A stretch of DNA of 46,579 bases from contig JAGCUV010000143.1 in assembly GCA_017962705.1 (NCBI GenBank), positions 1-46,579 of the forward strand, in the 5' to 3' direction. The stretch comes from Bacteroidales bacterium (GTDB taxonomy: Bacteria; Bacteroidota; Bacteroidia; Bacteroidales; UBA932). The position numbers and the translations under genes are program-made. Positions 1-46,579 of the stretch are shown one piece after another. Numbering within the stretch: the stretch's first letter is position 1; each line of letters begins with the position of its first letter. Under the pieces are notes generated by a model. The model had not been told where the DNA came from. It saw nothing but the letters and a program-made list of their open reading frames with translations, and made no database searches.

Positions 1-258
1 CAACAACTTTTCCATCTGGCGTCCCGAGTAGACATTGTTCAGATACGCATAGACAATCACCTTAAGAAGCATACGGGGATTGTAGCTGCTGGTGCCGCCA
101 CCCTTGTAGCCGGCTTCGATTTCAGAGATGTCAAGCCTGTCGATAATGGCGCTTACCACTCGCGAAGGATGGTTCTGCGGAAGATAATCACCCAAACAAG
201 GAGGAAGTAGCAGATTATCGTTGGGATTGTAATTGCAGAAATACTCTTTCCTATATCG
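1..258 (-). pseudogene. Transposase N-terminal fragment (IS1182/DUF772-like), cut by the window edge
   Basis: The minus-strand frame is open from position 258 down to the window edge and reads like the start of a Bacteroidota transposase: an FCNYNPNDNLLLPP stretch, then DYLPQNHPSRVVSAIIDRLD, then YNPRMLLKVIVYAYLNNVYS. The last block is the conserved N-terminal DUF772 region seen in IS1182/IS5-type transposases. A TGA lies just upstream (259-261) and no ATG, GTG or TTG start is visible before the conserved part, so the 5' end appears lost. It lies only a few bases past the hicB stop, with no room for an IS end or leader. I infer a decayed or truncated insertion sequence; the catalytic DDE part lies outside the window, so activity cannot be judged. 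Family assignment is by motif resemblance only. Confidence 0.7.
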
Positions 259-264
259 TCAGGA

Positions 265-756
265 CTATAACTTCCAGCCCATCCGACGGGCGATTTCTTG
301 GGCGAGGGGAATGTCTTCCGGGGGAACATCGAGGGTAAGTTCCTTTTTTCGCCCGTAGGAGGCATCGGGCTCTGATAAAATGGATGAAGAAAATTCAGTA
401 TCTGTCATTCCGCTTCCCAATGGCCTGTGTGATACGGCCTCACTTAAAGTCTGCTTGACGAAGGCATTGATGCTGATGCCGGCTTGTGCGGCCAATCGGG
501 CGATGCCCCGGTGCGTTTCGGGAGAAATGCGGACATTGAATGTTCCTGTGTAGCTCTTCTCGGGTTTGAGTCCTTTTTCCTCACAGAAAACGAGATAGTC
601 ATCAACCGCTTCCTTGAAGGCATCAGTCAGTTCTCCAACAGACTGCCCTTCATAGTTGACCAGCCCGTCAATGCCTTCTATCTTGCCGAAAAATACCTGG
701 TCCGCCTCGCTGTAGGCGACCGAACCGACATATCCCTTATATTTCAATGTGTTCAT
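265..756 (-). CDS. hicB: HicB-family antitoxin with C-terminal ribbon-helix-helix domain
   Basis: This 163-residue protein has the two-part layout of HicB antitoxins. Residues 1-65 are the HicB fold (YKGYVGSVAYSEADQVFFGKIEGI, then LTDAFKEAVDDYL), which in the family occludes the HicA RNase. Residues about 75-110 (FNVRISPETHRGIARLAAQA, then SINAFVKQTL) are an Arc/MetJ-type DNA-binding helix pair used for autorepression. The remaining 50 or so residues, including PPEDIPLAQEIARRMGWK, are an acidic tail longer than usual. The partner toxin should lie immediately upstream, but only a short remnant is there (753-842), overlapping this ATG by four bases. An inverted repeat in the upstream promoter is a plausible operator. 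Because the toxin is broken, this is probably an orphan antitoxin. Family assignment is confident. Confidence 0.85.
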   Translation of the reverse strand: MNTLKYKGYVGSVAYSEADQVFFGKIEGIDGLVNYEGQSVGELTDAFKEAVDDYLVFCEEKGLKPEKSYTGTFNVRISPETHRGIARLAAQAGISINAFVKQTLSEAVSHRPLGSGMTDTEFSSSILSEPDASYGRKKELTLDVPPEDIPLAQEIARRMGWKL

Positions 757-842
757 ATTACAAATCTCCGTTTTGCTTCATCAAATGTGAAGTCCACGGG
801 CCTCTGCTTTATCCGTTCTATGAGTTTCTCTTTCGTTCCCAC
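753..842 (-). pseudogene. HicA toxin remnant, 29 codons
   Basis: A GTG-initiated frame of 29 codons reads as the opening of Bacteroidota HicA-like toxins (GTKEKLIERIKQRPVDFTFD, then EAKRRFVI and a stop). Its TGA overlaps the hicB ATG as ATGA, the junction expected for a hicAB operon. Full HicA proteins are about 60-80 residues and end in a double-stranded-RNA-binding-like fold with the catalytic histidine and a GSR/F motif; none of that is present. I infer an internal deletion that kept the operon junction. The promoter -7 box at 845-853 lies so close that transcription would start at about the GTG, which also argues against efficient translation of this remnant. Confidence 0.6.
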
Positions 843-844
843 AC

Positions 845-877
845 GCAAATGTAACTACAATTTAGTTGCAATGCAAA
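845..877 (-). promoter_or_regulatory. Bacteroidota-type promoter of the hicAB remnant operon
   Basis: On the minus strand TTTG (877-874) is followed by 20 bases and then TACATTTGC (853-845), matching the TTTG-N19/20-TAnnTTTG consensus of the Bacteroidota primary sigma factor. A second possible -7 box, TATATTTGC (881-873), overlaps its -33 element but has no good -33 partner. Transcription from the first box would begin at about 840, at or inside the HicA remnant. Confidence 0.6.
851..869. promoter_or_regulatory. Candidate HicB operator (inverted repeat)
   Basis: GTAACTA-CAATT-TAGTTGC is an inverted repeat with 6 of 7 positions symmetric. It sits in the spacer between the -33 and -7 elements of the hic promoter. 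Ribbon-helix-helix antitoxins typically repress from such a position. The operator role is inferred. Confidence 0.45.
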
Positions 878-895
878 TATATTCACAAATTTTGA

Positions 896-1046
896 TGCTC
901 GGGCCGAAGAATGCTCCCCGAAAGGAAGTGCGAACGGATGTTTTCGCTTTGCGACAATGTCGGCTGCGCCCTTTCGGGGACGATAGGCCCGAGCAGGTGT
1001 TGCAGAGACTGCTGACGCATTACCCCGGGGCTGACCCGCATGCGGG
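896..1046. other. Dense palindromic element of unknown role between hic and zap operons
   Basis: This gene-free stretch contains nested complementarity: TGCTCGGGCC (896-905) pairs perfectly with GGCCCGAGCA (986-995), and inside it CCCCGAAAGG (916-925) pairs perfectly with CCTTTCGGGG (970-979). Downstream are GCAG-AGA-CTGC (1002-1012), CCCCGGGG (1023-1030) and CCCGCATGCGGG (1035-1046). There is no credible coding frame in it; frames crossing it lack family similarity. It could be a structured RNA, a multi-copy extragenic palindrome or a decayed mobile-element end. No clear U-tract terminator follows. Confidence 0.5.
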
Positions 1047-1057
1047 CTTATAAAAAT

Positions 1058-1089
1058 TTTGCTGCAAAAGATAAATTCGCTATATTTGC
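1058..1089 (+). promoter_or_regulatory. Promoter of the zapB-like/zapA operon
   Basis: TTTG (1058-1061), 19 bases, then TATATTTGC (1081-1089) is a close match to the Bacteroidota housekeeping promoter. The expected start of transcription is about 1095, some 30 bases before the first ATG of the operon. Confidence 0.75.
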
Positions 1090-1124
1090 ATGTCAAATTT
1101 GCCTGCTTTTGTTGACTCAACCGT

Positions 1125-1394
1125 ATGCTCGAACAAATTAAACAGAATATAGAAGATTTGATTTCGCGCTATGAAGTGCTGAAGGCCGAAAATGCACGGC
1201 TGGAGGACCTTCTCCGGAAGAAGGAAACGGAAGTGGACAATGCGAAGGAAGAGATAAGCGCATTGAAGCAGACGATTGACAATCTGAACCTGAAAACGGC
1301 ATTTGCCGCGACTGGCGAGGATAGCGCCCGGCTCAAGGCCCGGATTGACGCGATGATTCGCCGAATCGACAAATGTTTGAGTCTAATGAGTTAG
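1125..1394 (+). CDS. Small ZapB-like coiled-coil protein
   Basis: This 89-residue protein is almost entirely predicted coiled coil: residues 1-55 show heptad-like leucine, isoleucine and valine spacing (EQIKQNIEDLISRYEVLKAE, then LEDLLRKKETEVDNAKEEIS). A basic region and a second short helix (ARIDAMIRRIDKCLSLM) follow. There are no catalytic motifs, signal peptide or membrane segment. It is the first gene after a strong promoter and lies three bases upstream of zapA, an arrangement common in Bacteroidota. That context suggests a Z-ring-associated bundling factor analogous to ZapB, but the sequence is low in complexity and orthology to E. coli ZapB cannot be claimed. Confidence 0.7.
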   Translation: MLEQIKQNIEDLISRYEVLKAENARLEDLLRKKETEVDNAKEEISALKQTIDNLNLKTAFAATGEDSARLKARIDAMIRRIDKCLSLMS

Positions 1395-1397
1395 TCA

Positions 1398-1685
1398 ATG
1401 GCGTACAGAGCAAACATAAAAGTAGCGGGAAGGACTTTTCCTCTTATGGCCCAGGATGAGGCCGAGGAGGAACTTTATCGCAGAGCTGCCGCCGTCATTG
1501 ACAAAACCATCGAGCAAAGGCGTACGGAGTTTACCAACGCACAACTCGAAGACTTGTTGATCTTTATCGCCTTTAACGAGTGCAAGGTAAGGATTCGGTG
1601 TCAGAGGGAAATCGACCTGATAAATAAGGAGTTGGAGTCTTTGCAAGCCCAACTCGCCCATTATCTTGAAAAGACTGATCAATAG
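1398..1685 (+). CDS. zapA: Cell division protein ZapA
   Basis: This 95-residue protein matches ZapA. It has an N-terminal beta-strand head (residues 1-20, YRANIKVAGRTFPLMAQDEA) that contacts FtsZ in the family. Then follow EEELYRRAAAVIDKTIEQRR and a C-terminal coiled coil (LEDLLIFIAFNECKVRIRCQ onward) that forms the antiparallel tetramer. ZapA crosslinks FtsZ protofilaments in the cytoplasmic Z ring. It follows the ZapB-like gene by three bases in the same operon. Its TAG stop overlaps the first base of the downstream 6S-like RNA, so the RNA may be processed from, or transcribed independently of, the zap message. Confidence 0.85.
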   Translation: MAYRANIKVAGRTFPLMAQDEAEEELYRRAAAVIDKTIEQRRTEFTNAQLEDLLIFIAFNECKVRIRCQREIDLINKELESLQAQLAHYLEKTDQ

Positions 1686-1840
1686 CCGTCCATACTATAT
1701 TCGGGCTGAAACAACACTAATATAGTACAGAGCGACTCGGAGTGGGAAGCCGGGCCTGTCTTTGAGCGGGTGGGCTGAACATTTCCGGAACCCAAATCTT
1801 GTCAGACTGGTTTCTGGCGAATACGTTGGACGGCTTTTTT
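1685..1840 (+). ncRNA. ssrS: 6S-like regulatory RNA (6S-Flavo type)
   Basis: The interval opens with GCCGTCC (1685-1691) and closes with the exact complement GGACGGC (1828-1834), followed by six T residues, so it is a self-contained transcript with its own terminator. Inside are a 9-bp perfect repeat TACTATATT/AATATAGTA (1693-1701 and 1719-1727) and several shorter pairings such as GGGT/ACCC. No open reading frame is plausible. 6S RNA binds RNA polymerase holoenzyme as a promoter mimic. The location between zapA and rny is where I recall 6S RNA in Bacteroidota. The identity rests on position, length and end pairing; a covariance-model match has not been run. Confidence 0.7.
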
Positions 1841-1913
1841 ATTGATCATCACGAGGACAATGTGCCCTTCCTGCTTTGACAAAAAGGATAGTACATTGTT
1901 TTTTTTAATATAT

Positions 1914-1920
1914 AGGAGGT
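1914..1920 (+). promoter_or_regulatory. Strong Shine-Dalgarno site of rny
   Basis: AGGAGGT ends seven bases before the rny ATG at 1928. Such a complete site is unusual here, since most genes in the window lack one, as expected for Bacteroidota. It fixes the rny start. Confidence 0.75.
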
Positions 1921-1927
1921 AGATAAT

Positions 1928-3469
1928 ATGGACATCACCCAAATCATTCTTTTTTCCGCCGGAAGTTTTATCATAGGAGCGGGAATCGCGTTGGTGTTGG
2001 CCCGTATCGTCATGAAAAAACGCGGAGACAGCATTCTCAAGGCGGCTCGTGAAGAAGCGGAAAACATCAAAAAAGAAAAAATCTTTCAGGCCAAGGAGCG
2101 TTTTCTTCAACTGAAGAGCGAACACGAACAACATATCGCTGAAAAGAACAGGCAGATAGCGGAAGCGGAGAACCGTATGCACCAAAAGCAGAACGCCTTG
2201 AACCAGCAGGCTTCCGAACTGGGACGCAAAAATCACGAAGCGGACCAACTGAAAGAAAGTCTCAAGGTCCGCGAAGACGCCCTGGCCAAACGCGTCCAGG
2301 AATACGAAACCCTTCGGACTGAAGCCATCCGTCAGATGGAGAACCTGGCCGGGATGACCGCCGAGCAGGCCAAAACCCAATTGGTTGAGAGCCTGAAGGA
2401 TGAAGCCCGTACCCAGGCCCAGTCCTACATCAACGAAATGATTGACGAAGCCCGTCTGACGGCCAGTAAAGAGGCCAAACGCATCGTGATTAACACGATT
2501 CAGCGTACTGCAACAGAGACTGCCATCGAGAATGCGGTGACCGTCTTCCATATCGACAGTGACGAGGTCAAGGGACGCATCATCGGTCGGGAAGGCCGCA
2601 ACATTCGTGCGCTCGAAGCCGCTACCGGCGTGGAAATCGTTGTGGATGACACCCCGGATGCGATTTTGCTGTCCGCTTTTGATCCTGTCCGCCGTGAAGT
2701 GGCCCGTCTGGCCCTGCACCAGTTGGTCGTGGACGGCCGTATCCACCCCGCCCGCATCGAAGATGTTGTCGCTAAGGTGAGCAAGCAGCTCGAAGACGAG
2801 ATTATGGAAACGGGCAAGCGTACCTGCATTGATCTGGGCATCCACGGCCTGCATATTGAATTGGTGAAGTTGATCGGTCGAATGAAATACCGTTCTTCCT
2901 ATGGCCAGAACCTTTTGCAGCATTCCCGCGAAGTAGCCAATATTTGCGCCATTATGGCTTCGGAACTGGGCCTCAATCCCAAGATTGCCAAACGTGCCGG
3001 TTTGCTCCATGATATCGGAAAGGTCTCCGAAGACGACCCCGACCTGCCCCATGCCTTGCTCGGTATGAAACTCGCCGAGCAGTACAAGGAAAAACCGGAA
3101 GTGTGCAATTCCATCGGCGCCCACCACGAGGAAGTGGAGATGACTTCTATCTATGCTCCCATCGTATTGGTTGGTGACGCGATTTCCGGTGCCCGTCCGG
3201 GTGCCCGCCGTGAGGTCATCGAATCCTATATCAAGCGTTTGAAAGGGATGGAAAATCTGGCGGCCTCTTACCCGGGCGTGACTAAATCCTATGCCATCCA
3301 GGCAGGGCGCGAGTTGCGTGTGATTGTCGTTGCCGAACAGGTGACCGACCAGCAGGCTGAAGAACTGTCCACCGAAATAGCCAAGCGTATTCAGGATGAG
3401 ATGGTCTATCCCGGTCAGGTGAAAATCACCGTCATCCGTGAAACGCGCAGCATCGCTTTTGCGAAATAA
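1928..3469 (+). CDS. rny: Ribonuclease Y
   Basis: RNase Y is a membrane-anchored endoribonuclease that starts mRNA decay. The 513-residue protein has the full family layout and length: a transmembrane anchor (residues about 4-26), a long charged coiled coil (about 30-190), a KH RNA-binding domain with the [15 protein letters not shown] core (about 215-270) and an HD phosphohydrolase domain with [15 protein letters not shown] and [10 protein letters not shown], which carries the metal-binding His-Asp pair, plus a second GAHHEEVE motif. A strong AGGAGGT precedes the ATG. It follows the 6S-like RNA terminator and so is probably transcribed separately, although no convincing promoter consensus was found in 1841-1913. 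Nothing appears damaged. Confidence 0.97.
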
Positions 3470-3480
3470 CTATCCGGGAT

Positions 3481-4995
3481 TTATTCCGAGATGTCAGGCG
3501 CCTTGCTGTGTAGCAGGGCGCTTATGATTTTATCCGTAATGGCCCGTTGTTGGTACTGGTCTGCCGTCGTATTGTTGATGAAGAGTGAAAACACCAGTGT
3601 CCGGCCCTTTTCGGATCCGTGTGCCGGCGTGATATATCCGCTGTAGCAGCGGATGCCGGACATCGACCCGCTTTTCATTCTTACCCGGCGGCGTTCGCTG
3701 GAAGGGAGCAGGCGCAGGCAGGGTTGGACCGTACCGTGCAAACCCGGCTGCGGAATGGTAGTGAGGTAGTCTTTGTAGCAGGGAGAAGCCGCCATTGTCC
3801 GTAAAAAACGGCACATATAGCCGGCACTGAGCAGGTTGTGACGGGCCAGGCCGCTGCCGTCCCGGATGATGCCGTCCACCTTGCGACCGCTGCTGTCCCG
3901 TCCGCTGATGCCGAGGGTGAAAAGCACGCTGTCAAGCGCGACCAGACTGGAGTCGTAGCAGGCGCTTGCGCACATTTCTTTGCCCAGTACGCGCAAAAGA
4001 GTCTCCGCATAGACATTGTTGCTCTCTGTATTGCAGGAGCGGATAATGTCTTTGAGCGAAGGGGAGTTCGTCTCAACGAGCGGCTGCACCTTCTTCGGCC
4101 TGACGAGGGTGTCGGACAAAGTGTCGAAAGCATTGTAGCCCCGGGTCGAAAATCCCTGTTTCTGAAGATATTTGTTGAAGAGGAAGGCGCAGGTCCTTTC
4201 GGGGAATTTATTGCTGACTTTCAGGTTCTTGACAGGTTTTCCGAGGGCGAAGCAACCGGTCAGTACAGCCGTCCGGCTGTCATCGTGGGTATAGAGATAC
4301 ACTTGGTCTCCGCTGCCTCTTTCTCCGGTGCGGCAAGGCAAGTGGTAGTCAATCCACGGGGTGTCGGGACCGATGAATTCTATGTTGAGGCAGTCTCCCA
4401 CCTGATAGCCCGGACTGACTTTGATGGAAATATAGTTTTCGTGCCACTGAAGGCCGCTGGTCCCGCTGCCATAATAGGTGCCGATGTCGTCATACTGCCA
4501 GAGCGGAGATTCTTTCATCCCATCCAGGTAACTGCCGTCGCCGATGATTTCACCGCGAATGTGACGGATGCCTGCTTTCAACAGCGCTTTCGCCCAGCTC
4601 TCAAAAAGCACTTCTTCTTTTGTTGCTATGGCGTCCACCGAACCCAGCGTCGGATCGGCTCCGCCGATGATGTACACGTTGCCGGTGAGGGTGCTGTCCT
4701 TGACGGTTCCGCTGTAGGCCAGTTTCGTCTTGAAACGATAGTCTTTGCCGAAGTGGTGCAGGGCGGCGCCTGTGGTAATCAGTTTGAGGTTGGATGAAGG
4801 GATCATCAGCCGGTCGGAGTGTATATCTACCAGTCGCTGGCCATCGGTGGTCTCGGCGCAGATGCCGATAGACGCTCCTCTCAGGGCCGGATCGGACAAA
4901 ATAGCTTCGATTTCTTGTTGATACGGGTTCTCCGCGCGCACAACGGAGGCGCACACGAAAAAAAGAACGATAAAAAACAGGATTTTCTGCCTCAT
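3481..4995 (-). CDS. dacB: D-alanyl-D-alanine carboxypeptidase/endopeptidase (PBP4, peptidase S13)
   Basis: This 504-residue exported protein carries all three penicillin-binding motifs. SxxK is S68-N-L-K71 (IPSSNLKLITTGAALHHFG), SxN is in the CNTESNNVYAETLLR stretch, and KSG is in RMKSGSMSG near the C-terminus. PBP4 enzymes trim pentapeptide stems or cleave crosslinks in periplasmic peptidoglycan. Residues 1-21 form a signal peptide (hydrophobic core FFIVLFFVCASVV, cleavage near VRA-EN). Length fits the S13 family, including the inserted domain between SxxK and SxN. It is convergent with rny (11 bases between stops) and divergent from galE. It is a single-gene unit and appears intact. Confidence 0.93.
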   Translation of the reverse strand: MRQKILFFIVLFFVCASVVRAENPYQQEIEAILSDPALRGASIGICAETTDGQRLVDIHSDRLMIPSSNLKLITTGAALHHFGKDYRFKTKLAYSGTVKDSTLTGNVYIIGGADPTLGSVDAIATKEEVLFESWAKALLKAGIRHIRGEIIGDGSYLDGMKESPLWQYDDIGTYYGSGTSGLQWHENYISIKVSPGYQVGDCLNIEFIGPDTPWIDYHLPCRTGERGSGDQVYLYTHDDSRTAVLTGCFALGKPVKNLKVSNKFPERTCAFLFNKYLQKQGFSTRGYNAFDTLSDTLVRPKKVQPLVETNSPSLKDIIRSCNTESNNVYAETLLRVLGKEMCASACYDSSLVALDSVLFTLGISGRDSSGRKVDGIIRDGSGLARHNLLSAGYMCRFLRTMAASPCYKDYLTTIPQPGLHGTVQPCLRLLPSSERRRVRMKSGSMSGIRCYSGYITPAHGSEKGRTLVFSLFINNTTADQYQQRAITDKIISALLHSKAPDISE

Positions 4996-4998
4996 ATT

Positions 4999-5029
4999 TT
5001 TGAACTCTCGTGCAAAAATAATAACTTTG
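4999..5029 (+). promoter_or_regulatory. Promoter of galE
   Basis: TTTG (4999-5002), 19 bases, then TAACTTTG (5022-5029). A minus-strand -7-like box TATTTTTG (5020-5013) for dacB overlaps it, so the two divergent promoters share about 65 bases. Confidence 0.65.
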
Positions 5030-5060
5030 CAACAAATGCGTTCAATAAAATTGAAAAATA

Positions 5061-6110
5061 ATGAAAAAGACAGTTTTGGTATCGGGCGGCGCGGGCTATA
5101 TCGGTAGCCACGTGACCGTAGAATTGATCGAAGCCGGTTATGACGTCGTAGTCGCGGACAATATGTCCAACTGCGATATGACCTGCTTTGAAGGTGTCAA
5201 AAAAATCACGGGAAGGGAAGATATTCCTTTCGTGAAAATGGACTTTTGTGATGAAGCGGCTGTGGAAGAGTTGTTCAGCCGTTTCAAGATTGACGCCGTG
5301 ATTCATTTCGCCGCATTCAAGGCGGTGGGCGAGTCGGTCGCCAAGCCCGTCATGTATTATAAAAACAACCTCGGTTCTTTTCTCAACGTGCTGGAAACTG
5401 CCCAGGCCCATGGAGGATGCAATGTGCTCTTCTCTTCTTCCGCCACCGTCTATGGCGAAGCGGAAAAATTACCCGTAACCGAGCAGTCTCCCCGTTTGCC
5501 GGCGACTTCGCCTTATGGCAACACCAAGCAGATCTGCGAAGATATCTTGCGCGATACGGTCAAGGCTTCCCACGAGGCGGGTGCTACGGGCGCCATCAAC
5601 GGCATCGCCCTGCGTTATTTCAATCCCATCGGAGCCCATCCTTCCGCCCTCATCGGGGAATTGCCGCGCGGCGTGCCCAACAACCTCGTGCCTTTCATCA
5701 CCCAGACGGCCATTGGAAAACGCGAATGCCTGTCCATCTTCGGCAACGACTATCCAACGCCCGACGGCACCTGCCTGCGGGACTATATTGATGTGGTCGA
5801 TTTGGCCAAGGCCCATGTTGCTGCCGTCGCCCGTATGCTGGACGGCAAGATGAAAGCCGATTATGAGATTTTCAACGTCGGTACCGGCCGTCCCGTCTCC
5901 GTGGCGGAACTGGTCAATTCCTTCGAGAAAGTCAATGGCGTCAAACTCAACTATCGTTTTGTGGACCGCCGTCCCGGCGATGTCACCGCGATATGGGCCG
6001 AGACCTCCCTGGCCAATGAAGAACTGGGCTGGAAAGCCGAACGCACCGTAGATGAGACCCTGGCGTCCGCCTGGGCTTGGGAGAAGCATATAGCAGAGAG
6101 CAACAAATAA
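5061..6110 (+). CDS. galE: UDP-glucose 4-epimerase
   Basis: GalE interconverts UDP-glucose and UDP-galactose, using tightly bound NAD. The 349-residue protein shows the Rossmann glycine motif GGAGYIGSH near residue 10, the VIHFAAFKAVGESV block, the catalytic serine region LFSSSATVYGE and the YxxxK pair in SPYGNTK. It also has the GalE-specific ALRYFNPIGAHPSALIGE and GTCLRDYIDVVDLAKAHV blocks. Length matches GalE proteins (about 340). It is preceded by a good promoter and followed after about 15 bases by alaS, so the two may be cotranscribed. Its likely role is supplying galactose-containing surface polysaccharide precursors. Confidence 0.95.
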   Translation: MKKTVLVSGGAGYIGSHVTVELIEAGYDVVVADNMSNCDMTCFEGVKKITGREDIPFVKMDFCDEAAVEELFSRFKIDAVIHFAAFKAVGESVAKPVMYYKNNLGSFLNVLETAQAHGGCNVLFSSSATVYGEAEKLPVTEQSPRLPATSPYGNTKQICEDILRDTVKASHEAGATGAINGIALRYFNPIGAHPSALIGELPRGVPNNLVPFITQTAIGKRECLSIFGNDYPTPDGTCLRDYIDVVDLAKAHVAAVARMLDGKMKADYEIFNVGTGRPVSVAELVNSFEKVNGVKLNYRFVDRRPGDVTAIWAETSLANEELGWKAERTVDETLASAWAWEKHIAESNK

Positions 6111-6125
6111 TTTTTGGAGAAAGAT

Positions 6126-8738
6126 ATGATGACATCGAAAGAGATACGGCAAACATTTCTGGACTTCTTTGCCTCCAAGGGGCACAAAGCGGTTCCGTCC
6201 GCCCCGATGGTGGTCAAGAACGATCCGACCTTGATGTTTACCAATGCGGGGATGAACCAGTTCAAAGATTGGTTTCTGGGCAACAGCGCACCGCGCTACA
6301 AAAGGGTATGCGATTCGCAGAAATGTCTGCGCGTGAGCGGAAAACACAACGATTTGGAAGAGGTGGGCCACGACAGTTACCACCATACGATGTTCGAAAT
6401 GCTGGGCAACTGGTCTTTCGGGGATTATTTCAAGAAAGAAGCCATCGACTGGGCCTGGGAATTGCTGACCGAGGTCTATAAGATTGACAAGAGCATTCTC
6501 TATGCCACGGTGTTCGAGGGCAGTGAAGCCGATGGTACCTCCCTGGATACGGAAGCCCGGGAAGCCTGGCTCAAGTATCTGCCCGAGGATCACGTCCTGC
6601 TGGGCAACAAGCACGACAATTTCTGGGAAATGGGCGATACGGGTCCCTGCGGTCCTTGCTCCGAGATTCACGTGGACCTGCGCAGCGACGAGGAGAAGGC
6701 AGCCCTTCCCGGCCGCGAACTGGTCAATAAGAGCAATCCGCTCGTGATTGAAATCTGGAATATCGTCTTTATGCAATATGAGCGCAAGAGCGACGGTCAT
6801 CTGGAATTGCTTCCCAGCAAGAATGTGGATACGGGCATGGGCTTCGAGCGTCTGTGTATGTTGTTGCAGGGTAAAACCTCCAACTACGATACTGATGTCT
6901 TCACGGGGATGATTGCCCGTATCGAAGCGCTCAGCGCCCACGCTTACCATGAGAGCGAAAAGACGGAAATTGCGATGCGCGTCATCGCCGACCATATCCG
7001 TGCCATCGCTTTTTCCATCGCCGACGGCCAGTTGCCCGGCAATGTCAAGGCCGGCTACGTGATTCGCCGCATCCTGCGACGTGCCGTCCGTTACGGCTTC
7101 ACTTTCCTCGACTTCAAGGAGCCTTTCCTCTGCCGCCTCGTCTCGCAGCTCGTGGATGATATGGGCGCTTTCTATCCCGAAATCGTCAGCCAGCAGAAAT
7201 TGATTGAAAAAGTCATCCAGGAGGAAGAAATGGCCTTCTTGCGCACCCTTGACCGGGGCATCAAGATGATGGATGACCTGATGAAGAAATATGATGCCAC
7301 CAGGTTGATCGGCGGCGCGGATGCTTTCGTCCTGTATGACACCTACGGTTTCCCCATTGATTTGAGCGAACTGATTGCCGCCGAGAATGGCTACAAAATC
7401 GACATTGACGCATTCAATGTGGAGCTGGAGATGCAAAAACAACGCGCCCGCAACGCCGGCAGCATCGAAAGCGGCGACTGGGTGGAGTTTGTCCATTGTG
7501 ATGATGTGGAATTTTCCGGTTATGATTTCACCGAAATCGAAGGGGCGGTCCTGACGCGTCACCGTACGGTCAAGGCCAAGGGCAAGACCCTCTTCCAACT
7601 CGTTTTCGACCGTACGCCTTTCTATGGTGAGATGGGCGGTGAAGTGGGAGATACCGGTTATATCCTTTCCGAGAGTGGAGAAAAAATCGCCATTCTTGAC
7701 ACCATCAAAGAGAACAACCTGACGATTCACGTGGCTGAGCGCATCCCTTCGGATTGCAGCGGGAGTTTCACCTTGGTCGTGGACAAGGAACGTCGCCGCA
7801 AGATTGCGGGCAACCACACCGCGACCCACTTGCTGGACCAGGCCCTTCGCGAAATCCTCGGCACCCACGTCGAACAGAAAGGTTCCTATGTGTGCGACAA
7901 ATATCTCCGTTTCGACTTTTCTCATTTTGAGAGAATGTCGCAGGAGCAGATCCGCAGCGTGGAGAAACGTGTCAACCAGCTGATCCGCGAGAATCATCCG
8001 CTTTGCGAAAAACGCGATGCGACAATGGATGAAGCCAAGCAGATGGGCGCCATCGCTCTCTTCGGCGAAAAATACGGTGAGACGGTCCGTGTGGTGAAGT
8101 TCGGTGATTCCGTGGAACTTTGCGGCGGCTGCCACGCCTCGGCTACGGGCGATATCGGCTTCTTCAAGATTGTTTCCGAGAGCGCTATCGCCGCCGGCGT
8201 CCGTCGGATTGAGGCGGTCAGTGGCGAGCAGGCCGAAGAAATGGTCTATGCCTTGAGTGATACCTTGAATACGGCTCGTTCCTTCTTCAACAATGCGCCC
8301 GACCTGACCCAGGCCCTGCACAAAATGATTGAAGAGAACGACCAGTACAAGAAACAACTGGACCAGATTGCCAAAGAAAAGATGAAAGGCTTCAAGCAGT
8401 TCCTTTATGACCGTGCCGAAGAAGTCAACGGTCACCGTCTGGTCTGCATAGAAGGGGAGCAGGACGCCGCGATGCTTCGCGGCGCCGCGCTGATGTTGCA
8501 AAAAGAAGCCGATAATCTGGTAGTGGCGGCCGCTTATACTTCCGACGGAAAGCCCCAGTTGCTGCTGATGTACTCCCAGGATCTGGTGACGGCCGGCAAA
8601 GATGCGGTCGCCGTGATTCGCGAAGCGGCCAAATGCATCCAAGGCGGCGGAGGCGGCCAGAGCGGGCTGGCTACCGCCGGCGGCCGCAATGCGGAAGGTC
8701 TCAAGGACGCATTGGGTATCCTTAAGGCCAAGGCCTAA
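6126..8738 (+). CDS. alaS: Alanyl-tRNA synthetase
   Basis: This enzyme charges tRNA-Ala in the cytoplasm. It shows the class II motif region FLDFFASKGHKAVPSAPMV, FTNAGMNQFKDWFLG and the GPCGPCSEIH block. The editing domain has HTATHLLDQALREILG (HxxxH) and CGGCHASATGDIG (CxxxH). The C-terminal glycine-rich end is GGGGGQSGLATAGG. At about 870 residues it is full length. The frame is open from a TTG at 6114, but GGAGA at 6116-6120 looks like the ribosome-binding site, so I place the start at the ATG-ATG pair at 6126/6129; MTSKEIRQTF at the second ATG fits family starts equally well. It follows galE closely and is followed by the lptG-fmt frame 13 bases later. Confidence 0.96.
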   Translation: MMTSKEIRQTFLDFFASKGHKAVPSAPMVVKNDPTLMFTNAGMNQFKDWFLGNSAPRYKRVCDSQKCLRVSGKHNDLEEVGHDSYHHTMFEMLGNWSFGDYFKKEAIDWAWELLTEVYKIDKSILYATVFEGSEADGTSLDTEAREAWLKYLPEDHVLLGNKHDNFWEMGDTGPCGPCSEIHVDLRSDEEKAALPGRELVNKSNPLVIEIWNIVFMQYERKSDGHLELLPSKNVDTGMGFERLCMLLQGKTSNYDTDVFTGMIARIEALSAHAYHESEKTEIAMRVIADHIRAIAFSIADGQLPGNVKAGYVIRRILRRAVRYGFTFLDFKEPFLCRLVSQLVDDMGAFYPEIVSQQKLIEKVIQEEEMAFLRTLDRGIKMMDDLMKKYDATRLIGGADAFVLYDTYGFPIDLSELIAAENGYKIDIDAFNVELEMQKQRARNAGSIESGDWVEFVHCDDVEFSGYDFTEIEGAVLTRHRTVKAKGKTLFQLVFDRTPFYGEMGGEVGDTGYILSESGEKIAILDTIKENNLTIHVAERIPSDCSGSFTLVVDKERRRKIAGNHTATHLLDQALREILGTHVEQKGSYVCDKYLRFDFSHFERMSQEQIRSVEKRVNQLIRENHPLCEKRDATMDEAKQMGAIALFGEKYGETVRVVKFGDSVELCGGCHASATGDIGFFKIVSESAIAAGVRRIEAVSGEQAEEMVYALSDTLNTARSFFNNAPDLTQALHKMIEENDQYKKQLDQIAKEKMKGFKQFLYDRAEEVNGHRLVCIEGEQDAAMLRGAALMLQKEADNLVVAAAYTSDGKPQLLLMYSQDLVTAGKDAVAVIREAAKCIQGGGGGQSGLATAGGRNAEGLKDALGILKAKA

Positions 8739-8751
8739 ATCCGGACCGTGA

Positions 8752-11163
8752 ATGAATCGTCTGGACCGCTTCATATTGAAATCGTTCATCGGGCCGTTTG
8801 CCGCGATACTTGTTGTCGTGACATTCATCCTGATGATGCAGTTTCTGTGGCTGTACATAGACGAATTGGTCGGTAAAGGACTCCGTTTTTCCGTCATTCT
8901 GGAATTTCTCGGCTGGGGCGGTATCACCACGCTGCCCCTGTCCCTGCCGCTGGCTTCGCTGCTGGCGTCTATGATGACGATGGGTACCCTGGGCGAGAAC
9001 AATGAATTGCTGGCCATCAAAGCGGCCGGTGTTTCCCTTACCCGCGTGCTGGCTCCCTTGATTGTGGCATCTTTCTTCATCAGTGTGGGAACTTATTTTG
9101 TGAACAACAATCTGGTGCCGCTTGCCTATAACGAGATTTATACCTTGCGGGATGATATCGGTCGGACCAAATCTGAAATCAAGATCCCTTCCGGGACCTT
9201 CTATGACGGCATTGACGGCTATGTGCTGCGGGTGGAGGATCAGGATGACGAAAGCAAGATGATGCATGGGATTATGGTCTATACCCATTCCGCAGGCAAA
9301 GGAAACGTCAGTCTGACCGTGTCTGACTCCGCCCGGATGAGCCTGTCGGCCGACAAGAGTTATCTGTCCTTCGAGATGTTCAACGGCGTATCGTATGAGG
9401 AGACCAACACCCGCCGTTATCGGGATACCACCCTGCAACTGCAGCGTTCCAAATTCTCCCATCAGCAATTGTTCATACCCCTGTCCAACTATGCTTTCCA
9501 GAAGTCGGAAGGCAACCGGTTCAGCGATGAGGTGAACTCGATGACCAACGCCCAGCTGCTGGCCCAGAAAGATTCGCTCGATGCCGCTCAGAACCGCTTG
9601 CTGGCCGCTCAGTACGCCACTTTCATGCGCGACCCGTCTCTGTCCCATCAGTATCAGTTGGATACTGCCCGTCACATCGTCAAGAATCTGAACGCAGAAA
9701 ACCTGCTGATCTTCGAGAGTTTGCAGGCGGAAATGGACGCGGTCAAAAAGGCTTCCCACAAGGCCGGGGATATGTTGTCCGTGCTGACGACATTCAGCCG
9801 GGATTCCTTCCGGGATGTGTATATTCTTCGGCGTACGGATGTGGGTATCCTTAAGAAATGGGCGACGGCCCTGGCCTGTTTCATCTTCTTTTTCATCGGG
9901 GCGCCCATCGGGGCCTATATCCGTAAAGGCGGTCTGGGCTCCTCTGCCATTATATCCGTGCTCTTTTTCGGGGCCTATTGGGTCATCGATATTTCCGGAA
10001 CGAAATTGGCAAAAGACGGAGCGGTGTCGGCGGTCGAAGGGGTGTTTATCTCATCCTATGTACTGATGCCTGTCGGAATGTTCCTGACTTGGAAGGCCAT
10101 CAATGACTCGCCCATCATCAATACGGAACCGATCAAGCGCTTCTTCAAGAAGCTGTGGGATAATATCAGTGGAAAAATGGCCAAGACGAGAATCGTGTTT
10201 ATGGGGACGCCCGAGTTTGCCGTTCCCTCCCTGCAGGCCCTGCTGGATGCCGGCTACAAGGTAGCGGGTGTCGTGACGGTGGCGGACAAACCTTTCGGAC
10301 GGGGAATGAAAGTGGGGGAGAGTGCCGTCAAGAAATTTGCCGTTGAGCGCGGACTGCCGATCTTGCAGCCGGAGTCCCTCAAAGGCGAAGATTTCCTGAA
10401 AGCATACAAGGCGTGGAAACCGGATCTGGCTGTGGTTGTCGCTTTCCGTATGCTGCCTCAGGAGGTATGGGAAGTGCCGCGGCTGGGTACCTTCAATCTG
10501 CACGCGGCCCTGCTGCCCCAGTACCGCGGGGCGGCCCCTATCAACTGGGCCATCATCAATGGGGAAGGAATTACGGGTGTCACTATGTTCAAAATTGACA
10601 GCGGGATGGATACGGGCCATATTATGATGCGGGAAAACTGCCGCATCACGCCCGAAGATACAGCCGGAACCTTGCATGATAAATTGATGGCACTCGGCGC
10701 ACAGCTGGTGCTCCAGACGGTGGACGGCCTGTTGGATGGACAGATTGAGATGCGTCTGCAAAAGAGTTATATCCAAGGCGCAGAAGTGCTCAAACCGGCC
10801 CCCAAAATTACGAAAGAACTGTGTGATGTCGATTGGTCGATGAAGGCCGTGCGGGTGTGTAACCTCATTCGGGGCCTGAGTCCCTATCCGGCCGCTTTTA
10901 CCACGCTGGAGGCGGAAGGCAAGCCGGCTCGCAGCCTGAAGATTTTCTTTGCCCGGGTTCGTCCTTTCGGATTGCCGGATGGCGGGCGACCTGCGCCCGG
11001 AACGGTTTTCAGCGATGGAAAGACTGTTCTGAGCATTGCTTGTGCGGATGGGTGGGCCGACCTGGTTGAGGTGCAACTTTCGGGAAAGAGCCGGATGGGT
11101 ATCGAAGAATTTTTGCGTGGTTTTCACCAGCCGGAACAATACAAGGCCGTGCGCTTGAGTTAA
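8752..11163 (+). CDS. LptG-type permease fused in frame to methionyl-tRNA formyltransferase
   Basis: One uninterrupted 803-codon frame encodes two families. Residues 1-475 are a YjgP/YjgQ (LptF/LptG) permease: an N-terminal hydrophobic hairpin (RFILKSFIGPFAAILVVVTF), a second membrane pair near LPLSLPLASLLASMM, a periplasmic beta-jellyroll region and C-terminal membrane segments (ALACFIFFFIGAPIGAYIRK, then VLFFGAYWVIDISG). Residues 476-803 are a complete Fmt beginning MAKTRIVFMGTPEFAVPSLQ, with the formyl-donor and catalytic region NLHAALLPQYRGAAPINWA and TMFKIDSGMDTGHIM. LptG helps drive lipopolysaccharide transport; Fmt formylates initiator Met-tRNA. No stop separates them, and ATG 10177 is in frame. 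Both termini of LptG are cytoplasmic, so a membrane-tethered Fmt is topologically possible. Internal initiation at 10177 could instead give free Fmt. Confidence 0.85.
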   Translation: MNRLDRFILKSFIGPFAAILVVVTFILMMQFLWLYIDELVGKGLRFSVILEFLGWGGITTLPLSLPLASLLASMMTMGTLGENNELLAIKAAGVSLTRVLAPLIVASFFISVGTYFVNNNLVPLAYNEIYTLRDDIGRTKSEIKIPSGTFYDGIDGYVLRVEDQDDESKMMHGIMVYTHSAGKGNVSLTVSDSARMSLSADKSYLSFEMFNGVSYEETNTRRYRDTTLQLQRSKFSHQQLFIPLSNYAFQKSEGNRFSDEVNSMTNAQLLAQKDSLDAAQNRLLAAQYATFMRDPSLSHQYQLDTARHIVKNLNAENLLIFESLQAEMDAVKKASHKAGDMLSVLTTFSRDSFRDVYILRRTDVGILKKWATALACFIFFFIGAPIGAYIRKGGLGSSAIISVLFFGAYWVIDISGTKLAKDGAVSAVEGVFISSYVLMPVGMFLTWKAINDSPIINTEPIKRFFKKLWDNISGKMAKTRIVFMGTPEFAVPSLQALLDAGYKVAGVVTVADKPFGRGMKVGESAVKKFAVERGLPILQPESLKGEDFLKAYKAWKPDLAVVVAFRMLPQEVWEVPRLGTFNLHAALLPQYRGAAPINWAIINGEGITGVTMFKIDSGMDTGHIMMRENCRITPEDTAGTLHDKLMALGAQLVLQTVDGLLDGQIEMRLQKSYIQGAEVLKPAPKITKELCDVDWSMKAVRVCNLIRGLSPYPAAFTTLEAEGKPARSLKIFFARVRPFGLPDGGRPAPGTVFSDGKTVLSIACADGWADLVEVQLSGKSRMGIEEFLRGFHQPEQYKAVRLS

Positions 11164-12204
11164 ATGATGGGCAAGAAAAACAAGATATATGTCTTCGACC
11201 CGGGCACGCTCGATTATCGTGAGCGGGTGGTTACCTGGCGGGAGCGCGCCGGCCGGGGATGCCTTTTCTTTCTGGGAAGCCTTCTTGTTGCTATCTTTTA
11301 TCTGTGGCTCTATGCCGGAGTCTGGGGCCTTGAATTGCCCAAGACCACCTTTTTGAAAAAACGCAATGCGGAGTGGAGTGGAAAAATGGCCATCATGGCT
11401 TCTCAAATGGAAGATTGCCGCCGGCGGCTCGATGCCCTCAGCCTGCGCGACGACGGGGTTTATAGGACCATCTTCGGAATGACGGAAATCAGCCGGGAAG
11501 AGCGCCTGTCGGGCCTGGGAGGTATCAATCGTTATGCCGAATTGCGGGCGAGCGACCATAGCGGGCATTTGTACAACAATGTCAAGGAACTGGACCTGTT
11601 GACCAAGATGGCTTATGTTCAGAGTAAATCTTACGATGAAGTGGATCAGATGGCCCGGCACAGCGGAGATATTGCTGCTTGTGTGCCGGCCATTCCGCCC
11701 TTTTATCCCGGCATCCGCTTCCGTATGTCCAGCCCTTTCGGTCGTCGGAGCGACCCGCTCTATCACTATAAGAAAATGCACACGGGCCAGGACTTTGCCA
11801 TGGATCCGGGCAATTCGATTTATGCCGTTGGAGACGGGACGGTGGAATCGGTGCGGAACGAGTTGTTCGGCTATGGTAATTCGTTGGTTATCAATCATGG
11901 GTTTGGCTATAAAACCCGCTATGCCCACCTGAAAATGATTCTGGTCCAACCCGGTCAGAAAGTCTGCCGGGGGGATTGTATTGCCCAAAGCGGAAACAGT
12001 GGTAAATCCACCGGTCCGCATTTGCATTACGAAGTGATGTACAAGGGCAATTTTGTCAATCCTGTCAATTATATGGACATGGAGATTCCCCTGGATGAAT
12101 ATGCGCAGATGGTTAAAGCGCGGGAAGAACAGACAGGACTCTCTTCTGACTTGATTCAGCCGGTTCACAAGGACCGCAAGACCATTCACAAACGGAAAAA
12201 ATAG
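11164..12204 (+). CDS. Membrane-anchored M23 (LytM-type) metallopeptidase, first of a tandem pair
   Basis: M23 enzymes cleave peptidoglycan peptides with a zinc ion. This 346-residue protein has a cytoplasmic stub, one transmembrane segment (about residues 33-55, CLFFLGSLLVAIFYLWLYAG), a helical coiled region (about 60-165) and a C-terminal M23 domain. The zinc and catalytic residues appear intact: MHTGQDFAMD supplies the His and Asp, TRYAHLKM supplies another His, and GPHLHYEV gives the HxH. The active domain would face the periplasm. The ATG follows the stop of the lptG-fmt frame directly. The next gene, five bases on, is a diverged paralogue. A short basic tail (HKDRKTIHKRKK) ends the protein. 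It may be a catalytic hydrolase or, with its coiled coil, an amidase regulator. Confidence 0.88.
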   Translation: MMGKKNKIYVFDPGTLDYRERVVTWRERAGRGCLFFLGSLLVAIFYLWLYAGVWGLELPKTTFLKKRNAEWSGKMAIMASQMEDCRRRLDALSLRDDGVYRTIFGMTEISREERLSGLGGINRYAELRASDHSGHLYNNVKELDLLTKMAYVQSKSYDEVDQMARHSGDIAACVPAIPPFYPGIRFRMSSPFGRRSDPLYHYKKMHTGQDFAMDPGNSIYAVGDGTVESVRNELFGYGNSLVINHGFGYKTRYAHLKMILVQPGQKVCRGDCIAQSGNSGKSTGPHLHYEVMYKGNFVNPVNYMDMEIPLDEYAQMVKAREEQTGLSSDLIQPVHKDRKTIHKRKK

Positions 12205-12208
12205 GAAG

Positions 12209-13171
12209 ATGTTCAAGTTTAAGTACAAGCCAACCTATAAACTGGACAGAGACTTTCAAGTCCGGGAGAAGCGCTTGACCGTGACGGACGTGCTGATGAA
12301 GATACTGTTATTCCTGGTCGTGACGGTGTCTCTTTCGCTTGTGTACTACCTCATCTTTGCATTTTTTATTGATACCGATGTGGAAAAACAACTCAAGAGC
12401 GAGAATGGCGCTTACGAAAAACGCTATGAAGAGATGGTAATCCGTTTGGAACGGCTGGAAGATGTGACTTCGGGACTGGAAGACCGGGATGACCGTCTGT
12501 ATGAGAAGATTTTTCACACCAACGCTCCTTTCGACAGCCGGATGGCAAAAGTTTCCTTGCTGGAACTCGGAGACAGTCTGGAAGAAAAGACGCTGGAGGC
12601 CAATACGGCCCGGCGGATTGCCCGTAACGAAGATCGTGCGCGGAGCATTGAGACGAATTTCCACCGGATCTATGAACTCGTTTCCTCTCCTTCTTTTGTA
12701 TGCCCGCCGATGCAATTGCCGTTGGAGCATTTCAGTTATGTCCGGACTGGCGCCGGCGTGGGGACGAAGGTCAGTCCGTTCACCAACGTGCCGACCACCC
12801 ATTACGGTCTGGATATGATGGCGGCTTCGGGAGACCCGGTGCTTTGTGTCGCGAACGGAGTGGTTTCCAAGGTGATACACTCACGCAAGAAGCAGGGCAA
12901 CCAGGTTATCATCGAACATGCCGGAGGGTATCGTACCAGCTATGCCCATCTGGCCGAAATCAAGGTACGTCAGGGAATGCGGGTGAAAAAAGGACAGGTG
13001 ATAGCGACTGTCGGTATGTCCGGCAACTCTTTTGCACCGCATTTACATTATGAAATCATGCGCGATACTCTGACTTTGGATCCTGTTTCCTATTTTTTCA
13101 AAGATTTGATGCCGGATGAGTATGCCGATATGGTCATTCTTTCCGCCAGTACGGGACGTTCCATGGATTGA
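12209..13171 (+). CDS. Membrane-anchored M23 (LytM-type) metallopeptidase, second of a tandem pair
   Basis: This 320-residue protein has the same layout as its neighbour. It has a positively charged cytoplasmic start (MFKFKYKPTYKLDRDFQVRE), a transmembrane segment at about residues 31-53, an acidic coiled coil (about 58-165, VEKQLKSENGAYEKRYEEMV) and an M23 domain. The domain has THYGLDMM (His and Asp), SYAHLAEI and APHLHYEI (HxH), so the zinc site looks complete. Similarity to the preceding gene is clear in architecture but limited in sequence, suggesting an old duplication. This copy is closer to the single M23 gene usually found beside alaS and a MerR regulator in Bacteroidales. AGGAAG precedes the ATG. 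Confidence 0.88.
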   Translation: MFKFKYKPTYKLDRDFQVREKRLTVTDVLMKILLFLVVTVSLSLVYYLIFAFFIDTDVEKQLKSENGAYEKRYEEMVIRLERLEDVTSGLEDRDDRLYEKIFHTNAPFDSRMAKVSLLELGDSLEEKTLEANTARRIARNEDRARSIETNFHRIYELVSSPSFVCPPMQLPLEHFSYVRTGAGVGTKVSPFTNVPTTHYGLDMMAASGDPVLCVANGVVSKVIHSRKKQGNQVIIEHAGGYRTSYAHLAEIKVRQGMRVKKGQVIATVGMSGNSFAPHLHYEIMRDTLTLDPVSYFFKDLMPDEYADMVILSASTGRSMD

Positions 13172-13208
13172 ACGCAGTCATGTAACAGAAAATTAAATGA
13201 TTATAGAT

Positions 13209-13526
13209 ATGGAAAAACTTTATTACTCCATCGGAGAAGTGGCAAACGAACTGGGTGAGAGCGTCACGCTGGTGCGTTACTGGACCAATTATTTCCCGCA
13301 ACTGCTGGACCCGAAGCGCAATGCCCGGGGCAATCGTTATTACACGCCGGAACAACTGGATGTCTTGCGCCAACTTCATTATCTCATCAAAGAGTGCGGA
13401 ATGACGTTGGACGGAGCAGCCGCCCGCTTGAAATCCGATAAAAAAGACGTTTCCAATCGTACTCTGTTGCGTCAAACCCTTGAATCCCTTCGGAAAGAAC
13501 TGGAAGAAGTGAGAAAATCTTTGTGA
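13209..13526 (+). CDS. MerR-family transcriptional regulator
   Basis: This short DNA-binding protein (about 105 residues) has a MerR winged-helix domain at residues 1-70. The features are KLYYSIGEVANELGESVTLV, the RYWTNYFPQL recognition region, RNARGNRYYTPEQLDVLRQL and KECGMTLDGAAARLK. A charged helix (TLESLRKELEEVRKSL) follows for dimerisation; no ligand-binding domain is present. The frame is open from an ATG at 13197, but MEKLYYSIGEV from 13209 fits the family start better. It closes the alaS-M23 gene run, as in other Bacteroidales, and its target is unknown. Confidence 0.85.
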   Translation: MEKLYYSIGEVANELGESVTLVRYWTNYFPQLLDPKRNARGNRYYTPEQLDVLRQLHYLIKECGMTLDGAAARLKSDKKDVSNRTLLRQTLESLRKELEEVRKSL

Positions 13527-13550
13527 AGTCCACGAAAATTTCTATCTTTG
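13520..13550 (+). promoter_or_regulatory. Promoter of the zinc-ribbon/dnaB/rnf gene run
   Basis: TTTG (13520-13523), 19 bases, then TATCTTTG (13543-13550). The -33 element lies inside the last codons of the MerR gene. The start codon follows about 30 bases downstream. Confidence 0.75.
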
Positions 13551-13579
13551 CGGTTCTCGAAAATAATAAATAATATAAT

Positions 13580-14389
13580 ATGGCTACGAAAAAGACTAAA
13601 ACAAAAGAAACCCCGATTGACAAAAGAGAGACTTTTGTATCCCTCGGGAAAAATTTTGCCGATTCGGCGGATTCCGTCTCCGAAAAACTGGATATTCTCT
13701 ATCAGCTTCAGTCGACGGACACCGCCATTGACCGTCTGGTGCGTTTGCGCGGAGAACTTCCCCTTGAAGTTCAGACCTTGGAGAAGGAATTGGAGCAAAT
13801 TGACGGCAAGATGGCCAATATCAACGCTGCCATTGACGAGCATATGAGTTCCATTGCCCGCAACAAAGCGGCCATCGTGGACGGTGAGGCCACGCTTGAA
13901 AAATACAGGGCCCAGGAAAACCAGATTCAGAACAGCCGCGAGTATGATGCCATCAATAAAGAGATTGAAAACCAGGATCTGCTCATTCAGATTGCCAAAA
14001 AGCGCATTGACGAGGCTAAAGTGACTATCAATGCGCTGAAAGAGCGTTTGGAAATTACTTCCGAGAAACGGAATATCATTGCAGAAGATCTGGCCGCCAA
14101 GCAGGCAGATTTGGAGACGATTATCGCATCCACCGCGAAGGAGGAAGAGGTCTTGCTGGCCAAGAGAAAGAGTTGCACCGCTTTGATTGACGAGCGGACA
14201 ATGGTGGCTTATGATCGTATCCGCGAAAGCAACAGCAATCATCTGGCCGTCGTCGGTATTTATCATGCCAATGCCTGTGGCGGGTGTATGCACATTATTC
14301 CGCCCCAGCGCCTGGTAGAGATCAAATCCGGCAAAAAAGTGGTCATTTGCGAGTATTGCGGTCGTATCCTGGTCAACAAAGAACAATAA
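13580..14389 (+). CDS. Coiled-coil protein with C-terminal C4 zinc ribbon
   Basis: This 269-residue cytoplasmic protein has a lysine-rich start, a long antiparallel coiled coil (about residues 35-200, with IDRLVRLRGELPLEVQTLEK and NSREYDAINKEIENQDLLI) and a C-terminal zinc ribbon. The ribbon has CGGC (in HANACGGCMHIIPPQ) and CEYC (in VVICEYCGRIL). The family is widespread in bacteria and annotated only as C4-type zinc ribbon protein; nucleic-acid or ribosome association has been suggested for relatives, but function is not settled. It has its own promoter and precedes dnaB by 15 bases. A Nif3-type gene, which I recall as a common neighbour of this family, is absent here. Confidence 0.85.
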   Translation: MATKKTKTKETPIDKRETFVSLGKNFADSADSVSEKLDILYQLQSTDTAIDRLVRLRGELPLEVQTLEKELEQIDGKMANINAAIDEHMSSIARNKAAIVDGEATLEKYRAQENQIQNSREYDAINKEIENQDLLIQIAKKRIDEAKVTINALKERLEITSEKRNIIAEDLAAKQADLETIIASTAKEEEVLLAKRKSCTALIDERTMVAYDRIRESNSNHLAVVGIYHANACGGCMHIIPPQRLVEIKSGKKVVICEYCGRILVNKEQ

Positions 14390-14404
14390 ATTCAAGGATA
14401 GACC

Positions 14405-15973
14405 ATGGCAAAAACGACGTTGGCCAAGGCGAAACCTCGGCGGGCGGATTTGTCCGCAAAAATAGAGGAAGTTGGGCTTGGGATGGGAAAGACACCACCC
14501 CAAGCTCTTGATTTTGAGCGTTCTGTTCTGGCCTCGTTGCTGCTTGACTATGAATGTGTAGAGGATGTGCTCGCGATGATTCCCGATGAGCGCGCTTTCT
14601 ACGATCAGCGACATCGGATTGTCTATGAGACCGTCAAAGATCTGTTCAATACGCACCGTCCCGTCGATCTGACGACCGTTTCCCAAAAACTGGCCACCAT
14701 TAAATTGCTCAAGAAGGAAGACGGCAAGGAAATGGAGGTCGTGGCTCTGGATGAAATCGGAGGAGTGGAATGGCTGGCCGCACTGACCGACAATATCACA
14801 GCCGGGGCGATGCTGGAGTATTATTGCAATATCGTCCAGCAGAAATTCATCCAGCGTGAGTTGATTGGCGCCACCATCAAGATTCTGGGAACAGCCTACG
14901 ATGATGCCGTCAATATGGAAGATCTCATCTCGCTGGCACAGACGGAGATTTTCAATGCCATTGACCACAATGTCACCAAAGAGGCCCAGACAATCGCCCA
15001 GGTTATCCGGGAAGCGATGGATGATATCGAGGCGGCCCAAAGTGCTACCGACCGCTATACCGGCGTTCCTTCCGGGTTCCATAGCCTGGACGAGATTACC
15101 TTGGGTTTCCAGGCTTCCGATATGATTATTCTGGCTGCCCGTCCCTCCGTGGGTAAGACCGCTTTCGCGCTCAATATTGCCCGCAATGCGGCCGTCGATC
15201 ATCACGTTCCCGTGGCTGTATTCTCGTTGGAGATGCCCGCCAAGCAATTGGTTAAGCGTCTGATGACCTCTGAGAGCCACCTCGATGCGATGAAAATCAA
15301 AGGCGGTACCAAATTGCAGATGGGCGAGTGGGATCAGTTGGAAAAATCGATTGCCGCACTTACCCGGGCGCCGCTTTACATTGACGATACACCCTCCCTT
15401 CCGGTGATGGAATTCCGCAGCAAAGTCAAGAAACTGGTCAAGCAGAAAGGTGTCCGGCTGGTGGTGGTGGATTATCTGCAGTTGATGCAGGGGCCTCCGG
15501 AGTTGCGTGGTTTCCGTGAGCAGGAAGTGGCCGCTATTTCCCGTACCCTCAAGGCGACTGCCAAAGAGATGGATATTCCCATCATCGCCCTGTCCCAGCT
15601 CAGCCGTAACGCCGTGCAGCGGGAAAAGAGCAACAACCGTCCGCAATTGAGTGATTTGCGTGAATCCGGCTCCATCGAGCAGGATGCCGATATGGTGTTG
15701 TTCCTCAATCGTCTCGACTACCAGGGCCTGGGCCCGGACGATGCGAACAAAGGGGATACGGACTTGATTATCGCCAAACACCGCAATGGTGAAATCGGTA
15801 CGGTCAAACTGATTTTCCACGATTCGGAGGCACGTTTTACCGATGCACAAGACGCTCGTTTTGTGACCGAGCCGGCCTCTCAGGAAGAAACCATTTCCGA
15901 GTCTTCTATGAATTCGAGGCCGTTGGATGACGATACAGATTATTTGGAAACGGGGGATCCTTCCTTTACATAA
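14405..15973 (+). CDS. dnaB: Replicative DNA helicase DnaB
   Basis: DnaB is the hexameric 5'-to-3' helicase of the replication fork. The 522-residue protein has an N-terminal helical domain (about 35-150, DFERSVLASLLLDYECVEDV), a linker and a RecA-like motor domain. The motor has Walker A ARPSVGKTAFALN, then VAVFSLEMPAKQL, Walker B VRLVVVDYLQLMQGP and the SQLSRNAVQREKSNNRPQLS and LRESGSIEQDADMVLFLNR blocks. There is no intein. AAGGA precedes the ATG by eight bases. The stop overlaps the ATG of the RseC-like gene by one base (TAATG), implying cotranscription into the rnf genes. Confidence 0.96.
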   Translation: MAKTTLAKAKPRRADLSAKIEEVGLGMGKTPPQALDFERSVLASLLLDYECVEDVLAMIPDERAFYDQRHRIVYETVKDLFNTHRPVDLTTVSQKLATIKLLKKEDGKEMEVVALDEIGGVEWLAALTDNITAGAMLEYYCNIVQQKFIQRELIGATIKILGTAYDDAVNMEDLISLAQTEIFNAIDHNVTKEAQTIAQVIREAMDDIEAAQSATDRYTGVPSGFHSLDEITLGFQASDMIILAARPSVGKTAFALNIARNAAVDHHVPVAVFSLEMPAKQLVKRLMTSESHLDAMKIKGGTKLQMGEWDQLEKSIAALTRAPLYIDDTPSLPVMEFRSKVKKLVKQKGVRLVVVDYLQLMQGPPELRGFREQEVAAISRTLKATAKEMDIPIIALSQLSRNAVQREKSNNRPQLSDLRESGSIEQDADMVLFLNRLDYQGLGPDDANKGDTDLIIAKHRNGEIGTVKLIFHDSEARFTDAQDARFVTEPASQEETISESSMNSRPLDDDTDYLETGDPSFT

Positions 15974-16272
15974 TGAAAGAGGATTCGTATAAGGGTTGTT
16001 CTGCGTGTCACGCACAATTCCTGTGCGGCCGGCGTGAGGAAGATAGGGAGCAAGCCTGTTCCTTGCCTGTTTCTTTGGCGCATAAAGCCGTGCGCATTTC
16101 CTACGTTTATCCGATTTTGCTTTTTCTGGCCATTTTGTGCGGCGTGAGCGCAGCGGGCCTTGCCGAAGGCTGGGCAGCGTTGTGCGCTTTTGCCGTCCTC
16201 GGCCTGTATTATTTGGTTTTGCGCCTGATGCGCGCGAAATGGGAAAAATTATTTACCAATAAATCATTATGA
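15973..16272 (+). CDS. Short RseC/MucC-like membrane protein upstream of rnfB
   Basis: This 99-residue protein has a cysteine cluster near the N-terminus (GCSACHAQFLCGRRE), then two transmembrane segments (about residues 44-60 and 65-83). This resembles the SoxR-reducing-system/RseC family, whose members often sit directly before rnf genes and are thought to help maintain or tune the Rnf complex. The usual N-terminal beta-strands before the cysteines are missing: the frame has no ATG between a TGA at 15928 and this one. Its start overlaps the dnaB stop and its stop overlaps the rnfB ATG. Family assignment is moderately sure. Confidence 0.7.
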   Translation: MKEDSYKGCSACHAQFLCGRREEDREQACSLPVSLAHKAVRISYVYPILLFLAILCGVSAAGLAEGWAALCAFAVLGLYYLVLRLMRAKWEKLFTNKSL

Positions 16273-17159
16273 TGTCAAGTGCAATAATCACGACGGTTGT
16301 ATTGCTGACCGTGTTGGGTGCCTTGCTGGCCATCATCTTGTATGTGGTCGCCTCCAAGTTCAAAGTGGAGGAGGATCCACGTATCGATGAGATTGAGAAA
16401 GTGATGCCGGGCGCCAATTGCGGCGGTTGCGGTTTTGCCGGTTGCCGGGCTTTTGCCCAATCCTGCGTGGAGAAGGGGAATGTGGATGAGAACTTCTGTC
16501 CGGTCGGCGGTAACGAAGTGATGAAAAAAGTGGCGGCCGTTTTGGGAATTGAAGCGACGGCCAAGGCTCCGATGGTGGCGGTGGTGCGCTGTAACGGGAC
16601 TTGTGAGGCCCGTCCCCGCATCAATGTGTATGATGGCAAACTTTCCTGTCGTGTGAAAGCCTCGCTGTACAGCGGCGACACCGGTTGCGCCTACGGTTGT
16701 GTGGGCTGCGGCGATTGCGTGGCCGCCTGTCCTTTCGGCGCGCTGTCGATGGATGCGGAAACCGGCCTGCCCGTGGTGGATGAAAACCTCTGCACCGCTT
16801 GCGGCAAATGCGTGAAGACCTGTCCCAAAGGCATTATCGAACTGCGCAACAAAGGCCCGCGCGGCATGCGCGTGTATGTGCGCTGCAGCAACAAGGAGAA
16901 AGGCGGTATCGCCCGCAAGGCCTGCCAGTCGGCTTGTATCGGCTGCGGGAAGTGCGCCAAGGTGTGTACCCATGAGGCCATTGCGGTGGAGAACAACCTG
17001 GCATATATCGATTTTACCAAGTGCAAGTTGTGCAAGAAGTGCGTGACGGAGTGCCCGACCGGAGCCGCTGTCGCCGTGGGCTTCCCCGTCAAGCCGGCTC
17101 CCAAACCGGTGGCCCAGCCTGCGGCCGAAGCTCCCCAAACCCCTAAAAACGAAGCGTGA
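16269..17159 (+). CDS. rnfB: Rnf electron transport complex subunit B
   Basis: RnfB carries electrons between ferredoxin and the membrane Rnf complex. The 296-residue protein has an N-terminal membrane helix (residues about 3-26), a 4Fe-4S domain with GANCGGCGFAGCRAFAQSC and a distal CPVGG. Four ferredoxin-type clusters follow: GCVGCGDCVAACPFGAL, LCTACGKCVKTCPKGI, ACIGCGKCAKVCTHEAI and KCKLCKKCVTECPTGAA. The C-terminus is proline- and alanine-rich. ATG codons at 16269 and 16272 are both possible. The gene overlaps the RseC-like gene upstream, and its TGA overlaps the start of rnfC, as expected for a tightly coupled operon. Confidence 0.95.
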   Translation: MMSSAIITTVVLLTVLGALLAIILYVVASKFKVEEDPRIDEIEKVMPGANCGGCGFAGCRAFAQSCVEKGNVDENFCPVGGNEVMKKVAAVLGIEATAKAPMVAVVRCNGTCEARPRINVYDGKLSCRVKASLYSGDTGCAYGCVGCGDCVAACPFGALSMDAETGLPVVDENLCTACGKCVKTCPKGIIELRNKGPRGMRVYVRCSNKEKGGIARKACQSACIGCGKCAKVCTHEAIAVENNLAYIDFTKCKLCKKCVTECPTGAAVAVGFPVKPAPKPVAQPAAEAPQTPKNEA

Positions 17160-18526
17160 TGGAGAATCTGAGTACCTTTTCCATCGGAGGCGTTCACCCC
17201 GATGACCGAAAAATCTCCCGGGACTGTCCCATTGAGGTGCTGCCCCTGCCCGACAAAGTATTTGTCTCAATGGCCCAACACCTGGGCGCTCCGGCCAAGC
17301 CCCTGGTCGTCCCCGGCGACACCGTCAAGGTGGGTCAGCTGATCGCTGAGCCCGGCGGCTTTATTTCCGCCTGTGTTCATTCTCCCGTGAGCGGAACCGT
17401 CAAATCGGTCGGTCTTCGCGAAGATCTTGCCGGCAACAAAGTCACCCATATCGAGATTGTCGTGGAAGGGGATAAATGGGAAGAAAGCATCGACCGTACG
17501 CCAGATTTGGTGACGGAACTTCCCGAAGACAAAGCCTGGATTCTCGACCGCATCAAACAGAACGGCGTAGTCGGTCTGGGTGGCGCTACCTTCCCCACGC
17601 ACGTCAAACTGGCCCCGCCTCCGGGCAAGACCGCAGACTTCCTGTTGATTAATGGCGCCGAGTGCGAACCCTACCTGACCAGCGACTACCGCGTGATGAT
17701 GGAAAGGGGAGCCGAAGTGCTGGTGGGCGCAGCCTTGATGCAAAAAGCGTTGGACGGCCCCCGCTGCATCATCGGCATCGAAGAAAACAAGCCCGAAGCC
17801 ATCGACCATCTTTCCGAACTGCTGTCGGGCCTGGCCGACCGCAATCCTGCCTATCGCCATATCGAAATCCGTCCTTTGAAGAAAAAATATCCTCAGGGCG
17901 GTGAAAAGCAACTGATCGACGCCCTGACCGGCCGTCAAGTGAAGTCGATGGGGCTTCCCATCGATGTGGGAGCGGTGGTCCAGAATATCGGAACGACCCT
18001 GGCCGTGTATGAAGCGGTTCAGAAGAACAAACCTCTGATTACCAATGTGCTGACCGTGACAGGCGATTGCCTCCCGGTCGAAAGGCAGCACAACTACTTG
18101 TTCCGCATCGGCGTTCCCTTGTCCTTCATTATGGAGCAGGCGGGAGGAGTGCCCGAAGGAGCGGAAAAAATCATCAGCGGCGGTCCGATGATGGGCAAAG
18201 CGGTTGCCCGGGTGGATGCCACCACGGTAAAAGGCTCATCCGCCATTCTGTACCTCACCGGAGAGCAGACACTCCGTCGTCCCGAAGGCCCCTGCATCCG
18301 TTGCGGCCGTTGCGCCGATGCCTGTCCGATGGGCCTGGAGCCCTTCCTGCTCAAGAAACTGGCCGAAGCGGGCGACTTCACGGCGCTCGAGAAGAATGCC
18401 GTGCACGACTGTATCGAATGCGGCTGCTGCCAGTATTCCTGCCCGGCTAACCTGTCCTTGCTCGATACCATCCGTATCGCCAAAGGCGATATGTTGCGAA
18501 TCATCAAATCAAGACCTAAAAATTAA
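17159..18526 (+). CDS. rnfC: Rnf electron transport complex subunit C
   Basis: RnfC is the peripheral cytoplasmic subunit that handles NAD(H), FMN and two 4Fe-4S clusters. The 455-residue protein has the N-terminal barrel-sandwich region (VVPGDTVKVGQLIAEPGGFI), the NuoF-like nucleotide-binding core (NGVVGLGGATFPTHVKL, then LINGAECEPYLTSDYRVM) and an SLBB domain (NVLTVTGDCLP). The C-terminal clusters are CIRCGRCADACPMGLEP and CIECGCCQYSCPANLSLLD. The frame extends one codon to a GTG at 17156, but ATG 17159 (MENLSTFSIGGVHP) is the better start and gives a one-base overlap with rnfB. Confidence 0.96.
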   Translation: MENLSTFSIGGVHPDDRKISRDCPIEVLPLPDKVFVSMAQHLGAPAKPLVVPGDTVKVGQLIAEPGGFISACVHSPVSGTVKSVGLREDLAGNKVTHIEIVVEGDKWEESIDRTPDLVTELPEDKAWILDRIKQNGVVGLGGATFPTHVKLAPPPGKTADFLLINGAECEPYLTSDYRVMMERGAEVLVGAALMQKALDGPRCIIGIEENKPEAIDHLSELLSGLADRNPAYRHIEIRPLKKKYPQGGEKQLIDALTGRQVKSMGLPIDVGAVVQNIGTTLAVYEAVQKNKPLITNVLTVTGDCLPVERQHNYLFRIGVPLSFIMEQAGGVPEGAEKIISGGPMMGKAVARVDATTVKGSSAILYLTGEQTLRRPEGPCIRCGRCADACPMGLEPFLLKKLAEAGDFTALEKNAVHDCIECGCCQYSCPANLSLLDTIRIAKGDMLRIIKSRPKN

Positions 18527-18536
18527 GATTCTCGAT

Positions 18537-19538
18537 ATGGCTTTCGTAGTATCTCCATCTCCCCATATTCACGCGCCGGCGTCCACCGCATCCATCATGC
18601 GGGACGTGTTGATCGCTTTGGCGCCCGCCACCCTCGTTTCGCTCGTCTTTTACGGTTGGGCGGAACTGTTGCTGGTGGCCGTTTGCATCTGCGCCTGTAT
18701 GCTGACAGAATGGGCCATCGAGCGTTTCCTGCAGCACAGTCCCTCCACCATAGGGGATTGCTCGGCAGCTGTGACCGGTCTTTTGCTGGCCCTCAACCTG
18801 CCCTCTTCCTGCCCTTGGTGGGTGGCCGTCATCGGTTCCATTTTCGCCATCGGCGTGGTCAAAATGACTTTCGGCGGTCTGGGACAGAATGTTTTCAATC
18901 CCGCCATTGCCGCCCGCGTGTTCCTGCTGGTCTCTTTCCCGTCCATCATGACGGATTGGAGCGCTCCGGCGAGCATCTCCTCCGCCTGGGGCTTTTCCCA
19001 GGTGGATGCCGTCAGCGGCGCTACCCCTCTGGGTGTCGTGAGCGAAGGGCTTCGCTCCGGCATGACGCTGGACGAGATTTTCGCCGCCCATTCCTTCTCC
19101 TATAAGGAAATGCTGTTCGCCCGCGTCGGCGGCAGCGCCGGAGAACTCAGTGCCCTGGCCTTGCTGGTGGGTTTTGTCTATCTGTTGGCGCGCAAGGTCA
19201 TCAAAGCGACCACCACCCTGTCCATCTGGGCGACCATCATCGGCATCAGCATGGTGTTCTCTTTCATTAATCCCTCTTCCTACACCGACCCGCTCTTCAA
19301 TATGCTGACGGGCGGCGTGCTGCTGGGTTCCATCTTTATGGCGACCGACTATGTGACCAGCCCGATGAGCAACACCGGCTGCGTCATTTATGGCTTCGGT
19401 ATCGGCCTCCAGACGATGCTCATCCGTTATTTCGGTGCTTATCCGGAAGGTATGAGCTTCGCCATTCTGTTGATGAACGCCTTCGTGCCCCTCATCAACC
19501 GCTTCTGTCATCAACCTAAATTCGGGAGGGCGAAATAA
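18537..19538 (+). CDS. rnfD: Rnf electron transport complex subunit D
   Basis: RnfD is an integral membrane subunit with covalently attached FMN. The 333-residue protein starts at ATG 18537 (MAFVVSPSPHIHAPAS) after a 10-base gap from rnfC; the upstream extension of this frame lies inside rnfC and is discarded. About nine hydrophobic segments are visible. The FMN-attachment motif is in VDAVSGATPLGVV, with the threonine of SGAT as the expected phosphoester site. The motif TDYVTSPMSNTGCVIYGFGI near the C-terminus is also characteristic. Its FMN would be placed by an ApbE-type transferase, and one is encoded at 36584-37675. Confidence 0.95.
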   Translation: MAFVVSPSPHIHAPASTASIMRDVLIALAPATLVSLVFYGWAELLLVAVCICACMLTEWAIERFLQHSPSTIGDCSAAVTGLLLALNLPSSCPWWVAVIGSIFAIGVVKMTFGGLGQNVFNPAIAARVFLLVSFPSIMTDWSAPASISSAWGFSQVDAVSGATPLGVVSEGLRSGMTLDEIFAAHSFSYKEMLFARVGGSAGELSALALLVGFVYLLARKVIKATTTLSIWATIIGISMVFSFINPSSYTDPLFNMLTGGVLLGSIFMATDYVTSPMSNTGCVIYGFGIGLQTMLIRYFGAYPEGMSFAILLMNAFVPLINRFCHQPKFGRAK

Positions 19539-20110
19539 TGGCTGCGAAATCTTCTTTCAAGAATATGACTTTGTGTCTGCTGACCATCTGTCTGGTCTGT
19601 TCGGCGCTGCTCGCGCTGGTCAGCCAGCTGACCGCCGCCCCGATAGCGGATGCTCAGCAGAACAAGACCAACGCCACCCTCGCGCAGGTGCTTCCGGACT
19701 TTGATAAGGCGGAACTCAGGATGGTGACGGTGGACGGGACGGACTTTGTCTGCTATGAGGCCAAGGCCGATACTTCTGTGGTCGGCTACGCCGTCATTTC
19801 GTCTGTCATCGGTTTCGGTGGAACCCTGCAACTGATGGTGGGTTTTGACGCGGAGGGCAAGGTATGGAGTACTTCTGTATTATCCCACAGCGAAACGCCC
19901 GGGCTGGGCGCCAACTGCGTCAATCCTGCGTTCAAAGACCAGTTCGACCGCTTCGACCCTTCCGCCAAAGTGCTGCAAGTACGCAAGGATGGGGGAGACA
20001 TCGACGCCATCACGGCTTCGACCATCACCTCCCGTGCCTATTGCAAGGCGGTGGAACAGGCGTGCCGCATCTATCAACTATTAGCCGTTATGGAGGAAAG
20101 CCATGAGTAA
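19538..20110 (+). CDS. rnfG: Rnf electron transport complex subunit G
   Basis: RnfG is a membrane-anchored periplasmic flavoprotein of the Rnf complex. The 190-residue protein has an N-terminal membrane helix (about residues 9-32) and an FMN-binding domain. It contains GLGANCVNPAFKDQFDRF and the FMN-attachment region GDIDAITASTITSRAYC. The attachment threonine is expected in TAST, a variant of the more usual SGAT/TGAT; the spacing around it is normal. The ATG overlaps the rnfD stop by one base and the 3' end overlaps rnfE by eight bases. Confidence 0.93.
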   Translation: MAAKSSFKNMTLCLLTICLVCSALLALVSQLTAAPIADAQQNKTNATLAQVLPDFDKAELRMVTVDGTDFVCYEAKADTSVVGYAVISSVIGFGGTLQLMVGFDAEGKVWSTSVLSHSETPGLGANCVNPAFKDQFDRFDPSAKVLQVRKDGGDIDAITASTITSRAYCKAVEQACRIYQLLAVMEESHE

Positions 20111-20687
20111 ATTTTCCATCATTACCAAGGGGATTGTCAAAGAGAATCCTACTTTCGTCCTGCTGCTGGGTATGTGCCCGACTTTGGCTACGACCACTTC
20201 CGCCATCAACGGCATGAGCATGGGTCTGGCCACGATGGCGGTGCTCATTTTTTCCAACATCACGATTTCCGCCATTGCGCGTTTCATTCCCGACAAGGTG
20301 CGCATCCCTTCCTACATCGTTGTGATTGCGACCTTCGTGACCTTGCTGCAACTGTTGATGCAGGCCTATGTGCCCGATATCTATGAGACCCTTGGCTTGT
20401 TCATTCCCCTGATTGTGGTAAACTGTATCATCCTGGGCCGGGCTGAAGCTTTTGCCAACAAAAACGGGGTGGTGGATTCCGCGTTGGACGGCATCGGCAT
20501 CGGACTGGGTTTCACCCTGGCACTGACCCTGCTGGGCCTGGTGCGCGAGGTGTTGGGCAGCGGCAGTCTTTTCGGCTGGAAATTCATCCCTGCGGATTAC
20601 AACATTCTCGCCTTTGTGCTGGCCCCGGGCGCGTTCATCGTGCTGGCCTACCTGATCGTTTTGTTCAAGAAAGTAACGGAGAAGTAG
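20103..20687 (+). CDS. rnfE: Rnf electron transport complex subunit E
   Basis: RnfE is a six-helix membrane subunit that, with RnfA, forms an inverted-topology pair in the ion-translocating core. The 194-residue protein contains the family signature VKENPTFVLLLGMCPTLATTTSA, with a cysteine thought to coordinate an iron-sulfur centre at the RnfA/RnfE interface. It also contains IPLIVVNCIILGRAEAFA with the second conserved cysteine. The start overlaps the end of rnfG, indicating translational coupling. rnfA follows after four bases. The protein is full length. Confidence 0.95.
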   Translation: MSKFSIITKGIVKENPTFVLLLGMCPTLATTTSAINGMSMGLATMAVLIFSNITISAIARFIPDKVRIPSYIVVIATFVTLLQLLMQAYVPDIYETLGLFIPLIVVNCIILGRAEAFANKNGVVDSALDGIGIGLGFTLALTLLGLVREVLGSGSLFGWKFIPADYNILAFVLAPGAFIVLAYLIVLFKKVTEK

Positions 20688-20691
20688 ACAT

Positions 20692-21294
20692 ATGGAATAT
20701 TTCTTTATCATTATTTCTGCGATATTTGTCAATAATATCCTGCTGAGCCAGTTTCTGGGTGTATGCCCTTTCTTGGGTGTTTCCAGTAAGATTGATACGG
20801 CCGTAGGCATGAGCGGCGCCGTCTGCTTTGTCATTACCTTGGCAACGGTGGTGACCTTCTTGCTCAACAAACTGTTGCTTCTGTTCCAGATTACCTACCT
20901 GCAGACCATTGTATTCATTCTGGTGATTGCCGCCCTGGTGCAGATGGTGGAAATCGTGCTCAAGAAAATCAGTCCAGCTCTGTATTCCGCCCTCGGTATC
21001 TTCCTGCCTTTGATTACGACCAACTGTGCCGTGCTGGGCGTGGCCCTCAACGTGGTTACCAAGGAATTCTCCTTCTTCGGGGGGCAGCCTCATCTGTTCA
21101 ACCTGGCCGAAGCGACGGTCTATGCGTTTGCGACCGCTGTGGGCTATGGTCTGGCGATGATTTTGTTCGCCGGTTTGCGGGAACACCTTTCTCTCAACAA
21201 AGTTCCCGACGCCTTCAAGGGCGTTCCTATCGCATTGGTCACCGCCGGTCTGCTGGCCCTCGCCTTTATGGGCTTCAGCGGAATGGTATATTGA
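20692..21294 (+). CDS. rnfA: Rnf electron transport complex subunit A
   Basis: RnfA is the partner of RnfE in the membrane core. The 200-residue protein has six hydrophobic segments and the two conserved cysteine regions: NNILLSQFLGVCPFLGVSS and FLPLITTNCAVLGVALNVV. These mirror those of RnfE, in line with the opposed topology of the pair. It is the last rnf gene in the order B-C-D-G-E-A. The epimerase gene begins ten bases later, so transcription may continue. Confidence 0.95.
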   Translation: MEYFFIIISAIFVNNILLSQFLGVCPFLGVSSKIDTAVGMSGAVCFVITLATVVTFLLNKLLLLFQITYLQTIVFILVIAALVQMVEIVLKKISPALYSALGIFLPLITTNCAVLGVALNVVTKEFSFFGGQPHLFNLAEATVYAFATAVGYGLAMILFAGLREHLSLNKVPDAFKGVPIALVTAGLLALAFMGFSGMVY

Positions 21295-21304
21295 TTCCTG
21301 CGTT

Positions 21305-22351
21305 TTGGAACGGATTCTTGTTACGGGCAGTGCCGGCTTTATCGGCTCCCATCTGGTGGGACGGCTGTTGAAAGAGGGTACGGCCGCGTGCATCGTGGGT
21401 CTGGACAACCTGAACGATTATTATCCCGTCTCGCTCAAGGAATCTCGTTTGCATGCGATTGACAGTTTGGCCGCCGCTTCTCCGGTCGCGTATCGTTTCG
21501 TCAAGGGCGATATCTGTGACGATGACTTGCTGGAAGCCCTGTTTGCACAATATCACTTCGATACGGTCGTTCATCTGGCGGCCCAGGCGGGGGTGCGCTA
21601 CAGCCTGACGCATCCGTCGGTTTGTCTGGAAAGCAATGTCCGGGGTTTCTATGCCGTACTGGGGGCCTGCCGTCGCCATTCGGTGGGACATTTGATTTTT
21701 GCCTCCAGCAGCAGTGTCTATGGGGAGAGCGCTCCGGTTCCTTTCCGGGAAGATGCCGCAACGGACCATCCCGTAAGTTTGTATGCCGCTTCCAAAATGT
21801 GCGACGAGTTGTTCGCATATACCTATAGCAAGTTGTATGGCATTCCGGCGACGGGGCTGCGGTTTTTTTCCGTCTATGGCCCGGCCGGCCGACCCGATAT
21901 GGCGTATTTCAAATTTTCGCAGCAGTGGCTCCGAGGGGAGGAGGCGCAACTCTACAACGAGGGGCGATGCCGCCGCGATTTTACCTACATCGACGATGTT
22001 GTCGAGGGTATCGTGCGCGTAATGGCCGGGGGACCTTCCGCCGGGAGTACTGCTCCGAGCCTAGGCGAGGCGTCGGTTCCTTTCCGCCTCTATAATATAG
22101 GCAGCGGGCGCCCTGTCGTTATGTTGGACTTTATTCGTATGCTTCAAGAGGCCCTGCAGGATGCAGGCTTGCTGCCGCCCGACTTCGATGCGATGGCCCA
22201 CACCCGCCTGATGCCTATGCAGCCCGGCGATGTTACTACCACCTACGCCGATGTCAGCGCTCTGCGTCGCGACTTCGGCTTCGCCCCCCAAACCTCCCTT
22301 CAAGAAGGTCTCCGTCGCTTTGCCGAGTGGATGGCGGGGCATCCTTTCTAA
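21305..22351 (+). CDS. NAD-dependent sugar-nucleotide epimerase, probably UDP-glucuronate 4-epimerase
   Basis: This 348-residue short-chain dehydrogenase-type epimerase has the NAD motif TGSAGFIGSHL, then the GLDNLNDYYPVSLKESRL stretch typical of UDP-glucuronate epimerases. It also has VVHLAAQAGVRYSL, the serine-rich catalytic block IFASSSSVYGE, the YxxxK pair in YAASKMCDEL and GLRFFSVYGPAGRPDMA. These are hallmarks of the UDP-glucuronate/UDP-galacturonate epimerase group used for capsule or polysaccharide precursors. The start appears to be TTG at 21305 (ERILVTGSAG follows); no in-frame ATG lies upstream. It sits directly behind the Rnf operon, but a functional link is unlikely. Substrate is inferred. 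Confidence 0.85.
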   Translation: MERILVTGSAGFIGSHLVGRLLKEGTAACIVGLDNLNDYYPVSLKESRLHAIDSLAAASPVAYRFVKGDICDDDLLEALFAQYHFDTVVHLAAQAGVRYSLTHPSVCLESNVRGFYAVLGACRRHSVGHLIFASSSSVYGESAPVPFREDAATDHPVSLYAASKMCDELFAYTYSKLYGIPATGLRFFSVYGPAGRPDMAYFKFSQQWLRGEEAQLYNEGRCRRDFTYIDDVVEGIVRVMAGGPSAGSTAPSLGEASVPFRLYNIGSGRPVVMLDFIRMLQEALQDAGLLPPDFDAMAHTRLMPMQPGDVTTTYADVSALRRDFGFAPQTSLQEGLRRFAEWMAGHPF

Positions 22352-22370
22352 TAGAAATCTCCGGAAACTT

Positions 22371-22401
22371 GTTGGATAATTCCAAAACTTTCGTATCTTT
22401 G
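22371..22401 (+). promoter_or_regulatory. Promoter of tRNA-Ser
   Basis: GTTG (22371-22374), 19 bases, then TATCTTTG (22394-22401) gives a Bacteroidota-type promoter about 40 bases before the mature tRNA. Confidence 0.7.
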
Positions 22402-22440
22402 CAGTCACAAAAGGGAAAGTTTTGGTTCAGACCCAACTTT

Positions 22441-22527
22441 GGTGAGATGGGTGAGTGGCTGAAACCAGCAGTTTGCTAAACTGCCGAACGGGTAACCGTT
22501 CCGCGAGTTCGAATCTCGCTCTCACCG
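22441..22527 (+). tRNA. tRNA-Ser (anticodon GCT)
   Basis: The 87-base gene folds as a class II tRNA. The acceptor arm is GGTGAGA/TCTCACC with discriminator G. The D arm contains TGGCTGAAACC. The anticodon arm is CAGTTT-GCT-AAACTG, giving anticodon GCT for AGC/AGU serine codons. A long variable arm (CGAACGGGTAACCGTTCCG) and a T arm with GTTCGAATC follow. CCA is not encoded. It has its own promoter and terminator. Confidence 0.95.
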
Positions 22528-22584
22528 CGAAAGCGAAAAATGGCGCGTCAAGTTTACTTGAACGCGTCTTTTTTTTGCTTTCGC
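22527..22584 (+). terminator. Nested hairpin terminator after tRNA-Ser
   Basis: The inner stem pairs CGCGTCAAGT (22544-22553) with ACTTGAACGCG (22556-22566, one extra A), followed by a T-run. An outer arm GCGAAAGCGAAAAA (22527-22540) pairs with TTTTTTGCTTTCGC (22571-22584). It can serve both the tRNA and the convergent peptidase gene. Confidence 0.8.
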
Positions 22585-22595
22585 AAAGCCTCGAA

Positions 22596-23096
22596 CTATT
22601 TCCTCCTTACCCGTTGCTTGAATCCGAGCCAGTGCCAGCGGAGGGAGAGGATGTAGGGACGCAAGGGGAGCAGGATGCGCCAGAGCCCAGATAGAAAACG
22701 GGCCCACTTTGTATTGGGATTCACTTTGCTTTCATCCGGAAGGACGATGTAGTCCACCTTGGCGATGATGTTTTCGTAGCGGCACTTTTCTTTGCCCCGG
22801 CAGTTTCCGTCGCCCATCAGGATGACTTTCTCTCCCCGCATTTCCCAGATGCGGTGAAGGATGTAATGGTCAGGCTCTATCTCTGCCAGTACGATATCGC
22901 CTTTGGCATAGGGGGCTTCGGGAATGGAGAGCTCGACACTGTCAATTTCCCCCCGGATGAAGGGAAGCATACTGTTACCTTTGGTACGCAGCGTGACGTG
23001 AAAGCCTTGGCGGACGTATCGTTTCACTTCCCCCAGCAGGAGCGCGTTGGGGAGGGTGAGGCGACTGGTTGGCAGCGTATAATCAGAGGAAGGCAT
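22596..23096 (-). CDS. S24/S26-family peptidase (signal-peptidase-like, S26B type)
   Basis: This 166-residue protein contains RTKGNSMLPFIRGEIDSVEL, the serine motif (G-N-S-M-x-P) of S24/S26 peptidases, then KGDIVLAEIEPDHYILHRIW. The HRI motif resembles the Ser-His catalytic arrangement of the S26B (SipW-like) branch rather than the Ser-Lys of bacterial signal peptidase I. LMGDGNCRGKEKC follows. It has no clear signal peptide; the C-terminal third is basic and aromatic and could contact the membrane. ATG 23096 is preferred to the in-frame TTG at 23099. It is convergent with tRNA-Ser and has its own promoter. Its substrate is unknown. Confidence 0.75.
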   Translation of the reverse strand: MPSSDYTLPTSRLTLPNALLLGEVKRYVRQGFHVTLRTKGNSMLPFIRGEIDSVELSIPEAPYAKGDIVLAEIEPDHYILHRIWEMRGEKVILMGDGNCRGKEKCRYENIIAKVDYIVLPDESKVNPNTKWARFLSGLWRILLPLRPYILSLRWHWLGFKQRVRRK

Positions 23097-23103
23097 CAAT
23101 AAT

Positions 23104-23118
23104 ACGATTCAAAATCGT
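23104..23118. repeat. Inverted repeat upstream of the S26 peptidase gene
   Basis: ACGATT-CAA-AATCGT is a perfect 6-3-6 inverted repeat located where transcription of the peptidase gene should begin. It could be an operator; the role is inferred from position only. Confidence 0.4.
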
Positions 23119-23120
23119 TT

Positions 23121-23153
23121 GTAAAGATACGCTTTTGCTGCGAGAAATACAAA
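23121..23153 (-). promoter_or_regulatory. Promoter of the S26 peptidase gene
   Basis: On the minus strand TTTG (23153-23150), 20 bases, then TATCTTTA (23129-23122), one base off the TAnnTTTG consensus. The -33 element overlaps the T-run of the rpsU terminator. Confidence 0.55.
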
Positions 23154-23185
23154 AAAATATCCGGAACCTTCAAGGCACCGGATAT
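23151..23185 (-). terminator. Rho-independent terminator of rpsU
   Basis: On the minus strand ATATCCGG (23185-23178) pairs perfectly with CCGGATAT (23164-23157) around a 13-base loop, followed by a run of T (23156-23151). It lies 24 bases after the rpsU stop. Confidence 0.85.
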
Positions 23186-23208
23186 CTGTATGCATAAGAT
23201 GGAATGTC

Positions 23209-23400
23209 TTACTCTTCCTCAAGCTGGAGGTGCTGGACATAGATGGCTTTCATCTTGGCCATTCTTCTCTTGACAGACGGCTTGGTGAACTCGCGGCGGG
23301 CACGCAGTTCGCGGATGGCGCCGGTTTTCTCAAATTTCCTTTTGAACTTCTTGAGGGCTTTTTCAATGTTGTCGCCGTCTTTAACTTGTACAATAATCAT
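23209..23400 (-). CDS. rpsU: 30S ribosomal protein bS21
   Basis: This 63-residue basic protein matches bS21: VQVKDGDNIEKALKKFKRKF at the start, ELRARREFTKPSVKRRM in the middle and an acidic end (LQLEEE). bS21 binds the 30S platform near the 3' end of 16S rRNA. In Bacteroidota bS21 helps sequester the anti-Shine-Dalgarno sequence, so ribosomes lacking bS21 translate mRNAs with strong Shine-Dalgarno sites. This gene carries an unusually complete Shine-Dalgarno (23409-23420), which fits the reported autogenous control of rpsU in this phylum. It is a single-gene unit with its own promoter and terminator. Confidence 0.96.
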   Translation of the reverse strand: MIIVQVKDGDNIEKALKKFKRKFEKTGAIRELRARREFTKPSVKRRMAKMKAIYVQHLQLEEE

Positions 23401-23408
23401 AGCTCTAA

Positions 23409-23420
23409 ATCACCTCCTTT
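23409..23420 (-). promoter_or_regulatory. Extended Shine-Dalgarno site of rpsU
   Basis: AAAGGAGGTGAT is fully complementary to the expected 3' end of 16S rRNA over about ten bases. Eight bases separate it from the ATG. It is by far the strongest such site seen in the window and likely serves bS21 autoregulation. Confidence 0.8.
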
Positions 23421-23432
23421 TTGTAAGTGGAT

Positions 23433-23464
23433 GCAAAGGTAAGTTTTTTTTGCCAATTTGCAAA
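23433..23464 (-). promoter_or_regulatory. Promoter of rpsU
   Basis: On the minus strand TTTG (23464-23461), 19 bases, then TACCTTTGC (23441-23433). The match to the Bacteroidota consensus is full. Confidence 0.8.
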
Positions 23465-23481
23465 TTTTTTGATTATCTTTG
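23449..23481 (+). promoter_or_regulatory. Promoter of the AAA ATPase gene
   Basis: TTTG (23449-23452), 21 bases, then TATCTTTG (23474-23481). It overlaps the divergent rpsU promoter almost entirely. Confidence 0.5.
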
Positions 23482-23496
23482 TGCTGGTTGAAAACC

Positions 23497-24555
23497 ATGG
23501 AGATTGCATTTTCATACGATCGTTCGGTGACGGGAAAGCAGTTCCTCGGACGCAAATCCGAGTGTGAACAACTTCAGTCGGCGATTCTGTCCGGAGAAAA
23601 CATTGCGCTGTATTCTGCCCCCAAGAGCGGAAAATCTTCGTTGATTTCCCATGTCCTGTTGCAACTGAAGGAAGAAGGCAAACCGGTCTCTTTTTGCAAA
23701 GTACAGGCGGGAAACGCCATCCGCATAGAGGATTTCCTGGCCCATTTCGCACGCCGGTGCGGGGAAATGTTCAAAACATCCTTGCCCGGTCCGAAAGGCA
23801 CCATCAATCAAGAAAAATGCGAAGCCGTTCTGATGGCCGTTGTCCCGCAAATCCGCAGCCATGAAGGGGGGCGTTTCGTGATTCAGATTGAAGACTTCCA
23901 ACGCTTGGACAGCCTGGAGCAATCCGATGGGTTTATGCGCGCGTTCCGCAGGCTGTTGGAGGAGACCAAAGACGATGCCGTAAGTTTCCTTGTGACCGGT
24001 TCGCAACTCAATGCGATGAAGGCCTTGTTTACCAAGAGTCCGTTCTTTGGCAATCTTGTCCGTATCATCACCCTGTCCCGCGTCGAGGAGCAGGTGCTTT
24101 ATGAATATGTTCGCAAGAACTTGGATGTGACCGGCAAGGTGATGGAATGGGATGATATCTATAAGATGATTCGCCTGTTGGATAGAAATGTCTGGTACGT
24201 CAAGCATTATATGGCGATGTGCGATTCGATGACGCGGGGCTATGTCAACGCGGCGGTGATGGACGGCGCCCTTTCCGCGTTGATTTCCTCCCAGCTGCCC
24301 TATTTCCAGTATATCGCCTCCACGCTGACCTGTTTCCAACTTCGTTTTCTCAAGGCCTTGATTGAAAAAGGTCCTCGCTGCAATTTTTCATCGGCGAAGG
24401 TGATGGCGGATTATGGGCTCAACTCTTCCGCCAATGTGGTGCGGGTGCGGGATGCACTGCTCAAAAAAGAAATTGTCACCCAAGGGGAGAACGGGGGCTG
24501 GTACTTTATCGACCCGTTGCTTCGTTATTGGTTTGAGCATTATTTCTTTCAATAA
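23497..24555 (+). CDS. AAA ATPase of the archaeal-type/DUF-associated P-loop group
   Basis: This 352-residue cytoplasmic protein begins MEIAFSYDRSVTGKQFLGRK at ATG 23497, just after its promoter; the few extra upstream codons of the frame are discarded. It has Walker A in APKSGKSSLI (about residue 45), Walker B-like VIQIEDFQRLD and a sensor-type segment SFLVTGSQLNAM. A C-terminal winged-helix-like region follows (SSAKVMADYGLNSSANVVRV, RDALLKKEIVTQG, then YFIDPLLRYWFEHYF). This layout is common in Bacteroidota STAND/archaeal ATPase-like proteins of unknown role. Unlike the ATPase at 30422 it has no visible nuclease domain and its base composition matches its neighbours, suggesting a resident gene. 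Confidence 0.8.
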   Translation: MEIAFSYDRSVTGKQFLGRKSECEQLQSAILSGENIALYSAPKSGKSSLISHVLLQLKEEGKPVSFCKVQAGNAIRIEDFLAHFARRCGEMFKTSLPGPKGTINQEKCEAVLMAVVPQIRSHEGGRFVIQIEDFQRLDSLEQSDGFMRAFRRLLEETKDDAVSFLVTGSQLNAMKALFTKSPFFGNLVRIITLSRVEEQVLYEYVRKNLDVTGKVMEWDDIYKMIRLLDRNVWYVKHYMAMCDSMTRGYVNAAVMDGALSALISSQLPYFQYIASTLTCFQLRFLKALIEKGPRCNFSSAKVMADYGLNSSANVVRVRDALLKKEIVTQGENGGWYFIDPLLRYWFEHYFFQ

Positions 24556-24581
24556 TTTTTTCTCTTTTCAAATTTTTTTTC

Positions 24582-24676
24582 TACCTTTGCCGTCCTTACC
24601 AACGGCTGTTTGGAGCTCGTTCAAGTCCTTATGATAGATAAGGCGCTCGCAGTCAAAACTTTAATAGTTTTTAAAA
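24582..24676 (+). promoter_or_regulatory. Promoter and structured leader of rplU-rpmA
   Basis: TACCTTTG (24582-24589) is a clear -7 box. The leader of about 80 bases contains a hairpin CCTTAT-GATAG-ATAAGG (24627-24643), flanked by GAGC (24613-24616) and GCTC (24645-24648) that can extend it. Such leaders often mediate autogenous control of ribosomal protein operons; that role is inferred. Confidence 0.45.
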
Positions 24677-24988
24677 ATGTACGCTATCGTAGAAATCGGC
24701 GGCCAGCAGTTTAAGGTGGAAGCTGGCAAACAGATCTTCGTCAACCGCCTCCCGGATGCGAAGGACGCCACAGTCGAATTTTCTACCGTCCTGCTCGTGG
24801 ACAACGACGGGAAGGTGAAAGTCGGATCACCTTATGTGAAAGGTGCGGTTGTCAAGGCCACGGTCTTGGATGACACTTGCAAAGCAGACAAAGTGCTTGT
24901 TTTCAAGAAAACCCGCCGCAAAGGTTACAAGAAATTGAACGGTCATCGTCAGTATCTGACGAAACTTCAGATCGTAGAAATCGCTTAA
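24677..24988 (+). CDS. rplU: 50S ribosomal protein bL21
   Basis: This 103-residue protein has the bL21 signature throughout: [40 protein letters not shown] and the C-terminal rRNA-binding segment [20 protein letters not shown]. bL21 binds 23S rRNA in the 50S subunit. It is the first gene of the usual rplU-rpmA pair, 16 bases before rpmA. Confidence 0.97.
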
Positions 24989-25004
24989 TTTAGGAGAAAC
25001 AGTT

Positions 25005-25265
25005 ATGGCACATAAAAAAGGTGTTGGTAGTTCTAAGAACGGCCGTGAATCAGAAAGCAAGCGATTGGGACTGAAGAAGTTCGGATCGGAAAAAGTCAAA
25101 GCCGGAAATATCATCGTCCGCCAGCGCGGTACGGTGCACAACCCGGGCCTCAATGTGGGTATGGGACGGGATCACACCCTCTATGCGCTCATTGACGGAG
25201 TTGTTAAATTTACCAAGAAAGCCGAAGGCAAATCATATGTCTCAGTTCTCCCTTTCGAGAACTAG
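25005..25265 (+). CDS. rpmA: 50S ribosomal protein bL27
   Basis: This 86-residue protein starts [20 protein letters not shown], the conserved N-terminal arm that reaches the peptidyl-transferase centre. It continues with [20 protein letters not shown] and [20 protein letters not shown]. There is no N-terminal extension of the kind cleaved in Firmicutes. GGAGAAA precedes the ATG. A terminator follows at 25292. Confidence 0.97.
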
Positions 25266-25291
25266 ACAAGCCTGAACGGTTGAATCGTTGA

Positions 25292-25339
25292 GAAGGATTG
25301 GAGCCGCCGCGAAGGTAGTCTGCTTCAATCCTCTTTTTT
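25292..25339 (+). terminator. Terminator of rplU-rpmA
   Basis: AGGATTGGAGC (25294-25304) pairs with GCTTCAATCCT (25322-25332) with one G-U pair around a 17-base loop, followed by a T-run (25334-25339). serS begins 14 bases later. Confidence 0.8.
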
Positions 25340-25352
25340 ATTTTTCAAAACT

Positions 25353-26621
25353 ATGCTAACGCTTAAACTTCTTCGGGAAAATCCCGAGTTCGTGATCAAG
25401 AAACTCGCCGTCAAGCATTTTGATGCGCGGGAAATCGTAGAAACCATCAACAAGCGGGACGAAGACCGCCGTCGCATCCAGCAGCAACTAGACAGCTGTC
25501 TCTCCGAGCAGAAGAAGGCCGCTGCGCTCATCGGCGGTTATATGAAGGCCGGCGACAAAGCCGCTGCCGAGGCTGCCAAAGCCGAAGTCGCGAAACTCAA
25601 AGAAGAGTCGGCCCGTCTGCAAGCGGAAGCCGATGCCAATATGCAGGAACTCAATGCCCAGCTCGTGCTGCTGCCCAACCTGCCCTGCGACTTGGTACCC
25701 GAAGGCCGCAGCGCTGAGGACAATGTGGTCGTTAAGATGGGCAATGCCATCCCCGAGCTCGGTCCCGACGCCCTTCCCCATTGGGAACTGGCCAAGAAAC
25801 TCGATATCATTGACTTCGACCTGGGCGTGAAAATCACTGGCGCCGGTTTCCCCGTCTATAAAGGCAAAGGGGCCAAACTCCAGCGCGCCCTCATCAACTT
25901 CTTCCTGGACAACAACACTGAGGCAGGCTACCTCGAAGTAGAACCGCCCGTGATGGTCAACGAGGCTTCCGGTTTCGGTACCGGCCAGCTGCCCGACAAG
26001 GAAGGACAGATGTACCACGCCAACCTGGACAATTTCTATATGGTCCCGACCGCAGAGGTGCCCGTGACCAATATCTTCCGCGATGAGATTCTCGCAGAGA
26101 AGGACCTTCCCCAGAAGATGACGGCCTACACGCCTTGTTTCCGCCGCGAAGCGGGTTCCTACGGAAAGGACGTGCGCGGTCTCAACCGTCTCCACCAGTT
26201 CGACAAAGTGGAGATTGTTCGCGTGGAGAAGCCGGAAAATTCCTATGCCGCCCTCGATGAGATGGTGGCGCATGTGGAAATTCTGGTCAACAAACTGGGA
26301 CTTCCGTACCGCATCCTGCGTCTGTGCGGTGGCGATATGAGTTTTACCTCCGCTATCACCTACGACTTTGAACTCTATAGCGCGGCGCAGGGCAGATGGC
26401 TGGAGATCTCTTCCGTTTCCAATTTCGAGAGCTATCAGGCCAACCGCCTCCATCTGCGTTACAAAGATGCAGACGGCAAGATTCAGCTCTGCCACACTCT
26501 CAACGGCAGTTCGCTGGCTCTTCCCCGCGTGGTAGCCACCTTGTTGGAAAACTGCCAGAAAGAAGGTCATGTCATCATCCCCGAAGCCCTCAGACCTTAT
26601 ACCGGCTTCGATGTCATCTAA
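25353..26621 (+). CDS. serS: Seryl-tRNA synthetase
   Basis: This class II synthetase charges tRNA-Ser. The 422-residue protein has the N-terminal tRNA-binding coiled-coil arm (about residues 27-105, ETINKRDEDRRRIQQQLDSC onward) and a catalytic core. The core contains LINFFLDNNTEAGYLEVEPP, the TAEVPVTNIFRDEIL motif, CFRREAGSYGKDVRGLNRLH (motif 2) and the C-terminal motif 3 NGSSLALPRVVATLLENCQ. It is full length. It follows the rpmA terminator closely, so its promoter is probably within or near that hairpin; none is obvious. Its end overlaps ruvC by 11 bases. Confidence 0.97.
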   Translation: MLTLKLLRENPEFVIKKLAVKHFDAREIVETINKRDEDRRRIQQQLDSCLSEQKKAAALIGGYMKAGDKAAAEAAKAEVAKLKEESARLQAEADANMQELNAQLVLLPNLPCDLVPEGRSAEDNVVVKMGNAIPELGPDALPHWELAKKLDIIDFDLGVKITGAGFPVYKGKGAKLQRALINFFLDNNTEAGYLEVEPPVMVNEASGFGTGQLPDKEGQMYHANLDNFYMVPTAEVPVTNIFRDEILAEKDLPQKMTAYTPCFRREAGSYGKDVRGLNRLHQFDKVEIVRVEKPENSYAALDEMVAHVEILVNKLGLPYRILRLCGGDMSFTSAITYDFELYSAAQGRWLEISSVSNFESYQANRLHLRYKDADGKIQLCHTLNGSSLALPRVVATLLENCQKEGHVIIPEALRPYTGFDVI

Positions 26622-27189
26622 TCAAGTCATTTTAGGAATTGACCCCGGAACCCAACTGCTGGGTTACGGGGTTATTTCCGTAGATGACAAGGGCCCCCAC
26701 TATCTCACGATGGGGGTTTTTGACTTGCGCAAGATCAAGGAACCTTTCGAGAAGCTCGCCAATATCCACGCCGGGGTGCAGGAGTTGATTGAGACCTGGC
26801 ATCCGACGGCGATGGCTGTTGAGTCGCCCTTTTACGGCAAGAATGTCCAGGTCGTCCTCAAACTCGGCAGGGCGCAGGGTGCGGCCATCATTGCGGCGAC
26901 GCAAGTGGGCATCCCGGTGACCGAATATGCGCCGAGAAAGGCGAAAATCGCGATTTGCGGTAACGGGGCCGCCAGCAAGGAGCAGGTGAGCACGATGATT
27001 CAAAAAACGCTCAAAGTGGAATTGTCTCCGGACCATCTGGATGCGACGGACGCTTTGGCGATAGCCCTTTGCCATTATTATGAACAAAACGCATTGCCGG
27101 TAAGCAGTGTGCGGGAAAAAGGTTCCCCAAAGTCCGATTCCTGGGCTGATTTTTTGAAAGACCATCCCGAGCGGGCAAAGAATAAGTAG
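26611..27189 (+). CDS. ruvC: Crossover junction endodeoxyribonuclease RuvC
   Basis: RuvC resolves Holliday junctions with RuvAB. The 192-residue protein begins MSSNQVILGIDPGTQLLGYG at ATG 26611, within the last codons of serS; the longer frame upstream lies inside serS and is discarded. The four acidic catalytic residues are visible: Asp in GIDPGT, Glu in AVESPFYGKNVQVV and the Asp pair in DHLDATDALAIA. The C-terminal tail beyond residue 165 is lysine-rich and unconserved. The serS-ruvC overlap suggests translational coupling. Confidence 0.95.
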   Translation: MSSNQVILGIDPGTQLLGYGVISVDDKGPHYLTMGVFDLRKIKEPFEKLANIHAGVQELIETWHPTAMAVESPFYGKNVQVVLKLGRAQGAAIIAATQVGIPVTEYAPRKAKIAICGNGAASKEQVSTMIQKTLKVELSPDHLDATDALAIALCHYYEQNALPVSSVREKGSPKSDSWADFLKDHPERAKNK

Positions 27190-27214
27190 AAAGGCCGTTT
27201 TTCAAAACCTTTTT

Positions 27215-27222
27215 TAACTTTG
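27215..27222 (+). promoter_or_regulatory. -7 box of the outer-membrane barrel gene
   Basis: TAACTTTG lies 41 bases before the ATG at 27264 and matches the -7 consensus. No clear TTTG is seen at the usual distance upstream. Confidence 0.45.
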
Positions 27223-27263
27223 AAAGATTTTTCGCATCCAATTATAGTTTAGTTCTATACGCT

Positions 27264-30248
27264 ATGAAGAAGATTCTTCTCCTCATTCTGTTGTTGTGCC
27301 CTGCGGCCCTCCTGGCCCAATCCTATACCGTTGAACTTTCCCTCGAGGGGGAGGCTGACCAACAGCCGGTCCAGTTCGCGACCGTTTCCCTGATTCCCCA
27401 GGAGCAGACCAAGGCGACCAAATATATTCTCTCGGATGACAAGGGCTACGCAAAATTGGAAAAAGTACGCAAGGGCGCCTATACCGTCAAAGCGGAATTG
27501 CTGGGCTACAAGCCTCTCGTCAAAGAAATCAAGGTGGACGGGGATGTACGGCTGGGTAAGTTGCTGATGGAGGTTGACTCCCAGACGCTGGATGCGGCCC
27601 GTGTGTCGGAGGTAGGGAACCCCATTATCATTAAGAAGGATACCATCGAGTACAACGCCGCCTCTTTCCGTACGACCGACAACGATATGCTCGAGAACCT
27701 GCTGAAAAAACTCCCGGGCGTGGAAGTGGCTTCGGACGGAACGATTACAGCCAACGGACAGACCATCAATAAGATTACCATCGACGGAAAGACCTTCTTC
27801 CTGGATGACCCGCAACTCGCGAGCAAGAACATTCCCGCTAAAATCGTGGAAAAGGTCAAAGTGGTCGAGAAGAAATCCGACCAAGCCCTCTTTACCGGCA
27901 TCGATGACGGCGAGGAAGAGACGGTCATCGACCTGTCGCTCAAAAAGGGAATGATGAACGGCTGGTTCGGCAATGTGTCGGCCGGCGGCGGTCACGACAT
28001 TCAAACCCCCGGCAAGATGGGAGAGCCGGCCCGTTGGCAGGGCGCCGCGATGGTGGGTAACTTCACCGACAAAAGGCAAATCAGCATCATCGTCAACGGC
28101 AACAATACCAACAACCGGGGTTTCAACGATATGGCCGGCTCGATGATGCGCAGTATGCGGGGAGACCGGGGAATGGGGGGCGGCTCCGGATTCGGCGGCA
28201 GCAATGGCGTTTCCACTTCCTGGCTGGGCGGTGTCAACGGGGCCTGGACCCTGCTGGACGGCAATATGGACCTCGGCGGCAACTACCTCTACAACGGCAA
28301 CAACACCGTCGTGACCGAACAGAGTCAGAAGACGACCTATTTGGACAACGGGGAGACGATGGTCTATAAGAACGGCGGTCCTTACAATGTCTTGGGCAAA
28401 GATATCGGCAACGGCGGATATGGCTTGAACAACACCTTTTCACAGGGTCACCGTTTCGGAATGAAACTTGACTGGAAAATTACGGAAAACACGTCCATCC
28501 TCTTCGAACCGCAGTTCAATTTCGGCAATGGCCGGTTCAATGAGTATTCCATCGATAGCACTTGGCGCTCGGGTACATTGAAAAATGCCGGTTTTACTTC
28601 GACGGACGGAAAGAACAACAACTGGACGGCCAGCGGCCGTCTGCTCTTCCGCCAGAAACTGGGGATTCCGGGCCGCACTTTCTCCGCCAATGTCCGGTAT
28701 AATTTCTCCGGCAACAAACTCGAAGGTTTCAACCGTTCCTTGAGCCAGAATATCGCGGAGGCTACCAATAAATTGACCGACCAATGGTATGACGGGAAGA
28801 GCAATTCCTCGCTGGTCAGCACGCGGGTGGTCTATACCGAACCCCTGGTGGAGAATTTCTATCTGGAACTGAACGGAATGTATCAATGGAGCAAGAACAA
28901 CAACGAACGGAGCACCTGGGACCTCCACGGGACGGGAACGACGCTGGCGGATTTGATTGCTTCCGAAAATTTCGCCGGAAAAACCAAAAACGAGACCTAC
29001 TCTCGCAACATCACCAATGAGTATCACAATTTCGCGGCGGGAATGAACCTCCAGTATCAGTTGAAGAAACTGCGCGTACAGGTCGGAGCGGCCTACCGTC
29101 CCACGATAACCCATAATTTCACCAATGGCGTAGACACGACATTTACGGTGCACAACTGGGCGCCACAGGCAATGGTGCGTTACGAATTCAACGACAATTC
29201 CGACATCCGCCTTTTCTACCGCGGACAGTCCTCCCAACCGTCCACCTCGCAGTTGATGCCCGTCCCGGACAACAGCAATCCGCTGAACATCAGTTTTGGT
29301 AACCCCTACCTGAAGCCGTATTTCACGCATCGCATCCGGGGCGGTTTCGGCTACACCGACAAGCAGACCTTCTTCTCCATCCGGGGCTTTTTCAGCGGCA
29401 ATGTGGTCAAGGACAACATCACCTCCGCGCGTTGGTATGACAAAGCCGGCGTGCAGTATTCGATGCCTTTGAACGGCCCTCTCGGGGGCGATTTCTTCCT
29501 GGGCTGTTTCCTCAATTCACCGATTGCCAAGAGCAATTTCTCCGTGTCCAACCGTTTCCGGATTTCCTATTCCAACAGCACCAACTTCGTGGGCGTCACG
29601 GGAAAGAGCGATGATTTTACCACCCGATACTACGATCCCGTCACCGCCTCTTTCGATTATGAGCGCTTCAACAACGACTTCTTCGGAGAGAATCCGGCGA
29701 TGCGCTTCTCCGATTACTTCACGACCAACAGGACCCAGTCGCTCAACCTGACCGAGAACCTCAAATTCACCTACCGCAACGACTTCGTGGAGGCTTCCCT
29801 CGGAGCGGGTACGACGATGAACAAAGGCTGGTATACCATCGCCTCTTCGGCGCAGAACCTGCGTTTCCGCAACCAGGCCCAGGCCGAAATGCTCTGGACC
29901 ATCCCCGGCGGCGTGGGCATCAATGCCGATGCTTCCTATATCTGGTACAACGGCTACACCAACGCGGAGAACGAGTGTATCCTCAATGCGGAAGTGACCA
30001 AACTGCTCTTCAAAAACCAGTTTACCTTAAGTGTCAAGGTGTTTGATATCCTCAATCAGTCCCGCAACCGCTATGTGACCGATACCGCCAACGTCCACAC
30101 CGAGACGCTCAACAACACCCTCGGCCGTTATGTGATGGTTTCCCTGACTTACCGCTTCGGCAACTTCGGCAAAGCCGGCAAGCAGTTGGAAAGCCGTATG
30201 CAGAAAGAACGTGCCAACCGCGGTGGCTTCGGCGGTTCGAGATTCTAG
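27264..30248 (+). CDS. Outer-membrane beta-barrel protein, TonB-dependent-receptor-like
   Basis: This 994-residue exported protein has a signal peptide (residues 1-19, LLLILLLCPAALLAQ), a carboxypeptidase-regulatory-like beta domain (about 20-105), a plug-like domain (about 125-235) and a large beta-barrel with many alternating aromatic strands. The beta domain contains PVQFATVSLIPQEQTKATKY, and the plug-like domain contains LENLLKKLPGVEVASDGTIT and VEKVKVVEKKSDQALFTGID. The OMP_b-brl_3 type of barrel fits; such proteins resemble TonB-dependent receptors but often lack a SusD partner, and none is adjacent here. The extreme C-terminus is glycine/arginine-rich (ERANRGGFGGSRF). Substrate is unknown. 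It is a single-gene unit followed by the AT-rich ATPase island. Confidence 0.88.
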   Translation: MKKILLLILLLCPAALLAQSYTVELSLEGEADQQPVQFATVSLIPQEQTKATKYILSDDKGYAKLEKVRKGAYTVKAELLGYKPLVKEIKVDGDVRLGKLLMEVDSQTLDAARVSEVGNPIIIKKDTIEYNAASFRTTDNDMLENLLKKLPGVEVASDGTITANGQTINKITIDGKTFFLDDPQLASKNIPAKIVEKVKVVEKKSDQALFTGIDDGEEETVIDLSLKKGMMNGWFGNVSAGGGHDIQTPGKMGEPARWQGAAMVGNFTDKRQISIIVNGNNTNNRGFNDMAGSMMRSMRGDRGMGGGSGFGGSNGVSTSWLGGVNGAWTLLDGNMDLGGNYLYNGNNTVVTEQSQKTTYLDNGETMVYKNGGPYNVLGKDIGNGGYGLNNTFSQGHRFGMKLDWKITENTSILFEPQFNFGNGRFNEYSIDSTWRSGTLKNAGFTSTDGKNNNWTASGRLLFRQKLGIPGRTFSANVRYNFSGNKLEGFNRSLSQNIAEATNKLTDQWYDGKSNSSLVSTRVVYTEPLVENFYLELNGMYQWSKNNNERSTWDLHGTGTTLADLIASENFAGKTKNETYSRNITNEYHNFAAGMNLQYQLKKLRVQVGAAYRPTITHNFTNGVDTTFTVHNWAPQAMVRYEFNDNSDIRLFYRGQSSQPSTSQLMPVPDNSNPLNISFGNPYLKPYFTHRIRGGFGYTDKQTFFSIRGFFSGNVVKDNITSARWYDKAGVQYSMPLNGPLGGDFFLGCFLNSPIAKSNFSVSNRFRISYSNSTNFVGVTGKSDDFTTRYYDPVTASFDYERFNNDFFGENPAMRFSDYFTTNRTQSLNLTENLKFTYRNDFVEASLGAGTTMNKGWYTIASSAQNLRFRNQAQAEMLWTIPGGVGINADASYIWYNGYTNAENECILNAEVTKLLFKNQFTLSVKVFDILNQSRNRYVTDTANVHTETLNNTLGRYVMVSLTYRFGNFGKAGKQLESRMQKERANRGGFGGSRF

Positions 30249-30273
30249 GCTGCGAAAAGCGGAAATATTGACA

Positions 30274-30379
30274 TATGGACACTTTTGTCCGGCAATAACT
30301 GTCCATAACTAGAAATTTTGTTGAGTTATGGACAGTTTTGTTTTCAAATAATTGTCCATATCTTAAAATTTTGTTATTT
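30274..30379. repeat. Two tandem 53-bp units with four TATGGACA/TGTCCATA sites
   Basis: Unit 1 (30274-30326) and unit 2 (30327-30379) are about 75% identical by hand alignment. Each holds TATGGACA, an 18-base spacer and TGTCCATA (30274-30281 with 30300-30307; 30327-30334 with 30353-30360), then AAATTTTGTT. The sites fall 26, 27 and 26 bases apart. The second unit covers the promoter of the downstream ATPase gene, so the array is probably a regulator-binding or DNA-recognition region. Confidence 0.75.
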
Positions 30380-30382
30380 TTG
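30352..30382 (+). promoter_or_regulatory. Promoter of the DUF234 ATPase gene
   Basis: TTG (30352-30354), 20 bases, then TATTTTTG (30375-30382). The -33 element lies inside the last TGTCCATA site, so occupancy of that site should affect transcription. Confidence 0.6.
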
Positions 30383-30421
30383 CAACGCAATATTGCGAAA
30401 ACTCATATCCAATTCAGAAAA

Positions 30422-31846
30422 ATGGGGAAAATAATTGCAAGAGTCAGTGAAATAGAGACACTGGAACGGAAATATAATTCAGGGAAATCTGAATTTGTCA
30501 TTGTTTATGGTCGGCGACGTATAGGTAAGACTTTTCTAATCAATCGTTTATTCTCTGAACGTTTTACCTTTACATTTGTTGGATCGCGAAAGCAGAAGCA
30601 GGAAACGCAACTTCATCGCTTTTCCTCCCAATTGAAATTTTATAGCGGATCTGTATTTGCTCCCACATTGAATAGTTGGGAAGATGCCTTTGATGAACTA
30701 AAGAACCTAATTGAAAATAAGCCCAAAGAAGAAAGGAAGGTTATCTTTTTTGACGAGATGCCTTGGATTGACACTCCCAAAAGTTCTTTTGTTTCAGCTT
30801 TAGAATATTTTTGGAACGCGTGGGCCGCTCAGCGGGATGACATCCTTTTTATTGCGTGCGGCAGCGCGACATCTTGGATGGTTCAGCATTTGGTAAAGAA
30901 TAAGGGAGGACTTCATAATCGTATCACTGGACAGATTTATCTTCGTCCTTTCCGTCTGGGTGAGTGTGAGGAGTATCTTGAGGATATGGGGTGCCATTGG
31001 GATAGATATACGATTCTTCAGTGCTATATGGCGATGGGGGGTGTCCCATACTATATGTCTCTGTTAAATCCCGAGCAGAGTCTGGCCCAGAACCTGGACC
31101 GCCTTTATTTTTCAAAGAACGCTCCGATGAGGGAAGAGTTTAATGAGTTGTATAATGCGCTGTTTACTCACGCTGATGCATATATTGCCGTTATGAAGTG
31201 TTTGGCTGAACGGAAAGAGGGAATGATGAGAGCGGAAATCATCAGCCATACCGGGCTTTCGGGAGGACAATTGAGCAAGGTGTTGGATAATCTGTCAAGA
31301 TGTGATTTTATCGAAATATACAGTCGCTTTCGCTCTTCGGTGAGTAATTCGCTCTACCGAATAAATGATCCTTATACTTTGTTCTATTTTAAGTTTCTGG
31401 AAGGAAATAATACAAAAGATGAACATTGGTGGACCAATAATATGCATTCTCATTCTGTAGAGAGTTGGCAGGGATTTAGTTTTGAAACAATTTGCATGCA
31501 GCACATTGAGCAAATAAAACAAAGTTTGGGTATTGGCGGTATCTCTACAAGCGTCAGCACCTGGAGAAAATTGGGAGATGCAGGCGAAAAAGGCGCGCAA
31601 ATAGATTTAGTGATTGATCGTGCGGATCGGGTTATCAATTTGTGCGAAATGAAATTCTCTGAAACTCCTTATGCGATTACCAAGGAATATGAATCTCGCC
31701 TTCGGGAGAGGATGGCTATTTTTAGGGAAGAAATGCGGATTCGTAAAAGTATGGTCCTTACAATGGTGACGACTTATGGCGTACTTCGGGGTGTCCACTC
31801 CGGAGTTGTGCAAAGTGAAGTGATGATGGATGATTTGTTCAAATAA
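30422..31846 (+). CDS. Archaeal-type ATPase with C-terminal DUF234/PD-(D/E)XK nuclease-like domain
   Basis: This 474-residue cytoplasmic protein has an N-terminal P-loop ATPase domain (about 1-220) with Walker A in YGRRRIGKTFLINRLF, Walker B VIFFDEMPWID and ACGSATSWM. A winged-helix region follows (about 260-320, MRAEIISHTGLSGGQLSKVL). The C-terminal DUF234-type domain has GAQIDLVIDRADRVINLCEM followed by KFSE, matching the D-x(n)-E-x-K core of PD-(D/E)XK nucleases. Such genes are common mobile cargo in anaerobic Bacteroidota and archaea; no function is established. Its codons are visibly more AT-rich than those of its neighbours, and it sits between an intact barrel gene and gene remnants, pointing to lateral gain. 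ATG 30422 is chosen over upstream codons that would overlap the promoter. Confidence 0.85.
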   Translation: MGKIIARVSEIETLERKYNSGKSEFVIVYGRRRIGKTFLINRLFSERFTFTFVGSRKQKQETQLHRFSSQLKFYSGSVFAPTLNSWEDAFDELKNLIENKPKEERKVIFFDEMPWIDTPKSSFVSALEYFWNAWAAQRDDILFIACGSATSWMVQHLVKNKGGLHNRITGQIYLRPFRLGECEEYLEDMGCHWDRYTILQCYMAMGGVPYYMSLLNPEQSLAQNLDRLYFSKNAPMREEFNELYNALFTHADAYIAVMKCLAERKEGMMRAEIISHTGLSGGQLSKVLDNLSRCDFIEIYSRFRSSVSNSLYRINDPYTLFYFKFLEGNNTKDEHWWTNNMHSHSVESWQGFSFETICMQHIEQIKQSLGIGGISTSVSTWRKLGDAGEKGAQIDLVIDRADRVINLCEMKFSETPYAITKEYESRLRERMAIFREEMRIRKSMVLTMVTTYGVLRGVHSGVVQSEVMMDDLFK

Positions 31847-31866
31847 TGGGGCAACATCTTCAGTAA

Positions 31867-31941
31867 GGTCCCGGTGGTCAGATGGGCGGAGGCTTCGGCG
31901 GTCCGTCACCGTCCGGACGGGAACGCGTTGCCCGCCGATGA
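31867..31941 (+). pseudogene. Remnant of a glycine-rich protein C-terminus
   Basis: A short frame reads GPGGQMGGGFGGPSPSGRER followed by VARR and a stop. It resembles the glycine/arginine-rich end of the outer-membrane barrel gene upstream (RGGFGGSRF). No start or barrel sequence precedes it; the ATPase stop is 21 bases away. I infer the 3' stub of a second barrel or similar gene lost when the ATPase island arrived. The assignment is weak, since a second frame is also open here. Confidence 0.35.
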
Positions 31942-31955
31942 AACGGGAAGAGTAG

Positions 31956-32054
31956 TTATGCCTTCAGGCAGCCGATGGGAATGACGAGAATGTCGTCGTC
32001 TCTTTGGTAGGGAAATTGGATACCGAACTGATTCTTAAATTGACAGGCGTGAAA
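31956..32054 (-). pseudogene. Remnant of an unknown minus-strand gene end
   Basis: A 32-codon minus-strand frame with no start codon reads FHACQFKNQFGIQFPYQRDD followed by DILVIPIGCLKA and a stop. It has ordinary protein-like composition and looks like the tail of a decayed gene, but I do not recognise the family. The rest of 31847-32142 holds a small hairpin GGGGC/GCCCC (32080-32096) and nothing else I can support. Confidence 0.3.
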
Positions 32055-32142
32055 CTATCGTAGTGTACATTGACTGCTCGGGGCAAAAAGCGCCCCAACG
32101 GAAGGCAAAAGGCTTGAACGTCAAAGTTATATGCCGAGCCAT

Positions 32143-33525
32143 TCAGGCTTTGAGCCAGGCGGTGAGGGCGGCGATGTCGTCCTTGGGGAAGGATTTTTGC
32201 TCTCCGGTGGTGAGGTTCTTGAGGTTGATGAGGCCGGCGGCGGCTTCGTCGCTGCCGCAGATGCTCAGGAAGGGGATGCCTTTGCGGCCGGCGTAGTCAA
32301 ACTGCTTTTTGAGTTTGGTGTTCTCGGGATAGATTTCGCAACTGACCCCCTCTTCGCGCAGGGCTTTGACCACGGGAAGCAAGTAGGCTGTTTCTCCCAT
32401 ATTGGCGAACAATACGCGAGTGGAAGACTTAAGTCCGGCGGGGAATTTGTCGAGTCCCGTCAGCACATCATAGATGCGGTCCGCGCCGAAGGAAATGCCC
32501 ACGCCCGAGGTGTCGGGCAGGCCGAAAATGCCGGTGAGGTTGTCGTAACGACCGCCGCCGCAGATGCTGCCGATGGCAAAATCCAGCGCCTTGACCTCGA
32601 AGATAGCTCCCGTGTAGTAGTTGAGGCCGCGGGCCAGCGAAAGGTCGATTTCAACCGCGTTTTCCACCCCGGCACCATCGATATAGTCCAACAATTCCTC
32701 CAATTCTGCCACGCCCTTCAAGCCGTCCTGGGAAACGATGCCCGAAGCACTGCCACCCTCGAACAGATTTTTCATTGTCGCCAACTTGGCGCGGTTGTCT
32801 CCGCTGAGGGTCAGCACCGGCTCAATCACGGCAATCGCCTGCTCGGAGAGGCCTTTTTCCGCCATTTCCGCCTTGACGGCATCCAGCCCGATTTTGTCAA
32901 TCTTGTCAATGGCGACCGTGATGTCCACCACCTTGTCGGGTGTCCCGGCGATTTCCGCCAGGCCGCTCAATAGTTTGCGGTTGTTGATTTTGATGGCCAC
33001 GCGGATATCCAAGCGACGGAACACCGTGTCCACAATCTGCACCAGTTCCAACTCGTTCAACTGGCTCTTGGAGCCGATGACATCGGCGTCACACTGGTAG
33101 AACTCGCGGTAGCGGCCCTTTTGCGGACGGTCCGCCCGCCAGACCGGCTGAATCTGATAGCGTTTGAAAGGGAAAGCGAGTTCGTCCCGGTGCTGCACCA
33201 CATAGCGGGCGAAAGGCACGGTCAGGTCGTAGCGCAGGCCTTTTTCACATACCTTCAGGCTGAGTTTCTTGCTGTCAATCCCGTCGCTCCAATCCACGCC
33301 CGCAAACGCATCGCCCGAGTTGAGGATGCGGAAAAGCAGTTTGTCGCCTTCCTCGCCGTACTTGCCCAGCAGGGTGGAAAGGTTCTCCATCGCAGGCGTT
33401 TCAATCTGCGAGAATCCGTAGGTCTTGAAGACCGCCTTGATGGTGTCGAAAATATAGTTGCGGGCGGCCATTTCGGAAGGTCCGAAATCGCGTGTGCCTT
33501 TGGGGATGGAAGGTTTCTGTGCCAT
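32143..33525 (-). CDS. hisS: Histidyl-tRNA synthetase
   Basis: This class II synthetase charges tRNA-His. The 460-residue protein starts [20 protein letters not shown] and shows motif 1 near [17 protein letters not shown], then [20 protein letters not shown]. Motif 2 is [20 protein letters not shown], followed by [11 protein letters not shown]. The histidine motifs are [15 protein letters not shown] and [13 protein letters not shown]; the C-terminal anticodon-binding domain begins near [15 protein letters not shown]. It is full length. The longer frame upstream lies inside the RluD-like gene and is discarded; the true ATG overlaps that stop by one base (TAATG). It is the last gene of the FISUMP-PASTA-rluD-hisS operon. 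Confidence 0.96.
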
Positions 33526-34595
33526 TATAGTTCCGTTAGATTTTTCGTATAATTTCTCCATTTCTCGATGAGCGCCTGCATATCTTCGGGAATCTCCGCG
33601 TGAAATTCCAGCCATTTTCCGCTACGGGGATGCTCGAAGCCCAGATCGGCCGCGTGCAGGGCCTGACGGGGGAGCAGTTTGAAGCAGTTCTCGATGAACT
33701 GGCGGTATTTGGCATAGATGGTGCCCTGGCGTATGGTGGCGCCGTCATAGCGCTCATCATTGAACAAAGGATGCCCGATATGCTTGAAATGTACGCGTAT
33801 CTGGTGGGTGCGGCCCGTCTCCAGCCGGCATTCGACCAGCGTGACGAAGCCGAAGCGTTCCAGCACCTTGTAATGGGTGACGGCCGTCTTGCCCTGATCT
33901 CCCTCAGGATAGACCTTGTAACGCAGGCGGTCGGACGGGTCGCGGCCGATATTGCCGTCAATGGTGCCTTCGTCCTCTTTCACATCGCCCCAGACCAGCG
34001 CCACATAGCGGCGGTTGATGCTGTGGACGAAAAACTGTTTGGCGAGTTTGAGCTGCGCTTCTTCGTTTTTGGCGACCACCAGCAGGCCCGAAGTGTCTTT
34101 GTCGATGCGGTGCACCAGTACGCCCATCCGCTCGTCTTCGGCGTCCGCCTCCTGCCGCAGGCCCAGGTGGAAGGCGAGGGCGTTGACCAACGTGCCGTTG
34201 TAATGTCCGTGTCCGGGGTGTACCACCATACCGGCGGGCTTGTTGATCACCAGCACATCCTCGTCCTCATAGACAATGTCAAGGGGAATGTTTTCCGGCA
34301 GGATTTCCAAGCCCCTGCGTTCGTAAGGCATCACGAAAGTGACCACTTCTCCGGGGCGTACGACATAATTGGCCTTGACCGTTTTTTCGCCCACTTTCAC
34401 ATATCCGGCCTTGATGGCCAACTGGATGCGGTGGCGGGAACTGTGGTCCATATGAAAAGCGAGGAACTTGTCAATGCGTAAGGGCTCCTGTCCCTTGTCG
34501 ATGACGAAACGATAATGCTCAAAACAAGCCCCTTCGTTCTCCTCAAGATCGTCAACGGGCTCTTCGATATCAAAATCTTCCTCGAACGTTTTCAT
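33525..34595 (-). CDS. rluD: RluA/RluD-family 23S rRNA pseudouridine synthase
   Basis: This enzyme isomerises uridines in 23S rRNA. The 356-residue protein has an acidic N-terminus, an S4 RNA-binding domain (about residues 38-90, [20 protein letters not shown]) and the catalytic RluA domain. The latter has [20 protein letters not shown], the active-site motif [16 protein letters not shown] with the catalytic aspartate, and [20 protein letters not shown]. RluD is the best fit because of the S4 domain and the position after a PASTA protein, a pairing usual in Bacteroidales. Start and stop overlap both neighbours, which implies tight operon coupling. Confidence 0.92.
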
Positions 34596-35404
34596 TCGGC
34601 GTTTTCTTCCGGGGTTTTGCGCACCGGCACTTTGTTGGGATCCAACGTGAAATAAAGTTTGACCGTCCCGCCCATTTTTACAGGATCGCCTCCGATGTCA
34701 GGAACCTGCCGGTAGATGACGGCTGCCAGCGAGTCGGCATAGGTGCGGATATCCCGCTCGAAGAATACTTTCCCTACGTTGAGGGAGTTGTCGTGCAACT
34801 GGTCCGTTGCCTGCAGCAGATGCATTCCCAGCACATCAGGAATAGTAGTCTCATTTTCTTTGGCGTTGACGCCGAGGGTGAGGTCGATGATGCTGTCGCT
34901 TTCGAGCGGGGTACCCGCTTCAATGCTTTCTCCGCGGTAACTTTGCGCCAACACGTTGTTGGTGGCAAAATCGTTGGTGTAACTCAAGGTCCCTACTTGC
35001 AAACCGGCACCGATAACTTCGGAAATCGCCTGGCGCAGCGAATAGCCGACAACATTGGGCATCACCACCTGTTTGGGGCTGACCGCATTGATGACCACGC
35101 GGATTTTCCGGCCTTGCTTGACCCCGCTTCCGGGGGTGGGGTTCTGGCGGTAGATACTGCCGGGTGCCATGCGACGGACATACACGGAATCGGAAACCAG
35201 CACTTCCAATTTGTTTTGCTTGGCCAGAGCGGCGGCTTGCGGAACATTCATTCCGGTAAAATCAGGTACTTTGATTTCTTTGCCGTGACGGGTAAACAGA
35301 CCAAGACTCAAAGCCGCGACCAAAATGACGACGATATATACGCCTGTCATCCCGAGCAGGTTTTTAACGACCCAATGTCCCCAACTGTTCTTTTTTTTCT
35401 TCAT
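34592..35404 (-). CDS. Membrane-anchored protein with three PASTA domains
   Basis: This 270-residue protein has a basic cytoplasmic N-terminus, one transmembrane helix (about residues 18-40, LLGMTGVYIVVILVAALSLG) and three PASTA repeats in the periplasm. They begin at IKVPDFTGMNVPQAAALAKQ, VVMPNVVGYSLRQAISEVIG and TIPDVLGMHLLQATDQLHDN. PASTA domains bind peptidoglycan fragments in kinases and PBPs; here no kinase or transpeptidase domain is attached, as is normal for this stand-alone Bacteroidota family. The ATG at 35404 (MKKKKNSWGHW) is two bases after the FISUMP gene stop, and the stop overlaps the rluD start. Confidence 0.9.
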   Translation of the reverse strand: MKKKKNSWGHWVVKNLLGMTGVYIVVILVAALSLGLFTRHGKEIKVPDFTGMNVPQAAALAKQNKLEVLVSDSVYVRRMAPGSIYRQNPTPGSGVKQGRKIRVVINAVSPKQVVMPNVVGYSLRQAISEVIGAGLQVGTLSYTNDFATNNVLAQSYRGESIEAGTPLESDSIIDLTLGVNAKENETTIPDVLGMHLLQATDQLHDNSLNVGKVFFERDIRTYADSLAAVIYRQVPDIGGDPVKMGGTVKLYFTLDPNKVPVRKTPEENAE

Positions 35405-35406
35405 GT

Positions 35407-36486
35407 TCACGGCTTTACACATCTGATTTGGGCATAGAAACTTGCCTTGTCCATCGGGGCGGCAATCACGTCCGGGCTATCGTAAGAAAAGATACGGCAC
35501 CATGCTTTTTCTGTGTTATCCGCAAAAGTATCTGCGGTCCAGAAGACGGCTCTCTCGCCAAAGAAATTAAAGTACTTGCTCCCCTTCCCCGTCGCTTGTC
35601 CGAACATCTTGATAGAAAGGCGGGAACGGTCGGTGCGCTTCACCTTGGGCTGGTATTCCATCATATCTTCCCCATTGAATTGGAAGAAACAAGCCATTTC
35701 CCCAGCCACGTCTTTCCAGTTTTTCTCTGTGGCGGGAGCTTCGGAAATGCCGGCGGCGGCAGCCACACTTTGGGCCATGGCGGTCCATTCTCCGTCCGTG
35801 GGAAGATGCCAGCCGTCCGGACACGCGTCTATCGCCTCATTCCAATTGTAATAGACACCCAGCGTATTGTCGAGAATCTCATATCCCCGGTAAGACGCTC
35901 CGATTGTGCGTTCGGCCGTACCAGTGGTGCCGCTGCTGCGGGCCTTGCGGGTTGAAAGATTGCAGCGCATCCATTCTTTCCCGTTCAGCGTGGTCGAAAC
36001 GAAGGCGCTGTCGTTGGGATAATAGTAGATTTGGTCCCCTTTGGTGGCGTCATAATCCAGAGGCAGGCTGCATTCGTAGGTGTCGCCGGCCTTGTTGATG
36101 CCGATTCCGCCTTTGACGAGTGTGACATACGCCGTAGCGGAAGTTCCGTAATAATCTCCGGAAGGGGTGACGGTGCAAGTGACGGTATAGGTCGCGAGGC
36201 TGTCTTTGTCGAATTTCCACGTGAAATCGTTGTCCGGGCCTTCTCCCGGAGTGGATTCGCTCGTCAGACCGGCAATTTTCCACGCATAACTCAATGTCCC
36301 GTTTTCGGGATGATAAAGCCTGTGGTCGGTCTTGAAATGGACCGTCGTATTCAGTTCGATATAGTTGACGCATTCGATGCTGAGCGAGCCCTCCAGATAG
36401 TTTTTGGTGGTCGCAGTCTCGTTCTTTTTGCAGGCGCCCGACAGCAAGAGGCAGAGGGTCGCCACTATGATGATTCTTCCATTCAT
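35407..36486 (-). CDS. FISUMP-domain lipoprotein
   Basis: This 359-residue protein has a lipoprotein signal peptide with lipobox LLSGAC (Cys at residue 19). Then come one or two Ig/PKD-like beta domains (about 30-130, including LSYAWKIAGLTSESTPGEGP and YTVTCTVTPSGDYYG). A C-terminal Fibrobacter succinogenes major paralogous (FISUMP) domain has WMRCNLSTRKARSSG, GVYYNWNEAIDACPDGWHLP and TDGEWTAMAQ, and ends YAQIRCVKP. Such proteins are surface or outer-membrane lipoproteins; function is unknown. The frame begins at GTG 36492, but ATG 36486 is more likely. It is the first gene of the operon leading to hisS. Confidence 0.85.
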   Translation of the reverse strand: MNGRIIIVATLCLLLSGACKKNETATTKNYLEGSLSIECVNYIELNTTVHFKTDHRLYHPENGTLSYAWKIAGLTSESTPGEGPDNDFTWKFDKDSLATYTVTCTVTPSGDYYGTSATAYVTLVKGGIGINKAGDTYECSLPLDYDATKGDQIYYYPNDSAFVSTTLNGKEWMRCNLSTRKARSSGTTGTAERTIGASYRGYEILDNTLGVYYNWNEAIDACPDGWHLPTDGEWTAMAQSVAAAAGISEAPATEKNWKDVAGEMACFFQFNGEDMMEYQPKVKRTDRSRLSIKMFGQATGKGSKYFNFFGERAVFWTADTFADNTEKAWCRIFSYDSPDVIAAPMDKASFYAQIRCVKP

Positions 36487-36510
36487 AATCACAGTCCTTG
36501 TCTAAACCTA

Positions 36511-36558
36511 CAAAGATAATAATTCTTTTCAAGAATCCCTCTTCTTTGCGTATCTTTG
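36511..36558. promoter_or_regulatory. Divergent -7 boxes for the FISUMP and apbE genes
   Basis: TATCTTTG is present on the minus strand (36518-36511) for the FISUMP operon and on the plus strand (36551-36558) for apbE. Between them lies the inverted repeat ATTCTT-TTC-AAGAAT (36522-36536). The -33 elements are not obvious. Confidence 0.5.
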
Positions 36559-36583
36559 CATCCGTAAATTTAAGGTAGAGTTT

Positions 36584-37675
36584 ATGAAAAACGCCCTTTT
36601 GCTTTTGTGTTGCGCGCTTTGCCTCTCGTGCAGCCGTCCCGTCTATGTGGAATTCACGGGTTACGCCCAAGGGGGAGTCTGGCAGGTGAAGGCTAATTTG
36701 CAAGGGGTGTCGGCCGACCGCTCCACCTTGCAGCGGGGGATGGATTCGCTGCTGACCGCCATCGATGCGTCGCTATCCGGCTACAACCGGGGCTCCGTCC
36801 TTTCCCGCCACAATCGGGGGGAACTCTCCGGCGATGTCCGCGCCCGCGAGGAGGCCTTGATAGCGGGCTATGATGCAATGTTTTTGAAAATGTTGGAATT
36901 GGCCCAGGCCGCCTGGACGCTGACCGATGGAAAGGTGGACGCGTCGGCCGCCGCGCTCTTCGATGCGTGGGGTTTCGGCTTCAAACACGATTCCCTGCCT
37001 TCCGCCGCACTCGTCGATTCGTTGAAGGCCTTGGCCGGTTCGTTCTCGCTGCGCAGGCCCGACGGGCAGCCCCAGCGTTTTAATTTCAACGCCATGGCGC
37101 AGGGATACAGCAGCGATATATTGGCCGCCTACCTGCGGGAGAACGGTGTGAAGGATATGCTGGTCAATGTCGGCGGAGAGATGGTCTGCACCGGTGTCAA
37201 CGCTGCCGGAAAGCCCTGGAAACTGGGAATCGACGCCCCGTACGACGGCAATGACGCGCCCGGTCGGAAAATCAGCGGCATATTTTCGGTTTCGCAGGTT
37301 CCGGCGGGGGTTGTCACTTCCGGCAATTATCGCAAATTCTATATCAAGGACGGCGTCAAATACGCCCACACCATCGACCCTTCCACGGGTCGCCCGGTCG
37401 TTCATTCTTTGCGTTCCGCCACTATCATCGTCGGTCCGGATTGTCCCTTGATCGCATCCGGCGCTCCCTTCGAGGGTTATCCCGCCGCCTTGGCGGACGC
37501 GCTTGCCACTTTTTGCATGGTCGTCGGGACCGAACCTGCCGTCGCTTTCGTCGAGGCCCATCCCGGGGTGGAAGCCTGTCTTATCAGCGGGGATGCCGTG
37601 CCGGAAGCCTGGACGGGGGACGCCCTTCAGGAAAACTATCGCGTTTGGAAATCCGAAGGCTTCCCGGCGGAGTGA
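36584..37675 (+). CDS. apbE: FAD:protein FMN transferase (ApbE), lipoprotein
   Basis: ApbE moves FMN from FAD onto a threonine of target flavoproteins on the periplasmic side, such as RnfD and RnfG encoded at 18.5-20.1 kb. The 363-residue protein has a lipobox (LSC, Cys 16), SLSGYNRGSVLSRHNRG, the GKVDASAAALFDAWGFGFKH block, FNFNAMAQGYSSDILAAYLR, MLVNVGGEMVCTG, HTIDPSTGRPV and the metal/FAD motif ADALAT. An extra stretch of about 14 residues (in DCPLIASGAPFEGYPAALAD) separates GPDC from ADALAT, where most relatives have a direct junction. It is a single-gene unit, divergent from the FISUMP gene. Confidence 0.92.
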   Translation: MKNALLLLCCALCLSCSRPVYVEFTGYAQGGVWQVKANLQGVSADRSTLQRGMDSLLTAIDASLSGYNRGSVLSRHNRGELSGDVRAREEALIAGYDAMFLKMLELAQAAWTLTDGKVDASAAALFDAWGFGFKHDSLPSAALVDSLKALAGSFSLRRPDGQPQRFNFNAMAQGYSSDILAAYLRENGVKDMLVNVGGEMVCTGVNAAGKPWKLGIDAPYDGNDAPGRKISGIFSVSQVPAGVVTSGNYRKFYIKDGVKYAHTIDPSTGRPVVHSLRSATIIVGPDCPLIASGAPFEGYPAALADALATFCMVVGTEPAVAFVEAHPGVEACLISGDAVPEAWTGDALQENYRVWKSEGFPAE

Positions 37676-37676
37676 C

Positions 37677-38756
37677 TTACAGCGCTGCGATCGTCTCCAA
37701 GGTGAACACCAAAGCCTGGCAGCAGGCCTCACTGACTGTCAGCAGCATGGGCATTCGGGTCGCCAGCGCCAGCAGCGCGCTTGCCATTACCAGAGTCATC
37801 AGCGGCATGCAGAGCAGGTTGGTCAGCAGGAAAAACAAGGGGAACGAACCGAATTTCCACCAGGCCAGCGGACCGGTGAAAACTTGACAACTGATGGACA
37901 GGGCGGAGATATCCCACACCTTATGAAGCAATTTTGACAACAGGCCGCCGGACTTCCGGCTGGTCCCCGGGGCGCTTTCTTCGGGCCACCATCTTTGCAG
38001 GCGCGGGTAAAGAAAAACAATCCCTGTCATTGCCAGATAACTGAGTTGAAAGCCGATTTCCTTTACGGCAGGCGGGTACAAGGCTTCTTGCAAAATCAAC
38101 GCTCCGGACAGAATGTCGGAGGGCGGGACTTTGCGTTCCAATAGGACGGCGGTTTCCCGCAAGGTGATGAACAGCCAGGCCCGGACAATGGAGGGCCCGG
38201 CCCCGACCGCCAGCGTGTAGATGCCGCCGAGCATGACCAGCAGCGCGCCCCGCGTCTTTTTCCAGACGGGGACATTGCCCGCCAGGCCCAAAACCCAACT
38301 GAACCCCAGATAAAGTATGCCTATATGCATGCCGGACAAGGCCAGCAAGTGGGAGGCCCCGCTTTGTCGGAATGCGTTTTTGAGTTCAAAGGAGAGTCCG
38401 CTTCTGTCCCCGGTCAGCAGCGCGCAAAGCAGTTCGCCCGTCGTGCTGTCGCGATAGGGGAGGCTGCGGATATAGGCGCGCAAATCGTCGGCCCACTCCT
38501 CCGCCCGCGACCAATGCCAGAGGGGCGCTTCGTCTTCCGCCAGCAGTCCGCAGAGCAACCCTGTTGCAAAAACACAAATCAGAAAAAATTTTTCTTTTTT
38601 CAGCCATTTTTTCCGAAAGAAATTCGTATACAGGAGCAAAAATGCGAGCGCTGCAGAAGCTAGCCAAAGCTGGACTTCCCGAGTCGCCAAACCCAGTATA
38701 ATTCCCATAGTAAAGCACAAAGGACGGCCTATGTTCTCTTCTTGTGCAAAAACCAT
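37677..38756 (-). CDS. comEC: Short ComEC/Rec2-family membrane protein
   Basis: ComEC forms the inner-membrane channel for DNA uptake. The 359-residue protein has two or three N-terminal hydrophobic segments and the ComEC competence signature (LLTGDRSGLSFELKNAFRQS, GASHLLALSGMHIGI). Later membrane helices include SIVRAWLFITLRETAVLLER and GFQLSYLAMTGIVFLYPRLQ. It lacks the OB/DUF4131 domain usually between the N-terminal helices and the core, and the C-terminal metallo-beta-lactamase domain. Short forms of this type occur in Bacteroidales; whether they support transformation is unclear. The stop lies one base past the apbE stop (convergent), and it diverges from ackA. Confidence 0.85.
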   Translation of the reverse strand: MVFAQEENIGRPLCFTMGIILGLATREVQLWLASAALAFLLLYTNFFRKKWLKKEKFFLICVFATGLLCGLLAEDEAPLWHWSRAEEWADDLRAYIRSLPYRDSTTGELLCALLTGDRSGLSFELKNAFRQSGASHLLALSGMHIGILYLGFSWVLGLAGNVPVWKKTRGALLVMLGGIYTLAVGAGPSIVRAWLFITLRETAVLLERKVPPSDILSGALILQEALYPPAVKEIGFQLSYLAMTGIVFLYPRLQRWWPEESAPGTSRKSGGLLSKLLHKVWDISALSISCQVFTGPLAWWKFGSFPLFFLLTNLLCMPLMTLVMASALLALATRMPMLLTVSEACCQALVFTLETIAAL

Positions 38757-38780
38757 AACGGAATATCAAGATTTATTTCC

Positions 38781-38788
38781 TATCTTTG
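38781..38788 (+). promoter_or_regulatory. -7 box of ackA
   Basis: TATCTTTG lies 70 bases before the ackA ATG. No TTTG is seen 19-21 bases upstream. The intervening leader is very T/A-rich and unstructured. Confidence 0.45.
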
Positions 38789-38858
38789 CGAAGATTTCGG
38801 AAAAATTTTTACTGCGGGAAAACTTTTTCTTTTTACTAACCTTTTTTAAACTTTTTTT

Positions 38859-40073
38859 ATGATTATTCTGGTTCTCAACTGCGGCAGTTCTTCTCTGAAG
38901 TATCAACTGCTCGACATGAAAAGTTACGATAGTTACGACTTGCTGGCCAAAGGTCTTGTGGAGCGTATCGGGATGGAAATGTCCCACCTCAAACATCAGG
39001 CGACGGGCAAGGAGGCTTTGGAGGAAAACAAACCCATTCCTGACCATACGGATGCCATCCGGTCTGTTCTCGCGGCCCTCACGGACAAGACGGCCGGTGT
39101 GCTGTCCTCACTCGAAGATATTGAGGCGGTGGGACATCGCGTGCTGCACGGTGGTGCCAAGTTGACGGCCAGCAAACGAGTGGATGACGAACTCATCGCC
39201 CAGGTGGAAAAATGCTGCGACCTCGGTCCGCTCCACAACCCCGCCAACCTCAAAGGCATTTATGCGGTCAAGGAAGTGATGCCTTCCACGCCGCAAGTGG
39301 CCGTTTTTGATACGGCTTTCCATCAGACAATGCCCGATTATGCCTACACCTATGCGATTCCTTATCGTTATTATGAGAAATACGATATCCGCAAATACGG
39401 CTTCCACGGGACCAGCCACCGTTATGTGTCGGCGAAAGGTGCCCAGTTTGCCGGCCTGGACATGAACAACAGCCGCATCATCACCTGTCACCTTGGCAAC
39501 GGCAGTTCTATCGCTGCGGTGCTCAACGGCAAGTGCGTCAATACGACGATGGGGCTTACCCCGCTGGATGGTCTTATTATGGGGACGCGCTGTGGTGCCA
39601 TCGACCCTTCGGTCGTGACCTATATCCAGAAGAAAGAAGGACTGACCGCCGACCAGGTGGAAACGATGCTCAACAAAGAGAGCGGTCTTCTGGGGGTGTC
39701 CGGCATTTCATCCGACGTTCGCGACCTCGGTCAAGCCGCGGAGAACGGGGAGTATCGTGCCAAATTGGCCCTGAAGAAACTCGTACACGGTGTCATTAAT
39801 TATGTGGGTGCCTATGTCGCCGAAATGAACGGCGTAGATTTGATTGTTTTCACCGGCGGCATCGGCGAGAATAATGGCCGTATGCGTCGTCGTATCTGCG
39901 ACAACCTGACTTATCTCGGTCTCCAGTTTGACAACGAGGCCAACGACTGCCGCGGTAAGGATGTGATGATCACCCTGCCCGAATCCAAGGTCAAAGCCGC
40001 CGTCATCTGCACCAACGAAGAACTCGTCATCGCCCAGGACACGATGAAAATCGTCCTCAACGAGGAAATCTGA
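38859..40073 (+). CDS. ackA: Acetate kinase
   Basis: AckA interconverts acetyl phosphate plus ADP with acetate plus ATP in fermentation. The 404-residue protein shows the N-terminal phosphate-binding motif ILVLNCGSSSLKYQL and GHRVLHGGAKLT. It also has FDTAFHQTMPDYAYTYAIPY, YGFHGTSHRYVS, the HLGNGSSIAAVLNGKCVNTT block, MGTRCGAIDPSV and FTGGIGENNGRMRRRI. It is full length and intact. Phosphotransacetylase (pta), usually adjacent in Bacteroidales, is not next to it; its neighbours are comEC and rsmD. Confidence 0.97.
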   Translation: MIILVLNCGSSSLKYQLLDMKSYDSYDLLAKGLVERIGMEMSHLKHQATGKEALEENKPIPDHTDAIRSVLAALTDKTAGVLSSLEDIEAVGHRVLHGGAKLTASKRVDDELIAQVEKCCDLGPLHNPANLKGIYAVKEVMPSTPQVAVFDTAFHQTMPDYAYTYAIPYRYYEKYDIRKYGFHGTSHRYVSAKGAQFAGLDMNNSRIITCHLGNGSSIAAVLNGKCVNTTMGLTPLDGLIMGTRCGAIDPSVVTYIQKKEGLTADQVETMLNKESGLLGVSGISSDVRDLGQAAENGEYRAKLALKKLVHGVINYVGAYVAEMNGVDLIVFTGGIGENNGRMRRRICDNLTYLGLQFDNEANDCRGKDVMITLPESKVKAAVICTNEELVIAQDTMKIVLNEEI

Positions 40074-40098
40074 CGCCTGGCAAAAAGGAGCGTTACCT

Positions 40099-40662
40099 CT
40101 ACTTGAAGAAGCTGAAATGCACATTCCCGTATTTCTTTTCTTTGAAGAAGCGGGGATGGGCTTGGAAGTTGTAGTCGGCGGAATGCTCCAAAATAAAGAG
40201 ACAGTCGGGGTAGAGCAGGCTTTGCGGCTGCCCTTCTTCGCCGGTCCAGGTCGTTGAGAAAATCTTGTCGGGGAGCGTTTCAACCCCTTCCAAGGCGTAC
40301 GGCGGATCGGCGAAAATCACGTCGAAGCGTTTGCGGCACAAGGGCAGGAAGTCGAAGACATTGTGGTGGACCACCGTGATGATTCTGTCCAGTCCGAGGG
40401 CGTGGGCATGCTGCTTGATGAAGCGGGCATTGTCGGGGTTCATCTCGATGCTGTAGACGCTCGCCGCGCCGCGGGAAGCGAATTCAAAACTGATGGAGCC
40501 CGCGCCGCCGAACAGATCGAGCACTTGCAAATCTTCGAACTCGTAGATGCTGTCGAGGGTGTTGAAAAGTCCTTCTTTCGCGAAATCAGTCGTAGGGCGT
40601 GCCTTGTAACCCGGCGGAGGTGTGATGCTCCGGCCCCGCAATGTGCCGCCGATGATTCTCAT
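40099..40662 (-). CDS. rsmD: 16S rRNA (guanine966-N2)-methyltransferase RsmD
   Basis: RsmD methylates G966 of 16S rRNA in assembled 30S subunits. The 187-residue protein starts MRIIGGTLRGRSITPPPGYK at ATG 40662; the long upstream extension of the frame lies in the DUF3822 gene and is discarded. It contains RPTTDFAKEGLFNTL, the SAM-binding VLDLFGGAGSISFEFASRGA and the catalytic DPPY tetrad (FDVIFADPPYALEG). The start overlaps the stop of the DUF3822 gene by four bases, a pairing typical of Bacteroidales. Confidence 0.94.
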   Translation of the reverse strand: MRIIGGTLRGRSITPPPGYKARPTTDFAKEGLFNTLDSIYEFEDLQVLDLFGGAGSISFEFASRGAASVYSIEMNPDNARFIKQHAHALGLDRIITVVHHNVFDFLPLCRKRFDVIFADPPYALEGVETLPDKIFSTTWTGEEGQPQSLLYPDCLFILEHSADYNFQAHPRFFKEKKYGNVHFSFFK

Positions 40663-41330
40663 AGGCTCTTGACCGCTTGGAAGTAATGATAGAGCGATAA
40701 TTCCTCTTCCGCTGTCAGCGGAGTGCGGAAGTAAATGGTGGAAGCCTCCGGATTGAGTTGGAGCTTCTTGAGCGCCATAAATATATAGTATTGTGCGGTG
40801 GTGAAGTCGGGGGCTTCGAAGCTGTTGCACAGCATCAGGTTCTTTCCCTGGAAAATCACCAGATAGAGCCGACCTTCGGCGTAAGAAGCGATGATTTTGT
40901 TATAGGAGTCCACCCGGTATCCTTCGGTCAGCAGATAATGGAATTCCGGCAGAATGTCCTCTTCGCCGACCGCGAGCATTCCACTGATGATGTGTGACAG
41001 ACGCGTCTTGGCGGGGCTCCAGACTTCTACGGCGCCCAGTTCCGCAGGCAAGTCTCTCCAACGCAGTTCTTCCCCTTCGACAGGGCTGAAAGCCGCACTC
41101 AGATATTCTTGCACCTGAGATGCATCAAACCAAGAGGCTGGCACCAGCGTATAACGGGGAATGAAGGCGGAAAGGACGATTTCGTTGTAGCTCCGCTGAA
41201 AAACGTCGCTGCTGAAAACAAACTCTGCGCTCAGCCATTCGGACCGGGCGCAGTTGTTCGTTTGATAAGTAAATCCGTTCAGACCAAGCTGAACCGATAT
41301 TCCGGATGGATTATTCCCAGTTACCGGCAT
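40659..41330 (-). CDS. DUF3822-family protein
   Basis: This 223-residue soluble protein belongs to DUF3822, a Bacteroidota-specific family that sits directly upstream of rsmD. Visible features include YNEIVLSAFIPRYTLVPASW, WSPAKTRLSHIISGML and the segment EGRLYLVIFQGKNLMLCNSF. Members have an actin/ASKHA-like fold prediction, but no function is known; there is no signal peptide. It starts inside the last 20 bases of the upstream gene and overlaps rsmD at its end, so the three genes form one transcription unit. Confidence 0.8.
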   Translation of the reverse strand: MPVTGNNPSGISVQLGLNGFTYQTNNCARSEWLSAEFVFSSDVFQRSYNEIVLSAFIPRYTLVPASWFDASQVQEYLSAAFSPVEGEELRWRDLPAELGAVEVWSPAKTRLSHIISGMLAVGEEDILPEFHYLLTEGYRVDSYNKIIASYAEGRLYLVIFQGKNLMLCNSFEAPDFTTAQYYIFMALKKLQLNPEASTIYFRTPLTAEEELSLYHYFQAVKSL

Positions 41331-42123
41331 TGTTGTTCGGGGCTGTGACGCTACCGACTTTCAGGCCGGGATAGCGATCCGTATCAATGCGTTCCTCGCA
41401 GAGGTTGACAATCAATTGGTGGTTCATTCCTTTGAGCAGACGTTCGACATAGACATAAGGTTCGGCTTTCGTCTTGTCAGTGTAGGGGAGCATCTTCTTT
41501 TCGGCATAAGGAATAGCTGCTTCGAAGAGGGGCACCTTCACACCCGAGACCGTCTTGATTTCGGCAGCATAGATGATGGTATCTTTGTCGGTGTAAGGAA
41601 TGTACTTGATGTTTTCCACTTTGAAGTCGGGACGATTCTTCTTGCTGCAAAGGGTGTCCTTGACGGGAATCTTGGTGGTGGTCGTCAGCACGAGGGTGAA
41701 GTTGGGATCCTTCGGCGTGCCGTCTTCGTTGTAGTATTGGTCAAAGAGTTCAGCATCGGTAATGCTGTTTTTCTTTTTGTTGTATCTGTTCTTCTTCTTG
41801 AAATCGTCTTTGATCTTTTGGGTGTTGAGCATAGCCAAGGAGTCGTCTTTGGAACCGATTTGCTTGATGACTTCCACATAGCCGTTCTCGTAGAACCAAA
41901 TCAAGGAGTCGGCGTTGGGAGAGTAATGGCCGTACGTGCTCTTGAATCCCACCTGAAGGGTACGGATATCTTTAAGAAGTTGGATGGCAACTTGCTCGCG
42001 GGCGGCTTTTTCTTCGTTGAACTTTACAGGCCGCATAATACTGTCTATGCAGAAGTAAGCCAGGACAAGGATACAGACAGGAAGGACTGCGAAGGTCAGG
42101 ATTTTAGAATAGAGTGGTTTCAT
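41311..42123 (-). CDS. Membrane-anchored protein of unknown function
   Basis: This 270-residue protein has one N-terminal hydrophobic helix (about residues 8-27, ILTFAVLPVCILVLAYFCID), followed by a helix-forming segment (EEKAAREQVAIQLLKDIRTL) and a YGHYSPNADSLIWFYENGYV block. The layout, an N-terminal helix then a globular domain, is loosely like type IV pilin-like proteins, but no prepilin cleavage motif is evident. A lysine-rich central part (KDDFKKKNRYNKKKNSITDA) follows. Similar genes precede DUF3822-rsmD in other Bacteroidales. I do not recognise a function. It would face the periplasm. Confidence 0.7.
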   Translation of the reverse strand: MKPLYSKILTFAVLPVCILVLAYFCIDSIMRPVKFNEEKAAREQVAIQLLKDIRTLQVGFKSTYGHYSPNADSLIWFYENGYVEVIKQIGSKDDSLAMLNTQKIKDDFKKKNRYNKKKNSITDAELFDQYYNEDGTPKDPNFTLVLTTTTKIPVKDTLCSKKNRPDFKVENIKYIPYTDKDTIIYAAEIKTVSGVKVPLFEAAIPYAEKKMLPYTDKTKAEPYVYVERLLKGMNHQLIVNLCEERIDTDRYPGLKVGSVTAPNNNAGNWE

Positions 42124-42152
42124 TATGGTGTTTGTTTTGTTTCAAAATCACG

Positions 42153-42210
42153 CAAAGATAAGAAACTGTTTGGAATTTTGAAACAGTTTCGAAAAAAATG
42201 AATAAATTTG
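42153..42210. promoter_or_regulatory. Divergent -7 boxes flanking a perfect inverted repeat
   Basis: TATCTTTG lies on the minus strand (42160-42153) for the unknown-rsmD operon and TAAATTTG on the plus strand (42203-42210) for the DHH gene. The inverted repeat at 42162-42190 fills the space between, where both -33 regions would be. Confidence 0.5.
42162..42190. repeat. Perfect 10-bp inverted repeat between divergent genes
   Basis: GAAACTGTTT (42162-42171) and AAACAGTTTC (42181-42190) are exact reverse complements separated by nine bases. The symmetric position between two divergent promoters suggests a shared operator; a terminator is unlikely because no T-run follows. Confidence 0.6.
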
Positions 42211-42218
42211 CAAGAGAT

Positions 42219-43307
42219 ATGACGGGAAAAGTAGTCATAATGCCAGAGGATAGATTAGCGGTTCAGCGCATTTTGAAGGACTGTGACAATTTTGTCGTCA
42301 CCTGCCACAACAGTCCGGATGGGGATGCGCTTGGCAGTTGTGCCGCGATGTGTCATTTCCTGACGTCAGGGGGGAAACGCTGCGTGTTGGTCCTGCCGGA
42401 TCCCGCGCCCGCTCCCTTGTCTTTTGTTTTTGAACCGGCTCCTTCTTTTCCTGTGTATAACCGGGAGGACCATCCGCAGCAAGTGGCAGCGGCCCTGGCC
42501 GGAGCGGGGGCGATTGTCTGTTTGGATTTCAATCATCTGGGTCGGACCAAATTGGGCGATGCCATTCGTGCATGCCCCGTACCCAGAATCCTGATAGACC
42601 ACCATCTCAATCCGGATCGTGGGACTTTCGACGCTTGCATCAGCGATGTGAATGTATCTTCGGCTTGCGAGTTGCTGTATTATCTGTTGCTTTCTTTTGA
42701 TGGCATCAACGGAGATGCGTCCGCCCTTCCGCCTCGCTGCGCCTACAGTCTGCTGGTCGGGATGACGACGGACAGCAACAATTTCGCCAATTCGGTCTAC
42801 CCCACCACTTTGCGTATGGCATCCGAACTGATTGCAGCCGGGGTGGACCGGGAAGATATCATCGATAAGATTTATCATCACTATCGCGAAAACCGGTTGA
42901 GGGCGATGGGATATTTCCTTTCGGAAAAATTGACCCTGACTCCCCAGAAGGTAGCGTACGTCGTTTTCTCACAGGAAGAAATGCTGCGTTTCGGTCTGGA
43001 AGAGGGGGAGACGGAGGGGTTTGTCAATCTTCCGTTGAGCCTGGATGCCGTGGATATGAGTATTTTCGTGCGAGAGTTGCCGGATCGTTTCCGTGTGTCC
43101 GTCCGTTCCAAAAAGGGCGTTTCTGCCAATTCCCTGGCCAAGGATTATTTCTTTGGCGGAGGACATGAGAATGCGGCGGGAGGTATGTTGTTCAAGTTTT
43201 CTTCCGATCCGAAGAACCGCCTCGGCCACCCGGCCGTCGTCGAGGGTGTCGCTTCGGCCGTACAGTATGTTCAGGACGCCATCGTCCGTTATTTTGACAA
43301 ACAATGA
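42219..43307 (+). CDS. nrnA: DHH/DHHA1 phosphoesterase (NrnA-like oligoribonuclease/pAp phosphatase)
   Basis: NrnA-type enzymes degrade nanoRNA and/or dephosphorylate pAp. The protein of about 360 residues has the DHH-domain motifs: HNSPDGDALGSCAAM (motif I), VCLDFNHLGRTKL (II), ILIDHHLNPDRG (III, DHH) and GMTTDSNNFANSVY (IV). The DHHA1 substrate-binding motif is GGGHENAAGGM. The frame is open from ATG 42198, but a -7 box at 42203-42210 would put the transcript start after it; ATG 42219 or 42240 is therefore more likely. Its TGA overlaps the next ATG. Confidence 0.92.
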   Translation: MTGKVVIMPEDRLAVQRILKDCDNFVVTCHNSPDGDALGSCAAMCHFLTSGGKRCVLVLPDPAPAPLSFVFEPAPSFPVYNREDHPQQVAAALAGAGAIVCLDFNHLGRTKLGDAIRACPVPRILIDHHLNPDRGTFDACISDVNVSSACELLYYLLLSFDGINGDASALPPRCAYSLLVGMTTDSNNFANSVYPTTLRMASELIAAGVDREDIIDKIYHHYRENRLRAMGYFLSEKLTLTPQKVAYVVFSQEEMLRFGLEEGETEGFVNLPLSLDAVDMSIFVRELPDRFRVSVRSKKGVSANSLAKDYFFGGGHENAAGGMLFKFSSDPKNRLGHPAVVEGVASAVQYVQDAIVRYFDKQ

Positions 43308-43846
43308 AAGGCGGGATGCATAAGTTTGCCTGTGCACTTGCGGCATTTCTGGCCCTTTCCTGCGGGAAGGCGGGCCGGGAGTCGGTTTTTGCCTCTCAGG
43401 AGACCAAAATCGCTTCTTATATCGAATCGGAGACAAAAACGGAAGGGGTGACCTTTGTTAACAATGAGGGGGTCTATCGGATTATCTATGCAGAGGGGAC
43501 GGGGGAGGCTTTGCAGGCAAACGGTGTTGTGTCTTTTTACTATGCCGCCTATATTTTTACCGGCTCGAAGTCTGTTTCCAATTTGATTGCGACCAATCAC
43601 AAAGAGACAGCGGAAAAAGCATCCTGGGATGTATCGGATGCGAGCCGCTTCGAGGCCCTGAATGCAGGGGTGGCGGAAGCCGGTTTTGTGGACGGGCTCA
43701 AGCGCGGAATCGTGGGCGTCAAGGCCGACCAGCACGCCAGCATCGTGTTTTCGGGACGCTATGGCTTTGGAGATAAAATATACGGAAAAGTGCCGGCCAA
43801 TTCTGCTTTGTTGTATGAAATCTGGGTGGTGGCCGTCACCAATTAA
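43304..43846 (+). CDS. FKBP-type peptidyl-prolyl isomerase-like lipoprotein
   Basis: This 180-residue protein has a lipoprotein signal peptide with lipobox LALSC (Cys 20) and one FKBP-like domain. The domain covers about residues 60-180: VVSFYYAAYIFTGSKSV, GFVDGLKRGIVGVKADQHAS, then the YGFGDKIYGKVPANSALLYE end, which matches the FKBP C-terminal pattern YG...IP.NS.L.F.VEL. FKBPs assist folding at proline bonds; this one would act in the periplasm or outer membrane. It overlaps the upstream phosphoesterase by four bases and is followed by a second FKBP-like lipoprotein 10 bases later. Confidence 0.85.
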   Translation: MKGGMHKFACALAAFLALSCGKAGRESVFASQETKIASYIESETKTEGVTFVNNEGVYRIIYAEGTGEALQANGVVSFYYAAYIFTGSKSVSNLIATNHKETAEKASWDVSDASRFEALNAGVAEAGFVDGLKRGIVGVKADQHASIVFSGRYGFGDKIYGKVPANSALLYEIWVVAVTN

Positions 43847-43856
43847 ATTGAAGAGT

Positions 43857-44960
43857 ATGAAGAGAATCATTTGCTATTCGTTGTTGCTGATACTGGTCCT
43901 GGCTTGTGCCAAGACAGAGACGGTCTCGTCCAATGTCAAGGCCAAACGTGTCTTTGATGCCTGGCTTCAAATGACGTATCCTGATGCGTATAACAATGGT
44001 CCGCAAGGTTGGGGCTGGTATTATAATCCGCATCCGGCCAAGGAAGTCCCCGGAACGGGGAAGCCGGTCGCCGACAGCGCCTGGGTGCAGGTCCGGTTTA
44101 CGGCCTGGAATATGGGCGGTATGATTGTCGAGTCAAGCGAGGAGAGGCCGCATCGTCAGATCGGCGATTATGTAAGTTACAACTACTATGGTCCCGTTGT
44201 CTGGCATAAAGCGGACGCTGCCGCCCTGCCTGCCGGTTTGCGAAATCTGTTGCTGGATATGAATATTGGCGGCAAACGCCAGGCTTTTGTCCCCGGTTGG
44301 TTGAATTCCACGAGCAATTATTCTTCTGCGCAAGAGTATTTTAACGACAGTGAAAATGCGGGCAGTGCTTTGATGTATGACATTGAAATCGTGGATGCGA
44401 CCAATGACATTACACGTTGGGGGGTGGATTCGCTGGTGCGTTATGTGGGTCATCATCCTGTCTGTCCTTATGCGAAATCCAACGGAGATGTTCCGGCCGG
44501 GAAGGCGCGGTTCGTGCGCTGCCCGGAGAGTTCCAAGGACACGACGAACCTGGGATTTTGGTACCAGTGTCTGAAGGAGCCGGACAAGGTGAAATCATGG
44601 CCCGCCGACACAATCGTCTATGTGGACTATGTGGGGCGTCGTCTGGATGGGACCGTGTTTGACACCAGCATCAGGGATACGGCCCGCAAGTATGACCTTT
44701 ATTCTTCTTCCGCCACCTATTCTCCGATGAAAATGAGGATAGCGTCCGTTTTCTATGACAGCAAAATGATATCGACGTCTGATGGTTCGGAGAGTTCCCT
44801 CATCAATGGTTTCACCTACGCCGTCAAGCAGATGAAACCGGGCGAATGGGGCGTGACGCTTTTCCACCAGGGGATGGGTTATGCACAATCTTCCCAGGCC
44901 ACGATTCCCGCTTACAGTCCGTTACTATTTGAATTGAGGCTGGTGGATGCTCCCCAGTAG
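43857..44960 (+). CDS. Lipoprotein with two FKBP-like domains
   Basis: This 367-residue protein starts at ATG 43857 (MKRIICYSLLLILVLACAKT), giving a lipobox at Cys 17; the upstream frame lies inside the preceding gene and is discarded. Two FKBP-like regions are visible. One is at about residues 75-180 (QIGDYVSYNYYGPVVWHKAD, then NAGSALMYDIEIVDATND). The other is at about 245-365 (VYVDYVGRRLDGTVFDTSIR, GFTYAVKQMKPGEWGVTLFH, TIPAYSPLLFELRLVD). The second is the closer match. Catalysis is uncertain because the active-site aromatic set is only partly recognisable. Two adjacent FKBP lipoproteins suggest specialised envelope-protein folding. Confidence 0.8.
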   Translation: MKRIICYSLLLILVLACAKTETVSSNVKAKRVFDAWLQMTYPDAYNNGPQGWGWYYNPHPAKEVPGTGKPVADSAWVQVRFTAWNMGGMIVESSEERPHRQIGDYVSYNYYGPVVWHKADAAALPAGLRNLLLDMNIGGKRQAFVPGWLNSTSNYSSAQEYFNDSENAGSALMYDIEIVDATNDITRWGVDSLVRYVGHHPVCPYAKSNGDVPAGKARFVRCPESSKDTTNLGFWYQCLKEPDKVKSWPADTIVYVDYVGRRLDGTVFDTSIRDTARKYDLYSSSATYSPMKMRIASVFYDSKMISTSDGSESSLINGFTYAVKQMKPGEWGVTLFHQGMGYAQSSQATIPAYSPLLFELRLVDAPQ

Positions 44961-44963
44961 GAA

Positions 44964-46358
44964 ATGAAAGAAGAGTCGTCGCCGTACGTACCCCTCGAAC
45001 TGGGTACGGAAAATATTTCCACGCTCTTGCGTCAATATGCGGTTCCCGCCATCATCGCGATGACGGCTTCTTCTTTGTACAATATCGTCGATAGTGTTTT
45101 CATCGGCCGCTGCGTCGGTACGTTGGCGATTTCGGGCTTGGCACTGACATTCCCGCTGATGAATTTGTCCGCAGCTTTCGGTACGCTGGTCGGCATCGGG
45201 GGCGCGACGATGGTGTCGGTGTTCCTCGGAAGAAAATGGTACAAGCCCGCCAACAAAGTGCTGGGCAACACCTTTTCTTTGAATGTGCTTACCGGGCTGC
45301 TCTTTATGGTTGTCACCCTGTTGTGGCTCGATCCCATTCTGCGCTTTTTCGGAGCCAGTGACGATACTTTGCCCTATGCACGGGAGTATATGGTCATTCT
45401 CCTGTATGGCAACATCATCACCCATCTCTATTTCGGACTCAACGGCATCATGCGAGCCGCAGGGCATCCCCGGAGGGCGATGTTCCTGACCTTGTTCACC
45501 GTCTTCATCAATACCCTGTTGGATGCCGTCTTCATTTATGTGCTGGAATGGGGCATACAGGGGGCGGCTTGGGCGACGATTCTTTCGCAGACGCTGGCCT
45601 TTCTGATCATTATGGTGGATTTCAGCAGCACCAAAAGGGTCTTGCATTTCACGCCCAAATCTTTTATTCCGGATTGGCGCATCGCCCGCGACAGCTTGGA
45701 AATCGGGTTCGCTCCCTTTTTGATGAATGCGGCAGCCTGTGTGGTGACGATGATCATCAATCAGCAGCTCCAGTGCTATTTCGGGGATATGGGGATTGCT
45801 TCTTTCGGCATCTGCAACCGCATCGCCTTTCTCTTCATTATGGTTTGTATCGGGTTGAATCAGGGGATGCAGCCCATTGCCGGTTATAATTTCGGTGCAA
45901 AACTCTACTCGCGTGTCAAATTGGTGTATAACAGGACGGTTATGTGGGCTACGGTCGTCGTTACCATCGCTACGCTGCTCAGTTTGTTCTGTCCGGATAG
46001 GATAACCGGCGCGTTTACGCACGATCCGGCCCTGATTGCCGATTCCGCCCACGCGCTTCGGATTATGAACTGTATGATGTTCATCGTCGGTTTCCATATC
46101 ATCACCACCAATCTGTTTCAGTGCCTGGGAATGGTGCGCCAGTCGATTTTCCTCTCCCTGATCCGTCAGTTGCTGTATCTGGTGCCTTTGCTGTATCTGT
46201 TGCCTTTGTGGCTGGAAGGAGACGGAATCTGGTGGAGTTTCCCGATTTCCGACCTGATGTCTTTTGTAACGGCGATGATCATGCGTTTTTCGCTTTTGCG
46301 AAAGTTTGATAGTTTGCAAGATGGAGAAGATGGCGAAATTCTGGGCAGTAAGTTGTAG
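44964..46358 (+). CDS. MATE-family efflux transporter
   Basis: This 464-residue protein has about twelve transmembrane segments and the MATE two-bundle repeat. It begins with GTENISTLLRQYAVPAIIAM, then SLYNIVDSVFIGRCVGTLAI and GIGGATMVSVFLGRKWYKPA. The second half shows GIASFGICNRIAFLFIMVCI, GLNQGMQPIAGYNFG and FQCLGMVRQSIFLSLIRQLL. These motifs match the Bacteroidota MATE group that exports cationic drugs or metabolites with Na+ or H+. The start follows the FKBP gene by three bases, in the same direction. Substrate is unknown. Confidence 0.92.
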   Translation: MKEESSPYVPLELGTENISTLLRQYAVPAIIAMTASSLYNIVDSVFIGRCVGTLAISGLALTFPLMNLSAAFGTLVGIGGATMVSVFLGRKWYKPANKVLGNTFSLNVLTGLLFMVVTLLWLDPILRFFGASDDTLPYAREYMVILLYGNIITHLYFGLNGIMRAAGHPRRAMFLTLFTVFINTLLDAVFIYVLEWGIQGAAWATILSQTLAFLIIMVDFSSTKRVLHFTPKSFIPDWRIARDSLEIGFAPFLMNAAACVVTMIINQQLQCYFGDMGIASFGICNRIAFLFIMVCIGLNQGMQPIAGYNFGAKLYSRVKLVYNRTVMWATVVVTIATLLSLFCPDRITGAFTHDPALIADSAHALRIMNCMMFIVGFHIITTNLFQCLGMVRQSIFLSLIRQLLYLVPLLYLLPLWLEGDGIWWSFPISDLMSFVTAMIMRFSLLRKFDSLQDGEDGEILGSKL

Positions 46359-46361
46359 CGT

Positions 46362-46579
46362 ATGAAGTTTTCGAAGATAGGATTGAGCCGGCCGGTGGCG
46401 ATTGCTGTTTTGTCTGTTTCCGTGCTCTTGCTGGTGTTGCTGCTGATTCCCTCCCGGGAGGATTCGGAAGACGAACTTCCCATCGGAGCGGATTCGATTT
46501 GCTTGAATGTCTTTAGTTCCAATGAGCGCAGCAACTTGCCGGGGTTGGATAAGCGGATGGCAAAGTTTATGCGGCGATG
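46362..46579 (+). CDS. Probable serine hydrolase (beta-lactamase-like), 5' part only
   Basis: The frame opens three bases after the MATE stop and runs off the window. The visible 72 residues show an N-terminal membrane or signal segment (about residues 12-31, VAIAVLSVSVLLLVLLLIPS), an acidic linker and NLPGLDKRMAKFMRR. The last segment resembles the opening of Bacteroidota class C beta-lactamase-like hydrolases (LDKRI..FM..W). The catalytic SxxK lies beyond the edge, so the call is tentative. Confidence 0.5.
   Translation, partial: MKFSKIGLSRPVAIAVLSVSVLLLVLLLIPSREDSEDELPIGADSICLNVFSSNERSNLPGLDKRMAKFMRR

Follow-up and report, generated by a model that had tools for sequence, protein, structure and literature searches.

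The window, by which we mean the whole stretch of 46,579 nucleotides analysed here (contig JAGCUV010000143.1 of the Bacteroidales assembly GCA_017962705.1), carries on its forward strand a single open frame of 803 codons, running from ATG 8752 to a stop codon that ends at 11163. From its N-terminus, the encoded chain is a permease of the LptF/LptG type, then a linker of about 34 residues, then a complete methionyl-tRNA formyltransferase (Fmt). The features of the locus are:

6114..8738, + strand: upstream neighbour, a frame that we take to be alaS (alanyl-tRNA synthetase); it ends 13 bases before the fused gene
8752..11163, + strand: fused gene, 803 codons, LptF/LptG-type permease plus linker plus Fmt
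8767..10095, + strand: LptF_LptG permease part (Pfam), matched in two stretches (8767-9597 and 9595-10095)
10099..10185, + strand: linker, on average cationic and amphipathic, dN/dS 0.11
10156..10200, + strand: start-like region around ATG 10177, with weak predicted structure (−3.5 kcal/mol over 45 nt), A making up 45% of the 20 upstream bases, and a start score of 0.91
10177..10179, + strand: ATG, probable second (embedded) start of a predicted free Fmt of 328 residues
10177..11163, + strand: Fmt part, with Formyl_trans_N at 10189-10719 and Formyl_trans_C at 10804-11124
10495..10611, + strand: Fmt active-site region with N582, H584 and D620, invariant columns in 48 aligned fused proteins, placed by alignment with E. 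coli Fmt

The ATG at 10177 encodes residue 476, and the frame check agreed with an earlier note on this DNA in that this codon is in frame and no stop occurs upstream of it. The permease part scores 213.7 bits against the Pfam family LptF_LptG (cut-off 27.9), with the best stretch at residues 6–280. The note had named this part LptG; the permease family stands, while the choice of LptG over LptF is not settled by the sequence. With the NCBIfam models, 135.4 bits were obtained for LptF (cut-off 230) and 82.3 bits for LptG (cut-off 240). Since the match to LptF is the better one, yet neither cut-off is reached, we call the permease LptF/LptG-type and use ‘lptG’ as shorthand. Solved LptF and LptG chains match it weakly, the best being 6mit_F (E 2.8e-8). 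Permeases of the LptF/LptG type have six membrane helices and both ends in the cytoplasm, the cytoplasmic position of the C-terminus being seen in LptF/LptG structures. Hydropathy analysis called five regions (residues 16–34, ~87–117, 364–390, 394–412 and 427–445); the expected second helix was not called.

Both Pfam formyltransferase domains were found in the second part, at residues 480–656 and 685–791, the C-terminal one being PF02911. This part passes the cut-off of the NCBIfam equivalog model for fmt (TIGR00460; 243.2 bits, cut-off 201.5), and its best match in the Protein Data Bank, nearly full length, is E. coli Fmt (1fmt; E 7.2e-64). The catalytic Asn/His/Asp set was correctly recognised beforehand: N582, H584 and D620, the residues with catalytic roles, align with E. 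coli Fmt and are invariant in 48 of 48 aligned fused proteins. The Fmt part thus scores as a true Fmt and is predicted to formylate Met-tRNAfMet.

The fused gene is followed by two genes in tandem (11164-13171), presumably M23-peptidase-like. In 52 of 80 named relatives this pair is inverted and found on the far side of alaS, and 9 of 80 share the window's order. Further away, 1928-3469 (+) encodes an RNase Y-like protein (RNase_Y_N, KH and HD domains), behind which an S13 peptidase gene lies on the opposite strand, and the region 16269-18526 (+), with a ferredoxin-type protein giving many 4Fe-4S matches and then an RnfC-like protein, probably opens an Rnf gene block. Two long frames lie antisense to coding genes, 5469-9080 (−; 1203 codons) and 10051-12228 (−; 725 codons); they probably reflect codon use rather than real genes.

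The junction lies in one open frame in 93 of the 101 genomes of the genus Candidatus Cryptobacteroides. The match crosses the junction along most of the protein in 92 of the 101, and in one more (G025) it crosses in one frame with the LptG part broken further upstream. For the remaining eight, the gene is cut at contig ends in three (G004, G010, G093) and absent in five (G014, G046, G047, G062, G082). These fusion counts, and those for the family below, were tallied by hand from the match tables, and the frames were rechecked by script for the loci that were fetched. No separated lptG and fmt genes occur among the 93 genus genomes with a resolvable junction; three hits with a stop, suspected to be splits (G097, G043, G058), proved to have one open frame across the junction. 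All 80 named records carry the fused frame.

Some members of the genus deviate elsewhere in the gene. An insert late in the C-terminal domain of Fmt seems to be present in L047 (G090), G017, G019, G027, G033, G042, G049 and G081, in which the match is split near query residues 720–748 and the frames have 852–862 codons. One genome (G059; contigs C164 and C90) holds two different full-length fused genes with 62% and 60% identity to that of the window, either a duplicate or a mixed assembly. In L060 (from G025) and in G144:C48 the LptG part is in two pieces in different open frames, through assembly error or decay.

The search for homologues that the note had proposed thus finds the joined frame conserved throughout the genus as well as in eight further genera of the family, and a fusion is borne out by more than 90 genus genomes together with those genera. 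Close relatives that always had the two genes apart would have spoken against it; within the genus every resolvable junction is joined, and separate genes are seen in more distant genera of the family. The note had also considered that a sequencing or assembly error removed a stop codon. The window's assembly is fragmented and incomplete (146 contigs, 79.6% complete), which leaves room for such an error; the same open junction nevertheless recurs in 93 genus genomes, in the eight other genera and in named records from many studies, with diverged linkers, and this refutes an error, whose chance we regard as practically nil. The joined state, recurring across the genus and eight other genera, is beyond chance.

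The fused gene is also the only match to Fmt over the cut-off in the window's genome (79.6% complete), in which a partner LptF/LptG gene is found elsewhere (G000:C12:26124-27173; 239.1 bits) and peptide deformylase gives two matches. Among 24 genus genomes searched for Fmt, none yielded a second one over the cut-off. Of 19 genus genomes searched, 16 had an Fmt above the cut-off, each time as the fused gene alone, and the other formyltransferase-like matches in genus genomes, considered as a spare Fmt, do not exceed 70.5 bits. The five genus genomes without the fused gene have no Fmt over the cut-off either; one other LptF/LptG gene remains in four of them, and none was found in G082. This fits a gap at this locus. 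Two of the five, G047 and G082, are nevertheless rated 95% complete, and a real loss is possible in these.

Within the family the fusion occurs in 79 of 199 genomes and 9 of 25 genera among the matches listed. By genus, again among the matches listed, it was found in 19/19 (g1), 3/3 (g17), 18/18 (g16), 18/18 (g15) and 17/18 (g6) genomes, and in the smaller samples in 1/1 (g5), 1/1 (g3), 1/3 (g2) and 1/3 (g23). The single non-fused genome of g6 has no Fmt over the cut-off. The other 120 of the 199 genomes are separate or unresolved among the matches listed.

At most of the other family loci examined, lptG and fmt touch. The position aligned with Met476 lies between 14 nt inside and 20 nt behind the lptG stop codon in 14 separate family loci, and in two separate loci (L070 and L074) the genes overlap by 4 nt, an arrangement given as typical of translationally coupled gene pairs in PMC10666635. 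Separate genes that do not touch are found in G106 and G107 (g7, g8), with matches about 1.7 kb apart, and in family f113, with fmt more than 1.2 kb behind lptG (L162, L169, L199); in G108, G119 and G124 (g9, g20, g24) the LptG and Fmt matches are on different contigs. Upstream of lptG-fmt, alaS is present at 76 of 80 fused loci from named records, at 21 of 22 from the other fused genera and at 20 of 30 where the genes are separate; none was found at the loci of g14, g21, g23, g25 and f113, the flanks being short at some of these.

Outside the family, no fusion was detected in 387 genomes from 119 other families of the order, where the best match had an E-value of 3.9e-109; the weakest full-length fused match inside the family, among the matches listed, had 1.4e-219. 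In the phylum (395 genomes), 1e-110 was reached by the window's own genome only. Both searches scored the best two candidates per genome. Among plasmid records, 0 of 354 matching records cover 80% of the query in one place. Several long frames were followed up and rejected as fusions. Those of G189, G254 and G274 (820, 849 and 875) contain a stop between the parts in the sequence, hence separate genes; of those in G405, G500 and G579 (918, 965 and 931), G405 has stops after lptG, and in G500 and G579 the matches are on different contigs.

A tree of LptG plus Fmt with 73 rows showed at least four changes between the fused and the separate state, a count that does not tell gains from splits. This was a quick tree for which LptG was taken up to about residue 468, hence with part of the linker included. 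The fused rows fall into g1 with g17, into g16, g15, g3 and g5, into g6 with one row of g2, and into one row of g23 nested among separate ones; g10, with separate genes, branches off beside the first two of these groups, with weak support. In our reading, at least three gains are the shortest (parsimony) solution, with separate genes in all outgroups, and in this group of uncultured gut bacteria the fusion apparently arose more than once. The ancestor would have had touching or overlapping lptG and fmt genes, as the sister genera have today, and loss of the stop codon, or a shift bringing fmt into frame, would have joined them into a single chain of about 800 residues.

The length of the linker differs between groups. 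Counted from aligned residue 450 to the M of the MGTP motif it measures 34 or 35 residues in 110 of 120 distinct fused proteins (those of g1, g17 and the named relatives), 45 in seven of g16 and g15, and 48, 40 and 37 in one each. Its dN/dS is 0.110 (51 separate close pairs), as compared to 0.051 at the end of LptG and 0.050 in Fmt, so that judged by its substitutions the linker behaves as protein under purifying selection. Synonymous sites change no more slowly in it than elsewhere (pS 0.61 vs 0.55 and 0.59). Its mean net charge over 134 genes is +5.1. Its hydrophobic moment is 1.30, compared with 0.68 elsewhere (sd 0.26). Such a linker could form a cationic amphipathic helix that follows the last membrane helix and lies on the membrane's inner face.

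Cleavage of the fused chain within the linker would release a normal permease and a normal Fmt, and the fusion would then be a way to 1:1 production. The weaker constraint on the linker relative to its neighbours (dN/dS 0.11 vs 0.05) agrees with this; a length held to 34–35 residues in 110 of 120 proteins does not, and the junctions, by inspection, lack a strictly kept motif. We regard cleavage as very improbable.

Internal initiation at 10177 had been proposed in the earlier note as an alternative to the fusion. It cannot replace the fusion: with no stop between the parts, any translation of lptG has to continue into Fmt and yield the fused chain. As an addition to the fusion, internal initiation is favoured by sequence statistics, which we compiled on 134 distinct fused genes. 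Group A (n=85, the window included) has an ATG 7–15 codons before the M of MGTP, group B (n=28) has no ATG, GTG or TTG 6–22 codons before MGTP, and group C (n=21) lies in between. Junction alignments of the fused proteins show that the Met encoded at 10177 is not conserved.

In the linker, A at the third codon position occurs at 1.52 times the frequency expected from the gene's own codon use in group A, 1.20 in B and 1.10 in C, with 2.07 at the true lptG start. This excess is not confined to the linker, since it is also raised just upstream in LptG, at codons −60 to −35 (1.22, 1.40 and 1.43 in A, B and C). The window taken alone has the expected count of third-base A upstream of ATG 10177 (2 vs 1.8). 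The linker is lysine-rich, and its A content is therefore partly driven by the protein, which does not apply to the tests against shuffled sequences.

In these tests, mRNA structure around the linker ATGs of group A is weaker than in synonymous shuffles by 1.70 kcal/mol (se 0.20), whereas control ATGs are more structured than their shuffles (−1.01 kcal/mol for 400 in LptG and −0.47 for 400 in Fmt). At the same place the effect is absent in B (−0.34, error 0.53) and C (−0.59, error 0.59). The start-like region of the window, 10156..10200, is likewise less structured than its synonymous shuffles at that place. When the open reading frame was scanned in steps of five codons, structure was on average weakest in the linker for A (−2.7 vs a mean of −8.2) and not for B, and group C had an open stretch of its own further up, at −25 to −30. 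A regression including GC3 left an ATG effect of 1.59 (0.31). Comparison of tree-independent pairs gave a weak link between the ATG and open structure (9 pairs; mean of 3.7 agreeing and 0.4 disagreeing; median p 0.25).

With −2.70 kcal/mol and 51% A, the linker ATGs resemble 27 separate fmt starts (−2.31 kcal/mol, 46%) and differ from 1900 other internal ATGs (−8.70 kcal/mol, 24%). Weak mRNA structure and A at −3, −6, −12 and −13 are initiation determinants in a member of the Bacteroidota, according to PMC6847099. The frequencies of A at these positions are 0.69, 0.72, 0.82 and 0.44 for the 85 linker ATGs, as opposed to 0.37, 0.39, 0.24 and 0.15 for 1904 control ATGs. ATG 10177 of the window has A at −3 and −12, and not at −6 (G) or −13.

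Using 118 lptG starts and 2977 internal ATGs for training, we built a start classifier with an AUC of 0.887 in cross-validation and false-positive rates of 0.20 (p>0.5) and 0.018 (p>0.9). It assigned p>0.5 to 25 of 25 ATG starts of separate fmt genes and p>0.9 to 18 of them. A start-like codon at p>0.9 was found in 75 of 134 junctions, compared to 0 to 9 of 134 at each of seven control blocks. The ATG of the window scores 0.91 and is itself weakly structured and A-rich (−3.5 kcal/mol, 45% A). Group B is not wholly free of possible starts, since a start-like codon reaches p>0.9 in 9 of its 28 genes, in six of them as an ATG further upstream. Conversely, even at p>0.5 no start-like codon lies 5–40 codons before MGTP in 20 of the 134 fused genes, and six genes (L055, L215, L217, L219, L220 and L225) have no ATG, GTG or TTG at all in that interval.

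These latter genes bear on a further explanation, in which only the joined protein is made and a membrane-tethered Fmt is the cell's sole form. The 20 genes and the six among them favour it, as does a linker whose length is nearly fixed in the genus and which is amphipathic and under purifying selection; against it, the linker ATG of the window and of most fused genes bears the marks of a real start. As a general account we consider it rather unlikely. In the six genes without start codons, however, Fmt would exist only within the permease, barring unusual start codons or cleavage.

The reading that we favour, with some reserve, is that the fusion is real and is probably read from two starts, so that one gene would give two products and stand part-way to a full fusion. 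A ribosome starting at 8752 must make the permease with Fmt hanging from its C-terminus. In most Cryptobacteroides, including the window, the start region is kept as an A-rich, weakly structured ATG and, judging by the statistics above, would probably yield free Fmt too; the organism of the window may thus make both products. Lineages without ATG, GTG or TTG in that place would have Fmt only as part of the permease, as far as can be seen from the DNA. The anchored Fmt presumably works. The free form may have bridged the change, and once the fused Fmt was active enough the inner start could be lost. More tentatively, and with somewhat less than an even chance in our view, a touching gene pair was joined several times in one family, the inner start was first kept (giving tethered and free Fmt) and later lost, and in some species all initiator formylation would be performed by an Fmt anchored to a subunit for LPS export.

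A benefit from the tether itself would offer another explanation: it could set Fmt at the inner membrane near ribosomes making membrane proteins, or tie formylation to LPS export. Formylation placed beside the LPS exporter is feasible, and the repeated changes of state on the tree (at least four, by parsimony at least three gains) and the lack of any split in the 93 genus genomes would suit an advantage. Touching genes, however, make repeated fusion easy without one, most fused genes still have start-like sites from which free Fmt could be made, which suggests that tethering is not strictly needed there, and we know of no functional link between Fmt and the LptF/LptG permease. We therefore think an adaptive tether improbable. 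Under the fusion read twice, the tether would most likely be mostly neutral, tolerated rather than a new device, and eased by the touching of the genes.

If the only detectable Fmt of a cell is part of a membrane protein, this would show that Fmt can work anchored, and the lineage would provide a natural test of whether the place of Fmt in the cell matters. The series from touching genes to fused genes with an inner start and on to fused genes without it would make a stepwise, near-neutral route of fusion directly testable. Automatic annotation of these genomes may give such a gene a name that covers one function and overlooks the other.

A search of the open-licence literature returned no report of an LptG-Fmt fusion. 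Fmt, usually regarded as a free enzyme of the cytosol, readies the initiator tRNA for translation. With E. coli Fmt (1fmt) the second part shares a nearly full-length match, both domains and a score above the equivalog cut-off; it differs in having no stop in front, its N-terminus running on into a permease, and in a start codon that is variable or absent in relatives. As with the LptF and LptG permeases of the LptB2FG exporter, the first part scores over the Pfam LptF_LptG cut-off and matches the solved chains, if weakly, but here some 475 residues are matched in two stretches, stay below the equivalog cut-offs and carry a whole enzyme on the C-terminus. Fusions of the ArnA type, which also appeared among the family and structure matches, likewise join a formyltransferase domain to another enzyme. 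ArnA acts on sugars, whereas the domain described here scores as a true Fmt and its partner is a subunit of a membrane exporter. Overlapping coupled gene pairs, as treated in PMC10666635, resemble the separate relatives in the family, whose genes touch and in L070 and L074 overlap by 4 nt; the window differs in lacking a stop, so that termination followed by restart does not apply and a second start would be reached on its own. Both proteins are well known, as is the fusion of neighbouring genes; the novelty lies in the joining of these two, in its probable recurrence and in the retention of an inner start.
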